A stretch of 64,000 nt of DNA. Source: Acidobacteria bacterium SCN 69-37 (GTDB lineage Bacteria; Acidobacteriota; Vicinamibacteria; Vicinamibacterales; SCN-69-37). Position numbers and translations under genes: made by a program. The stretch covers positions 350,359-414,358 of the forward strand of contig MEDJ01000019.1 of assembly GCA_001724025.1 (NCBI GenBank), read 5' to 3'. The notes under the pieces were generated by a model that was not told the origin of the DNA, made no database searches, and was given only the letters and a program-made list of their open reading frames with translations. Every line of letters begins with the position of its first letter. Position 1 is the stretch's first letter. Of the stretch, positions 1-64,000 are shown in pieces.

Positions 1-2
1 CC

Positions 3-1085
3 AACCTGGAAGGCATCGCCCGCTTTCTGCTGCGCGCGGAGTCGGTCGCATCCTCGAAGATCGAAGGGCTCGATGCCGGACCGCGCCGGCTGCTCGAGGC
101 CGAGGTCGCACTGACGGAAGACGGCGACGTGAACGATCAACTCGCCGTCGATGTGCTCGGCAACATCGCTGCCATGGAATCGGCGATCGCACTTGGGGCC
201 GCTGCCGCACGGATCTCCCTCGACGATCTCCTCGCCATCCATCGCACGCTGATGGCGCGCTCCCGCACGCCAAATATCGGCGGCGCGATCCGTACTACGC
301 AGAACTGGATTGGCGGCAGCGACTACACCCCGTGTACGGCAAGCTTCGTCCCGCCGCCGCCCGAACGAGTCACCGCCCTGCTCGACGACCTGCTCGCGTA
401 TGTAAATGGTGACGACCATCCGGCCGTCGTCCAGGCAGCCATCGCGCACGCACAGTTCGAGACCATCCACCCGTTCGCCGATGGCAACGGACGAACCGGA
501 CGCGCACTCATCCACGTTATCCTCCGCCGTCGCGGCCTGGCATCACGATTCGTGCCGCCGACGAGTCTCGTTCTCGCCACCTGGGCGGTCGACTACGTCG
601 CGGGACTTACATCCTTCCGTCATCTCGGGAAGCCGAACAGCGAGGCGAGATCGAGTGGGGCGCAGGCATGGTTGCGCACGTTCGCCGCCGCCACCCGGCG
701 CGCATGCGCGGACGCCGAGACGTACGTGAAAAGAGTCGAGATGCTCGACGCGACGTGGCGCACGCGCCTGGGAGGCGTGCGCGCCTCATCCGCTGTCGAC
801 CGTCTGCTGCGCGTGCTGCCCGGTGTGCCGATCCTGACTGTGGACTCGGCGGCGCGTCTGATCGATCGCTCGGTGATGCGGACAGGCGAGGCCGTCAACC
901 GGCTGGCTGACGCCGGCATCCTGCGCCAGCGCGACACCACCCGCCAGCGCTACCGCGTGTTCGAAGCCGACGACGTCGTCGGGCTGTTCGTGGGACTGGA
1001 TCGCGCGCTTGCGAGTCCGACGGGTGACACCGCGACCGATCCGCCCGTCCGCGCCGCGGCGCGACGACCATCGAGGAAACGCTGA
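3..1085 (+). CDS. Fic family protein (AMPylator-type), 5' end outside window
   Basis: Fic enzymes usually transfer AMP from ATP to a target hydroxyl, and some reverse this. The core motif HPFADGNGRTGR is encoded at 468-503 and fits HxFx(D/E)GNGRxxR, with the catalytic His and the phosphate-binding loop intact. The frame is open from base 3, so the annotated ATG at 129 is internal. The upstream part encodes SSKIEG (51-68), which fits the (S/T)xxxE(G/N) inhibitory helix motif placed N-terminal to the Fic core. This implies a self-inhibited class II enzyme. The C-terminal ~80 residues look like a small winged-helix region, common in this Fic subgroup. The target is unknown and no antitoxin partner is visible downstream. 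Confidence 0.9.
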   Translation, partial: NLEGIARFLLRAESVASSKIEGLDAGPRRLLEAEVALTEDGDVNDQLAVDVLGNIAAMESAIALGAAAARISLDDLLAIHRTLMARSRTPNIGGAIRTTQNWIGGSDYTPCTASFVPPPPERVTALLDDLLAYVNGDDHPAVVQAAIAHAQFETIHPFADGNGRTGRALIHVILRRRGLASRFVPPTSLVLATWAVDYVAGLTSFRHLGKPNSEARSSGAQAWLRTFAAATRRACADAETYVKRVEMLDATWRTRLGGVRASSAVDRLLRVLPGVPILTVDSAARLIDRSVMRTGEAVNRLADAGILRQRDTTRQRYRVFEADDVVGLFVGLDRALASPTGDTATDPPVRAAARRPSRKR

Positions 1086-1115
1086 GATCAGCTGGTTCGG
1101 CGCGAAGACATACCA

Positions 1116-1862
1116 TCAGTCGACCGGACGGCTCCGTACCGGCCGCTGGTAGACGAGGAGAGATCGACCTGACGGCGAGCCGCGCTTCAGGGCCACGACG
1201 CCGAGGATGACGCCGGTCGCAAGGAGCCCCCCGCCCACGACCGTACCGGCGTTGATGTCAGGCTCGGGTCTGCGCCAGCCACCGGACGTCGCTTCGAGAA
1301 TCGCGCCAGCGGGCACGAGCAGCATCGCGGTCGTCATCAATCCTGCCGATGACCGTTCCAGATCCTCTCTGACTTCCACGACATTCTGGCGCGCCACATG
1401 CAGCAGCAGCGTCTCGATATCGCCCGTCCATTGACCGTCGAGAAAGATGCCGTTGGGCGCCAGTCTGACGCGACCGCGCACGACCGTGCCGCCGTCGGCC
1501 ACGCGCCCCAGCGACTCGGGGGCGTTCACGAGCAGGTCGCGAGCGACGCGCGTCACGTGTGCGGGCACGTGCGGGTGGGTGAGGTCGATCAATGTGATGC
1601 CGGGCGCGTCGGCGACGACGACCCGTCGCCGGACCGCCGCCATCGCGTCCGTCGTGATGACAACTTCCCTGCCCGGTGCGAGTTCGGCAACGCGCGACCA
1701 GTCGCCGGCGTCGGTGGCCCCGGGCGGCTGCGGCACCGCCGACACCGCGCGCGCAATCGTGGCGGCGTTCAGCCGGACCGCGGCCCCCTCGTCGTCGGCC
1801 ACCGCGGCGAGCACGGGAGACGCAGCCACAGCCATCGCCGTGATCGCGGCGACCTGTTTCAT
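1116..1862 (-). CDS. Secreted hypothetical protein with C-terminal membrane segment
   Basis: I do not recognise a family. The preferred start gives MKQVAAITAMAVAASPVLA followed by AVADD, a good Sec signal peptide. An upstream in-frame start at 1898 would bury this signal behind a charged stretch. The mature part (~250 residues) has a middle domain rich in Val, Arg and Asp and reads like a beta-rich domain. A hydrophobic stretch near the C-terminus (GGGLLATGVILGVVALK) could be a membrane anchor or lie within the barrel-like tail. The gene is divergent from the ligase gene at 2105 and convergent with the Fic gene. Its role is unknown. Confidence 0.65.
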   Translation of the reverse strand: MKQVAAITAMAVAASPVLAAVADDEGAAVRLNAATIARAVSAVPQPPGATDAGDWSRVAELAPGREVVITTDAMAAVRRRVVVADAPGITLIDLTHPHVPAHVTRVARDLLVNAPESLGRVADGGTVVRGRVRLAPNGIFLDGQWTGDIETLLLHVARQNVVEVREDLERSSAGLMTTAMLLVPAGAILEATSGGWRRPEPDINAGTVVGGGLLATGVILGVVALKRGSPSGRSLLVYQRPVRSRPVD

Positions 1863-1918
1863 CAAGGGCTTGGGGGCCCACACGAGGCAGTATCGCACTC
1901 TGCTGCTCTCGTCCGGAG

Positions 1919-1940
1919 CCCCGAGGCTTCAGCCTCGGGG
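1919..1940. repeat. REP-like palindrome, copy 1
   Basis: Perfect 10-bp arms CCCCGAGGCT/AGCCTCGGGG around a 2-bp TC spacer, preceded by GGAG. Copies of the same design occur at 8563, 8768, 22559, 22638, 51796, 61805 and 62159. A degraded partner lies at about 1996-2022. It sits between two divergent genes. Confidence 0.8.
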
Positions 1941-2092
1941 GGACGGGCTGCCCACCTTCGCCCGAGGCTATTGATGGTCCGCCGAAGCCCTGGCGGAGGC
2001 GGAAGCCCTGGGGCTCCGAAGAAGGTGGCCCCGCCCCGCTCGCCGCCCCAGGCCGCCGTGCCGCCCGCGGCCTTGCAGCCTCATAGCCCCCA

Positions 2093-2098
2093 TAGAAT
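2093..2098 (+). promoter_or_regulatory. -10 box TAGAAT, possible leaderless promoter
   Basis: TAGAAT ends 6 bp before the ATG at 2105. A start point about 7 bp downstream would put the mRNA 5' end at the start codon, and no Shine-Dalgarno is visible. The -35 is poor: TTGCAG at 2073-2078 leaves only a 14-bp spacer. Confidence 0.45.
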
Positions 2099-2104
2099 GT
2101 CCGG

Positions 2105-4714
2105 ATGCCGCGCGACAGCCTCCTCGACTTCTTCGAGGACATCTCCCGCTCCGACGACACGTTCATCGTGCACGACGATGGGTATCGCGTACGGCGCGCG
2201 ACGTACAGGCAGGTGGCCACCGCGGCGCGCACATTCGGGCAGCGGCTGATCGACGCGGGCGTGGCGCCCGGCGAGAAAGTCGTCATCTGGGCCGAGAACC
2301 GCACCGAATGGGTGGTCGCGCTGTGGGGCACGCTGCTCGTCCGCGCCGTGCTCGTTCCCGTCGACTTCCGCGCATCGGCCGATCTCGTCACGCGCATCAG
2401 CGCCATCGTCCGGGCACGCATCGTCCTCGTCGGCGACCAGGTCGAGGTGCCCGCCACGATCACGGGCGAAGTCTGGGCGCTGGGTGAGGTCGCGGGAACG
2501 ACGGACATCGTCGCGGCAACGCCGCACGATACGGCCCCATGGCGCCCGGCCGGCTCGCCGGAGGGAACCTCGCTTGCCGAGATCATCTTCACATCAGGAG
2601 CAACGGCCGATCCGAAGGGGGTGACGATCACGCACCGCAACGTGCTCGCCAACATCATCCCGATCGAACGCGAGATCGCGAAGTACCGCCGGTACGCGCG
2701 GCCGTTCCACCCGCTGCGGTTCCTGAACCTGCTGCCGCTGAGCCACATGTTCGGCCAGTCGATGGCGACGTTCGTGCCGCCGATGCTCTCGGGAACCGTG
2801 GTGTTCTCGCACGGCTACAGCCCTGTCGAGATCCTGCGGCAGATCAAGTCGCGCCGCATCTCGGTGCTCGTCAGCGTGCCGAAAGTCCTCGACGTGCTGC
2901 GCGATCACGTGCAGCGCCTGTATCCGCACACAGCGGATCCCGATCCGCTCGTGGGCCGGCACTGGCTCTGGCGCTGGTGGCACTACCGCGACGTACGCCG
3001 CCTGTTCGGCTGGAAATTCTGGTGCATGGTCTGCGGCGCCGCGCCGCTCGATCCCGATCTCGAGGCCTTCTGGCGCAAGCTCGGCTTCCTGGTCGTGCAG
3101 GGCTACGGCCTCACCGAAACCGCGCCCATCGTCACGCTGAATCACCCGCTGCGCGCGTCGAAGGGCACCGTCGGGACGCCGATCGGCGGTGTGAAAGTGA
3201 AGATCGCCGACGATGGCGAGATCCTCGTCCAGGGCGAGAACGTCACGCAGGGCTACTACCGGCCGGAGGGCACCGATGACGTTGCCGCCGAAGCGAACGC
3301 GGCGTTCAGGGACGGCTGGTTCCACACGGGCGACATCGGGGAGATCGACGCCAGCGGCCGCCTGCTGATCAAGGGCCGCAAGAAGGAGATGATCGTCACG
3401 CCGCAGGGACTGAACGTGTTCCCCGAAGACGTGGAACGCGCGCTCCTTCACCAACCCGGCGTACGCGACGCCGCCGTCGTCGGCCTGAAGGTCGACGGAG
3501 AAGAGCGCATCCACGCCGTGCTGGTGATCGGCGACGGCGCTGACGTACCGGCGATCGTGCGCGGGGCCAACACGACCCTCGAGGACCACCAGCGCGTATG
3601 GAGTTCGTCGATCTGGACGCACGGGCCCCTGCCACGGACCGAGGGGACGCAGAAACTGAAACGCAAGGACCTGCAGCGATGGGCCGCAGGCGGGGCCACG
3701 CTCCCGGGGCGGGGTGGGCACGAGGGCACCTCCCTGACCGACATCATCGGCCGTCACGTCGCCGGTCGCACGCTCGAGCCCGACACGACGCTCGAAGAAC
3801 TCGGCCTGAGCTCACTCGATCGGGTCGAGCTGATGATGGAACTGGAAGAGGCGTTCCACACGACGCTCGACGAGTCGATGCTCACCGGTCAACGCAGCCT
3901 GCGCGATCTCGAAGCCCTGCTGGCAAGCGGTGGTGAGCACAGCCCGGTCGCTGGCGGCGCGGCGGCCGTATCGGCCGGTCCAGATGCACCGCGAACCACG
4001 CGCCAGGCGACGGGCGCGTCCGATGCCGCGATCACCTTCCCCTCGTGGAACCGATCGAGACCGTCCTGGCTCCTGCGACGCGTCAGCCTGCCAACCTGGA
4101 TCCTGCCGCTGGGCTCCCTCTACATGGATCTGCACGTCGAGGGGCTGTCGCACCTCGATGGCCTGAAAGGGCCCGTGCTGTTCGCGGCCAATCACCAGAG
4201 CCACATGGACACGCCCGCCATCCTGATGGCGCTGCCGCCCGCCTGGCGCTACCGGACCGCCACGGCCATGGCCAAGGAATTCTTCGCGGCGCACTTTGCT
4301 CCGGCCGGCCGGCCACTCGGCCAGCGCCTCCGGTCGACGACGCTCTACCTGCTGTCGTGCCAGTTCTTCAACACGTTTCCGCTGCCCCAGCGCGAGGCGG
4401 GCACACGCCAGACGCTGCGGTACGTGGGCGAGGTGGCGGCCGATGGCTATTCCGTCCTCATCTTTCCTGAGGGCCGGCGCACGGAAACCGGCGCGATCGA
4501 CAGATTCCAGCCCGGTGTCGGCATGATCGGGGCCCGGCTCGGGCTGCCCGTCGTTCCCATCCGGATCGACGGTCTCGACCGCGTCCTGAGCAAGTCGATG
4601 ACCTGGCCCGTCCGCGGCCCGGTCCGCGTGGCGTTCGGGGAGCCCATCCACCTGACAGGGGATGACTATCCGGCGCTGGCGAAACAGGTCGAGGAGGCGG
4701 TGCGAGAGTTGTAA
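2105..4714 (+). CDS. Acyl-CoA/ACP ligase - carrier protein - PlsC acyltransferase fusion
   Basis: An 869-residue three-module protein. Residues ~1-540 form an AMP-dependent acyl-activating domain with the P-loop TSGATADPKGV, the A5 motif GYGLTETAP and a GRKKEMI motif near the hinge. Residues ~545-605 form an acyl-carrier domain with GLSSLDRVEL, whose second Ser (about residue 569) would carry phosphopantetheine. Residues ~665-869 form a 1-acyl-glycerol-3-phosphate-type acyltransferase with NHQSHMD (catalytic NHx4D) and FPEGRR. The arrangement suggests that a fatty acid is activated, loaded on the built-in carrier and transferred to a (lyso)phospholipid or glycerol phosphate, like Aas with an added carrier. 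The exact acceptor cannot be read from sequence. Confidence 0.88.
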   Translation: MPRDSLLDFFEDISRSDDTFIVHDDGYRVRRATYRQVATAARTFGQRLIDAGVAPGEKVVIWAENRTEWVVALWGTLLVRAVLVPVDFRASADLVTRISAIVRARIVLVGDQVEVPATITGEVWALGEVAGTTDIVAATPHDTAPWRPAGSPEGTSLAEIIFTSGATADPKGVTITHRNVLANIIPIEREIAKYRRYARPFHPLRFLNLLPLSHMFGQSMATFVPPMLSGTVVFSHGYSPVEILRQIKSRRISVLVSVPKVLDVLRDHVQRLYPHTADPDPLVGRHWLWRWWHYRDVRRLFGWKFWCMVCGAAPLDPDLEAFWRKLGFLVVQGYGLTETAPIVTLNHPLRASKGTVGTPIGGVKVKIADDGEILVQGENVTQGYYRPEGTDDVAAEANAAFRDGWFHTGDIGEIDASGRLLIKGRKKEMIVTPQGLNVFPEDVERALLHQPGVRDAAVVGLKVDGEERIHAVLVIGDGADVPAIVRGANTTLEDHQRVWSSSIWTHGPLPRTEGTQKLKRKDLQRWAAGGATLPGRGGHEGTSLTDIIGRHVAGRTLEPDTTLEELGLSSLDRVELMMELEEAFHTTLDESMLTGQRSLRDLEALLASGGEHSPVAGGAAAVSAGPDAPRTTRQATGASDAAITFPSWNRSRPSWLLRRVSLPTWILPLGSLYMDLHVEGLSHLDGLKGPVLFAANHQSHMDTPAILMALPPAWRYRTATAMAKEFFAAHFAPAGRPLGQRLRSTTLYLLSCQFFNTFPLPQREAGTRQTLRYVGEVAADGYSVLIFPEGRRTETGAIDRFQPGVGMIGARLGLPVVPIRIDGLDRVLSKSMTWPVRGPVRVAFGEPIHLTGDDYPALAKQVEEAVREL

Positions 4715-4717
4715 AGA

Positions 4718-4760
4718 AGCCTTCCAGCCTCCTTCCAGCCCGCCGCCTCCCAGCCTTCTG
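4718..4760 (+). repeat. Pyrimidine-rich dispersed repeat, copy A
   Basis: A 43-bp block that begins with CTTCCAG repeats and ends CTCCCAGCCTTCTG. A close copy lies at 34490-34532, also directly upstream of a promoter-like region. Its function is unknown. Confidence 0.6.
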
Positions 4761-4789
4761 GTATGATTGCCTGTTGACAAGGAGAGAGT

Positions 4790-5011
4790 TTGAGTAAGGA
4801 CGATCTCATCGACATTCAGGGCACAGTGGTGGCGGTTCACAGCGGCGGGTTGTACCGCGTGCAGGTGGACAACGGCGGCCACGAGGTGCTCGCGCAGTTG
4901 AGCGGCCGCATGCGCCGCTTCCGCATCAAGGTCGTCCCTGGTGACCGGGTGACCGTCGGCATCTCCCCCTACGATCCCGTCCGGGGCATCATCACGTTCC
5001 GCGCCCGCTGA
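4790..5011 (+). CDS. infA: Translation initiation factor IF-1
   Basis: 73 residues, the normal size for this single OB-fold protein, which binds the 30S A site and helps IF2 and IF3 set the initiator tRNA. Hallmarks include the start MSKDDLIDIQGTV, LSGRMRR and the C-terminal VGISPYDPVRGII. The start codon is TTG at 4790, supported by the Shine-Dalgarno AAGGAGAG at 4779-4786 and by alignment to the family N-terminus. A -10-like TATGAT at 4762-4767 may give it its own promoter. It is followed 10 bp later by a DEAD-box helicase that also uses a TTG start. Confidence 0.97.
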   Translation: MSKDDLIDIQGTVVAVHSGGLYRVQVDNGGHEVLAQLSGRMRRFRIKVVPGDRVTVGISPYDPVRGIITFRAR

Positions 5012-5021
5012 TCCCGCTGCT

Positions 5022-6365
5022 TTGTCTACTGAAACCCCGTCCCGCGGACCCCAACGACGACGCCGGCGACGACCCGGTGGTGGAGGCGGCAGCGCGCGCA
5101 CGAGTGCGGCGCCCGTTGTCTCGCCATCCAACAGCCGCGAATCCGCGCCGTTCGACCCCGCTCCCGTTCCGTTCCCCTCGCTCGTCACCGATCCGGATCT
5201 GCTCGACGCGCTCGACCAGCGCGGCTTCGAGAAGACCACGCCCATCCAGAGCGCCGTCCTCCCCTACGCCCTCGAGGGCAAGGACGTCATCGGGTGCGCC
5301 GAGACCGGCACGGGCAAGACCGCCGCGTACCTGCTCCCGATTCTCGCGCGCCTGCTCCGCGGCAACCGCGAAGGGCGGTCGTCTGGTGGCGTGACGCGCG
5401 CCCTGGTGCTGGCGCCCACGCGCGAACTCGCCACGCAGATCGACGACGAGGTCCAGGGCTTCGCCTATCACTCGCCGGTCTCGAGCGTGGCCGTGTACGG
5501 CGGCGTGGCGATGGAGCCGCAGGCCCGCGCCCTGGCCGCTGGCGTCGACATCGTCATTGCGACCCCCGGCCGGCTGCTCGACCACATGCGCAACAAGGTG
5601 GGCGACTTCTCGCACCTGGAAGTGTTCGTGCTCGACGAGGCCGACCGCATGATGGACATGGGCTTCTGGCCCGACGTCCGCCGGATCGCCGAGGCGCTAC
5701 CCCCGTCGACCGCACGCCAGACGATGCTGTTCTCCGCGACGATGCCGGACGAGGTGATGCGGTTCGCCGACACGCTCGCGCCCGGCGCCACGTTCGTGCA
5801 GGTGGGATCGCGCCGCGGCCCGGCCGCGACGATCTCGCACGAAGCGAAGATCCTGCCGACCCGGGAGAAGGGCGCGTTCCTCGCGAAGTACCTGCGCAAG
5901 GTCCACGAGCCGGCCATCGTCTTCGTCAACACGAAGATCGGGTGCGATCGGCTCGCGCGCCAGTTGAGCCAGTCCGGCCTGCGCGTGGCCGCCATCCACG
6001 CGGATCGATCGCAGCGGGAACGGACGGACGTGATCGAGGCATTCCGTGCCGGCCGCATCCGCACGCTCGTGGCGACCGACGTCGCGGCCCGTGGGCTCGA
6101 CATCGACGCGGTCGGGCTCATCGTCAATTTCGAGGTGCCGCGCGGTCTGGATTCCTACGTCCACCGCGTGGGCCGGACGGGCCGCAACGAGACGAGCGGC
6201 CACGCGCTGACGCTCGCCGATCCGAGCGAGCAGGACGGGCTCCGCGAGATCGAGCAGGCGTTCGGCATCGTGCTTGGCGACGTGCACGTGTCGGCCGCCC
6301 CGAGCGGCAAGCCCGCGACGGCCGGCAGCGACGAGCAGCCCGCAGATCTTCAGGCCCGGGGCTGA
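5022..6365 (+). CDS. DEAD-box ATP-dependent RNA helicase (RhlE-like)
   Basis: 447 residues with a basic, low-complexity N-terminus (~45 residues) and then the two RecA domains. Visible motifs in order are Q motif region (TTPIQ), AETGTGKT (Walker A), PTRELA, TPGRLLD, DEAD, SAT, IVFVNTK, VATDVAARGLDID and YVHRVGRTGR. All are intact, so it should be an active RNA unwindase. The RhlE/DeaD assignment rests on overall form; there is no DbpA-type RNA-binding tail. The start is TTG at 5022, with no clear ribosome site and only 10 bp after infA, so co-translation with infA is likely. Roles in this family are ribosome assembly, mRNA decay or cold adaptation. Confidence 0.93.
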   Translation: MSTETPSRGPQRRRRRRPGGGGGSARTSAAPVVSPSNSRESAPFDPAPVPFPSLVTDPDLLDALDQRGFEKTTPIQSAVLPYALEGKDVIGCAETGTGKTAAYLLPILARLLRGNREGRSSGGVTRALVLAPTRELATQIDDEVQGFAYHSPVSSVAVYGGVAMEPQARALAAGVDIVIATPGRLLDHMRNKVGDFSHLEVFVLDEADRMMDMGFWPDVRRIAEALPPSTARQTMLFSATMPDEVMRFADTLAPGATFVQVGSRRGPAATISHEAKILPTREKGAFLAKYLRKVHEPAIVFVNTKIGCDRLARQLSQSGLRVAAIHADRSQRERTDVIEAFRAGRIRTLVATDVAARGLDIDAVGLIVNFEVPRGLDSYVHRVGRTGRNETSGHALTLADPSEQDGLREIEQAFGIVLGDVHVSAAPSGKPATAGSDEQPADLQARG

Positions 6366-6414
6366 CACGCGGCGTCCGGGGCCCACGCCCCGGGATCGCG
6401 CCGGCGCGTGCACG

Positions 6415-7539
6415 TCAGTCAGAGAATTCCTTCGCCAGGTCCACGAACTCCCCGTCAGGCGCGAGCGCACGATACTCGCGCCAGTGTGCCTTGGCCTCGC
6501 CCGATCGCCCCAGCTTCTCCAGCGTGACCGCCAGATAGAAGTGCGCCTCGGGATAGGCCGGGTTGATGCCGAGCGCCTCGCGATACGCCGCGACGGCCTC
6601 CACGAAGCGGCCGAGATCGTGGTGGATGTTGCCGAGGTTGAAGTGCGCCTCGAAGCAGTCGGCATCGACCCGCGCGGCCTTCTCGTAGAGCGCCTCGGCC
6701 TCGATGAGCTGATCGCGTTCGTAGTAGATGTTCGCCAGGTTGACGATCGCGGGCACGAGTTGCGGATCGAACAGCGCGGCTCGACGATACGCCGTGGCCG
6801 CGCCCTCCGGATCGCGATGCTCGCCATCGTCGAGCTCGGCCCCATCGAGGAAATACTTCGTCGCCAGTGCCTGACTCGCGCTGGCCAGCATCCGCTCGCG
6901 GTCGGCATCGCGCGCCGGGGGCGGTGGCGTGCGCACGGGCAGCGAGACCACCCGCGCCGGCACACGCTCGGTGTGCGGCTGGAACTCGAACTCGAGTTGC
7001 CCCTGGGCTTCGGCCGACAGGCTGCGCAGCACGCCGGCGAGCGGCGCGCCCCTGGCAATCTCGGCCGCGGCCTGCTTGATCACGTGCAGATCCGTGAACG
7101 AGTAGCGCCCCACCACGGGCCTGACCAGGCCCCACTTCTCGAGGCAGCGGAGGTGTTCGTCGCGCAGCACCGGATACATGCCGCGCAGGTCCCTGGCCGC
7201 ATAGTACTGCCCGCGCAGGGTCTCGATGTCCGGCAGTCCGGTCTCGAGGCAGAACTGGGCCTCGGTGAGCACGCGTCCGGGAAAGCCGGCGGCCTCCTCG
7301 GCCGCGTCCTCGCCGATGACGAGCACCGCAGTGCGAGGCGTCACGTCGGCCGCAAAGGTACCGCCGTGGCGTTCGACGATCGCCCGGACGTCACGGCGCG
7401 AGAGCACCGTCAGCCGGCCGGCCAGGGCCACCTGCTGCCCGGTGAAACGTCTGTCGAGCACACCCGCGGACACCGCGTCACGATGCTGCGACTGTCGCGC
7501 GAAGTCAAGCGGCTGATTCGTGATGGCATCATCTATCAT
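6415..7539 (-). CDS. BRCT - MerR-type HTH - TPR multidomain protein
   Basis: About 374 residues. Residues ~18-95 resemble a BRCT fold (GQQVALAGRLTVLSRRDVRAIVERHGGTF, then VLVIGED), as in NAD-dependent DNA ligases. Residues ~110-170 resemble a MerR-family winged helix (YYAARDLRGMYPVLR, then LRCLEKWGLVRP). From ~225 to the end are three or more TPR units (EAHFNLGNIHHDLGRFVEAV). The start at 7539 was chosen because the other in-frame ATG (7548) would overlap the start of the divergent glk gene. The longer open frame into glk is an overprint. A DNA-binding protein that scaffolds others through TPRs is a reasonable inference; the function is unknown. Confidence 0.75.
   Translation of the reverse strand: MIDDAITNQPLDFARQSQHRDAVSAGVLDRRFTGQQVALAGRLTVLSRRDVRAIVERHGGTFAADVTPRTAVLVIGEDAAEEAAGFPGRVLTEAQFCLETGLPDIETLRGQYYAARDLRGMYPVLRDEHLRCLEKWGLVRPVVGRYSFTDLHVIKQAAAEIARGAPLAGVLRSLSAEAQGQLEFEFQPHTERVPARVVSLPVRTPPPPARDADRERMLASASQALATKYFLDGAELDDGEHRDPEGAATAYRRAALFDPQLVPAIVNLANIYYERDQLIEAEALYEKAARVDADCFEAHFNLGNIHHDLGRFVEAVAAYREALGINPAYPEAHFYLAVTLEKLGRSGEAKAHWREYRALAPDGEFVDLAKEFSD
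7534..7539 (+). promoter_or_regulatory. -10 box TATCAT before glk
   Basis: TATCAT ends 7 bp before the glk ATG, with no Shine-Dalgarno between them. The box overlaps the start codon of the divergent gene at 7539, so the two genes have almost no spacer. Confidence 0.4.
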
Positions 7540-7546
7540 CTGACGC

Positions 7547-8527
7547 ATGCTGCTGGCCGCCGACATCGGGGGAACGAAGACGCTTATTGGCCTGTACGAC
7601 CGCGACGGCGACAGGCCGACAGCGGTGGTGACACGCGAATACGCGACACTCGACTTCGAGGGATTCGAGGAACTCGTCGAGACATTCCTCGACGAGACGC
7701 AGCGGCCGGACATCACGGCCGTCTGTGCGGGGATTGCCGGCCCCGTGACAGGTCAGATCGCCAGGCTGACGAGCGCCCCGTGGATGGCCGACGCGGACGC
7801 CGTGGCCCGCCGGCTCGGCGGGTGTCAGGCCATGCTCATCAACGATCTCGAAGCCATGGCGTCGAGTATCCCGGTCCTCGAACGGGACGAACTCCGCGTG
7901 CTGCAGGAAGGCGTCATGGACCCGTCGGGCAACGCGGCGGTCATCGCCGCGGGCACCGGCCTGGGCGAGGCGCTGCTGCACAACCTGGACGGCCGGTTCG
8001 TCCCGGCTGCCTCCGAAGGCGGTCATGCCGATTTTGCCGCCCGCACGCCGCGTGAACTCGAGATGGCCGCCGAACTGATCCGGACGCACGGCCGGGTGGA
8101 AGTCGAGCGCGTGATCTCGGGCCGCGGACTCGTCAACATCTTCCTCTTCACGCACGACGCGCGCGACGTGCACAACGCCTGCGACCACATCGCGCGCGAC
8201 ATCGCCGGCCCCGAGGTGGCGGCCGCCGTCAGCACCAATGCGCTCGAGGGGCGATGCCCGCGCTGCGTCGAGGCGCTGGACCTGTTCGTGTCGGCATACG
8301 GGGCCGAGGCCGGCAACCTGGCGCTGCGGTACATGGCCACGGCCGGAATCTACATCGGTGGCGGCATCGCCCCCAAGATCCTCCCGGCCATCGTCAACGG
8401 CCGGTTCATGGACGCGTTCCTCGACAAGGCGCCGATGGTCGACCTGCTGCGCACGTTCCCCGTGCGCGTGATCCTCAATCCGGCGGTGGGTCTGCTCGGC
8501 GCCGCGGTCCGAGCCGCGGAGTTGTAA
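7547..8527 (+). CDS. glk: Glucokinase (Glk family)
   Basis: 326 residues, the usual length for the bacterial Glk family (not the shorter ROK type). It phosphorylates glucose to glucose-6-phosphate with ATP. Visible are the phosphate-1 motif ADIGGTKT at residues 5-12, INDLEAMA with the likely catalytic Asp, GTGLGEALL, and the sugar-contact motif EGGHADFA. The ATG at 7547 is the first residue of the conserved beta strand. It is likely transcribed alone from the TATCAT box just upstream. The 3' side is bounded by palindromic repeats. Confidence 0.92.
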   Translation: MLLAADIGGTKTLIGLYDRDGDRPTAVVTREYATLDFEGFEELVETFLDETQRPDITAVCAGIAGPVTGQIARLTSAPWMADADAVARRLGGCQAMLINDLEAMASSIPVLERDELRVLQEGVMDPSGNAAVIAAGTGLGEALLHNLDGRFVPAASEGGHADFAARTPRELEMAAELIRTHGRVEVERVISGRGLVNIFLFTHDARDVHNACDHIARDIAGPEVAAAVSTNALEGRCPRCVEALDLFVSAYGAEAGNLALRYMATAGIYIGGGIAPKILPAIVNGRFMDAFLDKAPMVDLLRTFPVRVILNPAVGLLGAAVRAAEL

Positions 8528-8562
8528 TCGTCGAGGGCCTCGCACGTCGAGCCCGTCGTGTT

Positions 8563-8584
8563 CCCTGGGGCTGAAGCCCCAGGG
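8563..8584. repeat. REP-like palindrome, copy 2
   Basis: Perfect arms CCCTGGGGCT/AGCCCCAGGG with a GA spacer, in the opposite orientation to the copy at 8768-8789. Together the two bracket a short tandem repeat between convergent glk and rseP. It could serve as a bidirectional transcription barrier. Confidence 0.8.
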
Positions 8585-8615
8585 CTCCGAAGCGATCCCG
8601 TGCCCCCTCCGGCCA

Positions 8616-8790
8616 ATCGGAGCCCTGGGCTTGCGGTCTTCGACATGCGGGACGACCTGTCCCGCTGGCCATGCACCGCCCAGCCGATCAGAGCCCTGGG
8701 GCTTCCGGTCTGCGACATGCGGGACGACCTCTGTCCCGCTGGCCATGCACTGCCCAGCCAATCGGAGCCCTGGGGCTTCAGCCCCAGGGA
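8616..8790. repeat. ~72-bp tandem repeat ending in a REP palindrome
   Basis: Two near-identical units (8616-8687 and 8688-8760) share TCGGAGCCCTGGG..., CGACATGCGGGACGACCT and CCCGCTGGCCATGCAC. A third, truncated unit at 8761-8790 contains the intact palindrome (arms 8768-8777 and 8780-8789). The internal units carry decayed forms of the same palindrome. No gene was seen in 8528-8804. Confidence 0.75.
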
Positions 8791-8804
8791 ACACGTCGCG
8801 TCGC

Positions 8805-10100
8805 CTATCGCAGCAGTCGCGCGATGTCGTTGAAGAGCACAGTGACCATCAGGAGGATGATGGCCACGGCCCCGATCGTGAGGATGCGTTCTTTCACCTT
8901 CACGCTGAAATCGCGGCGCGCCACGCCCTCGACCAGCAGGATCAGGATGTGCCCGCCGTCGAGGACCGGAATCGGCATCAGGTTCAGCAGGCCGAGCTGC
9001 AGGCTGATCATCGCCATCAGGTTGAAGAGGTCCGCCAGCCCTCGCTCGGCCGCCATTCCGGACATCTCCGCGATCGCGACAGGCCCCATCAACTGACGCA
9101 CGGGCGTCTCGGTCGTCACGAGCCCGCGTACGGTACGGCCGACCAGCTTCGTGCTCTCCCAGTTCTGTGCGGCGCTCAGCCGGAACGCTTCGAGCAGGCC
9201 AGGGTCGATGCGGCGCGTCTCGTACGGGCTGAGCTGCACGCCGATGGTGGCCGATCCCATGCTGCCTTCCGGCACCACGGACAACGCCACCTCGGAGCCG
9301 GCACGTTCGACGACGATCGGGAGCGGCTGCCCAGCGTGCGCACGAATGGTCTCGATCACGCGCTCCTGCGTCAGCGACCGATCGCCGCCCACGGCCACGA
9401 GCACGTCGCCCCGCTGCAGACCACCCGCGTCGGCCGGAGTGCCCGGATTGACCAGCATGATCTGCGGCCGCTTGACCGCGTCGACGCCGATGTCGCCGGC
9501 CTCGTACCGTCCCACCGCTGTCGGCGTGACGTTCACGCTGACCTGCCCGTCGTCGCGCGCGACGAGCAGCGTCATCTGGCGGCCGGCCCGCGTGAGGACG
9601 TCGAGATCGAACGCGCTCCAGGTCGCGACCGGCTCACCATCGACCGTGAGCACGCGATCGCCCACGCGCAGGCCCGCAGCCTCCGCCGGACTCTCGGCGG
9701 CGACACTGCCGATGACGGGCGGGGCCGAGAGATAGCGCGGTTCGTCCGCGCCCTGCGTCATGACGCCGGCCAGCACGACCCACGCCAGCAGCAGGTTCAT
9801 GATCGGGCCCGCGATGTAGACCTGGAACCTGACCCACTTGCTCTTCGAGAGGAACTCGTCGGGCGCCCCGGTGCGATCCTCCTCGACCGTCTCGCCGGCC
9901 ATCTTCACGTAGCCGCCGAGCGGGATGATGCTGATGCAGTACTCCGTGCCGCCGCGCTCGATTCGCGCGATCTTCGGGCCGAACCCGAGCGAGAACGTGA
10001 TGACCCGGACGCCGTGCCAGCGCGCCACCAGGAAATGTCCGAGCTCGTGCACGAACACGAGCACGCCGAGGACGAACAGAAAGGACAACGCGGTGGTCAT
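8805..10100 (-). CDS. rseP: Site-2 intramembrane zinc protease, RseP family
   Basis: 431 residues, close to the family norm. HELGH at residues 18-22 inside the first membrane helix is the zinc site, and the second half of the active site is the NLMPIPVLDGGHIL motif (LDG) near residue 380. Two PDZ domains lie between (about residues 125-290). Proteins of this family cleave anti-sigma factors within the membrane to start an envelope stress response. The gene follows dxr after 54 bp in the conserved uppS-cdsA-dxr-rseP order, which supports the assignment. No sigma or anti-sigma gene lies nearby, so its substrate here is unknown. Confidence 0.95.
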   Translation of the reverse strand: MTTALSFLFVLGVLVFVHELGHFLVARWHGVRVITFSLGFGPKIARIERGGTEYCISIIPLGGYVKMAGETVEEDRTGAPDEFLSKSKWVRFQVYIAGPIMNLLLAWVVLAGVMTQGADEPRYLSAPPVIGSVAAESPAEAAGLRVGDRVLTVDGEPVATWSAFDLDVLTRAGRQMTLLVARDDGQVSVNVTPTAVGRYEAGDIGVDAVKRPQIMLVNPGTPADAGGLQRGDVLVAVGGDRSLTQERVIETIRAHAGQPLPIVVERAGSEVALSVVPEGSMGSATIGVQLSPYETRRIDPGLLEAFRLSAAQNWESTKLVGRTVRGLVTTETPVRQLMGPVAIAEMSGMAAERGLADLFNLMAMISLQLGLLNLMPIPVLDGGHILILLVEGVARRDFSVKVKERILTIGAVAIILLMVTVLFNDIARLLR

Positions 10101-10154
10101 GGCTTCTGGCTCTGGATTCGGGCTGGGCCTGCCGGCGCTGGCGGCCGCAGCCTC

Positions 10155-11327
10155 TCAAGTGGATGGTAGCGTACCGACGACGGCCGTCGAGAAGGCGCGC
10201 GCCCACGCATCGGCGGTCCGGACCTCGGCCAGCGTGGCGGGGGCGCCGAGCTCGTGGTCGGCGGCCAGCAGCGCCCGCTCGATCACCTGCGGGATGGCCA
10301 CGAACCGCAGGCGCCCTTCGAGGAATGCCGCGACGGCCACCTCGTTCGCGGCATTGAGCACCACCGGCCAGGCGCCCCCGTGTTCGAGCGCACCATAAGC
10401 CAGGCGGAGGCTCGGGAAGCGATCGAGATCGGGCGGATGGAACTCGAGCGTGCCGGCCCGCGTGATGTCGAGCGGCGGCACCGGCGCCGTCCACCGCGCG
10501 GGATACGAGAAGGCGTACTGGATCGGCAGGCGCATGTCGGTGACGCCGAGCTGCGCGAGGATCGATCCGTCGCAGAACTCGACCATCGAGTGCACGACCG
10601 ACTGCGGGTGGACCACGACGGCAATCCGATCGGCGGTCACGTCGAACAACCAGCGCGCCTCGATCACCTCGAGTCCCTTGTTCATCAACGTGGCCGAATC
10701 AATCGTGATTTTCCGTCCCATCCGCCACGTCGGGTGCCGCAGCGCGTCGTCGGGCGTCACGCGTTCGAGGGCCGCGGCGTCCATACTGCGGAACGGGCCG
10801 CCCGATGCGGTGAGGATGAGCCGCTTCACGTCACCGGGCTGCCGCCCGTCGAGACACTGGTGGATCGCGTTGTGCTCGCTGTCGACGGGCAGGATTGCCG
10901 TGCCGCGGCGACGCGCGGCATCGACCATCAGCCTGCCGGCCATCACCAGGACTTCCTTGTTCGCCAGGGCCAGCGTCCGTCCCTCGCCGATCGCCGCCAG
11001 CGCGGCCTCGAGTCCGGCGGTCCCCGACGAGGCGCACAGGACGATGTCGACGCCGGGATACGTCGCGGCGGCCAGCAGACCATCGGCACCGGCAGGCAGA
11101 ATCCGGACGGCGTCCCCGTCGAGACGCGCGCGGAGATCGGCGCGCGCCGCCTCGGTGGCCACGGCCACGGCCTCGGGCTGGACGGCCGCCACCTGCTGCA
11201 CGAGCCGTTCCGTATTGGTGCCGGCGGCCAGCACGACGACGCGCAGGCGATCGGGATGTGCGGCGACAACGGCCAGGGCGCTCTGCCCGATCGATCCCGT
11301 GGATCCGAGAATCGCGATCCGGATCAC
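10155..11327 (-). CDS. dxr: 1-deoxy-D-xylulose-5-phosphate reductoisomerase
   Basis: 390 residues. It converts DXP to MEP with NADPH, the committed step of the MEP isoprenoid pathway. The N-terminus VIRIAILGSTGSIG carries the NADPH motif at residues 8-14. Further on are LANKEVLV, the metal and substrate region DSEHNAIHQCL, the substrate loop ASGGPFR and KITIDSATLMNKGLE. The start is GTG at 11327, which overlaps the cdsA stop as GTGA. A much longer open frame upstream is the overprint of cdsA. The product feeds uppS, encoded two genes upstream. Confidence 0.97.
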   Translation of the reverse strand: MIRIAILGSTGSIGQSALAVVAAHPDRLRVVVLAAGTNTERLVQQVAAVQPEAVAVATEAARADLRARLDGDAVRILPAGADGLLAAATYPGVDIVLCASSGTAGLEAALAAIGEGRTLALANKEVLVMAGRLMVDAARRRGTAILPVDSEHNAIHQCLDGRQPGDVKRLILTASGGPFRSMDAAALERVTPDDALRHPTWRMGRKITIDSATLMNKGLEVIEARWLFDVTADRIAVVVHPQSVVHSMVEFCDGSILAQLGVTDMRLPIQYAFSYPARWTAPVPPLDITRAGTLEFHPPDLDRFPSLRLAYGALEHGGAWPVVLNAANEVAVAAFLEGRLRFVAIPQVIERALLAADHELGAPATLAEVRTADAWARAFSTAVVGTLPST

Positions 11328-12121
11328 GCGACGTACCTGAGGAAGAGATAGAAGACGGGCGCGGCGAACAGGTGGCTGTCGACGCGGTCGAGGATGCCGC
11401 CGTGGCCGGGAATCAGCTGCGAGCTGTCCTTCACGCCCGCGCTGCGCTTGAGCTGCGACTCGAACAGATCGCCGACGATGCCGGCCAGCGCGAGGACGAG
11501 CGTGAGGCCGGCCGCGGCCAGCGGTGACACATCCGGCAGGACCCGCGGCAGCGTGATCGCGCCGACGATGGCGGCCACGGCGACGCCGCCGATCGCACCC
11601 TCGATCGTTTTCGCCGGACTGACGCGTGGCGCCAGCCGGCGGCGGCCGAACGCGCGGCCGCAGTAGTACTGGCCGGAGTCCGAGACCGCAATCATCACCA
11701 GCAGCCACGTCGTGACGGCCGGGCCGTACGCCCCGAGCAGCCACGCGATGATCCCGAGTGGCACCCCCACATACACAGGCGCCATCACCATCGTCGCCGC
11801 CCGCGCGACGACGGCGGGCCCCGGCGGACCGAGCGCGAGCGTCACGGCCCCGGCCGACACGACGAGCGCGGCCAGGACCAGCGCCAGGGCGTCGGACGGC
11901 GTCTGCTCGGCCGCGGCCACGAACGCCACGCTGACGATGGCTGCCCCCGCACCGACGAAGATCCTGGGTACGTCGACGCCGAGCGCGCCGGCCATGTCGG
12001 CCAGTTCGCCGGCCCCGAGCCACGCCACCGCAGCCGCCAGCAGGATCGTGACCCAGGGCGGCAGGAACCAGAGCGTACCGAAAATGACGATGAGCAGGAC
12101 GAGAGCGGAGACAACGCGCAT
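11324..12121 (-). CDS. cdsA: Phosphatidate cytidylyltransferase
   Basis: 265 residues, integral membrane. It makes CDP-diacylglycerol from phosphatidic acid and CTP, the branch point of phospholipid synthesis. About eight hydrophobic segments are visible. The C-terminal signature (SPAKTIEGAIGG, then KRSAGVKDSSQLIPGHGGILDRVDS) holds the metal-binding Asp residues. The ATG at 12121 (MRVVSALVLL) starts directly at the first membrane helix; the upstream extension is Arg-rich overprint of uppS. It overlaps dxr by 4 bp and lies 38 bp after uppS. Confidence 0.96.
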   Translation of the reverse strand: MRVVSALVLLIVIFGTLWFLPPWVTILLAAAVAWLGAGELADMAGALGVDVPRIFVGAGAAIVSVAFVAAAEQTPSDALALVLAALVVSAGAVTLALGPPGPAVVARAATMVMAPVYVGVPLGIIAWLLGAYGPAVTTWLLVMIAVSDSGQYYCGRAFGRRRLAPRVSPAKTIEGAIGGVAVAAIVGAITLPRVLPDVSPLAAAGLTLVLALAGIVGDLFESQLKRSAGVKDSSQLIPGHGGILDRVDSHLFAAPVFYLFLRYVA

Positions 12122-12159
12122 GAGGAAACCGGAACCGCGCGCCCAAAGCGCGCGCGCCG

Positions 12160-12951
12160 TCAGGCCTTGCCGACCTCGACGGGCGGCGAGGCAATCGCGC
12201 CGTACCGGCGATCGCGCCGCTGGTAGTCGACGATGGCCTCGAGCAGGTGGCGGGCGCGGAAGTCGGGCCACAGTGCGTCGGTGACCCAGATCTCCGCGTA
12301 GGCAATCTGCCACAGCAGGAAGTTGCTCACGCGCATCTCGCCGCTCGTGCGGATCAGCAGATCCGGATCCGGCTGACCGGCCGTATACAGACGACTGGCA
12401 AAGGCCGACTCGTCGACCGCATCGGCGGTGACACCGTCGCGGATCAGGCGACGCGCCGCCTCGACGATCTCGGCCCGGCCGCCGTAGCTCAGCGCGATGT
12501 TGAAAATCATCCCCGTATTGCCGGCCGTCCGCACCTCTGCCTGTTCGAGTTCGCGGCAGACCTCGCGGCTGAGCCGATCGCGTTCGCCGATGACGTGGAA
12601 CCGGATGTCGTTGCGCAGCAGCGAATTCAGTTCGAGCCGCAGATAGCGCTTGAGCAGCCCCATCAGCGCCGACACTTCCGTATCGGGCCGCTTCCAGTTC
12701 TCGACGGAGAAGGCGTAGAGGGTGAGCACCTGCACGCCGAGGCGGGCCGACGTTTCGACGGCGGCCCTGACCGACTCGATCCCGGCACGGTGCCCCTCGA
12801 CGCGCGGCAGGTGCCGGCTGCCGGCCCAGCGCCCGTTCCCGTCCATGATGATCGCGATATGACGCGGGAGGCGCGCGAAGTCCACGCGTCCGAGCAGGGC
12901 CTCCTCGGCCGATCCGGCCGGAACGGCCGCCAGCATCTCAGCAAGTGCCAT
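12160..12951 (-). CDS. uppS: Di-trans,poly-cis-undecaprenyl-diphosphate synthase
   Basis: 263 residues. It condenses farnesyl diphosphate with eight isopentenyl diphosphates to give the C55 carrier lipid for peptidoglycan and other surface glycans. Motif IIMDGNGRWA contains the catalytic Asp at residue 37. Also seen are SVENWKRP, SYGGRAEI, and RTSGEMRVSNFLLWQIAYAE, which holds the substrate-binding Arg residues. A TAAGAT box lies 13 bp upstream of the ATG on the minus strand, so it may have its own promoter besides any read-through from truA (24 bp gap). Confidence 0.97.
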   Translation of the reverse strand: MALAEMLAAVPAGSAEEALLGRVDFARLPRHIAIIMDGNGRWAGSRHLPRVEGHRAGIESVRAAVETSARLGVQVLTLYAFSVENWKRPDTEVSALMGLLKRYLRLELNSLLRNDIRFHVIGERDRLSREVCRELEQAEVRTAGNTGMIFNIALSYGGRAEIVEAARRLIRDGVTADAVDESAFASRLYTAGQPDPDLLIRTSGEMRVSNFLLWQIAYAEIWVTDALWPDFRARHLLEAIVDYQRRDRRYGAIASPPVEVGKA

Positions 12952-12975
12952 ACGGTCAGCGGCGATCTTAGCAGT

Positions 12976-13743
12976 TCAGCGCCCGTCTGGCGCCTGGCCG
13001 TAGTCGACCCGTTCGAGCACGAGCCCGGCGGCCGGCGCCGTACGGCCGGCGGCCTGCCTGTCGCGGCCGGCCAGCGCTTCGGCCACCCACGCCGGATCGT
13101 GACGTCCCCGCCCCACGTCTACCAGCGATCCCGTGATGATGCGGACCATGTGGCGCAGGAACCCGTCGCCCTCGATCGCCACGTGCAGCTCGTCGCCGGC
13201 CTGCACGAGGTCGATCCGGCGGATCGTGCGGCGTGTGTCGGTGATGGACGATCCGGTCGCCTGGAATGCGGCGAAGTCGTGCGTGCCCACGAGCGCGCGG
13301 GCCGCCTCGCGCATCGCCTCGCGGTCGAGCGGCTCGGGCACGTGCCAGACGAACCAGCGATCCATCGGCAGGACCACGGGTGCGGTGGCGAGCCGATAGC
13401 GATACAGCTTCCCGCGCGCGTCGATGCGGGCATGGAACGAGGGGACGGCGACCTCGACGCGCCGCACGCGTATGTCGAGCGGCAGGCGGATATTGATCGC
13501 CCGCTGGACCGCGTCCACCGGATGGTCGAAGCCGACCCGCACGCTGGCGACCTGGCCCGTGGCGTGTACGCCCGCGTCGGTGCGGCCGGCCCCGGTCACC
13601 GTGGGCGGCGGCGCCCCGGGCATGAACGGCGCCAGCGCCTCCTCGACGACCTGCTGGATCGACGCCCCGGTCGGCTGCCGCTGCCAGCCCACATACGCCG
13701 TGCCGTCATACGCGAGCGTGAGTTTCAGGGTGCGGAGGAACAT
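12976..13743 (-). CDS. truA: tRNA pseudouridine(38-40) synthase
   Basis: 255 residues, the typical size. It modifies uridines 38-40 in the anticodon arm of many tRNAs. The catalytic Asp is in GAGRTDAGVHA (about residue 56). The N-terminus LKLTLAYDGTAYVGWQRQP and the C-terminal FLRHMVRIITGSLVDVGRG are both diagnostic. It is first in the truA-uppS-cdsA-dxr-rseP run. The intergenic region upstream (13744-14036) holds tandem repeats. Confidence 0.96.
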   Translation of the reverse strand: MFLRTLKLTLAYDGTAYVGWQRQPTGASIQQVVEEALAPFMPGAPPPTVTGAGRTDAGVHATGQVASVRVGFDHPVDAVQRAINIRLPLDIRVRRVEVAVPSFHARIDARGKLYRYRLATAPVVLPMDRWFVWHVPEPLDREAMREAARALVGTHDFAAFQATGSSITDTRRTIRRIDLVQAGDELHVAIEGDGFLRHMVRIITGSLVDVGRGRHDPAWVAEALAGRDRQAAGRTAPAAGLVLERVDYGQAPDGR

Positions 13744-13883
13744 GGCGTGGAAGATGGCGGCGGTCTACGCGGCGGCGGGCGGCACGGCGGCTACGGGCAG
13801 CCGGCTGCTGGCCGCGGGCCGCGGGCCGCGGGCGGTGCTGCAACGCGATGGGCACGGAGCGGGAGATATGGGACGCGCGACGC

Positions 13884-14034
13884 TCGCCCGTCGTCCCCGT
13901 CGTACCTGAAACGATCGGCCCCAAGCCACGCCAGGCCCACCATTCGCCCGTCGTACCTGTCGTACCTGAGACCATCGGCCCCAAGCCACGCCAGGCCCAC
14001 CACTCGCCCGTCGTACCCGTCGTACCTGAAAACC
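13884..14034. repeat. 60-bp tandem repeat, 2.5 units
   Basis: The block TCGCCCGTCGTACCCGTCG... begins at 13884, 13944 and 14004, an exact 60-bp period. Each full unit also contains ATCGGCCCCAAGCCACGCC and AGGCCCACCA. Related copies lie at 41058-41084 (inverted), 41269-41294 and 41310-41335. The array lies between truA and pyrE, just after the pyrE stop. The rest of 13744-14036 is GC-rich sequence with no gene. Confidence 0.85.
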
Positions 14035-14036
14035 GC

Positions 14037-14606
14037 CTACGTTCTCGATCCCGGCTTCGTCACCGGCTCTCCCGCCTCGCACATCGGGCACATCGTCGGC
14101 TCGTAGTTGGGCACGACGTAGGTGGCCAGGCTGCGGAACGGGACGGCCAGATCGGCCTTGCCGCCGCTGCGATCGATGATGGCGCCGGCGCCGACGACCA
14201 CGGCCCCGGCGGCCGTGGCGCACGCCATCGTCTCGCGCGTCGACAGGCCGGTCGTCACCACGTCTTCGATGACCACGACGCGCTCGATGGGCGAGAGCGA
14301 GAAACCGCGCCGCAGCGTGAGGGTGCCATCCTGCCGCTCGGCGAAAATCGCGCGCACGCCGAGTGCGCGTGCGACTTCGTGCCCGATGATCAGGCCGCCG
14401 AGCGCCGGCGACAGCACGACGGTGGGCCGCAGATCACGCAGCGCCTCGGCCAGCCCGCGCCCGAGCGTCTCGGCGTGCGGCGGATGCTGCAGCACCAGGG
14501 CCGACTGCAGGTACCCACGGCTGTGCAGCCCCGACGACAAACGGAAGTGCCCCTCGTGCAGGGCCCCCACGGTACGGAACAGGTCGAGCACGGCTGATAC
14601 ATCCAT
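14037..14606 (-). CDS. pyrE: Orotate phosphoribosyltransferase
   Basis: 189 residues. It joins orotate to PRPP to form OMP. The PRPP-binding motif VVVIEDVVTTGLST is clear, as are SSGLHSRGYLQ and the short C-terminal CPMC motif found in one PyrE subgroup. The ATG at 14606 was chosen because residues upstream in the longer frame are Pro/Arg-rich low complexity and a TATACT box lies in between. It is separated from the other pyr genes (20.8-22.3 and 24.5-27 kb) but completes the pathway. Confidence 0.94.
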   Translation of the reverse strand: MDVSAVLDLFRTVGALHEGHFRLSSGLHSRGYLQSALVLQHPPHAETLGRGLAEALRDLRPTVVLSPALGGLIIGHEVARALGVRAIFAERQDGTLTLRRGFSLSPIERVVVIEDVVTTGLSTRETMACATAAGAVVVGAGAIIDRSGGKADLAVPFRSLATYVVPNYEPTMCPMCEAGEPVTKPGSRT

Positions 14607-14618
14607 AGGCGGACGGAC

Positions 14619-14624
14619 AGTATA
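14619..14624 (-). promoter_or_regulatory. -10 box TATACT before pyrE
   Basis: Read on the minus strand the context is CCCTATACTGTCCG, ending 12 bp before the pyrE ATG. The pyrK upstream region has nearly the same words (CCTATACTGTCGG at 24471). The similarity suggests a shared promoter type for the two pyr units. Confidence 0.45.
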
Positions 14625-14874
14625 GGGTACCGGCCGCGGGCGGCGCGGCGGCGGGCCACGGGCAGGCGGGCAGCGCGCCGGCGCGGCCGCACGGCAGCCC
14701 GGCGGCGGGGCACGCGGGTTGCACGGCGGCACGACCACGGGCAGCGCGGGGCGGGCAGGCGGACGGGTGGCGCGGCGGCGGGCTGACATTCAGCTTGCAG
14801 CCCCGTCGCCTTGTCGCCTTGTAGCCTTGTAGCCGCCGCGCATCGCCGCCGCGGCGCCGCCGTGCAGCCTCTGC
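14625..14874. other. GC-rich low-complexity spacer
   Basis: Dominated by GGCGGGC/GGCGCGG runs up to about 14790, then short direct repeats of CCTTGTCG and CCTTGTAGC at about 14808-14835. No open frame here looks real; the apparent pyrE extension is Pro/Arg-rich. Confidence 0.6.
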
Positions 14875-14880
14875 TATAGT
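14875..14880 (+). promoter_or_regulatory. -10 box TATAGT, possible leaderless promoter
   Basis: Ends 6 bp before the GTG start at 14887. No Shine-Dalgarno is present. Confidence 0.45.
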
Positions 14881-14886
14881 CCCCGC

Positions 14887-15657
14887 GTGGCGCCGCTTTC
14901 CGTGACGATCATCACGCGGAACGAGTCCGCGCACATCGAGGCGTGCCTCGCCTCGGTCGACTGGGCCGACGAACGCCTCGTCGTCGACTGTGGCAGCACC
15001 GACGACACGGTCTCCCTCGCGGAACGCGCCGGCGCACGCGTCGTCATCAACCCGTGGCCCGGCTACGCGGCGCAGAAGAACTTCGCCGCCGCACAGGCCC
15101 GACACGACTGGATCCTGTCAGTCGACGCGGACGAACGGGTCACGCCCGACCTGGCCCGCGAGATCCAGCACCTGCTCGACACGACGCCCGCGGCGTCCGG
15201 CTACCGCGTGCCGCGACTCACCTGGCACCTCGGCCGCTGGATCCGCACGACCGACTGGTACCCCGACTCGCAACTGCGCCTCTACGATCGTCGTCGCGGA
15301 CGCTGGAAGCCACGGCGCGTCCACGAATCCGTCGACGTCGACGGCACGCCCGGTCAGCTCACCGCCGAACTGCAGCACTACGCGTACCAGGACATCGCGC
15401 ACCACCTCGAGACGATGAACCGGTACACGACGCTGGCAGCCGCCGATCTCTTCGACGCCGGACGCCGCGTAGGCGCGATCGACGTGATCGGCCACCCGCT
15501 CGCCGCGTTCCTGCGCAACTACCTGCTCCGGCGCGGCATCGCCGACGGCGTGCCCGGTCTGATCATCTCGTCGATGAACGCGGGCTACGTGTTCCTGAAA
15601 CTGGCCAAGGTGTGGGAACTCGGCCGCGTCGAGCGCCAGCGCGTCGGCGGCGCGTGA
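14887..15657 (+). CDS. Family 2 glycosyltransferase, WaaE/KdtX-like
   Basis: 256 residues. The GT-A fold N-terminus LSVTIITRNESAHIEACLASV is followed by the nucleotide-sugar site CGSTDDT and the metal motif SVDADE (about residues 78-83). The downstream region (SGYRVPRLTWHLGRWIRTTDWYPD, in two parts) resembles LPS-core beta-glucosyltransferases of the WaaE/KdtX group. Near the C-terminus a hydrophobic stretch (FLRNYLLRRGIADGVPGLII) probably contacts the membrane. The start is GTG at 14887, the only one that keeps the first beta strand. It lies 9 bp before a second glycosyltransferase, so the pair likely acts in one surface glycan pathway. Confidence 0.87.
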   Translation: MAPLSVTIITRNESAHIEACLASVDWADERLVVDCGSTDDTVSLAERAGARVVINPWPGYAAQKNFAAAQARHDWILSVDADERVTPDLAREIQHLLDTTPAASGYRVPRLTWHLGRWIRTTDWYPDSQLRLYDRRRGRWKPRRVHESVDVDGTPGQLTAELQHYAYQDIAHHLETMNRYTTLAAADLFDAGRRVGAIDVIGHPLAAFLRNYLLRRGIADGVPGLIISSMNAGYVFLKLAKVWELGRVERQRVGGA

Positions 15658-15666
15658 TCTCCCCCC

Positions 15667-16764
15667 ATGCGATCGCTCCACATCGACACGGCGCGCACGT
15701 GGCGGGGCGGGCAGAACCAGGTGCTGATGACCGTCAACGGCCTGGCCGAGGCCGGACACGACGCGATGCTGCTCGCCCACGATCACGGCGAACTCCGGCG
15801 ACGCGCCGGTGAGGGCCTGCGCTTCCTCGGCTTTTCCCCGCGATCCGAGTTCGACATCCAGGCCGGCCTGCGCCTGGCCGCCATCCTGAACGACCGCGCC
15901 CCCGACGTCGTCCACGCGCACGATCCGATGGCGGTGTCGCTCGTGGCCATGGCCATGCAGATGCGCGAGTCCGACACGCGGCGGCCGCTGGTCGTTGCCG
16001 CGCGCCGCGTGGACTTCCACCTGAAACGTCACGCGTTCTCGCGCTGGAAGTACGGACACGTCGACGTGTTCATCGCCGCCTCGCGGCAGATCGCGCACAT
16101 CCTCGAACAGGACGGCATCGCGGCGGATCGGATCGCGGTCGTGCACGACGGCGTCGACGTGGCGTTCCTCGACAGGCAGCCGTCCGTCGACACCCACGCG
16201 GCGTTCTGGCTGCCACACGGGGCGCCGCTCATCGGCAACGTCGCGGCCCTGGCCCCGCACAAGGGCCAGCGACACCTGGTCGAGGCGATGGCGATGGTCG
16301 TTCGCGAGATGCCGGACGCCCGCCTGCTCATCGTCGGAGACGGCGAGTTGCGCAACGACCTTCAGCAGCAGATTGGCGAGCTCGGACTGGAACGGCACGT
16401 GACGCTGACCGGATTCCGCCACGATGTGATCGGCCTGATCCGCTCGCTGGATCTCTTCGTGATGAGCTCGATCACCGAGGGGCTCGGGTCGGCCATTCTC
16501 GAGGCGATGGCGTGCGGCCGGGCGGTGGTCGGCACCGCGGCCGGCGGCATTCCGGAAGCGGTCGATGACGAGGTCACGGGCGTCGTGGTGCCGCCGCGGG
16601 ATCCCGCGGCCCTGGCGCACGCCATCCTGCGCCTGCTGCGCGATCCCGCCGCGCGCGTCGCCATGGGCACCGCCGGCCGCGCGCGCGTCCTCGCGTCCTT
16701 CAGCGTCGATGCCCTCGTCAGCGGTACGGCGCAGGTGTACGAAGAACGCCTTGCGGGAAGTTAG
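15667..16764 (+). CDS. Family 4 glycosyltransferase (GT-B fold)
   Basis: 365 residues. The N-terminal domain begins RSLHIDTARTWRGGQNQVLM and has VHAHDPMAVSL, typical of GT4 acceptor domains. The C-terminal donor domain has GNVAALAPHKGQ, LIVGDGELR and the nucleotide-sugar motif SSITEGLGSAILEAMACG (EGLGxxxLEA in place of the usual E-x7-E). It probably adds a hexose or heptose to a lipid-linked or LPS glycan; the specific sugar cannot be told. It is likely co-transcribed with the GT2 gene. The region after the stop is a large inverted repeat. Confidence 0.87.
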   Translation: MRSLHIDTARTWRGGQNQVLMTVNGLAEAGHDAMLLAHDHGELRRRAGEGLRFLGFSPRSEFDIQAGLRLAAILNDRAPDVVHAHDPMAVSLVAMAMQMRESDTRRPLVVAARRVDFHLKRHAFSRWKYGHVDVFIAASRQIAHILEQDGIAADRIAVVHDGVDVAFLDRQPSVDTHAAFWLPHGAPLIGNVAALAPHKGQRHLVEAMAMVVREMPDARLLIVGDGELRNDLQQQIGELGLERHVTLTGFRHDVIGLIRSLDLFVMSSITEGLGSAILEAMACGRAVVGTAAGGIPEAVDDEVTGVVVPPRDPAALAHAILRLLRDPAARVAMGTAGRARVLASFSVDALVSGTAQVYEERLAGS

Positions 16765-16862
16765 AAGGGCGAAGTCAGAAGTTCGAAGTTGGGCGAAGTT
16801 CGAACTTCGAAGTTCCGCACACTTCTAACTTCTAACTTCTGACTTCGCACTTCTAACTTGCT
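16765..16862. repeat. Large imperfect inverted repeat between convergent genes
   Basis: The left half is built of GAAGTTAGAAG/GAAGTTCGAAGT words and the right half of their complements (ACTTCGAA, CTTCTAACTT), so the whole spacer can fold into one long hairpin. It fills the space between two convergent genes almost exactly. It is less GC-rich than its surroundings. It may act as a bidirectional terminator. Confidence 0.75.
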
Positions 16863-17387
16863 CTACCATCCCATCCGCTGTCGAAGACGGGTGATGTGCG
16901 CGACGTGATGGCGGCCGTGCCAGGCGTAGATCGCGAGCGTGCGCTCCAGCGTCACGCGCCCGTGCTCCGGGTGCCTGAACGCCAGCGTCCACTGCTCGGG
17001 CGTCAGGCGCCGCAGCAGGCTCACCCAGCGCTGGTGGAGCCCCTCGAGCAGGACCAGCGACGCCTCGATATCGGCCGAGGCCGCGTCGTGCAGGTCGGCC
17101 CAGCGCGCCTCGTCGTACGGCTTGATGACCGGTTCGTCCTCGGTCAGCGCGAGCCGGAAACGGACGTACGCATTCAGGTGACTGTCGGGCAGGTGATGAA
17201 CGACCTGCGCCAGCGTCCAGCCGCCCTCCCGATACGGGGTCTGCAGCTGCTCGGCCGACAGCCGCCGCACCGCTTCGCGCAGATGCCGCGGCGCTTCGTC
17301 GATCCGGGCAATCAGCTCGGCGCGCAGCGCCGGCGTGCAGGTTTCTGGCGCCGAGAACCGGCCAATCGGATAGCGTGGATCGTCCAT
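16863..17387 (-). CDS. DinB/YfiT-family putative metal-dependent hydrolase or thiol transferase
   Basis: 174 residues. The protein follows the YfiT pattern: RYPIGRF near the start, PYREGGWTLAQVVHHLPDSH with a metal His pair, then YAWHGRHHVAHITRLR with further His ligands. This three-His nickel or zinc site on a four-helix bundle is standard for the superfamily. Bacillus relatives (BstA) are bacillithiol S-transferases; whether this organism has bacillithiol cannot be seen here. The start at 17387 was chosen for the conserved MDDPRYPIGRF and for the GATAAT box 6 bp upstream. It could also be the last gene of the pyr unit (60 bp after the Gfo/Idh gene). Confidence 0.85.
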   Translation of the reverse strand: MDDPRYPIGRFSAPETCTPALRAELIARIDEAPRHLREAVRRLSAEQLQTPYREGGWTLAQVVHHLPDSHLNAYVRFRLALTEDEPVIKPYDEARWADLHDAASADIEASLVLLEGLHQRWVSLLRRLTPEQWTLAFRHPEHGRVTLERTLAIYAWHGRHHVAHITRLRQRMGW

Positions 17388-17393
17388 GCCGCC

Positions 17394-17399
17394 ATTATC
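17394..17399 (-). promoter_or_regulatory. -10 box GATAAT before the YfiT-like gene
   Basis: Read on the minus strand, GATAAT ends 6 bp before the ATG at 17387. No ribosome site is present. Confidence 0.4.
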
Positions 17400-17447
17400 G
17401 GTCAGAGTGCCTCGACCCGCCGCGTCCCGCACGTCGGCCGCGGCACC

Positions 17448-18539
17448 TCACTCGGCGGGACGACTCCGCCACGCCAGCGTGACGACGCGCTGCTCGATCG
17501 CCGACTGCCGTGCGGCCTCGATGATTTCGAGCGTGCGGCACGCGTCCTCGGGATCGACGGGCATCGGGCCGCCGTCGCGCAGCGCGGCCGCCACGCCGGC
17601 ATAGAACCGGCCATAGTGCCCCTGCGCCGTTGCCACCTGACGCGCGTCATCGCCCGTGCCGAACGTTCCCCAGCGATCGACGGGTTCCTCGCCCCACGAC
17701 GCGCCCTCGGGGCGCAGGCCGGCCCTGAGCTGGTCTTCCTGCATGTCGAGTCCGAACTTGACGTACGACGCCTTGTCGCCGAGGAGGCGGAACCGCGGGC
17801 CGAGCTGCGACGCGAGCACGCTCATCCAGAGGTGCGACCGCACGCCGTTGGTGTGCGTCAGCGCCACGAACACGTCATCATCGACGGCCACGTCGGCGCG
17901 GCGCCGGTCGAGTTCGCCGTAGACCCGCGAGACCGGACCGAAAAGCGCGAGCGCCTGATCGATGAGGTGACTGCCGAGATCCATCAGCAGCCCGCCCCCG
18001 TCCTCGGGCGCACCACTCTCGCGCCAGCCGGATTTCGGGACCGGCCGCCAGCGCTCGAAGCGCGACTCGAAACGCAGCGGCACGCCAAGCGCCCCGTCGG
18101 CGAGCAGTGTGCGCAACGTCTGGAAGTCGCCGTCGAACCGGCGATTCTGGAAGACGGTCAGCGGCACGCCGCGCTCGCGCGCGAGCGTGACGACCTCACG
18201 CGCCTGCGCCGCCGTCACCGCCAGCGGCTTGTCGACGACCACGGGCAGACCCGCCTCGATCGCGGTCGTGGCCAGCGGCACATGGGCCACGTTCGGTGCC
18301 GCCACCACGACGAGGTCGACGTCGTCGCGGCGGGCCCACAGGTCCGCAGCCTGATCGAGGATTTCCACGCCTGGATACTCGGCGCGGGCCTGGGCCGCCC
18401 GGCCGGGATTGCGCGTCACGATGACGGCGAGCCGGAGCCCGGGCGTCGACGCGATGAATGGCGCGTGGAAATACATGCCCGCGGCGCCGAAGCCGATCAG
18501 GGCGACGCGCAGGGGCGTGGGGGTGGCATCGTTCGTCAT
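17448..18539 (-). CDS. Gfo/Idh/MocA family oxidoreductase
   Basis: 363 residues. An N-terminal Rossmann domain (LRVALIGFGAAGMYFHAPFI) binds NAD(P), with DKPLAVTAAQA as the EKP-like motif containing the catalytic Lys. The C-terminal domain (GGGLLMDLGSHLIDQAL) is the sugar-binding alpha/beta fold. This family oxidises or reduces sugars or their derivatives; the length and GSHLIDQ motif resemble YdgJ/YvaA-type enzymes. The start overlaps the stop of the upstream TIGR02757 gene (ATGA at 18536-18539). Its substrate is unknown and a role in pyrimidine synthesis is not obvious. Confidence 0.92.
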   Translation of the reverse strand: MTNDATPTPLRVALIGFGAAGMYFHAPFIASTPGLRLAVIVTRNPGRAAQARAEYPGVEILDQAADLWARRDDVDLVVVAAPNVAHVPLATTAIEAGLPVVVDKPLAVTAAQAREVVTLARERGVPLTVFQNRRFDGDFQTLRTLLADGALGVPLRFESRFERWRPVPKSGWRESGAPEDGGGLLMDLGSHLIDQALALFGPVSRVYGELDRRRADVAVDDDVFVALTHTNGVRSHLWMSVLASQLGPRFRLLGDKASYVKFGLDMQEDQLRAGLRPEGASWGEEPVDRWGTFGTGDDARQVATAQGHYGRFYAGVAAALRDGGPMPVDPEDACRTLEIIEAARQSAIEQRVVTLAWRSRPAE

Positions 18540-19462
18540 GAGTGCTTCCTCGATCCTGCCGGTCGGCGGGCAACCGGCCGCCCCGGCCGACAGACCTCCC
18601 GCAGCGGGCATTCCCGGCTGCCTCGCGCGGCGCGCCATCCGCAGGCGCCCATCATGCTCAAGTGACAGAGAGCGAAATCATAGCGGACCGGGTCGACGGC
18701 ATCGAGGCGGCGCAGGCCCGCCGTGATGTCGCCCGCCATCTTCCACCCCGGCGAGGCCCGGCGCGTGAGCCGCAGGCACTGCCCCACGCGAATCGTGTGC
18801 GTGTCGAGCGGCACGACGAGCTGCGACGGCCGCACGGTCGTCCATCCCCCGGGATCGACCCCGTCGCGCCGCACCATCCAGCGCAGGAACAGGTTCAGCC
18901 GCTTGCACGCCCCACCGCTCGCCGGGGTCGAGAAGAAGTAGTACACGCCCGGCCTGGCAGGGACGACAGGGCCGTAAGCCGGCGCGAGATCGATGCCGCG
19001 CACTTCCGCGGCCAGCCGCTCGATGGCCGGTCCCACATCGTCGTGCGTCTCGTCGATGCCCGAGGCCACGGCCGCCTCGAGCGACCCGTAGCGTTCGAGG
19101 AGCACGCGCAGGATCCAGATCAGCGCGACGAGATCGCGGCCGCGAATCCAGCGGTGTCCGATCGGATCGAGGACGACGCCGTCACGCGCGGGATCGAACG
19201 CCCGCACGAACGCCGCGGGTTGTGGCCCCATCACGCGACACACGGCATCGACCGAAGCCATGACGGAGGCGACGCGGCCGAAGGCCAGGCCGGCTGCGAC
19301 GAAGGCGACGATTTCGCGGTCGGCCGTGTCGGCGTAGCGCCGTACGATCTGCACGGGATCGAGGGCGGACTCGGGGTGATCGAACGACGCGTACAGGCGA
19401 TCGAGCGGGGCCTTCAGGATCCCGTCGGCCGGCCGTCGTTCCCCGGGCGGTCGTCGAGCCAC
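18536..19462 (-). CDS. TIGR02757 (DUF2400) family protein
   Basis: 308 residues. The sequence follows the TIGR02757 pattern: DPVQIVRRYADTADREIVAFVAAGLAFGR near residue 45, then ACKRLNLFLRWMVRRDGVDPG, then PLDTHTIRVGQCLRLTRR, and at the C-terminus four Cys residues (CHLSMMGAC, then CPLREVC). The helix-hairpin-helix-like middle and the Cys cluster recall endonuclease III-type DNA glycosylases, so DNA or RNA base recognition has been suspected; no activity is established as far as I know. It starts 2 bp after the pyrC stop and overlaps the next gene by 4 bp, so it is surely in the pyr transcript. Confidence 0.85.
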   Translation of the reverse strand: MARRPPGERRPADGILKAPLDRLYASFDHPESALDPVQIVRRYADTADREIVAFVAAGLAFGRVASVMASVDAVCRVMGPQPAAFVRAFDPARDGVVLDPIGHRWIRGRDLVALIWILRVLLERYGSLEAAVASGIDETHDDVGPAIERLAAEVRGIDLAPAYGPVVPARPGVYYFFSTPASGGACKRLNLFLRWMVRRDGVDPGGWTTVRPSQLVVPLDTHTIRVGQCLRLTRRASPGWKMAGDITAGLRRLDAVDPVRYDFALCHLSMMGACGWRAARGSRECPLREVCRPGRPVARRPAGSRKHS

Positions 19463-19464
19463 GA

Positions 19465-20778
19465 TCAGAGTGACGCGCGGCCGAGCACGGGCTCGTTCAC
19501 GTACACCGCACGTCCTCCGACGATCGTGGCAGCGACGGCGCCCTTGAGCGTCCAGCCCTCGAACGGCGTGTTGCGTCCCTTGGACTTGAACGTGCTCGCG
19601 CGCACGGTCACCGGCGCGTCAGGCGCGAGAATCGTGAGATCGGCCGGCCGGCCTTCCGTGATCGCCCCACCCGGCAGGCCGAGCACGCGGGCCGGGTTCG
19701 GCGACAGCAGTTCGACCATCCGCGTCATCGAAATCAATCCGGCGTGGACCAGCCTGTCGAGGCACAGAGACACGGCGGTCTCGAGCCCGACGATCCCGAA
19801 CGGCGCGTGATCGAACTCGAGCGCCTTCTCGTCCGCGTGGTGCGGCGCGTGATCGGTGACGATCGCGTCGATCGATCCATCCTGGAGCCCCTCGATCATC
19901 GCCGCGCGGTCGGCTTCCTCGCGCAGTGGCGGATTCATCTTGAAATTCGTGTCGTAGGCGCGCCCGCCCGTCAGCGCGCTGTCGGTCAGCAGGAAGTGGT
20001 GCGGACAGACCTCGGCCGTGACGGCCACGCCGCGGGCCTTGCCATCGCGAACGGCGCGCAGCGACTGCCGCGCGCTCATGTGGGCGATGTGGACGCGCCC
20101 GCCCGTCAGTTCCGCCACGGACACGTCGCGTTCGACCATGATCGACTCGGCGGCGCCGGGAATCCCCTTCAGCCCCAGCATCGAGGTGGTCGGGCTCTCG
20201 TGCACGACGCCGTCCCCCTTGAGCGACGGATCTTCGCAGTGGTTGACCACGGGGATCCCGAACATCGACGCGTACTCGAGCGCCCGCCGCATCAGCAGCG
20301 CCGTCTCCACGGGGCGGCCATCGTCGGTGATGGCCACGCAGCCGGCCTTCACGAGATCGCCGACCTCGGTGAGCTGCCCGCCCTTCGACCCCATCGACAC
20401 GGCCCCGATCGGGTACACGCGCGCAAGGTTCGCCTCGGCGGCCCGCTTCAGGATGAACTCGGTGACCGACGCCGAATCGTTGACGGGCGTCGTGTTGGGC
20501 ATGCAGGCCACGGCCGTGAACCCGCCGGCCACCGCCGACGCCGTGCCGGTGGCGATCGTCTCCTTGTGTTCCTGACCGGGCTCGCGCAGGTGCACGTGGA
20601 TGTCGATCAGTCCCGGCGTCACGAGACACCCGCGCGGCAGCTCCACGACACGCGCATCGCCAACCGGGATGTCCCGCCCCACACGGGCGATGCGATCGCC
20701 CTCGACGAGCACGTCGCATTCCCCATTGCGGCCATTGGCCGGATCGACCACGTGCACGCCCTTCAACAACACCTGCAT
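19465..20778 (-). CDS. pyrC: Dihydroorotase
   Basis: 437 residues, type I (long, AllB/PyrC-like). It cyclises carbamoyl aspartate to dihydroorotate. Zinc-site motifs are GLIDIHVHLREPG (HxH), NHCEDPS, AHMS and DHAPHH with the catalytic Asp; PNTTPVND and a downstream GLETAV are also typical. The ATG at 20778 (MQVLLKGVHVVDP) matches the family N-terminus better than the upstream ATG at 20811. It follows pyrB after 42 bp. The usual pairing of this type with PyrB in complexes fits the gene order. Confidence 0.95.
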   Translation of the reverse strand: MQVLLKGVHVVDPANGRNGECDVLVEGDRIARVGRDIPVGDARVVELPRGCLVTPGLIDIHVHLREPGQEHKETIATGTASAVAGGFTAVACMPNTTPVNDSASVTEFILKRAAEANLARVYPIGAVSMGSKGGQLTEVGDLVKAGCVAITDDGRPVETALLMRRALEYASMFGIPVVNHCEDPSLKGDGVVHESPTTSMLGLKGIPGAAESIMVERDVSVAELTGGRVHIAHMSARQSLRAVRDGKARGVAVTAEVCPHHFLLTDSALTGGRAYDTNFKMNPPLREEADRAAMIEGLQDGSIDAIVTDHAPHHADEKALEFDHAPFGIVGLETAVSLCLDRLVHAGLISMTRMVELLSPNPARVLGLPGGAITEGRPADLTILAPDAPVTVRASTFKSKGRNTPFEGWTLKGAVAATIVGGRAVYVNEPVLGRASL

Positions 20779-20820
20779 GACACCGTCCCTCGTCACGAGC
20801 CCGCCGCCCACCGAAGCGGA

Positions 20821-21774
20821 CTACTTGTCTCCGCCCTCGCCCTCGCCGCCGGCCAGCAGGTACAGCACCGCCATCCGCACGGCCACGCCATTGGCCACCT
20901 GGTCGAGAATCACCGACCACGGTCCATCGGCCACCTCGGAGTCGATCTCGACGCCGCGGTTCATCGGTCCCGGGTGCATCACGATCACGTCGGACGCGGC
21001 CCGTTCCAGCACGCGCGGCGTGAGGCCGAACAGCGTGAAGTACTCGCGCATCGACGGCAGGAACAACCCCTGCATCCGCTCGAGCTGCAGCCGCAGCATC
21101 ATCACCACGTCGGCTCCCGACACCGCCTCGTCGAGCGACGACGTGACGTGCAGGCCCATGGCCCGCAGCCCCGGCGGCACGAGCGTCGGCGGGGCGCACG
21201 CGCGCACCTCGGCGCCCATCTTCGTGAGCAGCAGGACGTTCGATCGAAATACGCGGCTGTGCAGCAGGTCACCGACGATGGCCACCTTCAGCCCGGCCAG
21301 CCGCCCCTTGTGCTCGAGCATCGTGAACGCGTCGAGCAGCGCCTGCGTCGGGTGCTCGTTCGTGCCATCGCCCGCATTGACGATGCTCGCGCGGCAGATG
21401 CGGGCGAGCTGGTGCGGCGCGCCCGACGATCCGTGCCGGATGACGATCATGTCCGGCGACATCGCCTCGAGCGTGCGCGCGGTATCGAGCAGCGTCTCGC
21501 CCTTGGACACGCTCGATCCGGCCGTCGTCATGCCGAGCGTGTCGGCGCTGAGGCGCTTTTCGGCCAGCTCGAACGACATGCGCGTCCGCGTGCTGTTCTC
21601 GAAGAACAGGTTGACGATCGTGCGGCCGCGCAGTGTCGGCACCTTCTTGATCGGGCGCGTGCCGATTTCCTTCATCGCGAAGGCGGTCTGGAGGATGAGC
21701 TCGATTTCGGGCGCCGAGAGATCGCGAATCCCGAGCAGATCGCGCGTCGCAAGGCCCGTGGCCACGGTCGTCAT
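20821..21774 (-). CDS. pyrB: Aspartate carbamoyltransferase catalytic subunit
   Basis: 317 residues. It transfers a carbamoyl group from carbamoyl phosphate to aspartate. The carbamoyl-phosphate motif [13 protein letters not shown], the HPTQALLD motif and the aspartate region [11 protein letters not shown] are all intact. No pyrI regulatory subunit is present, as expected for the smaller class regulated through PyrR. The ATG at 21774 overlaps the pyrR stop (ATGA). A long open frame continuing upstream is the overprint of pyrR. Confidence 0.97.
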
Positions 21775-22301
21775 CCCTCCACCTCCACTTCGTCGCGCCC
21801 GTCGATTTCCTGCAGACGCACCTGCACGCTCTGCTGCCGGGATGTCGGGATGTTGCGGCCGACGTAGTCGGCGCGGATCGGCAGCTCGCGGTGTCCGCGA
21901 TCGATCAGCGCCACGAGCTGGATGGCGCGCGGCCGACCGAAATCGATGAGCGCATCGAACGCCGCCCTGATCGTCCGCCCCGTGTAGAGCACGTCGTCGA
22001 CGAGCAGGATGAGCCGATCGTCGATCGAGAACGGCACGTCGGTGCGGCGGAGGACCGGCTGCGGTCCCACGGCCGGCCGCCGGAGATCGTCGCGGTACAG
22101 CGTGATGTCGAGGGCACCCGTCGGCACACGGACGCCGGCAATCTGCTCGATCTCGGCCGCCAGCCGTTCGGCGAGCGGCACGCCGCGGGCGCGGATGCCG
22201 ATGAGCGCCAGATCTTCGACGCCGCGATTGCGCTCGACGATCTCGTGCGCGATCCGGGTGAGACTCCGCGCCATGCGCACGCCATCCATCACGACAGGCA
22301 T
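21771..22301 (-). CDS. pyrR: PyrR bifunctional regulator/uracil phosphoribosyltransferase
   Basis: 176 residues. PyrR senses UMP/UTP and binds a conserved hairpin in pyr mRNAs; it also has a weak UPRTase activity. The PRPP motif [20 protein letters not shown] is canonical, and the N-terminal [13 protein letters not shown] and the [17 protein letters not shown] region match the family. A strong Shine-Dalgarno GGGGAGG lies 5 bp before the ATG. The start lies inside the last codons of an upstream small ORF (22289-22471). A PyrR-type hairpin sits 182 bp upstream of the pyrR start. Confidence 0.96.
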
Positions 22302-22471
22302 GAGGCCTCCCCGGGAACGACAGACGACAAGCGGGCTCGACCAGCAGCAGGAGGGCCGACACTCACGGGCGCGACAACAGGGATGGTGACGACGGGCAAC
22401 GAGCGAACCAGGCAGGACCTGGAGCCGTCGGGTGCAGGAACGACAGGGAACGGACGGAATGCGTGCGGCAT
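22289..22471 (-). CDS. Possible pyr leader ORF coupled to pyrR
   Basis: A 60-codon frame starting [12 protein letters not shown] and ending at 22289, so its stop lies 10 nt inside pyrR (overlap 22289-22301). It has a good ribosome site, AAGAGGTG, 4 bp before its ATG, directly abutting the 3' arm of the PyrR-type hairpin (22483-22502). The peptide is rich in Pro and Val and resembles nothing I know. Its position suggests that ribosomes on it drive pyrR translation. An alternative is that the frame is chance and only pyrR's own site is used. Confidence 0.4.
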
Positions 22472-22482
22472 GGACACCTCTT

Positions 22483-22502
22483 CGCGACCTCGCGGGGCCG
22501 CG
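22483..22502 (-). promoter_or_regulatory. PyrR-binding RNA hairpin
   Basis: On the minus strand the core (22499-22486) reads GGCCCCGCGAGGTC and fits the PyrR loop consensus ARUCCNGNGAGGYU at every strongly conserved position (CCnGnGAGGY). It folds as a 7-bp stem (CGC-GGCC paired with GGUC-GCG, one G-U) with the hexaloop CCGCGA, the geometry of known PyrR sites. Two bases downstream begins a Shine-Dalgarno for the leader ORF, so bound PyrR could block ribosome entry. Confidence 0.75.
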
Positions 22503-22558
22503 TTAAAGAGCGAGCGTGATCGTAACACGACGCGTGCGACGGTGCGGCGATGGGAGGT

Positions 22559-22580
22559 CCCTGGGGCTGAAGCCCCAGGG
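22559..22580. repeat. REP-like palindrome, copy 4
   Basis: Perfect arms CCCTGGGGCT/AGCCCCAGGG with a GA spacer. It forms an inverted pair with the copy at 22638-22659. The pair lies between the nucleotide-phosphatase-like gene and the pyr leader. Confidence 0.8.
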
Positions 22581-22637
22581 CTCCGAACGGCTCTGGTCGC
22601 GCCGCTCGTCGGACCCGGGGGGCGGGCTTCCTCGGAG

Positions 22638-22659
22638 CCCTGGGGCTTCAGCCCCAGGG
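22638..22659. repeat. REP-like palindrome, copy 5
   Basis: Same arms with a TC spacer, opposite orientation to copy 4, 57 bp away. Such head-to-head pairing is typical of REP doublets. Both copies follow the stop of the gene at 22701. Confidence 0.8.
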
Positions 22660-22700
22660 GGACCCGCGGGGAATCCCCCGGGCCCCGGCAATCAGGCCGC

Positions 22701-24443
22701 CTATTGCTCGTGACTCGCGACGTATTTCACCGGGTGCTCCAGCGTCCACGTCGACGTGAACAGGTCCGTGCGCGGAAAGCCGTCCATGTCGCGGCCCACG
22801 GGGATGCCCATGTAATAGAGCACCGTCGGCGCCAGATCGGCGACCGAGCCGCGTGGCATCTGACCGGTGGCCACTGCGGTGCCGTAGGCGAGCAGGAAGC
22901 CGTCGGGCCCGGCCTCGTGCGTCCCGGTCAACGCGCGGCCGCCGAGCAGCCCGTCGATCAGCCGCGTGCCGAGCGGCGTCGCATCCATGCCGAACCCGGA
23001 CATCACAATCAACAGATCCGTGGGCCGCAGCGCCTGCATCGCGCGGCCGACCTCGGCATCCAGGTACGCGTAGTACCGATCGAGCACAGGACGCACGGCC
23101 GCGGTCCACCGCGGATCCCCGAACAGTTCCGGCTGCGCCTGCCGCAGGTACACGTGACCGAACGTCTCGAGCCCCTCGTACCTGATCGCTCGGAACCTCG
23201 GGGCGAACTGGTGATCGAGCACGGACGCCGTGTCCGCGTATGCCCGATCCCATCGCGCGCGATTGATGTCGGCCGCCGTCAGTTCCCCCTGCGTGTACGG
23301 CAGCACCACCTCGTACCACGGACTGTCGATCCAGCGATCGAACGTCTCGCGTGCCACGTCCACCGTCGTCGTCGGATCCCCAGAGCCGGCGTCGGCCAGC
23401 CGCATCGGCGACGAGGCGGCGTCGTCGAATCTGTCGCTGAGGACGTAGCCCAGCCGCGCGCGCGCCGGATAGGTGAGCGGCCAGTTCACCACGCCGATCG
23501 GCACGCGGTAGTCGTTCAGGATGTCCCACACCGTCCGCGCATCGACGGACGCCGATGTGTGCGGCCGCTCGCCGACGAAGCCCTGCCGGCTGAGCGCCTG
23601 GGCCAGACAGTAGTCGGGCAGGATGTCGACGGGATCGACGTCGGTCGTGCGCGTGCGGTACTCGTTGGCCGAGCGGATGCCGTTCTTCTCCGGAAACTTG
23701 CCCGTGGCCGCTGCGGTCCACACGGGCTCGACCTGCGTGGGCCGCACCGTCGCGAGATCCATCGCCGCACCCCGGTCGAGGATGCGCGCGAGATTGCCGA
23801 GCTGGCCGGCGGCCGCGCGCTGCCTGATGAATCCGAGTGAGGCCCCATCGAGCAGGATCACGTGGACAGACGGCACGAACGACACAGGTGCCGGCTCGGT
23901 CCAGCGCGTCGGCGGACGCACGGGCGTCTCGCCAGGTCCGCGCAGCCACAGCGGCCCGGCGACCGACAGCACCATCAACGCCACCATCGAGACGCCGGCC
24001 GCGCGCCGGCCGCGGCGCCAGAACGAATACCGGGCAATCGCCACGACGATCAATGCGATGGCGCAGCCGGTGGTGAGCAGCGCACCGTCACGCATCCGGA
24101 CCGCGGCAGCCGCCGTCAGCATGCCCCTGAACGCCGCCAGGTTGGCCCAGGTGATCACCGCCGCCGCGCCGGCACCAGCCGCCGACAGCCAGGCGAGGAC
24201 GCGCACGCTCAGCCACGCCGGGCGCAGCGGCCGGCTCGCGAACAGATCGTGCGCCAGCAGCAGGACGAACAGCGCCGCCGTCGTGTACGGCGCGTAGAAC
24301 GACAGCGTCGCCCCGAACCACTGCACCGCGGGCCACGACGGCATCGGCAGCCGCGGATTGAGCTGCAGCACCAGCACCGCCACGTACAGCGACACGAGCA
24401 CGCCACCGGCCAGCGCATTGGTCAACAGGCGGACGTAGGGCAT
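22701..24443 (-). CDS. Membrane-anchored alkaline-phosphatase-superfamily protein (phosphodiesterase type)
   Basis: 580 residues. Five or so membrane segments occupy residues ~1-175. The soluble remainder begins SVHVILLDGASLGFI, where the metal-binding Asp of type I phosphodiesterase/nucleotide pyrophosphatase proteins is expected. The nucleophile region is PTQVEPVWTAAATGKFPEKNG (Thr or Ser of the TxP/WTA segment). A late DLLIVMSGFGMD and GTHEAGPDGFLLAYG give the second metal site, with an expected Asp-His replaced by Gly-Phe (SGFGM where SDHGM is common). The function may be hydrolysis of a phospholipid head group or nucleotide, but the altered site makes activity uncertain. Confidence 0.8.
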   Translation of the reverse strand: MPYVRLLTNALAGGVLVSLYVAVLVLQLNPRLPMPSWPAVQWFGATLSFYAPYTTAALFVLLLAHDLFASRPLRPAWLSVRVLAWLSAAGAGAAAVITWANLAAFRGMLTAAAAVRMRDGALLTTGCAIALIVVAIARYSFWRRGRRAAGVSMVALMVLSVAGPLWLRGPGETPVRPPTRWTEPAPVSFVPSVHVILLDGASLGFIRQRAAAGQLGNLARILDRGAAMDLATVRPTQVEPVWTAAATGKFPEKNGIRSANEYRTRTTDVDPVDILPDYCLAQALSRQGFVGERPHTSASVDARTVWDILNDYRVPIGVVNWPLTYPARARLGYVLSDRFDDAASSPMRLADAGSGDPTTTVDVARETFDRWIDSPWYEVVLPYTQGELTAADINRARWDRAYADTASVLDHQFAPRFRAIRYEGLETFGHVYLRQAQPELFGDPRWTAAVRPVLDRYYAYLDAEVGRAMQALRPTDLLIVMSGFGMDATPLGTRLIDGLLGGRALTGTHEAGPDGFLLAYGTAVATGQMPRGSVADLAPTVLYYMGIPVGRDMDGFPRTDLFTSTWTLEHPVKYVASHEQ

Positions 24444-24453
24444 GGGCGTGACG

Positions 24454-24459
24454 ATGATA
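24454..24459 (-). promoter_or_regulatory. -10 box TATCAT for the phosphatase-like gene
   Basis: Read on the minus strand, it ends 10 bp before the ATG at 24443. It shares a 43-bp divergent spacer with the pyrK box at 24472-24477. Confidence 0.4.
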
Positions 24460-24471
24460 AGGGGTGCGGCC

Positions 24472-24477
24472 TATACT
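24472..24477 (+). promoter_or_regulatory. -10 box TATACT before pyrK
   Basis: Ends 9 bp before the pyrK ATG. The context CCTATACTGTC repeats that found before pyrE. No PyrR-type hairpin was found in this short spacer. Confidence 0.45.
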
Positions 24478-24486
24478 GTCGGGTTG

Positions 24487-25320
24487 ATGCCCGTGGATGT
24501 GCTCGCCGAGGTCGTGGCCAACACGCCCCTGGCTCCCGACTACAACGTCCTCACGCTGGCGGCCCCGGCCATTGCCAAACACGCGGCGCCCGGCCAGTTC
24601 GTCATGATCCGGACGGCTGCGGGCCTCGATCCGCTGCTGCGACGGCCCTTCTCCATTTTCGAGCACGTCCGCGACGCCGACGGCCGGCTGGTGGGCATCA
24701 GCATCCTCAACAAGCGCGCCGGCGCGGGCACCGCCCGCCTGTACGCCGCCCGGCCGGGCGATCGGCTGGCGGTGCTCGGACCGCTTGGACGCCCGTTCGT
24801 CCCGGTCCATCCGCCGGCCGAGGCCTGGATGGTGGCCGGTGGCGTCGGCCTCGCACCGTTCGCGAGCGTGGCCAGCGCCCTCGCCGACCTCGGCACGTCG
24901 ATGACGCTGTTCTACGGCGCCCGCAGCGCACGCGATCTGTACTACGAGTCGCTCTTCACCGGCCTCGGCACGCGCCTCGTGCTGACGACCGAGGATGGCA
25001 GTCGCGGCGAGCCGGGCCGCGTCACCGGGCCGCTGGCGCGTGAACTCGCCGCGCGGCCGGCCGATCGTCCGCTCACGATCTACGCGTGCGGCCCGACGCC
25101 GATGATGCGCGCCGTCGCCCGGCTCGGCGACACCGCCGGGTGCCCGGTCTACGTATCCCTCGAGCCGGTGATGGGCTGCGGCATGGGGGGCTGCTACAGC
25201 TGTGTCGTCCCGATCAGGCATGACGATGCCGGCGGTACGCACCTCGTGCGCTCGTGCGTCGACGGCCCGGTCTTCGCCGCGGCCACACTCGACTGGGATC
25301 AGCTGGGGAGCGGACACTGA
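24487..25320 (+). CDS. pyrK: Dihydroorotate dehydrogenase electron-transfer subunit
   Basis: 277 residues. It carries FAD and a [2Fe-2S] cluster and passes electrons from PyrD to NAD+. The N-terminal FAD domain has RRPFSIFEH, the NAD domain has VAGGVGLAPFASVASAL, and the cluster ligands are four Cys in GCGMGGCYSCVVP plus a later RSCVDGPVF (C-x4-C-x2-C-x15-C). The ATG at 24487 was chosen for MPVDVLAEVV; a longer frame runs across the -10 box. Its stop overlaps the pyrD start (TGATG). Confidence 0.95.
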   Translation: MPVDVLAEVVANTPLAPDYNVLTLAAPAIAKHAAPGQFVMIRTAAGLDPLLRRPFSIFEHVRDADGRLVGISILNKRAGAGTARLYAARPGDRLAVLGPLGRPFVPVHPPAEAWMVAGGVGLAPFASVASALADLGTSMTLFYGARSARDLYYESLFTGLGTRLVLTTEDGSRGEPGRVTGPLARELAARPADRPLTIYACGPTPMMRAVARLGDTAGCPVYVSLEPVMGCGMGGCYSCVVPIRHDDAGGTHLVRSCVDGPVFAAATLDWDQLGSGH

Positions 25321-26249
25321 TGGCCGATCTGTCCGTCCGCATCGGCGCGCTCACGCTGCGCAATCCGTTCATGTCGGCGTCGGGCTGCTTCGGCTACGGC
25401 GTCGAGTACGCGGACGCGATCGATCTCGCCTCACTCGGCGCCGTCGTCGTCAAGGGACTGTTCCTCGAACCGCGCGAGGGCCACGCGCCGCCGCGCATCG
25501 TCGAGACGCCGGCCGGGATGATCAACGCGATCGGCCTGCAGGGCATCGGCGTGCGCCGCTTCGTCGCCGAGAAGATGCCGGAACTCCGGCGCCTCGGCGC
25601 CACGGTCATCGTCAACGTCTGCGGCACGACGATCGACGAGTACTGCGAGGTCTCGCGCGTCCTGGCCGACACCGAGGGCGTCGCGGCAATCGAGCTGAAC
25701 ATCTCGTGCCCGAACATCAAGGAAGGCGGCATCCAGTTCGGCTGCAGCCTCGCCGGCACGCACGACGTGGTCAGCGCCGTGCGCCGCGTGACCACGCTGC
25801 CGCTCTTCCCGAAGCTGACGCCGAACGTCACCGACGTCGCGTCGTTCGCACGGGCGGCCGAAGAGGCGGGCGCCGACGCGGTCTCGCTCGTCAACACGTT
25901 CCTCGCCATGGCAATCGACGTCGAGACCCGCACGCCGATGCTCTCGAACGTGATGGGCGGCCTGAGCGGACCGGCCATCCGGCCGATTGCCGTGCGCATG
26001 GTGTGGGAATGCCGTCAGGCCGTGAAACTGCCGATCATCGGCATCGGCGGCATCACCTCGGCGCGCGACGCACTCGAGTTCTTCATCGCCGGCGCGACCG
26101 CGGTGCAGGTCGGCACAGCCAACTTCGTCGACCCGTTCATCTGGGCGGGCCTCACGGCCGGCGTCGACGCGTATCTCGATCGACACGGCCTCCCGCGCGT
26201 GGCCGACCTGGTCGGCCAGCTTCAGATTCCGCGAAAGGCCCACGTATGA
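25320..26249 (+). CDS. pyrD: Dihydroorotate dehydrogenase catalytic subunit, class 1B
   Basis: 309 residues, FMN enzyme oxidising dihydroorotate to orotate. Visible are MSASGCFGYG, the active-site Cys in ELNISCPNIKEGG, KLTPNVTD, and the FMN-phosphate site GIGGITSARDALEFFIAGA. The class 1B assignment follows from the adjacent pyrK. Its stop overlaps the pyrF ATG (ATGA at 26246-26249). Confidence 0.97.
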   Translation: MADLSVRIGALTLRNPFMSASGCFGYGVEYADAIDLASLGAVVVKGLFLEPREGHAPPRIVETPAGMINAIGLQGIGVRRFVAEKMPELRRLGATVIVNVCGTTIDEYCEVSRVLADTEGVAAIELNISCPNIKEGGIQFGCSLAGTHDVVSAVRRVTTLPLFPKLTPNVTDVASFARAAEEAGADAVSLVNTFLAMAIDVETRTPMLSNVMGGLSGPAIRPIAVRMVWECRQAVKLPIIGIGGITSARDALEFFIAGATAVQVGTANFVDPFIWAGLTAGVDAYLDRHGLPRVADLVGQLQIPRKAHV

Positions 26250-26971
26250 ATCCGGTCCTCGTTGCGCTCGACGTCGACACGCCCGACGACGCGCTGGCCC
26301 TGGCCGAGACCCTGCGCGGTACGGTCGGCGGCTACAAGATCGGCCTGCAGCTCTTCACCAGCGGGGGCCCCGACATCGTCCGCACCTTCGTGGATCGCGG
26401 CGATCGCGTGTTCCTGGATCTGAAGTTCCACGACATCCCGAACACCGTTGCCGGCGCCGTGTCGGCCGCGACTGCGCTCGGCGTGTGGATGGTGAACGTC
26501 CACGCGAGCGGCGGCCCGGCCATGCTCCAGGCGGCGCGTCGCGCCGCCGACGAGGGCGCCGACAGGCGCGGGGGCCCGGCGCCGCTGGTGATCGCGGTGA
26601 CGGTGCTGACGAGCCTCGATGCGGCCGCGCTGGCCGCCACGGGCGTGACCGACGACCCGATCACGCAGGTCACCCGGCTGGCGCGCATGACGCAGGACGC
26701 GGGCCTCGACGGCGTCGTGGCCTCGCCGCGGGAAGTGGCCGCCATCCGCCAGGCCTGCGGCCCGGAGTTCGTCATCGTCACGCCGGGCATCCGCGGCGGC
26801 AGTGCCACGAGCGGTCCCGACGATCAGCAGCGGACAGCCACGCCCGCCGGGGCGATCGAGGCAGGCAGTTCGTACCTCGTGATCGGCAGGCCGATCACCG
26901 CCGCGCCCGATCCCCGCGCGGCCGCCCTGGCGATCGGTCGCGACGTCGAGCGCGCCCGGCCTCAGGCCTGA
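26246..26971 (+). CDS. pyrF: Orotidine-5'-phosphate decarboxylase
   Basis: 241 residues. It decarboxylates OMP to UMP, the final de novo step. The catalytic Lys/Asp tetrad region LDLKFHDIPNTV is intact, with VALDVDTPDDA at the N-terminus, VTPGIRG, and the phosphate site YLVIGRPIT near the C-terminus. It closes the pyrK-pyrD-pyrF unit. A much longer frame overlapping pyrD is not real. Confidence 0.97.
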   Translation: MNPVLVALDVDTPDDALALAETLRGTVGGYKIGLQLFTSGGPDIVRTFVDRGDRVFLDLKFHDIPNTVAGAVSAATALGVWMVNVHASGGPAMLQAARRAADEGADRRGGPAPLVIAVTVLTSLDAAALAATGVTDDPITQVTRLARMTQDAGLDGVVASPREVAAIRQACGPEFVIVTPGIRGGSATSGPDDQQRTATPAGAIEAGSSYLVIGRPITAAPDPRAAALAIGRDVERARPQA

Positions 26972-27046
26972 AACGCCCTGTCCCTTCCAACGGCTGCGCG
27001 GCTGCGCGATGACGGCCGGGTCAGGTGAAGCCGCCGTACAAACGAA

Positions 27047-27074
27047 ACGGGGCGGGCGTTGCCGCCCACCCCGT
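27047..27074 (-). terminator. Intrinsic terminator of pal
   Basis: On the minus strand a 12-bp GC-rich stem (one G-U) closed by a GCAA tetraloop is followed by UUUCGUUUG. It lies 30 bp after the pal stop. The T-run is interrupted, so termination may be partial. On the plus strand it also follows pyrF by 75 bp. Confidence 0.7.
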
Positions 27075-27103
27075 CATGCAACTCCACGATTCCAGACGAT
27101 GCG

Positions 27104-27682
27104 CTACTTTGCGGTGATGACGAACTGGCCGCGTCGGTTCTGCGCCCAGCACGTCTCGGTTTCCTCGCTGCAGAGCGGTCGCTCCTCGCCAAGGCTGACC
27201 GTGGCCATGCGCGCCGCCTCGACGCCCAGGCTGGCGAGGTAGTCGCGCACGGATGCCGCGCGGCGCTCGCCGAGGGCGAGGTTGTACTCGCTGGTGCCGC
27301 GCGAGTCGGCGTGCCCTTCGACCGTCACGCGCGTCGACGTCCAGCGCTGGAGCCAGGTCGCGTTCTTCTGCAGGCTGGCGCGCGCGGTGTCGTCGAGATC
27401 CGAGCTGTCGTACGCGAAGTGCACGAGCTCGAGCGGCTGCTGCGCGTTGAGCTGCTCGAGCGTCATCCGCGCGAACAGTTCGGCCTCCGTGGGCGCCGGT
27501 GCCGGTGGAGGTGGCGGTGGCGGCGGTGGGGGCGGCGGTGGCGGCGGTGCCACAGGTGCCGGCGCTGGCGGCGGTGGGGGCGCCGGGGTTGCCGGCGGTT
27601 CCTTCTTGCCGCACGCCGTCACGAAAATGGCCATGGCGAGCATGGCCGATAGGGAAATGGTTCTGAACCTACCTGATGACAT
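27104..27682 (-). CDS. pal: Peptidoglycan-associated lipoprotein (Pal/OmpA C-terminal domain)
   Basis: 192 residues. The signal ends with the lipobox VTAC, so the mature protein is probably tethered to the outer membrane. A Pro/Ala linker with 15 consecutive Pro (about 27497-27560) leads to an OmpA-like domain (VHFAYDSSDLDDTA, then VEGHADSRGTSEYNLALGERRA) that binds diaminopimelate peptidoglycan. A Cys pair (PLCSEETETC) near the end is common in Pal. The Shine-Dalgarno AGGAG precedes the ATG. No tol genes are next to it. Confidence 0.93.
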   Translation of the reverse strand: MSSGRFRTISLSAMLAMAIFVTACGKKEPPATPAPPPPPAPAPVAPPPPPPPPPPPPPPPAPAPTEAELFARMTLEQLNAQQPLELVHFAYDSSDLDDTARASLQKNATWLQRWTSTRVTVEGHADSRGTSEYNLALGERRAASVRDYLASLGVEAARMATVSLGEERPLCSEETETCWAQNRRGQFVITAK

Positions 27683-27792
27683 CAGTAGTCTCCTGGAGGC
27701 AATTCCGCCAAAAGGGAATTGGGAGTCAGCGTTACCTTACGATCGGCGCCGGTGAGTGTCAACGACATCGCGTCGTTTCAGGCCACCGCGCG

Positions 27793-27798
27793 TAGAAT
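27793..27798 (+). promoter_or_regulatory. -10 box TAGAAT before the methyltransferase
   Basis: Ends 9 bp before the ATG at 27808. There is no ribosome site. Confidence 0.4.
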
Positions 27799-27807
27799 CG
27801 TGCACCG

Positions 27808-28542
27808 ATGGAACGCATGCTCGCCGCCACGGCCGCGGCCGAGGACCGGCATTTCTGGTTCCGTGGCCTCCGCCGCAACGCCCGCCTGCTGCTCACGCAG
27901 GCCGGGGTCTCGCGCAGCGCGTCGCTCGTGATCGACTGCGGGGCCGGGACGGGTCGCAATCTCGACTGGCTGCGCGAGTACGGCCCGGCCGTCGGTGTGG
28001 ACCTCACACCCATGGCCGTCCGGTTCGGTCACCAGCGCGGGCGCCGCCTGGCAATCGGCACCGTGACCGATCTCCCCTTCCCCTCCGGCGTGGCCGATCT
28101 CGCGACGTCGTTCGACGTCCTCTACTGCCTGGACGACGAGGCCGAGGCGCGCGCGCTGCGCGAGATGTGGCGCGTGCTGAAGCCTGGCGGCGTGGTGCTG
28201 GTGAACGCGGCCGCGCTGGACATGCTGCGCGGATCGCACTCGACGCTGACGTTCGAGAAGCGCCGGTACACCCGGGCCCGGCTGCGGAGCGCACTCGAAG
28301 TCGCGGGATTCACCGTCGAACGCGTCACGTTCACCAACAGCCTCCTGGTCCCGCCGGTCCTGGCCGTCCGCGGCCTCCAGCGACTGACGGGCCGGGCCAG
28401 CACGCCGTCCGACGCGGATCTCCAGGTACCGGCCGCGCCCGTCAATGTCCTCCTCGACATGATCCTGCGGCTCGAACATCGCTGCCTGGCGCTCACGGAC
28501 CTGCCCATCGGCACCTCAGTCATGGCGATCGCCAGAAAGTGA
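27808..28542 (+). CDS. Class I SAM-dependent methyltransferase
   Basis: 244 residues, Methyltransf_11 type. The SAM motif VIDCGAGTGRNLDWL is at residues ~41-55, the acidic second strand is VGVDLTPMAV, and motif III is LKPGGVVLVN. The N-terminal DRHFWFRGLRRN is seen in methyltransferases found in glycan and lipid-modification clusters; here the convergent neighbour is a GT39-like membrane glycosyltransferase, which agrees. The substrate is unknown. Its last 27 bp overlap the end of that neighbour. Confidence 0.87.
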   Translation: MERMLAATAAAEDRHFWFRGLRRNARLLLTQAGVSRSASLVIDCGAGTGRNLDWLREYGPAVGVDLTPMAVRFGHQRGRRLAIGTVTDLPFPSGVADLATSFDVLYCLDDEAEARALREMWRVLKPGGVVLVNAAALDMLRGSHSTLTFEKRRYTRARLRSALEVAGFTVERVTFTNSLLVPPVLAVRGLQRLTGRASTPSDADLQVPAAPVNVLLDMILRLEHRCLALTDLPIGTSVMAIARK

Positions 28543-30825
28543 TCGCGGCCCGGCAGGTCCCCCATCTTCCCTTCCCGCGTCCACCCCGAAAAACCTCAGC
28601 CCGAGTTGCCGATAATCAGGGCCCTCGTCGCGGTCCACCGGTCTGAACGCCTGGTCCAGGGCGACGACCACCCGCGCGGGCGCGGCCGTGAACGCGACGG
28701 CGGGCAGTGCGATCGTCTCGACGAAATCCCGGCCCGTCTCCACGCGCGCCGCTTCGCGTCCTTCGACCGAGACGACCATGTTCGACGGGCGCTCGAAGTA
28801 CCGTTGCGACGATTCCCCTTCCAGCGTCAACCGCACGGGGCCATCGCCGTGCTGCACGATCAGCGTGGCCTCGGGCCCCGCCCATCGCCACGATCGGCCG
28901 GTCTCCTCGTCACTCTCGGGTTGATGCCACCCCTCCCCGAACGCCACCATCACGTCGTCGACGGCCGCCGCGTCGAACTGCTGCAGCGCGATCTGCGGAG
29001 CCTCACGATCCCCGATGCCCTCGACGCGCACGTGCAGCGTCGCGTAGGCGCCCTCACCCACGAGGGCGCCGGCAGGCAGATCGATCCATTGCACGAACGA
29101 CGGAGCCTCGGGCGTGACCGCCCACCGCGCCACCTCGCGACCGTCGATGGTGACCACCACCGCACCCGCCGCGGTCCCGGCCAGATACCACCCGCCAACG
29201 AGCACACGCGACGCCGCGTCGGCTCGACGCAGGTATGCCTCGGCCGGGACGATCTGCGGATCGCGCCCCGTCGCAAACGTCGTCCCCGCCACTTCCGGCG
29301 AGAGCGCCCAGCCACGGCCGAGCATCCAGCGCGGCGCCGCAATCTCCCACCAGCGCACCTCGTCCTGACGCGCCTGTCCCACGAGCCGCCGGATCTCGGG
29401 CTCCTGCACGTACTCGCGGATCACGTGACGCGCGCGGCGATCGAACAACACGATGTCCGTGCGTCGCCGATCGGTGAGGAACCACACCGGCGCCGAGGCC
29501 CCCGCGCGGAAGTGCTCGACGATCCGCAGCCAGGGCGGCTGTCCGGGATCGAGCGGTGGCAGTTCCGGCCACTCGACGCGGAACCAGTCTTCGACGCGCC
29601 GCATGCCGTCGTGCCCCACGACGAGCGGCGTGACGGCGGCCTCGCGCGCGGCCCGCCCGGCATCCGCGAACGCCAGGAACGTCGGCGGTACGTCCCTGCC
29701 ATACGCCACCAGCGACGGGTGCGCGGTGATGATCGACGCCAGCGTCACCAGCGACGCGCCCCACACGGCCACGCGCCCGGGCATCGCGAAGATCGCATAC
29801 ACGGCCAGTCCTGCCGCGGGTATGACGATGGGCAACGCGTAGCGTACGGTTTCGGTTTCCTGGAACGCCAGGTGAAATGCGAGGTACGGCCCGAAGGCCG
29901 CGAGCAGCAGCGCGGCCGTCCGCCTGTCGCGCCAGATCAGCCGGAGCGCCCCGACAATCGCGAGCGTGCTGACGAGGGATCCGAGCCACTCCACGCGCCA
30001 CGGCCTGATGAAGGTGGACTCGACGGCTGCCCCCACGGCGCGCGCACTCGCTTCAGTGGCGAGCATCTCCACGCCCGCGAAATCCTCGCCGCCCTGCGCA
30101 GCCAGCGCCGCCAGGTACCGCGTCAATCCACCAGTTTCGACAACGAGTGGCACGGCCCACGCCAGGCATCCGACAGCCGCCGCGCCGACCAGGATCGCCG
30201 CGCGGCCGACGCCGTATTGCCGCCACACGCGGATCGTGGCCCAAGCCAGCAGCGGCGACGTCAGCCACAGCGTCTGTGTGCGCATCCCGACGAGGAGACC
30301 CGCCGCACACGCTGCGCCCGCGATCGGCACCCACGCGATCCGTGACGAGGCCGTCAGTCCGTAGCGCCACACCACGGCCTGCACGGCCGTAGCGGCGACG
30401 AGCGCCACGGCATCGGTGAGCGGCCGCGCCGACGTGAACCAGAAGAGCGGCGAGACAAGCGCGAGTGCCGCGGCGAACCACGCGGCCCGCGGTGTCCAGC
30501 CTGCCGATCGCCAGAGGGCGATCAGGATCCAGACGAACACGCTGCCGGCCGCCACGCCCCAGATCGCCAGGCCCATGGCCGCGCGGCTCGTGCGGTCCGC
30601 GGCTGGCGCCAGTGCGTGCGCCACCATCGTCGACAGCTTGCCCATCGCGATGAACACCGGATAGCCGGGCGGGTGCGGGCGATGCGCCGTCACGTCGAAC
30701 GACTCGACGCCCAGTGCGAAATTGATCGTGTCGATGTCCTCGAGCGATCGCGGCAGCGACGCGAGGTGCGCGCCCAGGTACAGCAGGGCGAGGGCGACAG
30801 TGAGGGAACGAAGAGGTCGTGACAC
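28516..30825 (-). CDS. GT39/ArnT-like multispanning glycosyltransferase with soluble C-terminal region
   Basis: 769 residues. The first ~390 are about ten membrane segments. The early acidic motif LEDIDTINFALG and HRPHPPGYPVFIAMGKL match the first periplasmic loop of GT-C enzymes that use polyprenyl-phosphate sugars. The remaining ~380 residues form periplasmic beta-rich domains, possibly carbohydrate binding, ending in a conserved FFGVDAG-like tail. It likely glycosylates a protein, lipid or glycan at the outer face of the inner membrane. The gene follows larE by 45 bp and converges with the methyltransferase. Confidence 0.75.
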   Translation of the reverse strand: MSRPLRSLTVALALLYLGAHLASLPRSLEDIDTINFALGVESFDVTAHRPHPPGYPVFIAMGKLSTMVAHALAPAADRTSRAAMGLAIWGVAAGSVFVWILIALWRSAGWTPRAAWFAAALALVSPLFWFTSARPLTDAVALVAATAVQAVVWRYGLTASSRIAWVPIAGAACAAGLLVGMRTQTLWLTSPLLAWATIRVWRQYGVGRAAILVGAAAVGCLAWAVPLVVETGGLTRYLAALAAQGGEDFAGVEMLATEASARAVGAAVESTFIRPWRVEWLGSLVSTLAIVGALRLIWRDRRTAALLLAAFGPYLAFHLAFQETETVRYALPIVIPAAGLAVYAIFAMPGRVAVWGASLVTLASIITAHPSLVAYGRDVPPTFLAFADAGRAAREAAVTPLVVGHDGMRRVEDWFRVEWPELPPLDPGQPPWLRIVEHFRAGASAPVWFLTDRRRTDIVLFDRRARHVIREYVQEPEIRRLVGQARQDEVRWWEIAAPRWMLGRGWALSPEVAGTTFATGRDPQIVPAEAYLRRADAASRVLVGGWYLAGTAAGAVVVTIDGREVARWAVTPEAPSFVQWIDLPAGALVGEGAYATLHVRVEGIGDREAPQIALQQFDAAAVDDVMVAFGEGWHQPESDEETGRSWRWAGPEATLIVQHGDGPVRLTLEGESSQRYFERPSNMVVSVEGREAARVETGRDFVETIALPAVAFTAAPARVVVALDQAFRPVDRDEGPDYRQLGLRFFGVDAGREDGGPAGPRSLSGDRHD

Positions 30826-30870
30826 AGCCGGGGAGCAGCGTCGGCGACAGCCGGGTGGCGGAACTCTGGA

Positions 30871-31710
30871 TCAGACGGGCGTGAGAGTCAAACCTTCGTT
30901 CAGACTGCCGAGCCGATAGCCGCGCAGGTCGACAGCCACGTAGCGGAACCCGGCACGGCGGACCGCCGCGTCGGCCGCGGCGGCCATGGCCGGTTCGACG
31001 AGGCGCGGCAACTCGGCCGGCGCCACCTCGAGGCGCGCCACATCCCCGTGGTGCCGCACGCGCACGACGCGGAACCCGAGCGCGCGCAGCGCCTCTTCCG
31101 CGGCTTCGATCGCGCGCAACTTCTCCTCGTTGACTTCGGAGTGATACGGCACGCGCGACGACAGGCACGCCGATGCCGGCTCGTCCCACGTGGGCAGGCC
31201 GGCCTCGTGCGACAGCGCGCGGATGTCCTCCTTGGTGAGACCGGCCTCGTCGAGCGGGCTGATGACGCCGTACTCGCGCGCCGCCTGACGCCCGGGGCGA
31301 TAGTCGCCCCGGTCGTCGGCATTGCTGCCGTCGGCCACCGCGGCAAAGCCGCGGTCGGCCGCCAGCTGCGTCAGCTGCGCGTAGAGCTCGTGCTTGCAGT
31401 GGTAGCAGCGATCGGGACCGTTCGCCCTGTACGCCGGCTGCGCGAGTTCATCCGTGCGGATGAACTCGTGCGCGACGCCGAACTGACGAGCGACCCCGAT
31501 CGCCATCGCCCGATGGCGATCGGGGTAGCTCGGACTATCGGCCGTCACCGCCAGCGCCCGGGATCCGAGCGTGGCGGTGGCGACCAAGGCCAGGTAGGCC
31601 GAGTCGACGCCACCGCTGTAGGCGATGACGAGCGAGGGCAGATCCCGCAGCCGTCGGACGAGCGCCGCCTCGCGTGCGCGACGCGCGTCAGCGGCGGCGA
31701 TGTCGCTCAC
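30871..31710 (-). CDS. larE: LarE-family ATP-dependent sacrificial sulfur transferase (PP-loop)
   Basis: 279 residues. LarE adenylates a nicotinate-derived carboxylate and gives up a Cys sulfur to build the nickel-pincer cofactor of lactate racemase. Visible are the PP-loop AYSGGVDSAYLAL, DRCYHCKHELY, and WDEPASACLSSRVPY, where the Cys matches the sacrificial Cys of LarE. No larA, larB or larC is in the window, so the partner may be elsewhere or the substrate may differ. The GTG at 31710 overlaps the stop of the LysW-like gene as GTGA, which favours it over the GTG at 31719. The gene is full of tight inverted repeats. Confidence 0.85.
   Translation of the reverse strand: MSDIAAADARRAREAALVRRLRDLPSLVIAYSGGVDSAYLALVATATLGSRALAVTADSPSYPDRHRAMAIGVARQFGVAHEFIRTDELAQPAYRANGPDRCYHCKHELYAQLTQLAADRGFAAVADGSNADDRGDYRPGRQAAREYGVISPLDEAGLTKEDIRALSHEAGLPTWDEPASACLSSRVPYHSEVNEEKLRAIEAAEEALRALGFRVVRVRHHGDVARLEVAPAELPRLVEPAMAAAADAAVRRAGFRYVAVDLRGYRLGSLNEGLTLTPV
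31292..31526. repeat. Cluster of tight perfect inverted repeats inside larE
   Basis: Perfect arms at 31493-31508/31511-31526 (16 bp, 2-bp spacer), 31443-31454/31457-31468 (12 bp, 2-bp spacer) and 31292-31300/31304-31312 (9 bp, 3-bp spacer). A shorter one is at about 31337-31353. They lie in coding sequence for DSPSYPDRHRAMAIG and neighbouring residues and do not break the frame. Confidence 0.8.
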
Positions 31711-31961
31711 TCGTCCCACTCTCCGTCGCCCTCGTCTTCGTCCTCGTCGGGGTCTTCGTCGTCGTCGGCGTCGTCATCGCCCTCGTCGTCGCTGTCCTCG
31801 TCGTCCTCGTCTTCGTCTGAATCGAACTCGAGCGGATCGAGCACCGCGACGCGAAGCCGGCTGCCGCAGGCTTCGCAGTCCCAGGGATCGCCGACCTCCA
31901 TTTCCTCGAGATCGTCTTCGTCGATTTCCAGTTCGGCGTCACACTCAGGACAAGTGGCCAT
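31707..31961 (-). CDS. LysW-like amino-group carrier protein with acidic tail
   Basis: 84 residues. The N-terminal half has the LysW zinc pattern, with CPEC near the start, CEACG, and then VLDPLEF. LysW and relatives carry alpha-aminoadipate or glutamate on a C-terminal Glu during lysine or ornithine synthesis; LysW ends EDWGE. Here the end is GEWDE, separated from the zinc domain by about 30 residues that are almost all Asp and Glu, far longer than in LysW. A good Shine-Dalgarno (GGGAGA) precedes the ATG at 31961. The stop overlaps the larE start, so the two are translated together. No lysX, lysZ or lysY-type genes are in the window. Confidence 0.75.
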   Translation of the reverse strand: MATCPECDAELEIDEDDLEEMEVGDPWDCEACGSRLRVAVLDPLEFDSDEDEDDEDSDDEGDDDADDDEDPDEDEDEGDGEWDE

Positions 31962-32062
31962 TGCGGTATCTCCCGGGAGGCGCCGCATCGTCGATCCGGC
32001 GACCGCGATCGACGGCGGCGGCCATCGCGCCGACGATTATAGCGACCGGTTCGAAACCGTCG

Positions 32063-34015
32063 TCAAGCGCGCGACGTGCGCAGCAGGCGCAGGCTGTTCG
32101 CCGTGACGAGCAGCGACGCCCCGGTGTCGGCCAGCACCGCCATCCAGAGCGTGGCCAGTCCGCCGACGGCGAGCGCGACGAACGCCAGCTTCAGGCCGAG
32201 GGCCAGGCCCACGTTCACCCGGATGGTGCGCCGCGTAGCGCGCGCGATCCCGATGGCGCGCGCCAGCACGCCGAGATCGTTGGTGAGCAGCGCCACGTCG
32301 GCCGTCTCGATGGCCACGTCCGTTCCCGCCACGCCCATCGCGATCCCGACGTCGGCGGCCGCCAGCGCCGGCGCGTCGTTGATGCCGTCGCCGACCATCG
32401 CCACCGGACCGACGCGCGATCGCAGCGCCCGCACGTGCGCGACCTTGTCCTCGGGCAGCAGGTGGCCGTGCACCTCGTCGACGCCAACGGCCTCGCCGAT
32501 CTGTCGGGCGACCGCCTCGCGATCGCCGGTGAGCAGGGCGACGTGCGTCACGCCGACGGCCCGCAGCGCGGCCACGACGCCGCGGCCCGAGTCGCGCATC
32601 TCGTCCACCAGGCCGAGCACACCGACGCCGGCGCCATCGACCCCCACGAGCACCGGCGTCCGGCCGCGCGCCTCGACGACCTCGACGTGCGCGTGCAGCG
32701 AGGGCGAACAGAGCTGCCGTTCTTCGAACAGACGATGGCTGCCGACCAGGACCGATGTCGCGCCCACGACCGCCTCGGCGCCGAGCCCGGGCAGCGCCCG
32801 GTACCCGCCACCGGCCACGACGGCCACCTGTTCGGCGCGCGCGTGCGCGACGATGGCCCTGCCGATCGGATGTTCGGATCCGTGCTCCAGGCCCGCCGCG
32901 GCCGCGAGCACGCCGTGCGTCGATTCGCCGTCGATGGCGAACACGTCCGCCACCGAGATGAGTCCGCTCGTGAGCGTGCCGGTCTTGTCGAGCGCCACGC
33001 AGGTCACCGTTCCGAGCTGCTCGAGGTGCGCACCGCCCTTGACGAGGACGCCGGCACGCGCGGCCGCCGTCAGCGCCGCGACGATCGATACGGGTGTCGA
33101 GATCACGAGCGCGCACGGACACGCCACCACGAGCAGCGCGAGCGCGCGGTAGATCCAGGTGGCGAAGTCGTACGTCCCGGTCACGAACGGCGGCACCACG
33201 GCCACGATCACCGCCAGACCGACGACGGCCGGCGTGTAGCGGCGTGCGAAGCGATCGACCCAGCGCTGAACGGGCGCACGCTGGGCCTGTGCCTGCTCGA
33301 CGAGCGCAGCGACGCGTGCGAGCGTGCTGCCCGACGCCTCGCGTGTCGTCTCGATCTCGAGCGTGCCGGCGCCGTTGATCGTGCCGGCAAACACCTCGTC
33401 GTCCGGGGACTTGTCGATCGGCCACGACTCGCCGGTGACCGGACTCTGGTCGATGGCCGAGTAGCCGGCCAGCACGCGACCGTCGACGGGCACGCGCCCA
33501 CCGGGACGGACCACCACCACGTCACCGATCCGCACGTCGTCGAGCGGGACCTCGACCTCGTGATCGCCGCGGCGGACGGACGCGGTGGCCGGCGCCAGGG
33601 CGAGCAGCTGGCGAATCGCGCGCCGGGCGCGCGACTGGCTCCAGCCCTCGAGCCACTGCGCGATGCCGAACAGCCAGACCACGGACGCCGCCTCGAACCA
33701 CTCCCCCAGCAGCAGCGCCCCGGCCACGGCGATGACCATCAGGACGTTGATATCGAGCGATCGCCGCTGGACCGCGCGCACGGCGCGCCGGGCCGGCACC
33801 GGCATCGACAACGCGATCGCGGCCCCGAAGCCGGCCATCGACAGCATCGCCGGCCCTCCGAGCAGGTCCGTCGTCCAACTAGCTGCAATGAGCACCCCGC
33901 TGGCTGCCACGGAGCCCACCCCGGCCAGGGATCGGCCGCTCCGGGTTTCGACCGCATGGGCGTGCGCCCCCGACGAGGGACCCGCGCACGCGCCGCCGCA
34001 ACAGGCTTCGCTCAT
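32063..34015 (-). CDS. Heavy-metal P1B-type ATPase (Zn/Cd/Pb class)
   Basis: 650 residues. Motifs: CPC in a membrane helix (VVACPCALVIS), phosphorylation site DKTGTLTS, TGES, SEHPIGRAIV (HP motif), and GDGINDAPALA. Six to eight membrane helices. The N-terminus lacks a full heavy-metal-associated domain but has a Cys- and His-rich stretch (CCGGACAG, then HAHA). It probably exports Zn2+, Cd2+ or Pb2+, which agrees with the repressor upstream. The ATG at 34015 overlaps the repressor stop (ATGA). The longer frame to 34417 is an overprint. Confidence 0.92.
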   Translation of the reverse strand: MSEACCGGACAGPSSGAHAHAVETRSGRSLAGVGSVAASGVLIAASWTTDLLGGPAMLSMAGFGAAIALSMPVPARRAVRAVQRRSLDINVLMVIAVAGALLLGEWFEAASVVWLFGIAQWLEGWSQSRARRAIRQLLALAPATASVRRGDHEVEVPLDDVRIGDVVVVRPGGRVPVDGRVLAGYSAIDQSPVTGESWPIDKSPDDEVFAGTINGAGTLEIETTREASGSTLARVAALVEQAQAQRAPVQRWVDRFARRYTPAVVGLAVIVAVVPPFVTGTYDFATWIYRALALLVVACPCALVISTPVSIVAALTAAARAGVLVKGGAHLEQLGTVTCVALDKTGTLTSGLISVADVFAIDGESTHGVLAAAAGLEHGSEHPIGRAIVAHARAEQVAVVAGGGYRALPGLGAEAVVGATSVLVGSHRLFEERQLCSPSLHAHVEVVEARGRTPVLVGVDGAGVGVLGLVDEMRDSGRGVVAALRAVGVTHVALLTGDREAVARQIGEAVGVDEVHGHLLPEDKVAHVRALRSRVGPVAMVGDGINDAPALAAADVGIAMGVAGTDVAIETADVALLTNDLGVLARAIGIARATRRTIRVNVGLALGLKLAFVALAVGGLATLWMAVLADTGASLLVTANSLRLLRTSRA

Positions 34016-34410
34016 CGCTCCCCTTCCTCCACGTGTCGTCGCGTGTCGTGGACCAGGCCCAGCACATGGTGATCGTCGAGTGCGTAGAACGCCTGACGGC
34101 CCGTACGCCGCACGCGCACCAGGCGCGCGCTCCGCAACAGCCGCAACTGGTGCGAGACCGCCGACTCGCTGAGCTTGACGAGCGCGGCCAGATCGCACAC
34201 GCACCGCTCGCCGTGGCTGAGCGCATCGACGAGCCGGACGCGCGTGGGATCGCCGAGCAGCTTGAACACGTCGGCCACTGCCTGCACGGTCCTGTCGTCC
34301 AGCAGGCGGCCGGCCACGTCGGCCAGGACGGCCGGATCGCCGGCATGGGCGGTGTCGCAGGAGTCGGTCTCGAGGGAGGCGGACGGCGGGATCAGCGAGG
34401 TCGTCGGCAC
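34012..34410 (-). CDS. ArsR/SmtB-family metal-sensing repressor
   Basis: 132 residues. A winged helix with SESAVSHQLRLLRSARLV as the recognition segment. The CVCDL motif of the alpha-3 Cd/Pb site is present (ERCVCDL). The C-terminal helix has Asp, His, His, Glu in the SmtB alpha-5 spacing (D-x-H-x10-H-x2-E in DDHHVLGLVHDTRRHVEE), so the protein may hold both kinds of metal site. An N-terminal Cys (DSCDTAH) could complete the first. The start is GTG at 34410. It represses its own operon through the operator just upstream. Confidence 0.92.
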   Translation of the reverse strand: MPTTSLIPPSASLETDSCDTAHAGDPAVLADVAGRLLDDRTVQAVADVFKLLGDPTRVRLVDALSHGERCVCDLAALVKLSESAVSHQLRLLRSARLVRVRRTGRQAFYALDDHHVLGLVHDTRRHVEEGER

Positions 34411-34418
34411 CGGTCAAG

Positions 34419-34446
34419 AATATATGAATAGTTGCTCAGATATCAA
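34419..34446 (-). promoter_or_regulatory. Promoter and SmtB-type operator of the metal operon
   Basis: On the minus strand: TTGATA (34446-34441), 16-bp spacer, TATATT (34424-34419), then 8 bp to the GTG. Between and over these lies an imperfect 11-2-11 inverted repeat (34420-34443) of the ATATATGAATA type recognised by SmtB, NmtR and relatives. A bound repressor would cover both promoter boxes. Confidence 0.8.
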
Positions 34447-34489
34447 GATGAGGCAGGGAGGCGACAGGCGGGGAGGAGCCCGGAAGGCC

Positions 34490-34532
34490 AGGCTTCCAGA
34501 CTCCTTCCCGCCTGCAGGCTCCCAGCCTTCTG
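34490..34532 (+). repeat. Pyrimidine-rich dispersed repeat, copy B
   Basis: Copy of the block at 4718-4760, ending CTCCCAGCCTTCTG. An inverted partial copy lies just upstream (about 34455-34485), so the two can pair. It lies directly before the promoter at 34533. Confidence 0.55.
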
Positions 34533-34561
34533 TTGACAGGTGTTTTCAGCCCAATTACGAT
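34533..34561 (+). promoter_or_regulatory. Sigma-70-type promoter of the ABC/Gld operon
   Basis: TTGACA (34533-34538), 17-bp spacer, TACGAT (34556-34561). It gives a leader of about 95 nt before the ATG at 34662. This is the clearest -35/-10 pair in the window besides the metal operon. Confidence 0.65.
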
Positions 34562-34661
34562 GCGTGGCTGTCTTTAAGTAGATTCGTATCTATGTCTTAG
34601 CTGCCCTCACGGGCCCCGCACAACGGCGACCCGCCAACAGCCAGACAATGAGGAACCGCTC

Positions 34662-35613
<952 letters not shown>

Positions 35614-35621
<8 letters not shown>

Positions 35622-36393
35622 CCTGGTCCGGAACGTGACCGCGATCGCCGGCAAGGAGATGCGCGGCTACTACGGCTCCCCCGTCGCCTGGGTGCTGATG
35701 GGCTTCTTTGCCGTGGTGTTCGGCTACTTCTTCAACGTCTACCTGAACTTCTTCGTCGACCAGGCGATGCGCGGCGGCCAGTTCGGCGCCCCACCGCCGA
35801 TGCACGTGAACACGGACATGATCCGCCCGCTGCTCGCCAATGCGAGCGTGCTCGTCCTGTTCATGCTGCCGATGATCACGATGCGCAGCTACGCGGAGGA
35901 GAAGCGCTCGGGCACGATCGAACTGCTGCTGACCTCGCCGGTGACCGATCTCGAGATCACGCTCGGCAAGTTCCTCGGCGCGGTCTCCGTCTACGCGGGC
36001 CTGCTGGCGGTATCACTGATTCCGATCCTGATCCTGTTCAGCCTTGGCGATCCGGAGTGGAAGCCGATCCTGTCCGGCTACCTCGGCCTGCTGCTGCTCG
36101 GCAGCTGTTTCCTGGCACTGGGCCTGTTCGTGTCGAGCACGACGGCCAACCAGGTGATTGCCGGCGGCGTCACGTTCGTGGTGGCACTGATGTTCTGGAT
36201 CATCAACTGGCTGGCCGACAGCGCCGGGCCGACCTTCGGGCCGATCCTGAACTACCTGTCGGTCACGCAGCACTTCGACGACTTCGGCAAGGGCGTCATC
36301 GACACGACGCACCTCGTGTTCTACCTGAGCTTCATCGCGTTCAGCCTGTTCCTGACGCTGAAGTCGGTCGACAGCGAACGGTGGAGGGGCTGA
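35614..36393 (+). CDS. ABC-2 permease, GldF-like
   Basis: 259 residues with six predicted membrane helices. ITMRSYAEEKRSGTIELLLTSP is the ABC-2 cytoplasmic hallmark, and GKFLGAVSVYAGLL follows. It partners the ATPase encoded just upstream. The substrate is unknown. Confidence 0.9.
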
Positions 36394-36396
36394 GCC

Positions 36397-37986
36397 GTGA
36401 AACACGTCATTTCCCTGCTCGGATGGATCGGCGTCGTCCTGGTCGTCGCCGCGGTGATCATTCGCTTCGCGCGGCCCGATCTGCCGCAGTGGTCGCAGGG
36501 CCTGGCGCTGGCCGGCCTGCTCGTGACCGTGCTCTACACCCTCACCCAGTGGCGCGACATCGCGCGCTCGTTGGGCGGACGCGGCGTCAGATACGGATCG
36601 ATGGCCGTGACGAGCGCCGTGCTCGTACTCGGCATCCTGGTGGCCATCAACTGGCTCGGTTCGCGCCACAACAAGCGCTGGGACCTGACCGAGGCCAGCC
36701 AGTTCTCGCTGTCGGATCAGACCGTGCAGATCCTGCGCAGCCTGAAGAAGCCGGTGACGATCCGCGTGTTCTATACGGGCTCGTCGCAGGCCGAACACGA
36801 TCGGCTCGATGAATACACGTACCACTCGAGCCAGGTGACCGTGGACTACATCGACGCGGAGCGCAACCCGCTCGATGCGCGACGCTACGAGATCACGACG
36901 GTCCCGAGCTACATCATCGAGTACGACGGCCGCACCGAGCGTGCGAACGCGAACCGCGAGCAGACGATCACCAACGCCCTCAAGCGCGTCATCGAGGGCC
37001 AGCCGAAGACGATCTACTTCCTCCAGGGCCACGGGGAACCGGATCCGATGGGCAGCGACGCCGACGGCTACAGCACGCTCGTGACCGCGCTGCAGAACGA
37101 CAACTTCACCGTCGAGCCGCTGACGCTCGTGCAGCAGGGCGCCGTGCCGGCCGACGCGACGCTGGTCGTGGTGGCCGGGCCGAAGACCGATCTGCTGCCG
37201 GCCGAGCTCGATGCACTGCGCGCGTTCCTGCGCCGCGGCGGCAAGCTGCAGCTGCTGATCGATCCGCCCGATCAGGGCAAGGCGCCCGACGTCACGGGCC
37301 TGATCGCGCTCGCACGCGAGTGGGGCATCGACGTCGGCAACAACCTCCTCATCGACGCCAGCGGACTCGGCCAGCTGCTCGGCACGTCCGCGTCGGTGCC
37401 GGTGGCGATGCCGATCAGCCATCCGATCACCAACAACTTCGGCGTGATGACCGCGTTCCCGCTGGCGCGCTCCGTCCAGCCGATCGAGGGCGGCACCAAC
37501 GGGCACGTGGCGCAGGCGTTCCTCCAGACCAGCCCGCAGAGCTGGGCCGAGGCCAACGTGGCCACCGTGTTCGCCACCGGCCGGGTGGAGCGGAACGTGA
37601 ACCCGCCGAACATCGCCGGACCGGTGTCGCTCGCCGCGGCCGTCTCGGCGGCCGCCGAAGAACCAGCCACGCCGCCGGCAGGCGAGGGAGAGACGCCGGC
37701 CGACGACGCCCCGAAGCCGGAGACGCGCGTCGTGGTCGTGGGCGACAGCGACTTCGCCCGCAACGGCGCCATCGGCATCCAGGGCAATCGCGAGATCTTC
37801 CTGAACATGGCCAACTGGCTCGCGCAGCAGGAGGACCTGATCGCGATCAGGCCCACCGATCCGGCCAACCGCCCGGTGACGATGACCGCCAGCCAGGGCA
37901 GCGCCGTGTTCTGGTTCACCATGGCCATCGTGCCGCTGCTGCTGTTCGCCAACGCATTCAGGCTCTACTGGCGACGACGCGCATAA
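36397..37986 (+). CDS. GldG-like ABC transporter auxiliary protein
   Basis: 529 residues. Two or three membrane segments at the N-terminus, a large periplasmic part with the pattern KRWDLTEASQFSLSDQT and FLQGHGEPD (ABC-auxiliary family), a Pro/Glu-rich linker near residue 425, and a last membrane segment ending RLYWRRRA. It starts with GTG 3 bp after gldF-like. The family is always linked to ABC-2 exporters, but its exact role is not known. Confidence 0.9.
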   Translation: MKHVISLLGWIGVVLVVAAVIIRFARPDLPQWSQGLALAGLLVTVLYTLTQWRDIARSLGGRGVRYGSMAVTSAVLVLGILVAINWLGSRHNKRWDLTEASQFSLSDQTVQILRSLKKPVTIRVFYTGSSQAEHDRLDEYTYHSSQVTVDYIDAERNPLDARRYEITTVPSYIIEYDGRTERANANREQTITNALKRVIEGQPKTIYFLQGHGEPDPMGSDADGYSTLVTALQNDNFTVEPLTLVQQGAVPADATLVVVAGPKTDLLPAELDALRAFLRRGGKLQLLIDPPDQGKAPDVTGLIALAREWGIDVGNNLLIDASGLGQLLGTSASVPVAMPISHPITNNFGVMTAFPLARSVQPIEGGTNGHVAQAFLQTSPQSWAEANVATVFATGRVERNVNPPNIAGPVSLAAAVSAAAEEPATPPAGEGETPADDAPKPETRVVVVGDSDFARNGAIGIQGNREIFLNMANWLAQQEDLIAIRPTDPANRPVTMTASQGSAVFWFTMAIVPLLLFANAFRLYWRRRA

Positions 37987-38004
37987 GCGCGCCACGGTTC
38001 CCGC

Positions 38005-38137
38005 AGGGGCGACGCATGCGTCGCCCCTACGTCAGCGGACTCGACGGGCCATCCATGCAGGGGCGGCGCATGCATCGCCCCTACGCGCGCGGATCCGACG
38101 GGCCATCCCATGCAGGGGCGACGCATGCGTCGCCCCT
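38005..38137. repeat. Three palindromes, ~54-bp period
   Basis: AGGGGCGACGCATGCGTCGC-type palindromes at 38005-38028, 38059-38082 and 38114-38137, each followed by CTACG. The two spacers share CGACGGGCCATCC. They fill the gap between the GldG-like and DUF4340 genes. Confidence 0.85.
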
Positions 38138-38165
38138 ACGCCGACCGACAGGAGACGGAAGAGAC

Positions 38166-39554
38166 ATGCGAGGCGGACGTTCGCTGCTGGTGCTGCTGGT
38201 GATTGCGCTCGGCCTGGGCGCGTACATCTACTTCGTCGAGCGGGATCGCGACCCGGCCGCGGCCGATGCGCGCGAGAAGGCGTTCACCGTCGAACCGGCC
38301 GACATCACGGGACTCACGGTCCGCGGGGCGTCGGGCGAGACGACCACGCTTCGTCGCACGGGCGAGACCTGGACGCTGGCCGCACCCGTCGAGGCCCCGG
38401 CCGACAGCGCCGTGCTCGAGTCCATCCTGAGCAGCCTGTCGACGTTGACGATCGACCGCGTGATCGACGAGCAGCCCGCGGCCCTCGATCAATACGGCCT
38501 CGACACGCCGCGCATGCAGGTCGACTTCACGACGGGCGGCGGGGCCACTCACCACGTCCAGCTTGGCGGCACCACCCCGACGAACTCGGGCATCTACGCC
38601 CGCATCGACGACGCCACGCGCGTCGTCCTCGTCCCGGCCTTCGTCGAGACGACGTTCGACAAGACGTCGTTCGATCTGCGCGACAGGCGCGTGCTCGACA
38701 TCGCCCGCGACACCGTCGATCGCCTCACGCTCACGCCGCGGAGCGGCCCCGCGATCGACATGCGGCGCGACGGCGTGAACTGGCGGCTGACGGCGCCCAT
38801 CGACGCGCGCGCCGACTTCTCGCCCGCCGACGGCCTGCTCGGCCGGCTCACGACCGCGCAGATGTCGTCGATCGTCAAGGAAGGCGCCGAACCGACAGCC
38901 GCCGAACTGCGGACCTGGGGCCTCGACGCCCCGCAACTGACGGCCACCGTGGGCAGCGGCTCGACAACGGCCACGCTCGCGATCGGGGCCGCGCGCGACG
39001 ACACCGCGGTCTACGCGCGCGATCTGTCGCGGCCGATCGTCTTCACCGTCGACAGCAGTCTGCTGACCGATCTTCGCAAGGACCCGGCCGATCTGCGCGT
39101 GAAGGACATCTTCGCGTTCAACGCGTTCTCGGCCTCGTCACTCGAGCTCAGCCGGGACGGAACGTCGACGACCTGGGAGAAGACGACGCCGTCCTCCGGT
39201 GCCGACGCCGCGACGCAGCCGACCTGGGCGCGCACGAAGCCCGACGCCGGCGAGGTGAATCAGACGGCGATGACCGATCTGCTCAATGCCCTGTCGGCCC
39301 TGCGCGCCGACCGGTTCGTGAGCCAGGTCCCGTCCGCCGGCGAGACGCTGGACGTCGTCGTGCGCTCCGGCAGCGCGGACGCGCCCGTCGAGGAACGCGC
39401 CACGCTGCGGCGCGTGGGCGACACCGCGTATGCCGTGCGCGCCGGGGAGCCTGGCGGTGCCGTCATTGCCACGACGGATTTCGAGGCCGTGCTCACGCAC
39501 CTGACGACGCTCACGACGCCCGCCGCGCCCGAGACGCCGCCGGCCGCACCATGA
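38166..39554 (+). CDS. DUF4340 domain-containing protein
   Basis: 462 residues. One N-terminal membrane anchor (SLLVLLVIALGLGAYIYF), then repeated beta-rich DUF4340 segments (LTVRGASGETTTLRRTGETWTL is the typical opening; YGLDTPRMQVDFT recurs as WGLDAPQLTATV). DUF4340 genes commonly follow GldG-like genes, so it probably belongs to the same envelope export system. The ribosome site GGAGACGG precedes the ATG at 38166. Its stop overlaps the dacB start (ATGA). Confidence 0.85.
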   Translation: MRGGRSLLVLLVIALGLGAYIYFVERDRDPAAADAREKAFTVEPADITGLTVRGASGETTTLRRTGETWTLAAPVEAPADSAVLESILSSLSTLTIDRVIDEQPAALDQYGLDTPRMQVDFTTGGGATHHVQLGGTTPTNSGIYARIDDATRVVLVPAFVETTFDKTSFDLRDRRVLDIARDTVDRLTLTPRSGPAIDMRRDGVNWRLTAPIDARADFSPADGLLGRLTTAQMSSIVKEGAEPTAAELRTWGLDAPQLTATVGSGSTTATLAIGAARDDTAVYARDLSRPIVFTVDSSLLTDLRKDPADLRVKDIFAFNAFSASSLELSRDGTSTTWEKTTPSSGADAATQPTWARTKPDAGEVNQTAMTDLLNALSALRADRFVSQVPSAGETLDVVVRSGSADAPVEERATLRRVGDTAYAVRAGEPGGAVIATTDFEAVLTHLTTLTTPAAPETPPAAP

Positions 39555-41098
39555 TCGGCACGCGCCCGCGCGTCGCCGCCATCGTTGCGGCGATGGCGGG
39601 CGCGTCACTCGTCGCGTGCGCCACGCGCGGATCCGTCCCGTCCCCGGCGCCGCACGTCGCGCCCGCACCAGCCGGCAGCCTGCACACCGCGATCGAGGCC
39701 CGGCTGGCGTCGCCGGCCCTGGCCGGGGCGGCCGTGGCCATCCACATCGAATCGCTCGACGATCACCGCGTGATCTACAGCCACGCGGCCGACGCGCGCA
39801 TGATGCCGGCGTCCGTGCTGAAGCTGGTGACCGCAGCCGTGGCCGCCGATCGCCTCGGCTGGACGCACAGCTTCGACACGCGCCTCGAGGCTGCCGGTCC
39901 GATCGTGGACGGTGTCCTGCGCGGCGATCTGATCGTGATCGGCAGCGGCGATCCGACGATCGACGCACAGGATCTGCGAACAGCGCCGCTCTTCGACGAA
40001 TGGGCCGACGCCCTGCGCGCGGCAGGCATCACGCGCGTCGATGGCCGTCTGATCGGCGACGATTCCGCCTTCGCCGACGAACGGCTTGGCGCCGGCTGGG
40101 CCTGGGACTACCTGACGGCCGCGTACGCCGCGCCCTCCGGCGCGCTCAGCTACAACGGGAATCTCGTCGCCGTGCAGATCGCACCGGCCGCCGACGTCGG
40201 TGCCCCGGCGCTCGTGACGCTGCAGCCGCCGGGCCACGGTCTCGCGCTCCACAACGTCGTCGTCACCGCCGCGCCTGGTACGACGCCGACGATCGCGATC
40301 GAGCGATGGCCCGGAAGCCACACGCTCACCGTGCGCGGGCAGGTGCCGCACGGATCGGCCCCGCAGGTGCGCGCCACGACCGTCGCCAACCCGACGGACT
40401 TCTTCGTCGACGGGCTGCGACTGGCGCTCGCGGCCCGCGGGATCCGCGTGCGCGACGGTGCCGTCGACATCGACGATCTGACATCTCCGCCGACGCCGGG
40501 TCCACGCCGCGAAATCGCCCGTCGCAGCTCCGTGCCGCTGTCGAGTCTCGTGGCGCAGATGCTCAAGACCAGCCAGAACTTCTACGCCGAGATGCTGATC
40601 AAGGCGATTGGCCGCACGGCGGCTGACTCGGGTGGCGTCGGTTCGACCGAGCGGGGCCGGCAGCTGATCCGGCAGACGCTCGAGCGCTGGGGGATCGGGA
40701 CGGACGCGCTCGTCATGTACGACGGATCGGGTCTCTCGCGCTACGACTACGTCAGCGCGCGCCTGCTCACCGACGTGCTGAAGACGATGTGGCAGGACAA
40801 CAGGTACCGCGGGTCGTTCGCGGCTGCACTGCCCGTTGCGGGTCACGACGGGACGCTCGGCGCACGCATGACCGACACGCTGCGCCGCCGCGTGCAGGCC
40901 AAGACCGGCACGATTGCCAACGTCCGTTCGCTCGCCGGCTACATGGAAACCGCCGCTGGCGAACGCCTGGTCTTCGCGATGCTCGCCAACCACTTCGTCG
41001 CGCCGAACGCCGACGTCGACCGGATCATGGAAGGGATTCTCGGCGAGGTGGATTTGGCAGGTACGACGGGTACGACGGGCGAGAGGTGGGGCCCGTGA
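39551..41098 (+). CDS. dacB: PBP4-type D-alanyl-D-alanine carboxypeptidase/endopeptidase
   Basis: 515 residues. Active-site motifs: PASVLK (SxxK), SQN (SxN) in KTSQNFYAEMLIK, and KTG in AKTGT. The N-terminus has a lipobox LVAC, so it may be a lipoprotein. It trims peptidoglycan side chains and cross-links. The last residues, LAGTTGTTGERWGP, are encoded by an inverted copy of the repeat at 13884 and are not part of the family. Overlap with DUF4340 ties it to the ABC operon. Confidence 0.92.
   Translation: MIGTRPRVAAIVAAMAGASLVACATRGSVPSPAPHVAPAPAGSLHTAIEARLASPALAGAAVAIHIESLDDHRVIYSHAADARMMPASVLKLVTAAVAADRLGWTHSFDTRLEAAGPIVDGVLRGDLIVIGSGDPTIDAQDLRTAPLFDEWADALRAAGITRVDGRLIGDDSAFADERLGAGWAWDYLTAAYAAPSGALSYNGNLVAVQIAPAADVGAPALVTLQPPGHGLALHNVVVTAAPGTTPTIAIERWPGSHTLTVRGQVPHGSAPQVRATTVANPTDFFVDGLRLALAARGIRVRDGAVDIDDLTSPPTPGPRREIARRSSVPLSSLVAQMLKTSQNFYAEMLIKAIGRTAADSGGVGSTERGRQLIRQTLERWGIGTDALVMYDGSGLSRYDYVSARLLTDVLKTMWQDNRYRGSFAAALPVAGHDGTLGARMTDTLRRRVQAKTGTIANVRSLAGYMETAAGERLVFAMLANHFVAPNADVDRIMEGILGEVDLAGTTGTTGERWGP
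41058..41084. repeat. GTACGACGG repeat read as the dacB C-terminus
   Basis: Inverted copy of the 26-bp core seen at 13884, 41269 and 41310. It encodes GTTGTTGER in the dacB frame. Confidence 0.8.
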
Positions 41099-41106
41099 CA
41101 CACTTG

Positions 41107-41221
41107 GGCCCGTCAAGCTCAGGCACGACGGGGACGGTCCCCCGATCGTTGATTTTTCCTACCCGCTCCTGTCGCACCTGAGCTCGACACACGTCCCTTG
41201 TCGTCCCTGAGCTTGACGGGC
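41107..41221. repeat. Inverted repeat between convergent genes
   Basis: GGCCCGTCAAGCTCAGGC at 41107 and its near-complement CCCTGAGCTTGACGGGCC ending at 41221 could form a ~28-bp stem around a ~60-nt loop. It may end transcription of dacB and of the DUF4175 gene. Confidence 0.65.
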
Positions 41222-41268
41222 CGAGGCGTCATCGGCCCCCGTGTTGTACCTGTCGCCGGCCCCACCAG

Positions 41269-41335
41269 TCGCCTGTCGTACCCGTCGTACCTGAAAACCG
41301 TCCTACCTCTCGCCTGTCGTACCCGTCGTACCTGA
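41269..41335. repeat. Two GTCGTACC repeat copies, one within the DUF4175 gene end
   Basis: Copies at 41269-41294 and 41310-41335, opposite to that at 41058. The second encodes the last residues GTTGTTGER of the DUF4175 protein. Confidence 0.8.
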
Positions 41336-44300
41336 ATCTCTTCTCTCCTGCTGCGACAACGCCCTGAAATACTCGTCGACGAGCGGGCGGTACTTGACCG
41401 GGGCCTCGTCGCGGCCGGCGAGATAGAGCTGATCGCTCGTCGTGTCGGTCCGCTGTCGCAGGTCGAATTCCAACTTCTTCATGCGATCGAACGCGGCAGT
41501 CGTGAGCTGATCGAGCCCGGTCGGCGTGCCGCTGGCCGATGCGGCGGTCAGGTCGCGCAGCGAGCGCAGCACCTGATCGACAGCCTGCAGATCCTGCGGC
41601 GTGCCCCCCGACTCGGCGAGCTGCCGACGGAACTGCTGCGCGTCGTTCGTGAGCTGGCCGAGCTGGTTGCGGAACTGCCGATCGTAGTCGCCGCCGGTGC
41701 CCGGCCGCGCGTCACCCGCCAGCGGACCGCCAGTCCGCCCGTCATTGAACGCACCGCCCCCCAGACGCTGCCCACCCGATCCCGCACGGCCGCCGCCACC
41801 ACCCTGCATGCTGCCCTGCGGGTTCTGGCCCTGACCTTGGCCCTGCTGGCCCTGGCCCTGCTGTTGCCCCTGGCCCTGGCCTTGTTGCTGACCCTGGCCT
41901 TGCTGCCCCTGCCCCTGCCCCTGTTGTTGCCCCTCACCCTGCTGGCCCTGGCCCTGCTCGGCCCGCTGGCGCATCTGTTCCTGCAGCGAGTTCATGCCGC
42001 GCGTCAGGCTGGCGGCCTGCTGGGCGGCGCGGCTCAGCCCGTTGCCGCGCTCGGCTGCCCGTGAGGCCTCGAGCGCCTGCCCGACACGGTCGCGCAACGA
42101 GTCGAGGTTCTGCGTGATGCGTTCCTCGACCGGATCCGAAGCTGCCGCGCCCCCGGTCATCGCCTGCTTGGAGTAGTCGATGATCTCCTTGATGGCCTGG
42201 CCGCGCACCGAGCCGGCCGCCTCCTGGAAGCGACGGGCGGCATCGCGCTGTCCATCGGTTAACGCCTGGCGACCGAGCTGATCGAGCTGCTGCTCGAGCT
42301 GCTGTACGCCCTGGCGCAACTGGTCCTTGTCGCTGGCCAGCTGCTCCAGCCGGCCGGCGCGGTCAGCGCCCTGTGCCCCGTTCATCGCCTGCACGCCCGA
42401 GGCAATCTGGCGCTGCCGCCGCGCCAGGTCGTCGGCCCGGCGCGCCGCGTCCTCCGCCGTCTGCTGTGCCTGCTGCGACCGGTTCTGATCGAGCAGGCGC
42501 TGCGCCTGCTGCAGCCCCTCGGCCGCCTGCCGCGCCTGCGCCCCCCCGTCCGCACCGCTGGCGGCTGCCTGCCGCATCGCGGTGGCCGATTCCTGGAGTC
42601 GGCGCGCCGCATCGGCCAGATCCTGCCGCTGCTCGCCCTGCCGTTCGGCCTCGCGCCGGAGCTGCTCGAGCTGCCGCGCGGCCTGCTCCACCTCGTCAGC
42701 CAGCGCACGCTGGCTCGCCGATCCCGCCGCGCCCCCCTGCTGGCCGCGCATCCGCGCCGCCTGCTCGGCCTGCTCGATCTGCCGCCGCGCGAGATCGCGG
42801 AGGCGGTTGGCCATCTCGTCGACCTGCTGCGACGCGCCGGCCTGCTGCGCGCTCTGCTGCATCTCGTACTGGTTGGCCATGCGGTCGAGCTCGAGCTGGA
42901 ACAGGTCGGCCAGCTCGGACGCGCCGGCGCCACCGCCACCCCCACCGCCCCCGCCGCCGCCCCCACCGCCCTGCTGGACCTCGAGCTCGTACAGCTGCTC
43001 GGCCTCCTGCAGGAACTTCAGGGCCTGCTGCTCGGCCACCAGGGCCTCCTTCGTGCGGATCGCGCCCAGGTGCCCCTCGGCGTCGCGCATCGCCTTCGAG
43101 GCCTGCGGCAACAGCGCGGCGATCTGGCGCAGATTCTCCGATGCGCCGCCCAGGCGCTGCGTCATCTGGCCGACGAGATCATCGACCTGCTCACGCAGCC
43201 GGCCCTGCGACAAGCCGACGAACACCGCATCCTCGCGGAACTTTCCGGCCTCGACCTTTGCCCGATCGCGTTCCAGGTTGAACGTGGCCGACACGATCTG
43301 CCGCTGCTGCTCGGACAGCGCCCCCGCCTGGTCCGCGCCCCCTCCGCCGCCGCCACCGCCCCCGCCGGCCTGCGACTGCGCCCGCCGGAACTCCTGGCTG
43401 AACGGCCGGACCTCGATGAAATAGATGTCGCTCGTCGTGACCTTCGGTCCCGCGACCGTGTCGGTGTCTGTCGCCCGCGCGAAGTACGATACGAAGTCGC
43501 CGGGCTTCACGCCCAGCTCCTCGAGGTACACCGTGTGCCCCACGCTGACGTCCTTCAGTGGCGAGGCGCCGGCGCGGTGGAGCGCGATCGTCTTCGGCTC
43601 GCCGCCGTTGACCGCGTAGACCAGATCGAGCTGCTTGACGCCGTAATCGTCGCCGGCCTGCGCCTGGAGGAACACTTCCTCGAGCGCGTTGGCCTTGATG
43701 TCGCGACGCGGCTTCTCGAACGAGACGGTCGGTTCGGCGTCCTCGAGCGCGTCGATGGTGTACTTCGGCGACGCGGCGACGCGCTCGCCGCCGGATCCAT
43801 CGAGTTCGACGTGGTAGTAGCCGTCTTCCCCGACGGTGAACGCGCCCGTCAGCGTGCCGTCGGCCTGCGCGTCGAGCGTCGCCGGTGCGCCGGGCTCCAG
43901 CTGCAGCCGCCCGCCCGGCGACGCCATCGTCGGCGTCACGCGCACGCGGACCTGCGTGCCGCGCAGCGCGGCCACGTCACCGCCAGCCTCGACGACCTGG
44001 GGCTCGAGCCCGGTGTAGGCCGGGAACACATATTCGAGCTGCATCGTGTCGACGGCTGGCAGTTCCACGACCGTCAGGCGATAGGTGGGCGACCGGACGC
44101 CGTCGGCCTCGACGTAGTAGTCGGCCGATGCGGCCACGTCGAAGACCATGCCCTCGAACGCATCGGGCGTCGCGCCCGCCACCAGCGGCACCTGCGTGAA
44201 CGCGGTCTCGCCGTCGGCCTTGAGGTGCACCAGCACGTCGATCGATCGGAAGCCCGACAACTGGGCGCGGATGATTTGATCCGCCCCCTTCGGGATCGTG

Positions 44301-44929
44301 AGATCGCCCGGCTCGACGCGAATCGCGTACGGGCTGGCCGCCTCCGCATCGCGCGAGAGCACGAGCAGCGCGGACGCGCCCTGGCGGAAGAACTCCGGCC
44401 CGATGGCCAGCAGCAGCGCCACGACCGCGGCCAGTGTGCCGAGCACCAGCGTGTTGCGCCGTACGGCCTGCCGCTCGACGCCCCGGACGGTTTCGGACTC
44501 GCGGCACTTCTCGGCCGCCTGCGCCACCATCCGGTCGACGATCGCGCGCGGCGCCCCGGGCCAGTCGCCGGCCCCCGTGGCCCCGGCGTCGACGGCGCTC
44601 AGGATCGCGGCCTGCAGCGACGGATCGTGCTCCTCGATGTACAGCGCCACCTGCAGGTCGCTCACCCGCCGGCGCATCGGCTTGACGACCCAGATGGCCG
44701 CCAGCGCGGCGAACACCGTGAAGACCGCGATGCGGAAGCCGATGATCGACGCCGGGCTGAACCGCGACAGCTGCAGCCCCCACGACGCGAGGCCCAGCGC
44801 GATCAGGCCGCCGCCAATCACGACGATCGCGCCACGCAGCAGCAGACGCGTCCGCCACCGCGCACGCACCTGACGGATCACGTCAACGACTTCCTGACGC
44901 TCGACGCCGCCGCTTCGTGCCTCGGCCAT
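41303..44929 (-). CDS. DUF4175 family large membrane protein
   Basis: 1208 residues. Two membrane helices near residues 35-95, then beta-rich periplasmic domains up to ~520 and a long alpha-helical, coiled-coil-prone part with many Gln, Glu and Arg. It has two poly-Gly linkers and near residue 1010 a Gln/Gly stretch (41825-41960). The ATG at 44929 has GGGAG 5 bp upstream; an in-frame GTG lies at 44935. DUF4175 proteins usually accompany MoxR, DUF58 and BatA genes, as they do here. The function is unknown. The end GTTGTTGER comes from a repeat. Confidence 0.85.
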   Translation of the reverse strand: MAEARSGGVERQEVVDVIRQVRARWRTRLLLRGAIVVIGGGLIALGLASWGLQLSRFSPASIIGFRIAVFTVFAALAAIWVVKPMRRRVSDLQVALYIEEHDPSLQAAILSAVDAGATGAGDWPGAPRAIVDRMVAQAAEKCRESETVRGVERQAVRRNTLVLGTLAAVVALLLAIGPEFFRQGASALLVLSRDAEAASPYAIRVEPGDLTIPKGADQIIRAQLSGFRSIDVLVHLKADGETAFTQVPLVAGATPDAFEGMVFDVAASADYYVEADGVRSPTYRLTVVELPAVDTMQLEYVFPAYTGLEPQVVEAGGDVAALRGTQVRVRVTPTMASPGGRLQLEPGAPATLDAQADGTLTGAFTVGEDGYYHVELDGSGGERVAASPKYTIDALEDAEPTVSFEKPRRDIKANALEEVFLQAQAGDDYGVKQLDLVYAVNGGEPKTIALHRAGASPLKDVSVGHTVYLEELGVKPGDFVSYFARATDTDTVAGPKVTTSDIYFIEVRPFSQEFRRAQSQAGGGGGGGGGGADQAGALSEQQRQIVSATFNLERDRAKVEAGKFREDAVFVGLSQGRLREQVDDLVGQMTQRLGGASENLRQIAALLPQASKAMRDAEGHLGAIRTKEALVAEQQALKFLQEAEQLYELEVQQGGGGGGGGGGGGGGAGASELADLFQLELDRMANQYEMQQSAQQAGASQQVDEMANRLRDLARRQIEQAEQAARMRGQQGGAAGSASQRALADEVEQAARQLEQLRREAERQGEQRQDLADAARRLQESATAMRQAAASGADGGAQARQAAEGLQQAQRLLDQNRSQQAQQTAEDAARRADDLARRQRQIASGVQAMNGAQGADRAGRLEQLASDKDQLRQGVQQLEQQLDQLGRQALTDGQRDAARRFQEAAGSVRGQAIKEIIDYSKQAMTGGAAASDPVEERITQNLDSLRDRVGQALEASRAAERGNGLSRAAQQAASLTRGMNSLQEQMRQRAEQGQGQQGEGQQQGQGQGQQGQGQQQGQGQGQQQGQGQQGQGQGQNPQGSMQGGGGGRAGSGGQRLGGGAFNDGRTGGPLAGDARPGTGGDYDRQFRNQLGQLTNDAQQFRRQLAESGGTPQDLQAVDQVLRSLRDLTAASASGTPTGLDQLTTAAFDRMKKLEFDLRQRTDTTSDQLYLAGRDEAPVKYRPLVDEYFRALSQQERRDSGTTGTTGER

Positions 44930-45012
44930 GTTCACTCCCGCCTGAAAAACGTCCCGTGGCCGAGCTTACCACCCACGCGACGGGCCTGGCGGTCCGCCAT
45001 CGAATGGTCACA

Positions 45013-46845
45013 TTATGGTGGGCTTCGACGTCGGCCCCACAGCCACCGGCCGATCGGCGGTTCCTCCAGTTCGTGCAGCTCGACCAGCCGCCCGGCGTGC
45101 GCCCGCAGCAGGTCGCTCCGCGTGAGGATCGCGATGACCTCCTGCCGTCCGCGCTTGACCACGGGCAGTCGCCCCACGCCGTGCCGGACCATCTGGTCGG
45201 CCGCCTCCCGGAGCGACCAGTGCCAGTAGGCGAGCACCGGTGCCCGCGCCACCACGTCGCCCGCCGTCCGCGCCCCGGCGGAATGGCCGAACACGTCGCG
45301 ACGGGTGATCACGCCGATCAGGTGCCCTGCCGTCGACACGACGGGAAAGCCCTGGTGCGTGAGCTCGGGCTCGGCATCGAAGCGCCTCCGGATCCGATCG
45401 AGCGTCTCGTCGGCCCGGAACGTCACGACCGGCGCCGAGGCCCAGTCGCTGACGAACTGCTGGCGCAGGTAGTCGACCTCGTAGCCGCGCGCCACGGGAA
45501 TCCCGCGCCGCACGATCTTCTCCGTCATGATCGAATAGCGCATGTTGAGCATCGAGAGCAGGTACGCTGCCGCGCAGCCGCCGAGCAGCGGGAGCAGTCC
45601 CACGGGCTGGCGCGTGGTCTCGAACGCGAACACGACCCACACCAGCATCGAGTGCGAGGCCCCGGTGAAGATGGCCGCCATCCCCACGAGCCCGGCCAGG
45701 CGCGGATCCACACCCACCTGCGGCAGCAGGACGGCCAGCAGCATCCCGCCCGTCGCACCGATGGCGCCGCCCACGGTGAACAGCGGCGCGAGCGTGCCGC
45801 CGGACGTGCCGCTGCCGAGCGCCATCGCCCACGACACGAACTTCAACGTGCCGAGCAGCAGCAGCCCCTTCCACGAGAGCAGGCCCTGGAGGATCTGCTC
45901 GATGTTGTCGTAGCCGACACCCAGCGTCGCCGGCTCGAGGATGCCCACCAGGCCGACGGCGACGCCGCCGATCACGGGCCACCACATCCAGTGCACCGGC
46001 AGGCGTTCGAAGACGTCCTCCACCGCGAACACGGCCCGTGTCACCGCCACGCCCACGAGCCCCATCACCGCGCCGAGCACGATGTACGCCGCAATGGCCC
46101 AGCCGCCCGGCTGCGCGATGATCGGCATCGCGAAGACCGGCGCCGATCCGTGGAACCCGACACGCACCGCCGTGGCCGTCGACGCGGCCAGCGCCACGGG
46201 AATGACCGATCGGGCCCGGAACTCGAACAGCAGCAGTTCGACGGCCAGCAGCACGCCGGCCACCGGTGTCCCGAACGTCGCGGCCATGCCGGCTGCCGCG
46301 CCCGACGCCAGCAGGATCTTCCGCTCCACCGAGGTGACGGCGATGACCTGGCCGACGAGCGATCCGATCGCGCCGCCCGTGGCGATGATCGGCCCCTCCG
46401 CACCGAAGGGCCCGCCGGTCCCGATCGCAATGGCGGCCGAGACCGGCTTGAGGATGGTCAACCGGGCCGGAATGCGGCTGCGGTTGGTCAGCACCTGTTC
46501 CATCGCTTCGGGGATGCCGTGCCCGCGAATCGCCGCGGACCCGAACCGCGCGAGCAGCCCGACGACGAGCCCTCCGATCGTCGGCGGAATGACGACCAGC
46601 AGTCCCAGTGCATGATGCGCCGGCGAGGCAGGGGCGAACGACCAGTGCCCGTAGAACGAGAGGTTGGTGATCAACGCGATGAGCCGCGTCAGCGCCTCGG
46701 CCACGAAGGCGGCGACGACGCCGAGGGCCAGCGCGATGAGGCTCGTGTACAGCACGCGCCGGTCCACAGGCGGTGCCGCATCCACATGCGACGCGTCCAG
46801 CGTCAGGGCGAGCGCCGGCGCAACAGGGACGCTCCCGTCAGCCAC
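45013..46845 (-). CDS. CLC-family chloride channel/antiporter with two CBS domains
   Basis: 610 residues. Selectivity-filter motifs GHGIPEAM, FGAEGPIIATGG (with the gating Glu) and GSGTSGGTLAPLF are present. The C-terminal ~150 residues contain two CBS domains (GHLIGVITRRDVF, then VGRLPVVKRGRQEVIAILTRSDLL), which in this family bind adenine nucleotides and tune the channel. The gating Glu is present, but the intracellular proton Glu of Cl-/H+ exchangers could not be placed, so channel or exchanger is open. The GTG at 46845 overlaps the marR stop by 8 bp. Confidence 0.9.
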   Translation of the reverse strand: MADGSVPVAPALALTLDASHVDAAPPVDRRVLYTSLIALALGVVAAFVAEALTRLIALITNLSFYGHWSFAPASPAHHALGLLVVIPPTIGGLVVGLLARFGSAAIRGHGIPEAMEQVLTNRSRIPARLTILKPVSAAIAIGTGGPFGAEGPIIATGGAIGSLVGQVIAVTSVERKILLASGAAAGMAATFGTPVAGVLLAVELLLFEFRARSVIPVALAASTATAVRVGFHGSAPVFAMPIIAQPGGWAIAAYIVLGAVMGLVGVAVTRAVFAVEDVFERLPVHWMWWPVIGGVAVGLVGILEPATLGVGYDNIEQILQGLLSWKGLLLLGTLKFVSWAMALGSGTSGGTLAPLFTVGGAIGATGGMLLAVLLPQVGVDPRLAGLVGMAAIFTGASHSMLVWVVFAFETTRQPVGLLPLLGGCAAAYLLSMLNMRYSIMTEKIVRRGIPVARGYEVDYLRQQFVSDWASAPVVTFRADETLDRIRRRFDAEPELTHQGFPVVSTAGHLIGVITRRDVFGHSAGARTAGDVVARAPVLAYWHWSLREAADQMVRHGVGRLPVVKRGRQEVIAILTRSDLLRAHAGRLVELHELEEPPIGRWLWGRRRSPP

Positions 46846-47332
46846 GCGGCCCGCCGGGTTCCAGGAACATCGAGGGACGTCGACGCGCGGCCATCGCATC
46901 GGCCAGCCGGGCCAGCGCACGGGCCGTGGTCCGCCGGGCCGTCGGCGACATGGTCACCACCGCCTCGACGAGCAGTTCCTGCGTCGCCCCCGGGGCCGAC
47001 CGCAGCGCGCGCTGTCCCGCAGGCGTCAGCGCGATTACCCGTCGCCGCGCATCGGTCCGATCGCGCCGGCGCGTGACCAGGCCACGCGCCTCGAGACGCG
47101 AGACGACCGCGGACACGGAACTCTGGTGCGTGAACGTGGCGCGGGCCAGGTCGTTGATCGACAGGCCCTCGGCGCCCTTGAGCGATCGCAGCACGAACAA
47201 CTGCGCCGCGCTCAGCCCGATGCGCATCTGGCTCTCGCGCGACGAGGCGTGCAGGCTCTGGACGATCCGCCGGATGGCATCCAGCAGCGCCCGCACGTCA
47301 TCGGCTGCCGTCGCCGTTACATGGTCTCCCAT
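46838..47332 (-). CDS. MarR-family transcriptional regulator
   Basis: 164 residues. The winged helix is clear: SAAQLFVLRSLKGAEGLSIND, THQSSVSAVVSRLEARGLV, RRRDRTDARRRVIALTPAG. It probably controls the CLC gene it overlaps. The ATG at 47332 follows a TATCAT box by 7 bp. The ligand is unknown. Confidence 0.9.
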   Translation of the reverse strand: MGDHVTATAADDVRALLDAIRRIVQSLHASSRESQMRIGLSAAQLFVLRSLKGAEGLSINDLARATFTHQSSVSAVVSRLEARGLVTRRRDRTDARRRVIALTPAGQRALRSAPGATQELLVEAVVTMSPTARRTTARALARLADAMAARRRPSMFLEPGGPRG

Positions 47333-47339
47333 GCAAATG

Positions 47340-47345
47340 ATGATA
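47340..47345 (-). promoter_or_regulatory. -10 box TATCAT before marR
   Basis: Read on the minus strand, it ends 7 bp before the ATG. It marks a likely separate transcript within the long minus-strand cluster. Confidence 0.4.
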
Positions 47346-47378
47346 CCGTGCCGCTGCCGGGGCACAGGGCCCGGGGGT

Positions 47379-49469
47379 TCAGCGGGCGGTCGGGGACGGG
47401 ACGACCCGGCGTGAGAGCCGGTTCGACAGGGCGGCTTCGGCCAGGAGCGCGATCAGGCCGGCGACGAGCAGGAACCACCAGACCGACTGCCGCTTCTCCA
47501 TCTCGGCCGGCGTCAGCGGCTCGATCTCCCTCGTCGTCGCGACCGATCGGCCGCTGCCGCTCATGGTCGCCAGGAACGCGTCGGGCGTCATCGCGGTCAG
47601 GTCCGACTCCTCGGGCGAGAGGTTGACCGCCACCACGTACGGCCGGCGGCTGCCGGTGCCCGCGAGCCGCACCGAGTAGAAGCCCTGCTCGGCCAGCGCG
47701 AACGACTCGGCGCCCCCGTCACCAATCGTCAGCTGCCGGCCCGACGGCGTCAGCACCACGCCGCGCACGCCCCGCACGCCGTCGGCGCCGAGTTGGCCGT
47801 CGCGCACGAGGGCACTCACGGGCGACGACACGTCGAACATGCGGCCCACCGTCTGCCACGCGGCCGGCACCTCGTACTGCGCCAGGTACGCCGTCACCTC
47901 GTGCACCAGCGGCAGGTACATCGCGTGGCGCGGGACGTCGTTCCATGTGCCGTCGAGCGTCGAGGCAAACGCGATCACGCGGCCCGACCCGACCCGGCGC
48001 TCCACCATCGCCGCCGCGCCGTCGTCGAACCGTGCGAGCACGCGATCGTCGGCGGTCGGCCGGAGGCCGCGATACCGCAGGAACCGCATGCCCGTGAGGC
48101 TGCCGTTGCGCGGATCGCGGAACTCATCGAGCGCCGGGTGGCTGTAGTCGACATAGCCGAACGAGCCGCCGCGCACGGCCAGCCGATCGACGGGCGCCGA
48201 CAGCGCGCCGGGCAGGAGCGGCCAGTCCGCCCCGGCAGGCGATCGATCGCCGAGGACCAGGAACAGCCCGCCGCCGCGCTCGACGAAGCTGGTGAGCAGG
48301 GCCGCCGCCGCACTGCCGAGTGCGGCATCGTTGACGACGACCACGGACCGGCCCTCGAGCTGCGCCGGCGTCAGGCGCGCGCTGCTCACGATCTCGGATC
48401 GGAACGCGGGCTCGCGGCCCAGGTCGAGCGCGGTCGAGAGGAACCGTCCCGCGGCCGCCGGGGTCTCGTCTCCCTGGACCACGAGCACCGAGACCGGACG
48501 CGAGGGCGAGAGGACGAAGTAGAACGCGTTGTCCTGCGGCAGCTTGTCGGTGCCGGCGCGGATCACGGCCTGCACGTTCGACTCGCTCACCGTCACCGGT
48601 TCGAAGCTGACCGCTGTCGTCGACTCCGGCGCAATGTCGACGTCACGCCGCTCGACGACGCGGCCGTCGATCTCGAGGGCCACGTCCAGCCGGCTGACCG
48701 CGCTGTTCCCACGGTTCGCCAGCGCGGCAGTCACGGTGACGCGCTCGGCCCCCGAGAACGCCTCGCGCTCGAGCACCACGCCCGTGGCCGCCACGCTCTC
48801 GGTCGCCTCGTCCGCAATCGCGATCGGGGTGAAGGTCGCCCCCTCGGGCCACTGCACGTCCTCCTGCCGCGCCCACCCGCTGCGCTGGAAGTCGGTGATG
48901 AGGAACACGTCCTGCCGCGCGCCGCCCGACGTCGCCAGCCGGCTCTGCGCCAGCCGCAGCGCGGGCGCGAATCGCGTGGCGCCCGACGACACGGCCGCGT
49001 TGTCGACCGCGGCCCGCAGTGTGCCGTGATCGGCCGTAGCGCGCACGGTTTCTTCGGGCGTGTCGTCGAACAGCACGAGCGTGGCGCGATCGCCCGTATC
49101 GAGGCCGTCGATCACGCGCCGGGCCTCGGCCTGTGCGCGGCTCCAGCGATCGCCGTAGCCCATGCTCGCCGATCGATCGAGCAGGACGACCACCTCGCGG
49201 TCGCCCGTGACCGCCGCCGCCACCGGATCGACGGTGGCGAACGGCCGCGCGAACGCCGTGACGATGGCCGCCAGCGCGGCGAGGCGCAGCAGGAGCAGCG
49301 GCCAGTTGTGGATGCGGCGCCGCTCGGACGACTCGTACGGGATACGCCGCACGAACATCAGCGACGGAAACTCGACGACCGTGCGCCGCTCGCGCTGGAT
49401 GAGGTGCACGAGGATCGGCACCGCCACGGCGGCCAGTCCCACGAGAAAGATCGGTGCGAGAAACGACAT
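47379..49469 (-). CDS. BatA/VWA-domain membrane protein
   Basis: 696 residues. The N-terminal BatA pattern (MSFLAPIFLVGLAAVAVPILVHL in two parts) has two helices. A VWA domain with MIDAS DRSASMG starts near residue 97. A large glutamine-amidotransferase-like region follows (ALGSAAAALLTSFVERGGGLFLVLGD), with a last membrane helix at ~670. It forms part of a MoxR-linked set and lies 7 bp after the DUF58 gene. A GGGAG ribosome site is present. Confidence 0.88.
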   Translation of the reverse strand: MSFLAPIFLVGLAAVAVPILVHLIQRERRTVVEFPSLMFVRRIPYESSERRRIHNWPLLLLRLAALAAIVTAFARPFATVDPVAAAVTGDREVVVLLDRSASMGYGDRWSRAQAEARRVIDGLDTGDRATLVLFDDTPEETVRATADHGTLRAAVDNAAVSSGATRFAPALRLAQSRLATSGGARQDVFLITDFQRSGWARQEDVQWPEGATFTPIAIADEATESVAATGVVLEREAFSGAERVTVTAALANRGNSAVSRLDVALEIDGRVVERRDVDIAPESTTAVSFEPVTVSESNVQAVIRAGTDKLPQDNAFYFVLSPSRPVSVLVVQGDETPAAAGRFLSTALDLGREPAFRSEIVSSARLTPAQLEGRSVVVVNDAALGSAAAALLTSFVERGGGLFLVLGDRSPAGADWPLLPGALSAPVDRLAVRGGSFGYVDYSHPALDEFRDPRNGSLTGMRFLRYRGLRPTADDRVLARFDDGAAAMVERRVGSGRVIAFASTLDGTWNDVPRHAMYLPLVHEVTAYLAQYEVPAAWQTVGRMFDVSSPVSALVRDGQLGADGVRGVRGVVLTPSGRQLTIGDGGAESFALAEQGFYSVRLAGTGSRRPYVVAVNLSPEESDLTAMTPDAFLATMSGSGRSVATTREIEPLTPAEMEKRQSVWWFLLVAGLIALLAEAALSNRLSRRVVPSPTAR

Positions 49470-49476
49470 CGCTCCC

Positions 49477-50385
49477 TCAGCGGACGCGCATCAGGCGCTC
49501 GCGGTGTCCCAGGTAGTCGAACAGGGCCTGGTCGAGCGGCGTCGACGTCTCGATCAGCGCGTAATCGATGCGGGCATCCGTACACCGCGCCCGCAGCGCG
49601 GCGATATGCTCCTGCACCATCTGCCGGTACTGCTCGGCGAACCGCTCGGGCACGACGGGCACCTCGTCGCCGCTCTCGAGATCGACGAACCGCGACGGCT
49701 CGTCGTACGGAAACGCGATCTCGGCCGGATCGAGCACGTGGAACACGACGACGTCGTTGCCGCCGAAGCTGTAGGGCTTGATGGCGTCGATCAGACGGTC
49801 CGGTTCCTCGTACAGGTCCGAGATCAGCACGACGATGCTGCGGCGCCTGAAGCGCTCGGCGAGCAGGTCCAGGTTGGCCAGCAGCCGGCCGGGCTTCTCG
49901 GCCACGGCACGATCGAGCGTGTGCAGCAGGACGTTGAAGTGCTTCGCCGAGGGCGGCACGTGCGTCACGATGGCCTCGTCGAAGGTCGTGATGCCGACGC
50001 GGTCGCGCTGCCGGTGCGAGAGATACGCGAGGCACGCGGCCAGGAACTTCGCGTACTCGAGCTTCGACACGCCCTGACTCGCGAACGCCATGGACTTCGA
50101 CACGTCGAGCAGGATCGCGAGGTTCGCGTTCGTGTCGGCCTCGTACTGCTTGATGAAGTACCGATCGGTCCGCGCGTACAGCCGCCAGTCCACGCGCCGG
50201 ATGTCGTCACCGGCCACGTAACCGCGGTGCTCGGCGAAATCGACGGACGCCCCGAAGTGCGGCGCCCGGTGCAGCCCGTTGATGACGCCGTCGACGACCG
50301 TCTTCGCCAGCAGTTCCAGGTCCTTGACGCGGGCCAGGACCTTCGGATCGACGAAGCGGGCGCCGGGAACGAGATGCGTGTCCAT
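49477..50385 (-). CDS. DUF58 domain protein
   Basis: 302 residues. The DUF58 signature RGYVAGDDIRRVDWRLYARTD is followed by a VWA-like domain with LDVSKSMAF. Members sit between MoxR ATPases and BatA-type proteins in most bacteria, and are thought to take part in assembling periplasmic or membrane complexes. Ribosome site AGGAG. Confidence 0.92.
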   Translation of the reverse strand: MDTHLVPGARFVDPKVLARVKDLELLAKTVVDGVINGLHRAPHFGASVDFAEHRGYVAGDDIRRVDWRLYARTDRYFIKQYEADTNANLAILLDVSKSMAFASQGVSKLEYAKFLAACLAYLSHRQRDRVGITTFDEAIVTHVPPSAKHFNVLLHTLDRAVAEKPGRLLANLDLLAERFRRRSIVVLISDLYEEPDRLIDAIKPYSFGGNDVVVFHVLDPAEIAFPYDEPSRFVDLESGDEVPVVPERFAEQYRQMVQEHIAALRARCTDARIDYALIETSTPLDQALFDYLGHRERLMRVR

Positions 50386-50416
50386 AGCGGCTCCTGACGG
50401 CCTCCGATCGGCGCCG

Positions 50417-51451
<1,035 letters not shown>

Positions 51452-51481
51452 GATGACACCCTTCTTTCATCGCGTGGGGCC

Positions 51482-51780
51482 CCACCCCCACGCCTCGAAC
51501 TGAACTGACGCCGAGCCCTCAGCGCTCTCGCTACGCTCGAGGCCTCGCGCTGTCGATGAGGGCCCCGCCCCCACGCCTCGCATGAACTGACGCTGAGCCC
51601 TCGGCACTCGTGCTACGCACTCGGCTTCGGGGCCGTCCCTCAGGCCCCACCACCGTGCCTGATACTGCACTGACACCGAGCCCTCGGCGCTCGTGCTACG
51701 CACTCGGCTTCGGGACTGCCCCTCAGGGCCCGCCCCCACGCCTGATGCTGCACTGACACCGAACCCTCGGCGCTGTCACG
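51482..51780. repeat. ~83-bp tandem repeat, four units
   Basis: Units begin CCCCACGCCT at about 51487, 51569, 51651 (CCACCGTGCCT) and 51734; the last is truncated. Common words are CTGCACTGACACCGAGCCCT and GCGCTCGTGCTACGCACTCG. The first unit is the most diverged. It fills most of the moxR upstream region; no gene or clear promoter was seen in 51452-51871. Confidence 0.85.
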
Positions 51781-51795
51781 CGCCGCCCGAAGCCC

Positions 51796-51817
51796 CCCGA
51801 GGTCTGAAGACCCCGGG
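51796..51817. repeat. REP-like palindrome, copy 6
   Basis: Arms CCCGAGGTCT/AGACCCCGGG with one mismatch and a GA spacer, followed by CTCCGAAG as in the other copies. Confidence 0.7.
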
Positions 51818-51871
51818 CTCCGAAGAACGCCTCACTCTGCCGCGCCGCCCGCCGCCGCGCCGCCTTCTTCC

Positions 51872-52633
51872 CTACCTGGTCATCCCGTAGATGAACTGGT
51901 TGACCCCGACCTTGTATGCCTCGTTCGTCTCCGGCATGGCGTAGAGCCCGGTTTCCGAGTACTCCCAGAACTCCGACAAATCGTTCTGGTAGTTCGCGAC
52001 GACGTACATGCGGCCCGACGGATCGTTGTCGGCGAACAGGCCCCGGAAGATCGGGCGATCGCCGAGCGCGGGATACGCGGGCACGATGTCGAGTGTCTCG
52101 ATATCGAAGAACGCATGGAAGATCGGGTGCGACACGTCCAGATCCCGCCACTCGAGCGCCGGGAAGACGCGACGCATCTCGGACTCGAACTGCGGCCAGG
52201 CCCAGTACGGAAAGTCGTCGACGATCAGGAACCCGCCCTTCTGCAGGTACGCCCGCAGCGTCGTGACCTGCTCGTCACTCATGCTCCAGTAGCCAGGTTC
52301 CACGAGGTAGATCACCGGGAACTTGAAGATCTCGGGATCGTCGAACGCCAGGATGTTCGTGCCCTCGAGATTGGCCGGCACGTTGCTGACGGCGGTCAGG
52401 ATCCTGAGGAAGTTCATCTCGCCAGTAGGATAGTCGTGCGACCACGGCAGGCCTCCGCGACCGAACCGCATCCCGACCGGATACGACATGCGCACGAAGG
52501 TGAACCGGCCGTCGTAGGCCTGGTTCGGACTCGGACTGAAGAACCGGCCCGGACCGCGCTGCGCGATCAGCGTCGTGCCGAGCACCGCCAGGAGCGCCCC
52601 GAACATCGCCGCCCGTCGCACGCGCGTCGTCAT
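51872..52633 (-). CDS. DUF4159 domain protein
   Basis: 253 residues. A signal peptide (MTTRVRRAAMFGALLAVLGT) is followed by the DUF4159 pattern FTFVRMSYP, DYPTGEMNFLRIL, VIYLVEPGYWSM and LQKGGFLIVDDF, which resembles a glutamine-amidotransferase fold without its catalytic Cys. The start at 52633 overlaps the upstream stop (ATGA). Function unknown; its place beside MoxR and VWA genes is conserved. Confidence 0.88.
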   Translation of the reverse strand: MTTRVRRAAMFGALLAVLGTTLIAQRGPGRFFSPSPNQAYDGRFTFVRMSYPVGMRFGRGGLPWSHDYPTGEMNFLRILTAVSNVPANLEGTNILAFDDPEIFKFPVIYLVEPGYWSMSDEQVTTLRAYLQKGGFLIVDDFPYWAWPQFESEMRRVFPALEWRDLDVSHPIFHAFFDIETLDIVPAYPALGDRPIFRGLFADNDPSGRMYVVANYQNDLSEFWEYSETGLYAMPETNEAYKVGVNQFIYGMTR

Positions 52634-54939
52634 GCCAGCCCCCACGTCCGGCGCGTCACCCACTCGGCCGCCATCAGGCCGAGCACGGCGACCAGGACGA
52701 TCGGCATGTCCCACAGATCGCGCTCTTCGACGACGGTGACACCGCGCCCGCTGTAGCTGATCGCGTCGGCCAGCAGCGACGTGTCGGCCGACCGGAAGAA
52801 CCGGCCGCCGGTCTCCTCCGACAGACGCCGCAACAGCGACGCGCGCATGGCGGCGTCGAAATACTCCGCGGCGCTCGGGCCCACGCGCACGGCCGCCGCC
52901 CCCTGATCCGTCGCCTCCCCGGTGCGACGCGCCCCATCGACCACCACGCGGTACAGGCCGTCCTCGGTCGGCGTGAACTGCGCGCGATACTCGCCGTCCT
53001 GCTCGACCGTCCACGCCATCGGCACGTCCTCGACGCGACCGGACGGCGACGTGACGTGCGCGAACACGCGCGCGTCGTTGATGCCGCGATACTCGCGATC
53101 GGCCAGGTCCGCCATCACGGTGACGGGCTCGCCCGGCTGCACGCGATCCGACGACAGCGTCACGGTCACCGGATCGGGAACACCGTCGACGAGCCAGCGC
53201 GTGAGCCGCTGCCAGAAGAACCGGTGCGTCGTATCCTCCACCGCCATCGTCGCGTGCATCCGCCAGAGCCAGGTGTCCTGCACCGGCAGCACGATCGACT
53301 TGCCGCGGCCGTATCGCTGCCAGGCGAGCACGACCTGCTCGCGGCCGCCGGCGGCCGTGCCGCTGAGCAGCAGCGTGGCGCCCGGCTTCAACGCCGCGAG
53401 CGGTGCGGCGTTGACGGCAAACAGCGCCGGGAGTTCCTTCCACCGCGCGTCGGCCGCGGCCTGCGTGTCGGCAATCTGCACGGCCGGATGCGCCTGGCCG
53501 GCCGCCGTGGGCCTGACGGAGAGTTCGACCGGCGGCATGATCGGATCGCGCGCCACGCCGCTGATCGTGATCGGCAGCGCGTTCGAGAGCGGCGTCCCGG
53601 CCCAGCCGCCTTCGCCGAGCGACCGCGCGCCGCCGAGCACGATGAGGCCGCCGCCGCGCACTGCGACGAAGTCCTCGATCATCCGCTGCTGTTCGGGCGA
53701 GAACGCCGCGGCCTCGAAGCTGCCGAGGATCAGGCCGCGATACCGGAACAGTTCCTCGCGCGTGGACGGGAAGCCGAACTGCAGTTCGTCGGGCGACTCG
53801 ACACCGCCGCGCCAGAACTTGTCGGGCGCGTTGGCCGTGGCCATCGCGGTCCGCAGCAGCAGCACCACGTTGAGGTGATCGTCCTGATCGGTGGCCTGCC
53901 TGATGAACTTGGCCTCGGGCCGCGGCTCGCCCTCGGCCAGCAGCACGCGTTCGCGGGCGTCGCGCACGTCGATGAGCGCGTCGCGGCGATTGTTGCGCGC
54001 GACCTCCTCGCCCGTCTGCTCCGGCACGCTGAAACTGAACGTGCGCAGGCCCGCGTCCCCGGCCTTGAACCGCACCTTCACCGTCTGCGACTCGCCGTCG
54101 GGCGGCAGCGTCACATCCTGCACGCCGACCACGCGCCCCTCTTCCTCGATCGTGAGCGGCACCGTCTGCCCGGCATAGCCAGTCTGCGTGACGACCACGT
54201 CGACGACGAGCGCGGCGCCCTGGAGCACGCGGCGCGGCGTCTCCACGCGCGAAATCTGCAGGTCGCGCGAGAGCTGCTCCTTGCCCACGCCCACGGCAAA
54301 GACCGGGATCCCCTCGGCCCGCAGCGCGGCCACGGGCTGATCGATCGTCGTCTCGGCCGTGTCGGCGCCATCGCTGATCACGACAAGGCCCGCGACCGGC
54401 AGCCCGCTCAACTCCTCGCGCACGCGATCGATCGCGTCGCCCAGACGCGTGGCCGTTCCCTGGAACGTCAGATCGCCGGCCCCGCGCACGCGCTCGGCCG
54501 ACGAGGAAAAGCGAAAGACGCGCGGCACGAACCGCTGGCCGATCGCGGCCAGCAGCGGCGCGTCAGCGCTCCCGGCCGCCTGGCGCACGTAGTCGGCGCG
54601 CGTGCCGGCCACCTCGTCGTTCACCTGCATGCTGCGCGAGTCGTCGACGAGCACGCCGACGACGTTCTGCTGCGGCACGGCCACACGCAGCAGCAGCATG
54701 GGACGCAGCAGGGTGAAGACGACGATCAGCAGCAGCGCGAGGCGGGTGGTGAGCAGGATGAGGCGCGGCCGGCCCTCGAGCGCGCGCACCTGTCCGTAGG
54801 TCCAGGCAACGTAGGCCGCGCCGGCCAGCGCGATCAACGTCACGAGCCACATCGGACGGGTGGCGCCGAGTACGAACTGCCCCTGCTCGAACACGAGCGG
54901 TTCGTACTTGAAGAGAAACCTGAACGCCGTTTCGAACAC
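52630..54939 (-). CDS. Large VWA/glutamine-amidotransferase-like membrane protein
   Basis: 769 residues. Two membrane helices (residues ~30-90), a VWA domain with VDDSRSMQV as a degenerate MIDAS, a central beta region, an amidotransferase-like domain (RGGGLIVLGGARSLGEGGW), and a last membrane helix near the end. The start is GTG at 54939, 10 bp after a TAGAAT box (54950-54955). It opens the DUF4159-MoxR cluster. Confidence 0.85.
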   Translation of the reverse strand: MFETAFRFLFKYEPLVFEQGQFVLGATRPMWLVTLIALAGAAYVAWTYGQVRALEGRPRLILLTTRLALLLIVVFTLLRPMLLLRVAVPQQNVVGVLVDDSRSMQVNDEVAGTRADYVRQAAGSADAPLLAAIGQRFVPRVFRFSSSAERVRGAGDLTFQGTATRLGDAIDRVREELSGLPVAGLVVISDGADTAETTIDQPVAALRAEGIPVFAVGVGKEQLSRDLQISRVETPRRVLQGAALVVDVVVTQTGYAGQTVPLTIEEEGRVVGVQDVTLPPDGESQTVKVRFKAGDAGLRTFSFSVPEQTGEEVARNNRRDALIDVRDARERVLLAEGEPRPEAKFIRQATDQDDHLNVVLLLRTAMATANAPDKFWRGGVESPDELQFGFPSTREELFRYRGLILGSFEAAAFSPEQQRMIEDFVAVRGGGLIVLGGARSLGEGGWAGTPLSNALPITISGVARDPIMPPVELSVRPTAAGQAHPAVQIADTQAAADARWKELPALFAVNAAPLAALKPGATLLLSGTAAGGREQVVLAWQRYGRGKSIVLPVQDTWLWRMHATMAVEDTTHRFFWQRLTRWLVDGVPDPVTVTLSSDRVQPGEPVTVMADLADREYRGINDARVFAHVTSPSGRVEDVPMAWTVEQDGEYRAQFTPTEDGLYRVVVDGARRTGEATDQGAAAVRVGPSAAEYFDAAMRASLLRRLSEETGGRFFRSADTSLLADAISYSGRGVTVVEERDLWDMPIVLVAVLGLMAAEWVTRRTWGLA

Positions 54940-54949
54940 GGAAACGCCG

Positions 54950-54955
54950 ATTCTA
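54950..54955 (-). promoter_or_regulatory. -10 box TAGAAT before the VWA gene
   Basis: Read on the minus strand, it ends 10 bp before the GTG start. There is no ribosome site. Confidence 0.4.
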
Positions 54956-55079
54956 TCCCACGGATCCCGTCCGCCCCGGGACCGCGGGCATGAAGAAACT
55001 GTGACACCGGCGCAGGCGACGCGACGCGCCTGCGGTGCGTTCTCCTACGACATCCCTGCACCGATCGCTTCGGGCCTCC

Positions 55080-56273
55080 TCACGCGATCGGCACGTCGGC
55101 CAGGTGCCCGCGCACGAACGCCGCAATCGCCGGCGCCTCGGCCGTCACGCCGCCCTGCGCCAGATCGGGCCGTCCGCCGCCGCGGCCACCGAGCGCCGCG
55201 GCCATGGCCTTCAACACCGCACCCGCGTCGAGCGCAACGTCTGCCGACCTGGCCACGACCACCGGCACCGGCACACCGGGGCCGGTCAGCACGGTCACGA
55301 TCCCGGGCTCGGCGACAATCGCGCGCGCCAGCGCCGACAGGTCACCACCAGCCAGCTCCGTGGCCCTGATCACCACGCGCCAGGCCCCCATCGTCTCGGC
55401 CTCGGCCCGCCACTCGACCGCACGCGCCAGGGCCAGCGCCTGGCGCAGGTCGCGCCCCTGCGCCTCGGCGTCGCGCAAGTCCTGCTGCAGCCGCGCCACG
55501 CGCGGCCCGACGTCGGCTGCCGCCACGCCGAGCCGCCGGCCGATCTCGGCGAGCCGATCGCGCCGCTCGCGGAATCCCCGCACCGCGCGGACGCCGCAGA
55601 GGAACGTCAGCCGCGATCCCCCGCGGACCTTCTCCACACCGGTCACGACCACCAGGCCAATCGCCCCCGTGCGCGCCACGTGCGTGCCGCCGCACGCCGA
55701 TACGTCGTAGCCCGTCACCTCGACAATGCGCAGCGCGCCCCGGCGCGTGGGCTGTCGCCGCAGGGCAAGGGCCGCAATCTCGTCCTCCGGTACGATCCGC
55801 ACCGTGACCTCGCGATCCTCCCGGATGACCCGGTTCGCGTCGTCTTCGGCGGCGTCGATCTCGGCCGCGCTCACCTCGCGCGCCAGGTCGATGGTCGACA
55901 CCTCGCCGCCCATGTGGAAGCCGACGGTCGCCACACCACCCGTGCGCTCGAACGCCGCCGACAGCACGTGCTGGCCCGTGTGCTGCTCGCGATGATCGCG
56001 ACGACGCGCGTCGTCGATCGTCCCCGTCACGCGCTGTCCGGGCGCGAGTGCCGCGCGGACCACGTGGACGATGCCCGCCTCGTCGCGATCGATCACGTCC
56101 ACGACCTGCGCGTCGTCGAGCGTGCCCGTATCGAACGGCTGGCCGCCGGACGTCGGGTAGAAGGCCGTGCGATCCAGCACGATCTCGAATCGATCGTCGA
56201 CAGGCGCACACGTCACCACCGTGGCGTCGAACGTCATCAGGTCACTGTCGTCGTAATACAGGCGCGTCGTCAT
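55080..56273 (-). CDS. Alanyl-tRNA editing protein (AlaX-L type, with DHHA1)
   Basis: 397 residues. It removes wrongly attached Ser or Gly from tRNA-Ala. Zinc motifs [11 protein letters not shown] (HxxxH) and [10 protein letters not shown] (CxxxH) define the editing domain; the C-terminal ~100 residues are a DHHA1 domain ([11 protein letters not shown]). The ATG at 56273 overlaps the queC stop (ATGA). A free-standing editing factor tied to tRNA-modification genes makes sense as a translation-fidelity group. Confidence 0.92.
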
Positions 56274-56956
56274 GTCGTCGGGGACGTGAGCGGATCGATG
56301 AGGCCCGCCTCGGCAAACCCGCGCGCCCGCAGAATGCAGCTGTCGCACCGTCCACAGGGCCGTCCGTCAGGCAGCGGGTCGTAACAGCTGTGCGTCAGGC
56401 CGTAGTCGAGTCCGAGTTCGTGTCCCAGACGGATGATACCTGCCTTCGAGAGCTGCTGCAGCGGCGCCCAGATCTGGAGGGCGCGTCCCTCGACGCCCGC
56501 CTTCGTCGCCAAGCTCGCCAGGTACTCGAACGCCGCGATGAACTCCGGCCGGCAGTCGGGATAACCCGAGTAGTCGAGCGCGTTGACGCCAATGACGATG
56601 CGTTCGGCGCCGAGCACCTCGGCCCAGGCCAGCGCGAGCGAGAGCAGGACCGTGTTGCGCGCCGGGACGTAGGTGGCGGGAATGTCCGCGCCGAGCTCGC
56701 CCGTGTCCGACTTCGGCACGGTCCCGTCGCCGACGAGCGCGGAGCCGCCGAAGGCCTTCAGGTCGACGTCGAGCTCGACGTGCCGCGCCATCCCGAGGGC
56801 CTGCGCCACGCGGCGCGCGGCCTCGATTTCGACCGCGTGTACCTGGCCGTAGCGGACGGTCAGGCCGTTGAGCGTCCACCCCTCGCGCGCGGCGAGCGCG
56901 GCGGCCGTGGCCGAATCCAATCCGCCCGAGAGCAAGACCACTGCCTGTTTCGTCAT
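56270..56956 (-). CDS. queC: 7-cyano-7-deazaguanine synthase
   Basis: 228 residues. It converts CDG to preQ0 with ATP and ammonia in queuosine synthesis. PP-loop [13 protein letters not shown] at the N-terminus, zinc Cys motif [17 protein letters not shown] near the C-terminus. It follows queE by 3 bp. Confidence 0.96.
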
Positions 56957-56959
56957 CGT

Positions 56960-57601
56960 TCACACCCCTCGCGCGGCCGGATCCCAGATGTACTTGTGGG
57001 TCTGCAGCTGCAGACGCACGGGCGTGTGGGCCTCGAGGATCCAGCCCGCCAGGTCCGCGGGCGGCAGCACGCCGAAGACCGGGGAGAAAAGGATCGCGGC
57101 CACACGGCCCGCGAGGTGATGCCGCGCGATCACCTGCCGCGCGTAGTCGAAATCCGCGCGGTCGCGGATGACGAACTTCACCTCGTCGTGCGGTGAGAGT
57201 TGGTCGAGGTTCGGCCAGTGCATCGTATCGGCCTCGCCGCTGCCCGGGCACTTGACGTCCACGATGGCCACGACCGGGTCGGGGACGCGATCGAGCGGCA
57301 TGTGTCCGCCGGTTTCGAGCAGGACCTCGAACCCGTCGGCCACGAGCCGTTCCATCAGCGGGATGGCGTCCGGCTGGAGGAGCGGCTCGCCGCCCGTCAG
57401 TTCCACGAGCCGGCAATCGAGCGCGCGGATCTCGTCGAGCACTTGATCGACGGACTGCTTCGTGCCGCCCGTGAACGCGTACGGCGTGTCACACCACGTG
57501 CAGCGGAGGTTGCAGGCGGCCAGGCGCACGAAGACGCACGGCCGGCCCGTGTGGGTGGATTCTCCCTGGATGGACAGATAGATCTCGAAGACCGTCAACA
57601 T
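56960..57601 (-). CDS. queE: 7-carboxy-7-deazaguanine synthase (radical SAM)
   Basis: 213 residues. It forms the 7-deazaguanine ring from carboxytetrahydropterin. The iron-sulfur motif is CNLRCTWCDT (CxxxCxxC), preceded by FEIYLSIQGESTHTGRPCVFVR. TGGEPLLQ is the SAM-binding GGE motif. No queD or folE lies in the window. I looked for a preQ1 riboswitch upstream and saw none. Confidence 0.96.
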   Translation of the reverse strand: MLTVFEIYLSIQGESTHTGRPCVFVRLAACNLRCTWCDTPYAFTGGTKQSVDQVLDEIRALDCRLVELTGGEPLLQPDAIPLMERLVADGFEVLLETGGHMPLDRVPDPVVAIVDVKCPGSGEADTMHWPNLDQLSPHDEVKFVIRDRADFDYARQVIARHHLAGRVAAILFSPVFGVLPPADLAGWILEAHTPVRLQLQTHKYIWDPAARGV

Positions 57602-57959
57602 GCAACGGCTTCATTGTGACAGCAGGCGCGGGGTCAGGTCAGCGGGTGGCACGACGCACGCAGGACGCCGCGAGCCGATCCGCCGGCCATCCGCAGCACG
57701 TGCGCAGGACGGTGCGACCGGTCGCCGCCATCGCACACAGCGGTCGCGCGGACGCCTGGAACGGATCGGCGCGATGGGGGACACGGGTCGCTCGGGCGAG
57801 GTACACGGCCCGGCGCGACCACCCGAACGGATCGCGCCGGTCACCGGAACGGGTGGTGGGTGGAATGGGTGGTCGACGTGCCCGCGGTGGCTCGTGGATC
57901 GCAGCGACACACCTGATGCAGCTCGGTCTGGTGCGAGACCCGCTATATTCGTCGAATGT

Positions 57960-58190
57960 GGCGCATTGCTGCAATTCAACGGTATTGCTCGTCTTAATTT
58001 TAATTGGCAACTTATCAAGATCCCCAGCCAGCTGATTGCCGAGGTGCGCCTCTGGGGCCGAACCATTGGTGCCATCTCGCTGGATGACGGACGCGGCCAC
58101 GCGACGTTCGAGTGCACCCCGAGTGCCGATCGGAGCCGTGTGGTATTGCCGCAGTGCAATCGTGTCCGGCGGTCCAGACGCGCCGCTCTG
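57960..58190 (-). pseudogene. Rhs-core fragment, decayed
   Basis: The minus-strand reading PDTIALRQYHTAPIGTRGAL aligns with PDTVALRYYHTDPVGSVRAI of the intact Rhs gene (about 60530-60580), and the DNA is similar across about 45 bp. It then runs into an AT-rich stretch (57950-58030), and on the 5' side it ends abruptly. No complete frame remains. The rest of 57602-58317 shows no gene I can support. Confidence 0.6.
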
Positions 58191-58317
58191 GCATGGCGAT
58201 CGGGCATGATTGTCTGGATACCCTGCAGATTCTCGCTCCTCCGCACGCACCGTTGACGCAGCGCCGTCCGCTCGCGTTTCTCGCGGGTGCGGTCGTCAGT
58301 TTGGGTTGCTACGCTCC

Positions 58318-58563
58318 TCAGTGGTAGGGACTCAACTTGTCAACAAGGCGCTCGAGCATCTCCCCGCGTGTCGTCGGAGCGTCGGTCCCGTCGAAACCGC
58401 CCTCGGCGAGCTCGGCGCCGACCAATTCCTGCATGCGCCGCAGCGAGGTGTCAGGAACCTCGAGCGACATATCGGCACGGCGAGCGCGATGCTCACGAAC
58501 ATCCTTCAATAGAATGCTGACGATCAACTCGAGTTCTTCAAGACTCAGCTTCAACCGAGCCAT
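58318..58563 (-). CDS. Orphan immunity-like small protein
   Basis: 81 residues, unrecognised. Helical and acidic at the end (MARLKLSLEELELIVSILLK). It starts 20 bp after the stop of a toxin-tail fragment (58584), the place where a cognate immunity gene is expected. Codon use is less GC-rich than in its neighbours, as is common for immunity genes. Confidence 0.5.
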   Translation of the reverse strand: MARLKLSLEELELIVSILLKDVREHRARRADMSLEVPDTSLRRMQELVGAELAEGGFDGTDAPTTRGEMLERLVDKLSPYH

Positions 58564-58583
58564 GGCTCAATGTCCTCGGATAT

Positions 58584-58900
58584 TTACGGATTCGGATTTC
58601 GTGGACGTCCCCATGCTGTACTGACATTGCCTCGACCATTCAGAACCACGGTCGCGTCCTTGCCTATGTATCTCACGACCCACCCCAGCCCGCAAACGTC
58701 GAGTTGGCGTCCGGCACGGCCGTCAGCGTCACGACGTGTGCAGCGGATAGCTCGCCCCGCACGGCACCGCCTGCGTCGTCGATCCGCCCGCACACGTCAG
58801 CCCGGCGGCCGTCACCGCGCCGGGGCGATCGATCGTCAGCGGTACGGGGGCGTGTCGCCCACGGCAGTCAACCGCGCGACGAGCGAGAAGTCATAGTTAC
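58584..58900 (-). pseudogene. Rhs fragment with frameshift, joined to a toxin tail
   Basis: 58676-58850 is a copy of the intact Rhs gene at about 60651-60838 (reading LTIDRPG, TCAGGSTTQAVPCGASYPLH). One base is missing near 58728, which gives an early TGA. Its 3' end is fused to a different coding tail, GKDATVVLNGRGNVSTAWGR, ending at 58584, which reads like the last strands of a secreted nuclease-type toxin. A 5' part (NYDFSLVARLTAVGDTP) lies at 58860-58900. Confidence 0.7.
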
Positions 58901-58933
58901 CGAGAGTGCGAAGAATTCGCTCGAGCGCGTCAA

Positions 58934-59212
58934 CTATGGCGGCGGTTCGTCAACTTCTCTCCAATCGGCTTCGACAACGCCGAATTCAAAGCTCGCTTGC
59001 GCCTTCGCTTCGTCGATACTCTCGTGCCAAGAATCTGCGACACAGACGCCTGCTCGGTCCAGCCGCAACAGGTCCACACCTCCATCCTGCTCGATGACTT
59101 CCAACGTCAAGGGAAGCTCGACCGGTATTTGGCTGATTTCACCGGTAAGTCGCTCGCCCTGCAAGTGCGTCACACGGCCAGTAATCGCACGAACATCCGC
59201 TCGCAGACGCAT
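58934..59212 (-). CDS. Small hypothetical protein in toxin-immunity region
   Basis: 92 residues, unrecognised. The product is soluble and acidic (HESIDEAKAQASFEFGVVEADW; EQDGGVDLLRLDRAG) and has no membrane segment. It lies 57 bp after the probable immunity gene at 59270. It may be a second immunity protein for another toxin tail or a passenger. Confidence 0.5.
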   Translation of the reverse strand: MRLRADVRAITGRVTHLQGERLTGEISQIPVELPLTLEVIEQDGGVDLLRLDRAGVCVADSWHESIDEAKAQASFEFGVVEADWREVDEPPP

Positions 59213-59269
59213 TACGGATTCGCTCTGGAAGCGACGAAGACTCGATGATTGATGGCGATACGTTCGTCA

Positions 59270-59494
59270 TCACTCGACTGCTCGAATCGCCGCCAAGATT
59301 GGTCCTTCCGCTGTTGAAAGCGGCTCACAAATCACCGCGCTTCCTGGTCCAAATTCCCAAGTCTCGGCCTCTTCGTCGTAGGCCTGATCGACGATCAGAT
59401 AGCAATTGTCGTGAGTATGTCTCGCTAGGACTGGCCGCCATACGTCAACGTCTTCGTTCAAGAGACGAACAAAGATCTTCATCTCCTTGCTCAT
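59270..59494 (-). CDS. Probable immunity protein of the E5-like Rhs toxin
   Basis: 74 residues (MSKEMKIFVRLLNEDVDVWRP, then AETWEFGPGSAVICE). Its ATG overlaps the toxin stop by 4 bp (ATGA at 59491-59494), so the two are translated together, the hallmark of a toxin-immunity pair. It does not resemble the colicin E5 immunity protein by eye. The family of the fold is unknown to me. Confidence 0.65.
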   Translation of the reverse strand: MSKEMKIFVRLLNEDVDVWRPVLARHTHDNCYLIVDQAYDEEAETWEFGPGSAVICEPLSTAEGPILAAIRAVE

Positions 59495-61614
59495 GGCAAG
59501 TCTCCGCTTCCTGGTCCATATCTAAAGCCGGGTCCGCCAACGTGAATGACGTCGCCGGCCACGTCATCCACAACCACCGATTTCCCCGTGCTTGGATGCA
59601 CGTATCGGGTGGCAGGATTGCCATTCGCCCTGTTGACGGCTCGAACCTGACGGCCACTGGCAATTGCTTCGTCGATCGCGCCATGAGTCCAGCCTCGCAG
59701 ACTCATTTGCCGGAGAATCTTCGGGCTGACTGGCATGATTGCCAGCGCCACTTCTCCTGAAGTACACCCGATGATGGCACAGTGGCCCAGCGCGATCCAC
59801 GGATTGACCAGACTGCCGACCTGGAGCCCGGTCGCCGCGAGCCACTCGAGCGCGGACAAGAACGGGGCCGTCCGTCGTGCCGTATCCCGGATGACCTCGC
59901 AGAGCGCGTCCCGGCAGGGCGGAGGCTCGGTGGGCGGCTCGTCATCCGGGGACGCCGTAGGCTCCGAAGGGGGCAAGGGGGGCGGCGTGCCGCTTGCAGG
60001 CACCGGCGTCCCGCCTCGACTGGCAGTACCACTGCCCTCGAAGAACCAGGCATAGCAGTCGCCGTTCGAGTTATACGCCATGCGCCACCCGTCCTCACCG
60101 GTCGGCGGACTGCCACACGCCATTCCGCTCGCGCTCCCGACGTTCCAGTAGGCCCAACCGTTGCCGCTACCGGGAGGAACATATTCCAACGAGCCATGGA
60201 CAATCATGGTTTCGGTACCGCAGTACGCGGCCTCGCACGCGGCCAAACCGGTCGGGTCCGCCCACTTGAACGGGTTATTCCGCGCATACGCGTACCGGTT
60301 CCACTGCTGCGGATCGGTCATTGCCGCGCCGACGTGCAGCGGGTCCACCTGCGTGAAGCGTCCCCACGTCTGCCGGTAGTAGCGCGCGTCGAAGTAGTGC
60401 AGGGCCGTTTCCGGGTCGAGCGGCTTGCCGGCGAAGCGGTTCGGGTCGCCGGTGAGTGGCGCCACGTCTTCGCCGAAAGGCCGGTAGTCGTGCCGCTCCA
60501 CCACGGCGCCGACCTCGTCCGTGATCGCCCGCACCGAGCCGACGGGATCCGTATGGTAGTACCGCAACGCCACCGTGTCCGGCAGCTTCGTGAAGGTCGC
60601 CACCACGAAGCGCGCCGTCGATAGCGTCACCTGGCACGTCCCGGTGCCGGTACACGACCCACCCCAGCCCGCAAACGTCGAGTTGGCGTCCGGGGCGGCG
60701 GTCAGCGTCACCACCGTGTGCAGCGGATAGCTGGCTCCGCACGGTACCGCCTGTGTCGTCGAGCCGCCCACACACGTCAGCCCGGTCGCGGTCACGCCGC
60801 CCGTGCCCGTGCCGGGGCGATCGATCGTCAGCGGGGCCGTCGAAACATCGACATACGCCGTCTTCCAGCGCCAGTCCCACACGTTGGACGACGGACTGAA
60901 GGCGGCGGCGCCGATATAGTGCGCCCCGGGGGCGAGCCCCGCCAGCGACGCGGTGTAGCCCGAGTACCGGAATCGCTCGCCGTGACTGGCCGCGATGTCC
61001 GCGCGGTTGGCGCCGTAGGTGGCCTGCCCCAGCATGATCGCCACCTGTCCGGATCCGGGGTTCGGGTGCGTCCACAGGTTGATCTGCGTCACCCCCGTGC
61101 CGCTGGGCGCGTTCGCATCCAGCGCCCACCCCTGGACGGCGACTGGGGAAGCCACCGAGGCGCCTGGGCCGGGCCGTTCCAGCGTGTGCTCCGGCTGCGC
61201 CTGCACGGTGAGGAAGTGCCCCCACTGGTACCACGCCCCGTTGATCGTGCTGTGCGCGTGCACCTGGAGATAGTAGCTCCCGGGCGTCAGGCCGGTCTTC
61301 GTGAACGTGTAGCCGGTGTTCAGATATTGCGCGCCATAGACGGCCGACACGTCCGGTCGCGCCAGCCCATATGTCGCAGCGCCCCAGAACGTACACACCG
61401 TCGTACACCCGTAGATGTGCACCGCGTCGATCCCCGTACCGGTGGTCGGTCCGTGCAACGCCCAGCCCGTGATCGTGAACGGCTGCATCACGGTCGCGTT
61501 CGGTCCGGGGCTGCTGATGGCGCCCCCGACGCCTTGCGCGTAGGCCGGGCCGGCGCTCAGCCCGAACCACGCCAGCGCGCAGAGTCCGAGACGTCCGATC
61601 GCTTGAGCGCTCAT
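59491..61614 (-). CDS. Secreted Rhs-core protein with C-terminal colicin-E5-like RNase domain
   Basis: 707 residues. Signal peptide (LCALAWFGLSAGPAYAQG). Two ~110-residue repeats of a GWALHG/GWALDA Ig-like domain, then a bacterial-repeat domain (STFAGWGGSCTGTGTC), then the Rhs core (RYYHTDPVGSVRAITDEVG, FDARYYRQTWGRFTQVDPL, NPFKWADPTGL) at about residues 365-480. The last ~70 residues (RGWTHGAIDEAI, NPATRYVHPSTGKSVVVDD) match the colicin E5 RNase domain, which cuts tRNAs for Tyr, His, Asn and Asp at the anticodon. It lacks the long YD-repeat shell, which lies in the gene at 62556. The start overlaps the previous stop (ATGA). Confidence 0.85.
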   Translation of the reverse strand: MSAQAIGRLGLCALAWFGLSAGPAYAQGVGGAISSPGPNATVMQPFTITGWALHGPTTGTGIDAVHIYGCTTVCTFWGAATYGLARPDVSAVYGAQYLNTGYTFTKTGLTPGSYYLQVHAHSTINGAWYQWGHFLTVQAQPEHTLERPGPGASVASPVAVQGWALDANAPSGTGVTQINLWTHPNPGSGQVAIMLGQATYGANRADIAASHGERFRYSGYTASLAGLAPGAHYIGAAAFSPSSNVWDWRWKTAYVDVSTAPLTIDRPGTGTGGVTATGLTCVGGSTTQAVPCGASYPLHTVVTLTAAPDANSTFAGWGGSCTGTGTCQVTLSTARFVVATFTKLPDTVALRYYHTDPVGSVRAITDEVGAVVERHDYRPFGEDVAPLTGDPNRFAGKPLDPETALHYFDARYYRQTWGRFTQVDPLHVGAAMTDPQQWNRYAYARNNPFKWADPTGLAACEAAYCGTETMIVHGSLEYVPPGSGNGWAYWNVGSASGMACGSPPTGEDGWRMAYNSNGDCYAWFFEGSGTASRGGTPVPASGTPPPLPPSEPTASPDDEPPTEPPPCRDALCEVIRDTARRTAPFLSALEWLAATGLQVGSLVNPWIALGHCAIIGCTSGEVALAIMPVSPKILRQMSLRGWTHGAIDEAIASGRQVRAVNRANGNPATRYVHPSTGKSVVVDDVAGDVIHVGGPGFRYGPGSGDLP

Positions 61615-62546
61615 CGCGCCTCCTCGGACGTCACGGCGATCAGCCGGCCGCCGAAGGGCTCGTATTCGAGCTGATAGACGATCGGGGGGCCGTCGGGCCC
61701 GGCGACCGTCGCCGTCGTCACCCATGCGGGCCGGCTGCGAAACACCGGCCCGCCGGCGGCCGTGGTGCCGGCGGCGAGCCAGGCGAAGCGGGCCGGCGCG
61801 GTCTCCCCGAGGCTGAAGCCTCGGGGCTCCGACGAGGGCGCCGACTCGGGGCCTCGGGGTTCCGAAGAAGGGGACGCGGACGATCGTGGCGACGCCGCGT
61901 TCGCCAGATGTTCACTTACGGCCCTGGCCATCGTCGCGACTGCGGCCGGCGCCGGCGCAAAGGTGCTCGCCACGCCACGCGGCGCAAGCCACGCGTCGGC
62001 GTCGCTCTCGTGCCAGCGCGGGTTCGTCAGCAGTTGCATCTGCAGGGCGAGCGCCTCCGCCTCGTGGACCAGCGGGCCGTACGCGTCGTACCGCCGCAGG
62101 CGCGTGTCCGTGTCGAACTCGAAGCGGGCCGTCAGGATGGGCGCGGGGAGAGGCGTCTCCCCGAGGCTGAAGCCTCGGGGCTCCGAAGAGACGCCTCGGG
62201 GCTCCGACGGGACGCCCCGGGGCTCCGGCAGAGGCGATTCGGGCGCCGGACGGCCCGAGTCCAATGGTGTCGCGTCCGGCGTGGCGCGATCGACGACGCT
62301 GACCAGCACGGCCTCACCCTCGCGGCGCACGGTCAGTTCCAACTCGCGCCCCATCAGGTCGGGATAGGCCGCCCAGAGAAATGCCTGGGCCGCCAAGACC
62401 TCGGCCGGCACGGTCGGCCCATCCGCTGCCGGACGGGCCGCGTCGCTCGAGTCTTGTGGCCCACGAGCCGCCAGCGGCACGAACCCCAGCCCAGCCAGCG
62501 TCCCCACACACACGGCCATCCGCAACATTCGCATCGTCGTCGACAT
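61611..62546 (-). CDS. Secreted hypothetical protein carrying in-frame REP-derived segments
   Basis: 311 residues. Signal peptide (MAVCVGTLAGLGFVPLAARG). Two linkers consist of SEPRGFSLGE-type units (DNA at 62159-62231 and 61805-61868), direct readings of the palindromic repeat. The rest has no family I recognise (AAQAFLWAAYPDLMGREL; LEYEPFGGRLIAVTSEEAR). It lies between the YD-repeat gene (9-bp gap) and the toxin gene (4-bp overlap), so it probably serves the Rhs system, perhaps as an adaptor. Confidence 0.7.
   Translation of the reverse strand: MSTTMRMLRMAVCVGTLAGLGFVPLAARGPQDSSDAARPAADGPTVPAEVLAAQAFLWAAYPDLMGRELELTVRREGEAVLVSVVDRATPDATPLDSGRPAPESPLPEPRGVPSEPRGVSSEPRGFSLGETPLPAPILTARFEFDTDTRLRRYDAYGPLVHEAEALALQMQLLTNPRWHESDADAWLAPRGVASTFAPAPAAVATMARAVSEHLANAASPRSSASPSSEPRGPESAPSSEPRGFSLGETAPARFAWLAAGTTAAGGPVFRSRPAWVTTATVAGPDGPPIVYQLEYEPFGGRLIAVTSEEAR
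61805..61826. repeat. REP-like palindrome inside a gene, copy 7
   Basis: Perfect arms CCCCGAGGCT/AGCCTCGGGG with a GA spacer, followed by CTCCGACG. A half copy lies at about 61850-61868. Read in frame as SEPRGFSLGE. Confidence 0.85.
62159..62231. repeat. REP-like palindrome plus two half copies inside a gene, copy 8
   Basis: The full palindrome is 62159-62180; half copies ending CTCCGACGG and CTCCGGCAG follow. They encode EPRGVPSEPRGVSSEPRG and the first GFSLGE. Confidence 0.85.
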
Positions 62547-62555
62547 GGGGCGCTC

Positions 62556-63998
62556 CTACTGGACGAGGAGAGTGATGGGCGCCGACGAGACGGCCCGGCC
62601 ATCGGTGGCGACGACCCGCGCCAGAAGGACCGTCGTCGCCGGGACCAGGTGCGTCGCCAGCGTCACCGCGTACGCGCCGCCCGTCGCCTGCCCGACGAAG
62701 AGCCCGCCCGCGTAGTACTCGACCCGCGCCACCGTGACGCCGGGCCCCACGCTCACCGTCGCGGTCAACTGCACCGACTGTTGGCGCGGCACGGTCGTGT
62801 TATTCGTGGGCGTGACGATCGCCACGCTCAAGGGTGGAGGCGCCACGGGACTGGGCGCGAAGGACGCCAGGAGCTGCGATCCCAGATAGACGTACTCGCG
62901 GGCAATCTGCGGCGTGCTGCCGACGACGGTGTATTCGGCGAGGGGCCCGCTGCCCGGGCCATAGAGATACAGGTGCGGGGTGCCGTTCGGCTCGATCCGC
63001 ACGGCCCGCATCCCCCCCCCGCCGTAGCGGTACTGCGTCGTCTGGCCACCGAGCGTGGACGTCTTCAACATGTGATGGGCGTCGTAGGTGTAGCTCACCC
63101 CGCTCGGATCGCTCAGCAGGCTCCCGACGGGGTCGTACGTGAACGACCCACTCGTGCCCCCGGACAACGACATCAGGCGCCGCGTGTTCACGTCGTAGGT
63201 GAAATTGATCGTCCCCTCGCTCAGGCGGTCGCCGCCCGGCGTGTAGGTGTACGACGTGGCGCCGAACCCCGTCACCGTCGAGAGTCGATCGAGGAGGTCG
63301 TAGGTGTACTGCGACGAATACCCCGATCCGCGCGCATCGGTGGCGCTCCGCACGTTGCTGACGTCGTCATACGCGTACGTCAGCGACAGCGGGCCGTTCA
63401 CCCACGTCGCGGGCCGCTGCCGGACGTCCGGCGTGACCGACGCCACCTGCCCGTTTCCGAAGGTATACGACGCCAGTGATCCGTCGCCGCGGTAGACGAA
63501 GGCATGGGCGAGGACCGTGACCGGCCCGCCCGCGATCTGCGTGCGCACCGCCGTCAGCCGCTGCTGCGCGTCGTAGTCGTAGTGGACCTTGCGGCCCGAC
63601 ACCGGATAGTCGACGCGAATCAGGTTGTCGTACCCGTCGTACGCAAACGTCTGCACGAACGGGTGCCCGGCAATGACGTCCGTGCGCTGCGTCACCCGGC
63701 TGGCCGTGTCGTACTGGAGCGTGGTCTGCACGGTCGCGTTGGTGACCGTCGCGACCCGCCCCGCGCTGTCATAGGTCGTCGTCACGTCATCGGCCGTGCC
63801 CGGCGCGTTCGCGACCGTCACCTGATAATCGGCGTTGTAGGCATAGGTGATCGTCCGCAGCGCATCCTGTTCCTGCAGCACGTTGCCCAGGCCGTCGTAC
63901 TGCCAGGCCGTGGTCCCCGACTCGGGCTGGATCAGCGTCATCACGTGGCCCTGCGTGTCGTAGGCCCACGTGCGGCCGACCGTGTCCCCGTCGCGCCA
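62556..63998 (-). CDS. Rhs YD-repeat protein, 5' end outside window
   Basis: At least 480 residues; the frame is open to the window edge. Many YD repeats (YDSAGRVATV, YDTASRVTQR, YDYDAQQRLTAV, YDLLDRLSTV) form the Rhs shell. It ends with Rhs-core-like ALYLYGPGSGPLAEYTV and LGSQLLASFAP, then an Ig-like domain (VTVARVEYYAGGLFVGQATGG) and no toxin. It is therefore unusual: the toxin-bearing core is a separate gene downstream in the same operon. Confidence 0.88.
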   Translation of the reverse strand, partial: WRDGDTVGRTWAYDTQGHVMTLIQPESGTTAWQYDGLGNVLQEQDALRTITYAYNADYQVTVANAPGTADDVTTTYDSAGRVATVTNATVQTTLQYDTASRVTQRTDVIAGHPFVQTFAYDGYDNLIRVDYPVSGRKVHYDYDAQQRLTAVRTQIAGGPVTVLAHAFVYRGDGSLASYTFGNGQVASVTPDVRQRPATWVNGPLSLTYAYDDVSNVRSATDARGSGYSSQYTYDLLDRLSTVTGFGATSYTYTPGGDRLSEGTINFTYDVNTRRLMSLSGGTSGSFTYDPVGSLLSDPSGVSYTYDAHHMLKTSTLGGQTTQYRYGGGGMRAVRIEPNGTPHLYLYGPGSGPLAEYTVVGSTPQIAREYVYLGSQLLASFAPSPVAPPPLSVAIVTPTNNTTVPRQQSVQLTATVSVGPGVTVARVEYYAGGLFVGQATGGAYAVTLATHLVPATTVLLARVVATDGRAVSSAPITLLVQ

Positions 63999-64000
63999 TG

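What the first reader, a model, noticed from the sequence alone, without database searches (positions are those of the whole stretch)
59491..63998. Split Rhs system: YD shell, adaptor and E5-like toxin core in three genes
In known Rhs toxins one polypeptide holds the YD-repeat shell, the core and the C-terminal toxin. Here the YD-repeat protein ends in an Ig-like domain without toxin. The toxin sits on a separate Sec-secreted protein that has its own Ig-like repeats and a complete Rhs core, with a small secreted protein between. All three are joined by 4-bp overlap or a 9-bp gap, and a coupled probable immunity gene follows. The shell may load a toxin made as a separate chain, or the toxin may be delivered alone. 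The split is seen directly; the mechanism is inference.
Basis: partly seen in the sequence, partly recalled or inferred. Interest (0 to 1): 0.75.

Follow-up and report, generated by a model that had tools for sequence, protein, structure and literature searches.

The report
Two-chain Rhs toxin: shell and core separate
A soil bacterium makes a bacterial toxin shell and the toxin-carrying plug that should close it as two separately exported proteins instead of one, and relatives in several phyla do the same, so the arrangement is a real and recurring design rather than a broken gene.

Summary
On the minus strand lie a YD-repeat shell gene without Rhs core or toxin, a 311-aa secreted protein, a 707-aa protein (signal peptide, Ig-like repeats, complete Rhs core, colicin-E5-like toxin) and a 74-aa gene, joined by a 9-nt gap and two ATGA overlaps. 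The genome is a Vicinamibacteria MAG (Acidobacteriota).

It is not a broken copy. Shell genes without a core, followed directly by a "signal peptide + Rhs core + toxin" gene, recur in four other Vicinamibacteria families and in Patescibacteria and gammaproteobacterial MAGs, with a reordered version in Nitrospirota. The break is always just before the core, i.e. the C-terminal plug and aspartyl protease of solved Rhs structures. Both protease aspartates are invariant, paralogous core cassettes evolve under purifying selection (dN/dS 0.17-0.30), and their toxin ends differ. One relative (G076) is a single chain. On a tree the split label is clustered and probably arose more than once.

Best reading: a two-component Rhs toxin that works like TcB/TcC, with a shell and interchangeable core-toxin chains that assemble after export. 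Assembly is inferred; structure prediction was uninformative. The middle gene is dispensable elsewhere, so "adaptor" is unsupported; the immunity call rests on position alone.

The parts
62556..63998 (-). 3' part of the YD-repeat shell gene (979 aa to the contig end); last YD motif EYVYLGSQLLASF, then an Ig domain, then stop; no Rhs core, no toxin
62634..62828 (-). Big_7 Ig-like domain at the C-terminus of the shell chain
   Evidence: 1.6e-9
62547..62555 (-). 9-nt gap between shell gene and 311-aa gene; its GGAG follows the stop codon
61611..62546 (-). 311-aa protein with signal peptide, no known family; carries in-frame copies of a genome-wide palindromic repeat (PRGFSLGE)
59491..61614 (-). 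707-aa core-toxin chain; starts inside an ATGA overlap with the 311-aa gene
61537..61614 (-). predicted Sec signal peptide (MSAQAIGRLGLCALAWFGLSAGPAYA)
   Evidence: sequence; hydropathy scan
60586..60768 (-). divergent InlB B-repeat domain just before the core
   Evidence: 2.1e-5
60244..60570 (-). complete Rhs core from RYYHTDPVGSVR to PFKWADPTG: C-terminal plug and aspartyl protease with cleavage motif PxxxxDPxGL
   Evidence: motif from PMC8765631
60343..60345 (-). first protease aspartate (D424), invariant in the split cores aligned
60256..60258 (-). second protease aspartate (D453), invariant in the split cores aligned
59536..59724 (-). colicin-E5-like tRNase domain
   Evidence: 1.2e-5; colicin E5 chains at 0.02
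59270..59494 (-). 74-aa gene, ATGA overlap with the toxin gene; candidate immunity by position only
58674..58842 (-). relic: 85% DNA copy of the toxin gene's InlB-repeat region (60653-60834), with indels
58934..59212 (-). 92-aa ORF downstream, possible left-over immunity gene
   Evidence: inference
58318..58563 (-). 81-aa ORF downstream, possible left-over immunity gene
   Evidence: inference

Best explanation
This is a two-component Rhs polymorphic toxin. One gene makes an exported YD-repeat shell that stops just before the C-terminal core and carries an Ig-type domain instead. The second makes a separately exported chain that brings the core, i.e. the plug that closes the shell and cuts the toxin free, with the toxin behind it. 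The two chains most likely assemble after export so that the core seals the open shell and the toxin ends up inside, as TcB and TcC do. Different core-toxin genes can then share one shell design. Shown: the split, its recurrence, its fixed position, the signal peptides, the intact protease motif, purifying selection and variable toxin ends. Inferred: physical assembly, cleavage, delivery, and the target of the E5-like domain (tRNA in competing bacteria).
For: Contiguous shell-without-core followed by signal-peptide-core in G000, G129, G017, G190 and G062, five families of the class. The same order in a Patescibacteria MAG (L147, 9-nt gap) and a gammaproteobacterial MAG (L194, 66 nt), and a reordered version in a Nitrospirota MAG (L137). 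Coupled junctions: ATGA in G190 and G062, 8-9 nt in G017 and L147. In nearly all of these the mature chain starts a few residues before YYHxDxxGSVR. In solved single-chain Rhs proteins the shell profile ends about 10-30 residues before the core profile starts (8qja: shell to 1746, core from 1768), so the two chains together lack nothing. All 7 class genomes with such a headless shell also have a split core (hypergeometric p about 1e-10). dN/dS 0.17-0.30 between paralogous cores; signal+core 75-93% identical while most C-terminal ends are unrelated; known toxin domains on split cores: E5, Tox-REase-7, Tox-REase-3. Split label clustered on the tree: 6 changes against 25 in shuffles. The L147 shell carries SpvB and FG-GAP domains, which TcB also has (TcB comparison from knowledge). 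Precedent: YenB packages YenC1, YenC2 and YenC3 made at distinct loci (PMC11067744).
Against: No direct evidence of binding. Split cores also occur in genomes where the shell search found no shell of this type (G091, G074, G145, G050) and in genomes whose shell is a single chain (G546, G547); one (G082:C58) sits beside nadC, away from any shell gene. AlphaFold gave a useless model of the toxin chain (pLDDT 38), and the single-chain relative was confident only in the YD part.
Confidence: 0.62

Rival explanations
1. The core-toxin chain is a stand-alone secreted toxin that no longer needs a shell; the YD protein next to it is a separate surface protein such as an adhesin.
For: Split cores in genomes without a detected shell of this type and in arrays (G091, at least seven); Ig, FG-GAP, Calx-beta and TSP3 tails on the shells.
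Against: The core is kept in full with both aspartates and under purifying selection, which a free toxin would not need; headless shells of this type were found only in genomes that also have split cores; genes are translationally coupled.
Confidence: 0.22
2. Core-toxin genes are mainly a reservoir of cassettes that recombine into full-length Rhs genes, expressed only occasionally; the headless shells are recipients awaiting a new end.
For: Arrays and relics of cassettes; the orphan-cassette model of PMC3482391; G546 and G547 hold full-length Rhs genes plus separate cassettes.
Against: Classical orphan cassettes are described as incomplete gene fragments (PMC11067744); these have starts, signal peptides and coupled junctions, and the headless shells end in extra folded domains after the last YD motif, not in a truncated core.
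Confidence: 0.1
3. Broken copy: one ancestral gene split by stops or by assembly error.
For: G076 has the same parts in one 2134-aa frame, and its core groups with the window's (SH-aLRT 86).
Against: A new signal peptide and a whole extra gene lie between the chains; the same break occurs in many genomes with independent junctions; the junction lies well inside contig C19.
Confidence: 0.03

Closest known systems
TcB/TcC pair of ABC (Tc) toxins, e.g. YenB with YenC1/2/3
   Same: Rhs shell made of two chains, the second with core, protease and variable toxin; several second chains per shell, also from distant loci (PMC11067744)
   Different: TcC brings several hundred residues of shell before its core (YenC2: YD match 223-527, core 598-689) whereas here the second chain starts at the core; both chains have Sec signals; no TcA was sought
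Single-chain Rhs toxins (T6SS RhsA, Tse5, WapA-type)
   Same: YD shell, core with PxxxxDPxG motif and two aspartates, C-terminal toxin (PMC8765631)
   Different: There one polypeptide holds all parts; here the chain is broken just before the core and each half is exported
Bacterial teneurin-like proteins (TLP, 9pt5/9ifo)
   Same: Sec-exported shell around a toxin, downstream immunity gene (PMC13018210); best PDB match of the shell profile
   Different: TLP is one chain
Orphan Rhs/CDI toxin cassettes
   Same: Conserved core part, variable toxin, arrays next to a main gene (PMC3482391)
   Different: Orphans are described as incomplete gene fragments; these are complete secreted proteins

Membership tests
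Rhs/YD-repeat polymorphic toxin | YD repeats forming the shell | tested here: met
   RHS_repeat 1.7e-21 in the 979-aa chain
Rhs/YD-repeat polymorphic toxin | Rhs-associated core with aspartyl protease motif | tested here: met
   TIGR03696 3.7e-20; D424 and D453 invariant; NPFKWADPTGL fits PxxxxDPxGL
Rhs/YD-repeat polymorphic toxin | shell, core and toxin in one polypeptide | tested here: not met
   recurs in relatives
Rhs/YD-repeat polymorphic toxin | variable C-terminal toxin behind a conserved part | tested here: met
   different toxin families
Tc toxin BC component | two chains that together complete the Rhs shell | tested here: inconclusive
   sequence complementarity met; binding not testable here
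Tc toxin BC component | second chain carries a large part of the shell before the core | tested here: not met
   window core chain has no YD repeat
Tc toxin BC component | TcA pore-forming partner | not tested
   no TcA search was made
Colicin E5-type tRNase | E5 ribonuclease domain | tested here: met
   PF12106 26 bits, cut-off 25; KIxxQMxxRGWT aligned to colicin E5 at E 0.02; weak margin
Colicin E5-type tRNase | cleavage of tRNA anticodon | not testable with these tools
   needs enzyme assay
E5 immunity protein | recurrent pairing with E5-like toxins | tested here: not met

The most novel reading that the evidence does not exclude
A widespread, unnamed class of two-component Rhs toxins: a secreted headless shell that accepts a choice of independently secreted plug-protease-toxin chains, assembled outside the cytoplasm and arisen more than once by breaking the Rhs chain at the same place.
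Probability: 0.5. Interest if true: 0.85.

Novelty: new variant of a known kind. Interest (0 to 1): 0.7.

Why it matters
Known Rhs toxins seal the toxin into the shell within one chain or, in Tc toxins, two chains. If a shell can be closed after export by a small separate plug-toxin chain, payload exchange needs no recombination, and encapsulation outside the cytoplasm becomes testable with two short genes. It would also explain the many short secreted 'RHS repeat-associated core domain' proteins in environmental genomes.

Tried and rejected
Middle protein as conserved adaptor: no relatives in the class or in genome contigs, no significant link to the small proteins before the G091 cassettes, absent from other split loci. 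Structure prediction: toxin chain pLDDT 38.5; single-chain relative pLDDT 50, because the YD rows of my alignment partly slid onto the core (seen only after submission), so the junction could not be judged; Foldseek only returned Rhs, Tc and teneurin folds for the confident YD part. Immunity pairing by co-occurrence: not supported. Broken gene or assembly error: rejected by recurrence, signal peptides and selection. Paper searches found no description of this split, within an open-licence library only.

Full report
Observation. The window is C19:350359-414358 of a 25-contig genome. The three genes and the 74-aa gene are as described, with one 9-nt gap and two ATGA overlaps. The shell chain has RHS repeats and a Big_7 domain but no core and no toxin; the 707-aa chain has an InlB-type repeat, a complete Rhs core and a weak but above-threshold colicin E5 domain. 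The shell gene leaves the contig 1495 bases beyond the window at 979 aa. The genome holds two near-identical shell-gene 5' ends with signal peptides and DUF6531 at the ends of C3 and C5.

Recurrence in the class. A search of 193 genomes of the class for the core and the shell gave single-chain proteins of 1300-3900 aa and a second set of cores in short frames. Annotating these loci showed shell genes without core followed directly by a signal-peptide-core-toxin gene in G129, G017 (two tandem core genes), G190 and G062. In G082 and G110 shell and core sit at contig ends and could not be connected. Junctions are coupled: ATGA in G190 and G062, 8 nt in G017. G129 has a 207-aa pilin-like gene in between; G017, G190 and G062 have none. 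G091 has at least seven such core genes on three contigs. In these proteins (except the window's and G062's, which have Ig-type domains, and G190's, which has a linker) the core starts within a few residues of the signal peptide.

Recurrence outside. The same kind of protein occurs in Patescibacteria, Peregrinibacteria, Anaerolineaceae, Nitrospirota and gammaproteobacterial MAGs. L147 has a 1930-aa shell with SpvB and FG-GAP domains, 9 nt, then the core gene; L194 has a shell frame (3674 aa), 66 nt, then the core gene; L137 has two core genes before a 1231-aa shell. MAG taxonomy is not certain; several come from one sample series (OFTM).

Where the chain is broken. The split core corresponds to RhsA 7q97 1179-1289, the region that spirals into the cocoon, seals one end and holds the protease (PMC8765631). 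The shell profile ends shortly before that point in 8qja (1746 against 1768) and 9pt5. The two chains together therefore cover a complete Rhs protein. In TcC the same core is preceded by several hundred residues of shell.

Single-chain relative and history. G076 has shell, InlB-like and FG-GAP insert of about 590 aa, core and toxin in one frame (FG-GAP). Its core groups with the window's (SH-aLRT 86). In 122 cores the split label needs 6 changes against 25 for shuffled labels; at least 2 are forced by well-supported branches. Many forks are open, so the number of origins is not fixed, and G076 may be a re-fusion or an ancestral form. Thirteen genomes of the same genus and family have no core at all, so the locus is accessory there.

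Function. Between paralogous split cores dN/dS is 0.17-0.30. Signal plus core is 75-93% identical while most C-terminal ends differ. Toxin domains found are E5, Tox-REase-7 and Tox-REase-3. Both protease aspartates are invariant. All 7 class genomes with a headless shell also have a split core (p about 1e-10; adjacency contributes to this number). Not all split-core genomes have a detectable shell of this type.

Mechanism. The simplest account is assembly of shell and core chain after export, as for TcB/TcC, where one YenB accepts YenC1, YenC2 and YenC3 (PMC11067744). The binding step is inference. The rival, a free secreted toxin, remains possible because of the shell-less genomes.

Local history. 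A decayed 169-bp copy of the toxin gene's InlB-repeat region lies downstream (58674-58842), with two further small ORFs, as expected after displacement of an earlier toxin cassette.

Noticed in passing
window 61801-61830, 62155-62230, 1911-1950: Palindromic interspersed repeat CCCCGAGGCTGAAGCCTCGGGG; inside the 311-aa gene it is read in frame as PRGFSLGE. The search with 62000-64000 returned 53 places in the genome, nearly all to this repeat.
   Followed up: partly
L258 (C3 end) and L259 (C5 end): Two 94.7% identical 5' ends of YD-shell genes, each cut by a contig end: the genome probably has two such shells.
   Followed up: partly
L054, L055, L076 (G091): At least seven signal-peptide-core-toxin genes on three contigs; several are preceded by a coupled 65-155-aa gene ending in LTG[KR]L[LI]AWHVGGER.
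   Followed up: partly
L135:1057-1488, L151:7060-7428: E5-like toxins followed by related 143/122-aa proteins, a better candidate E5 immunity family than the window's 74-aa gene.
   Followed up: partly
L050:8675-9298: Prepilin-like 207-aa gene between shell and core genes in G129; no Pfam match.
   Followed up: no
L162:7863-8984: Split core followed by a LysM domain in a Patescibacteria MAG.
   Followed up: no
G000:C19:194898-195023 (outside the window): A second, partial Rhs core in a 144-aa frame of the same genome.
   Followed up: no
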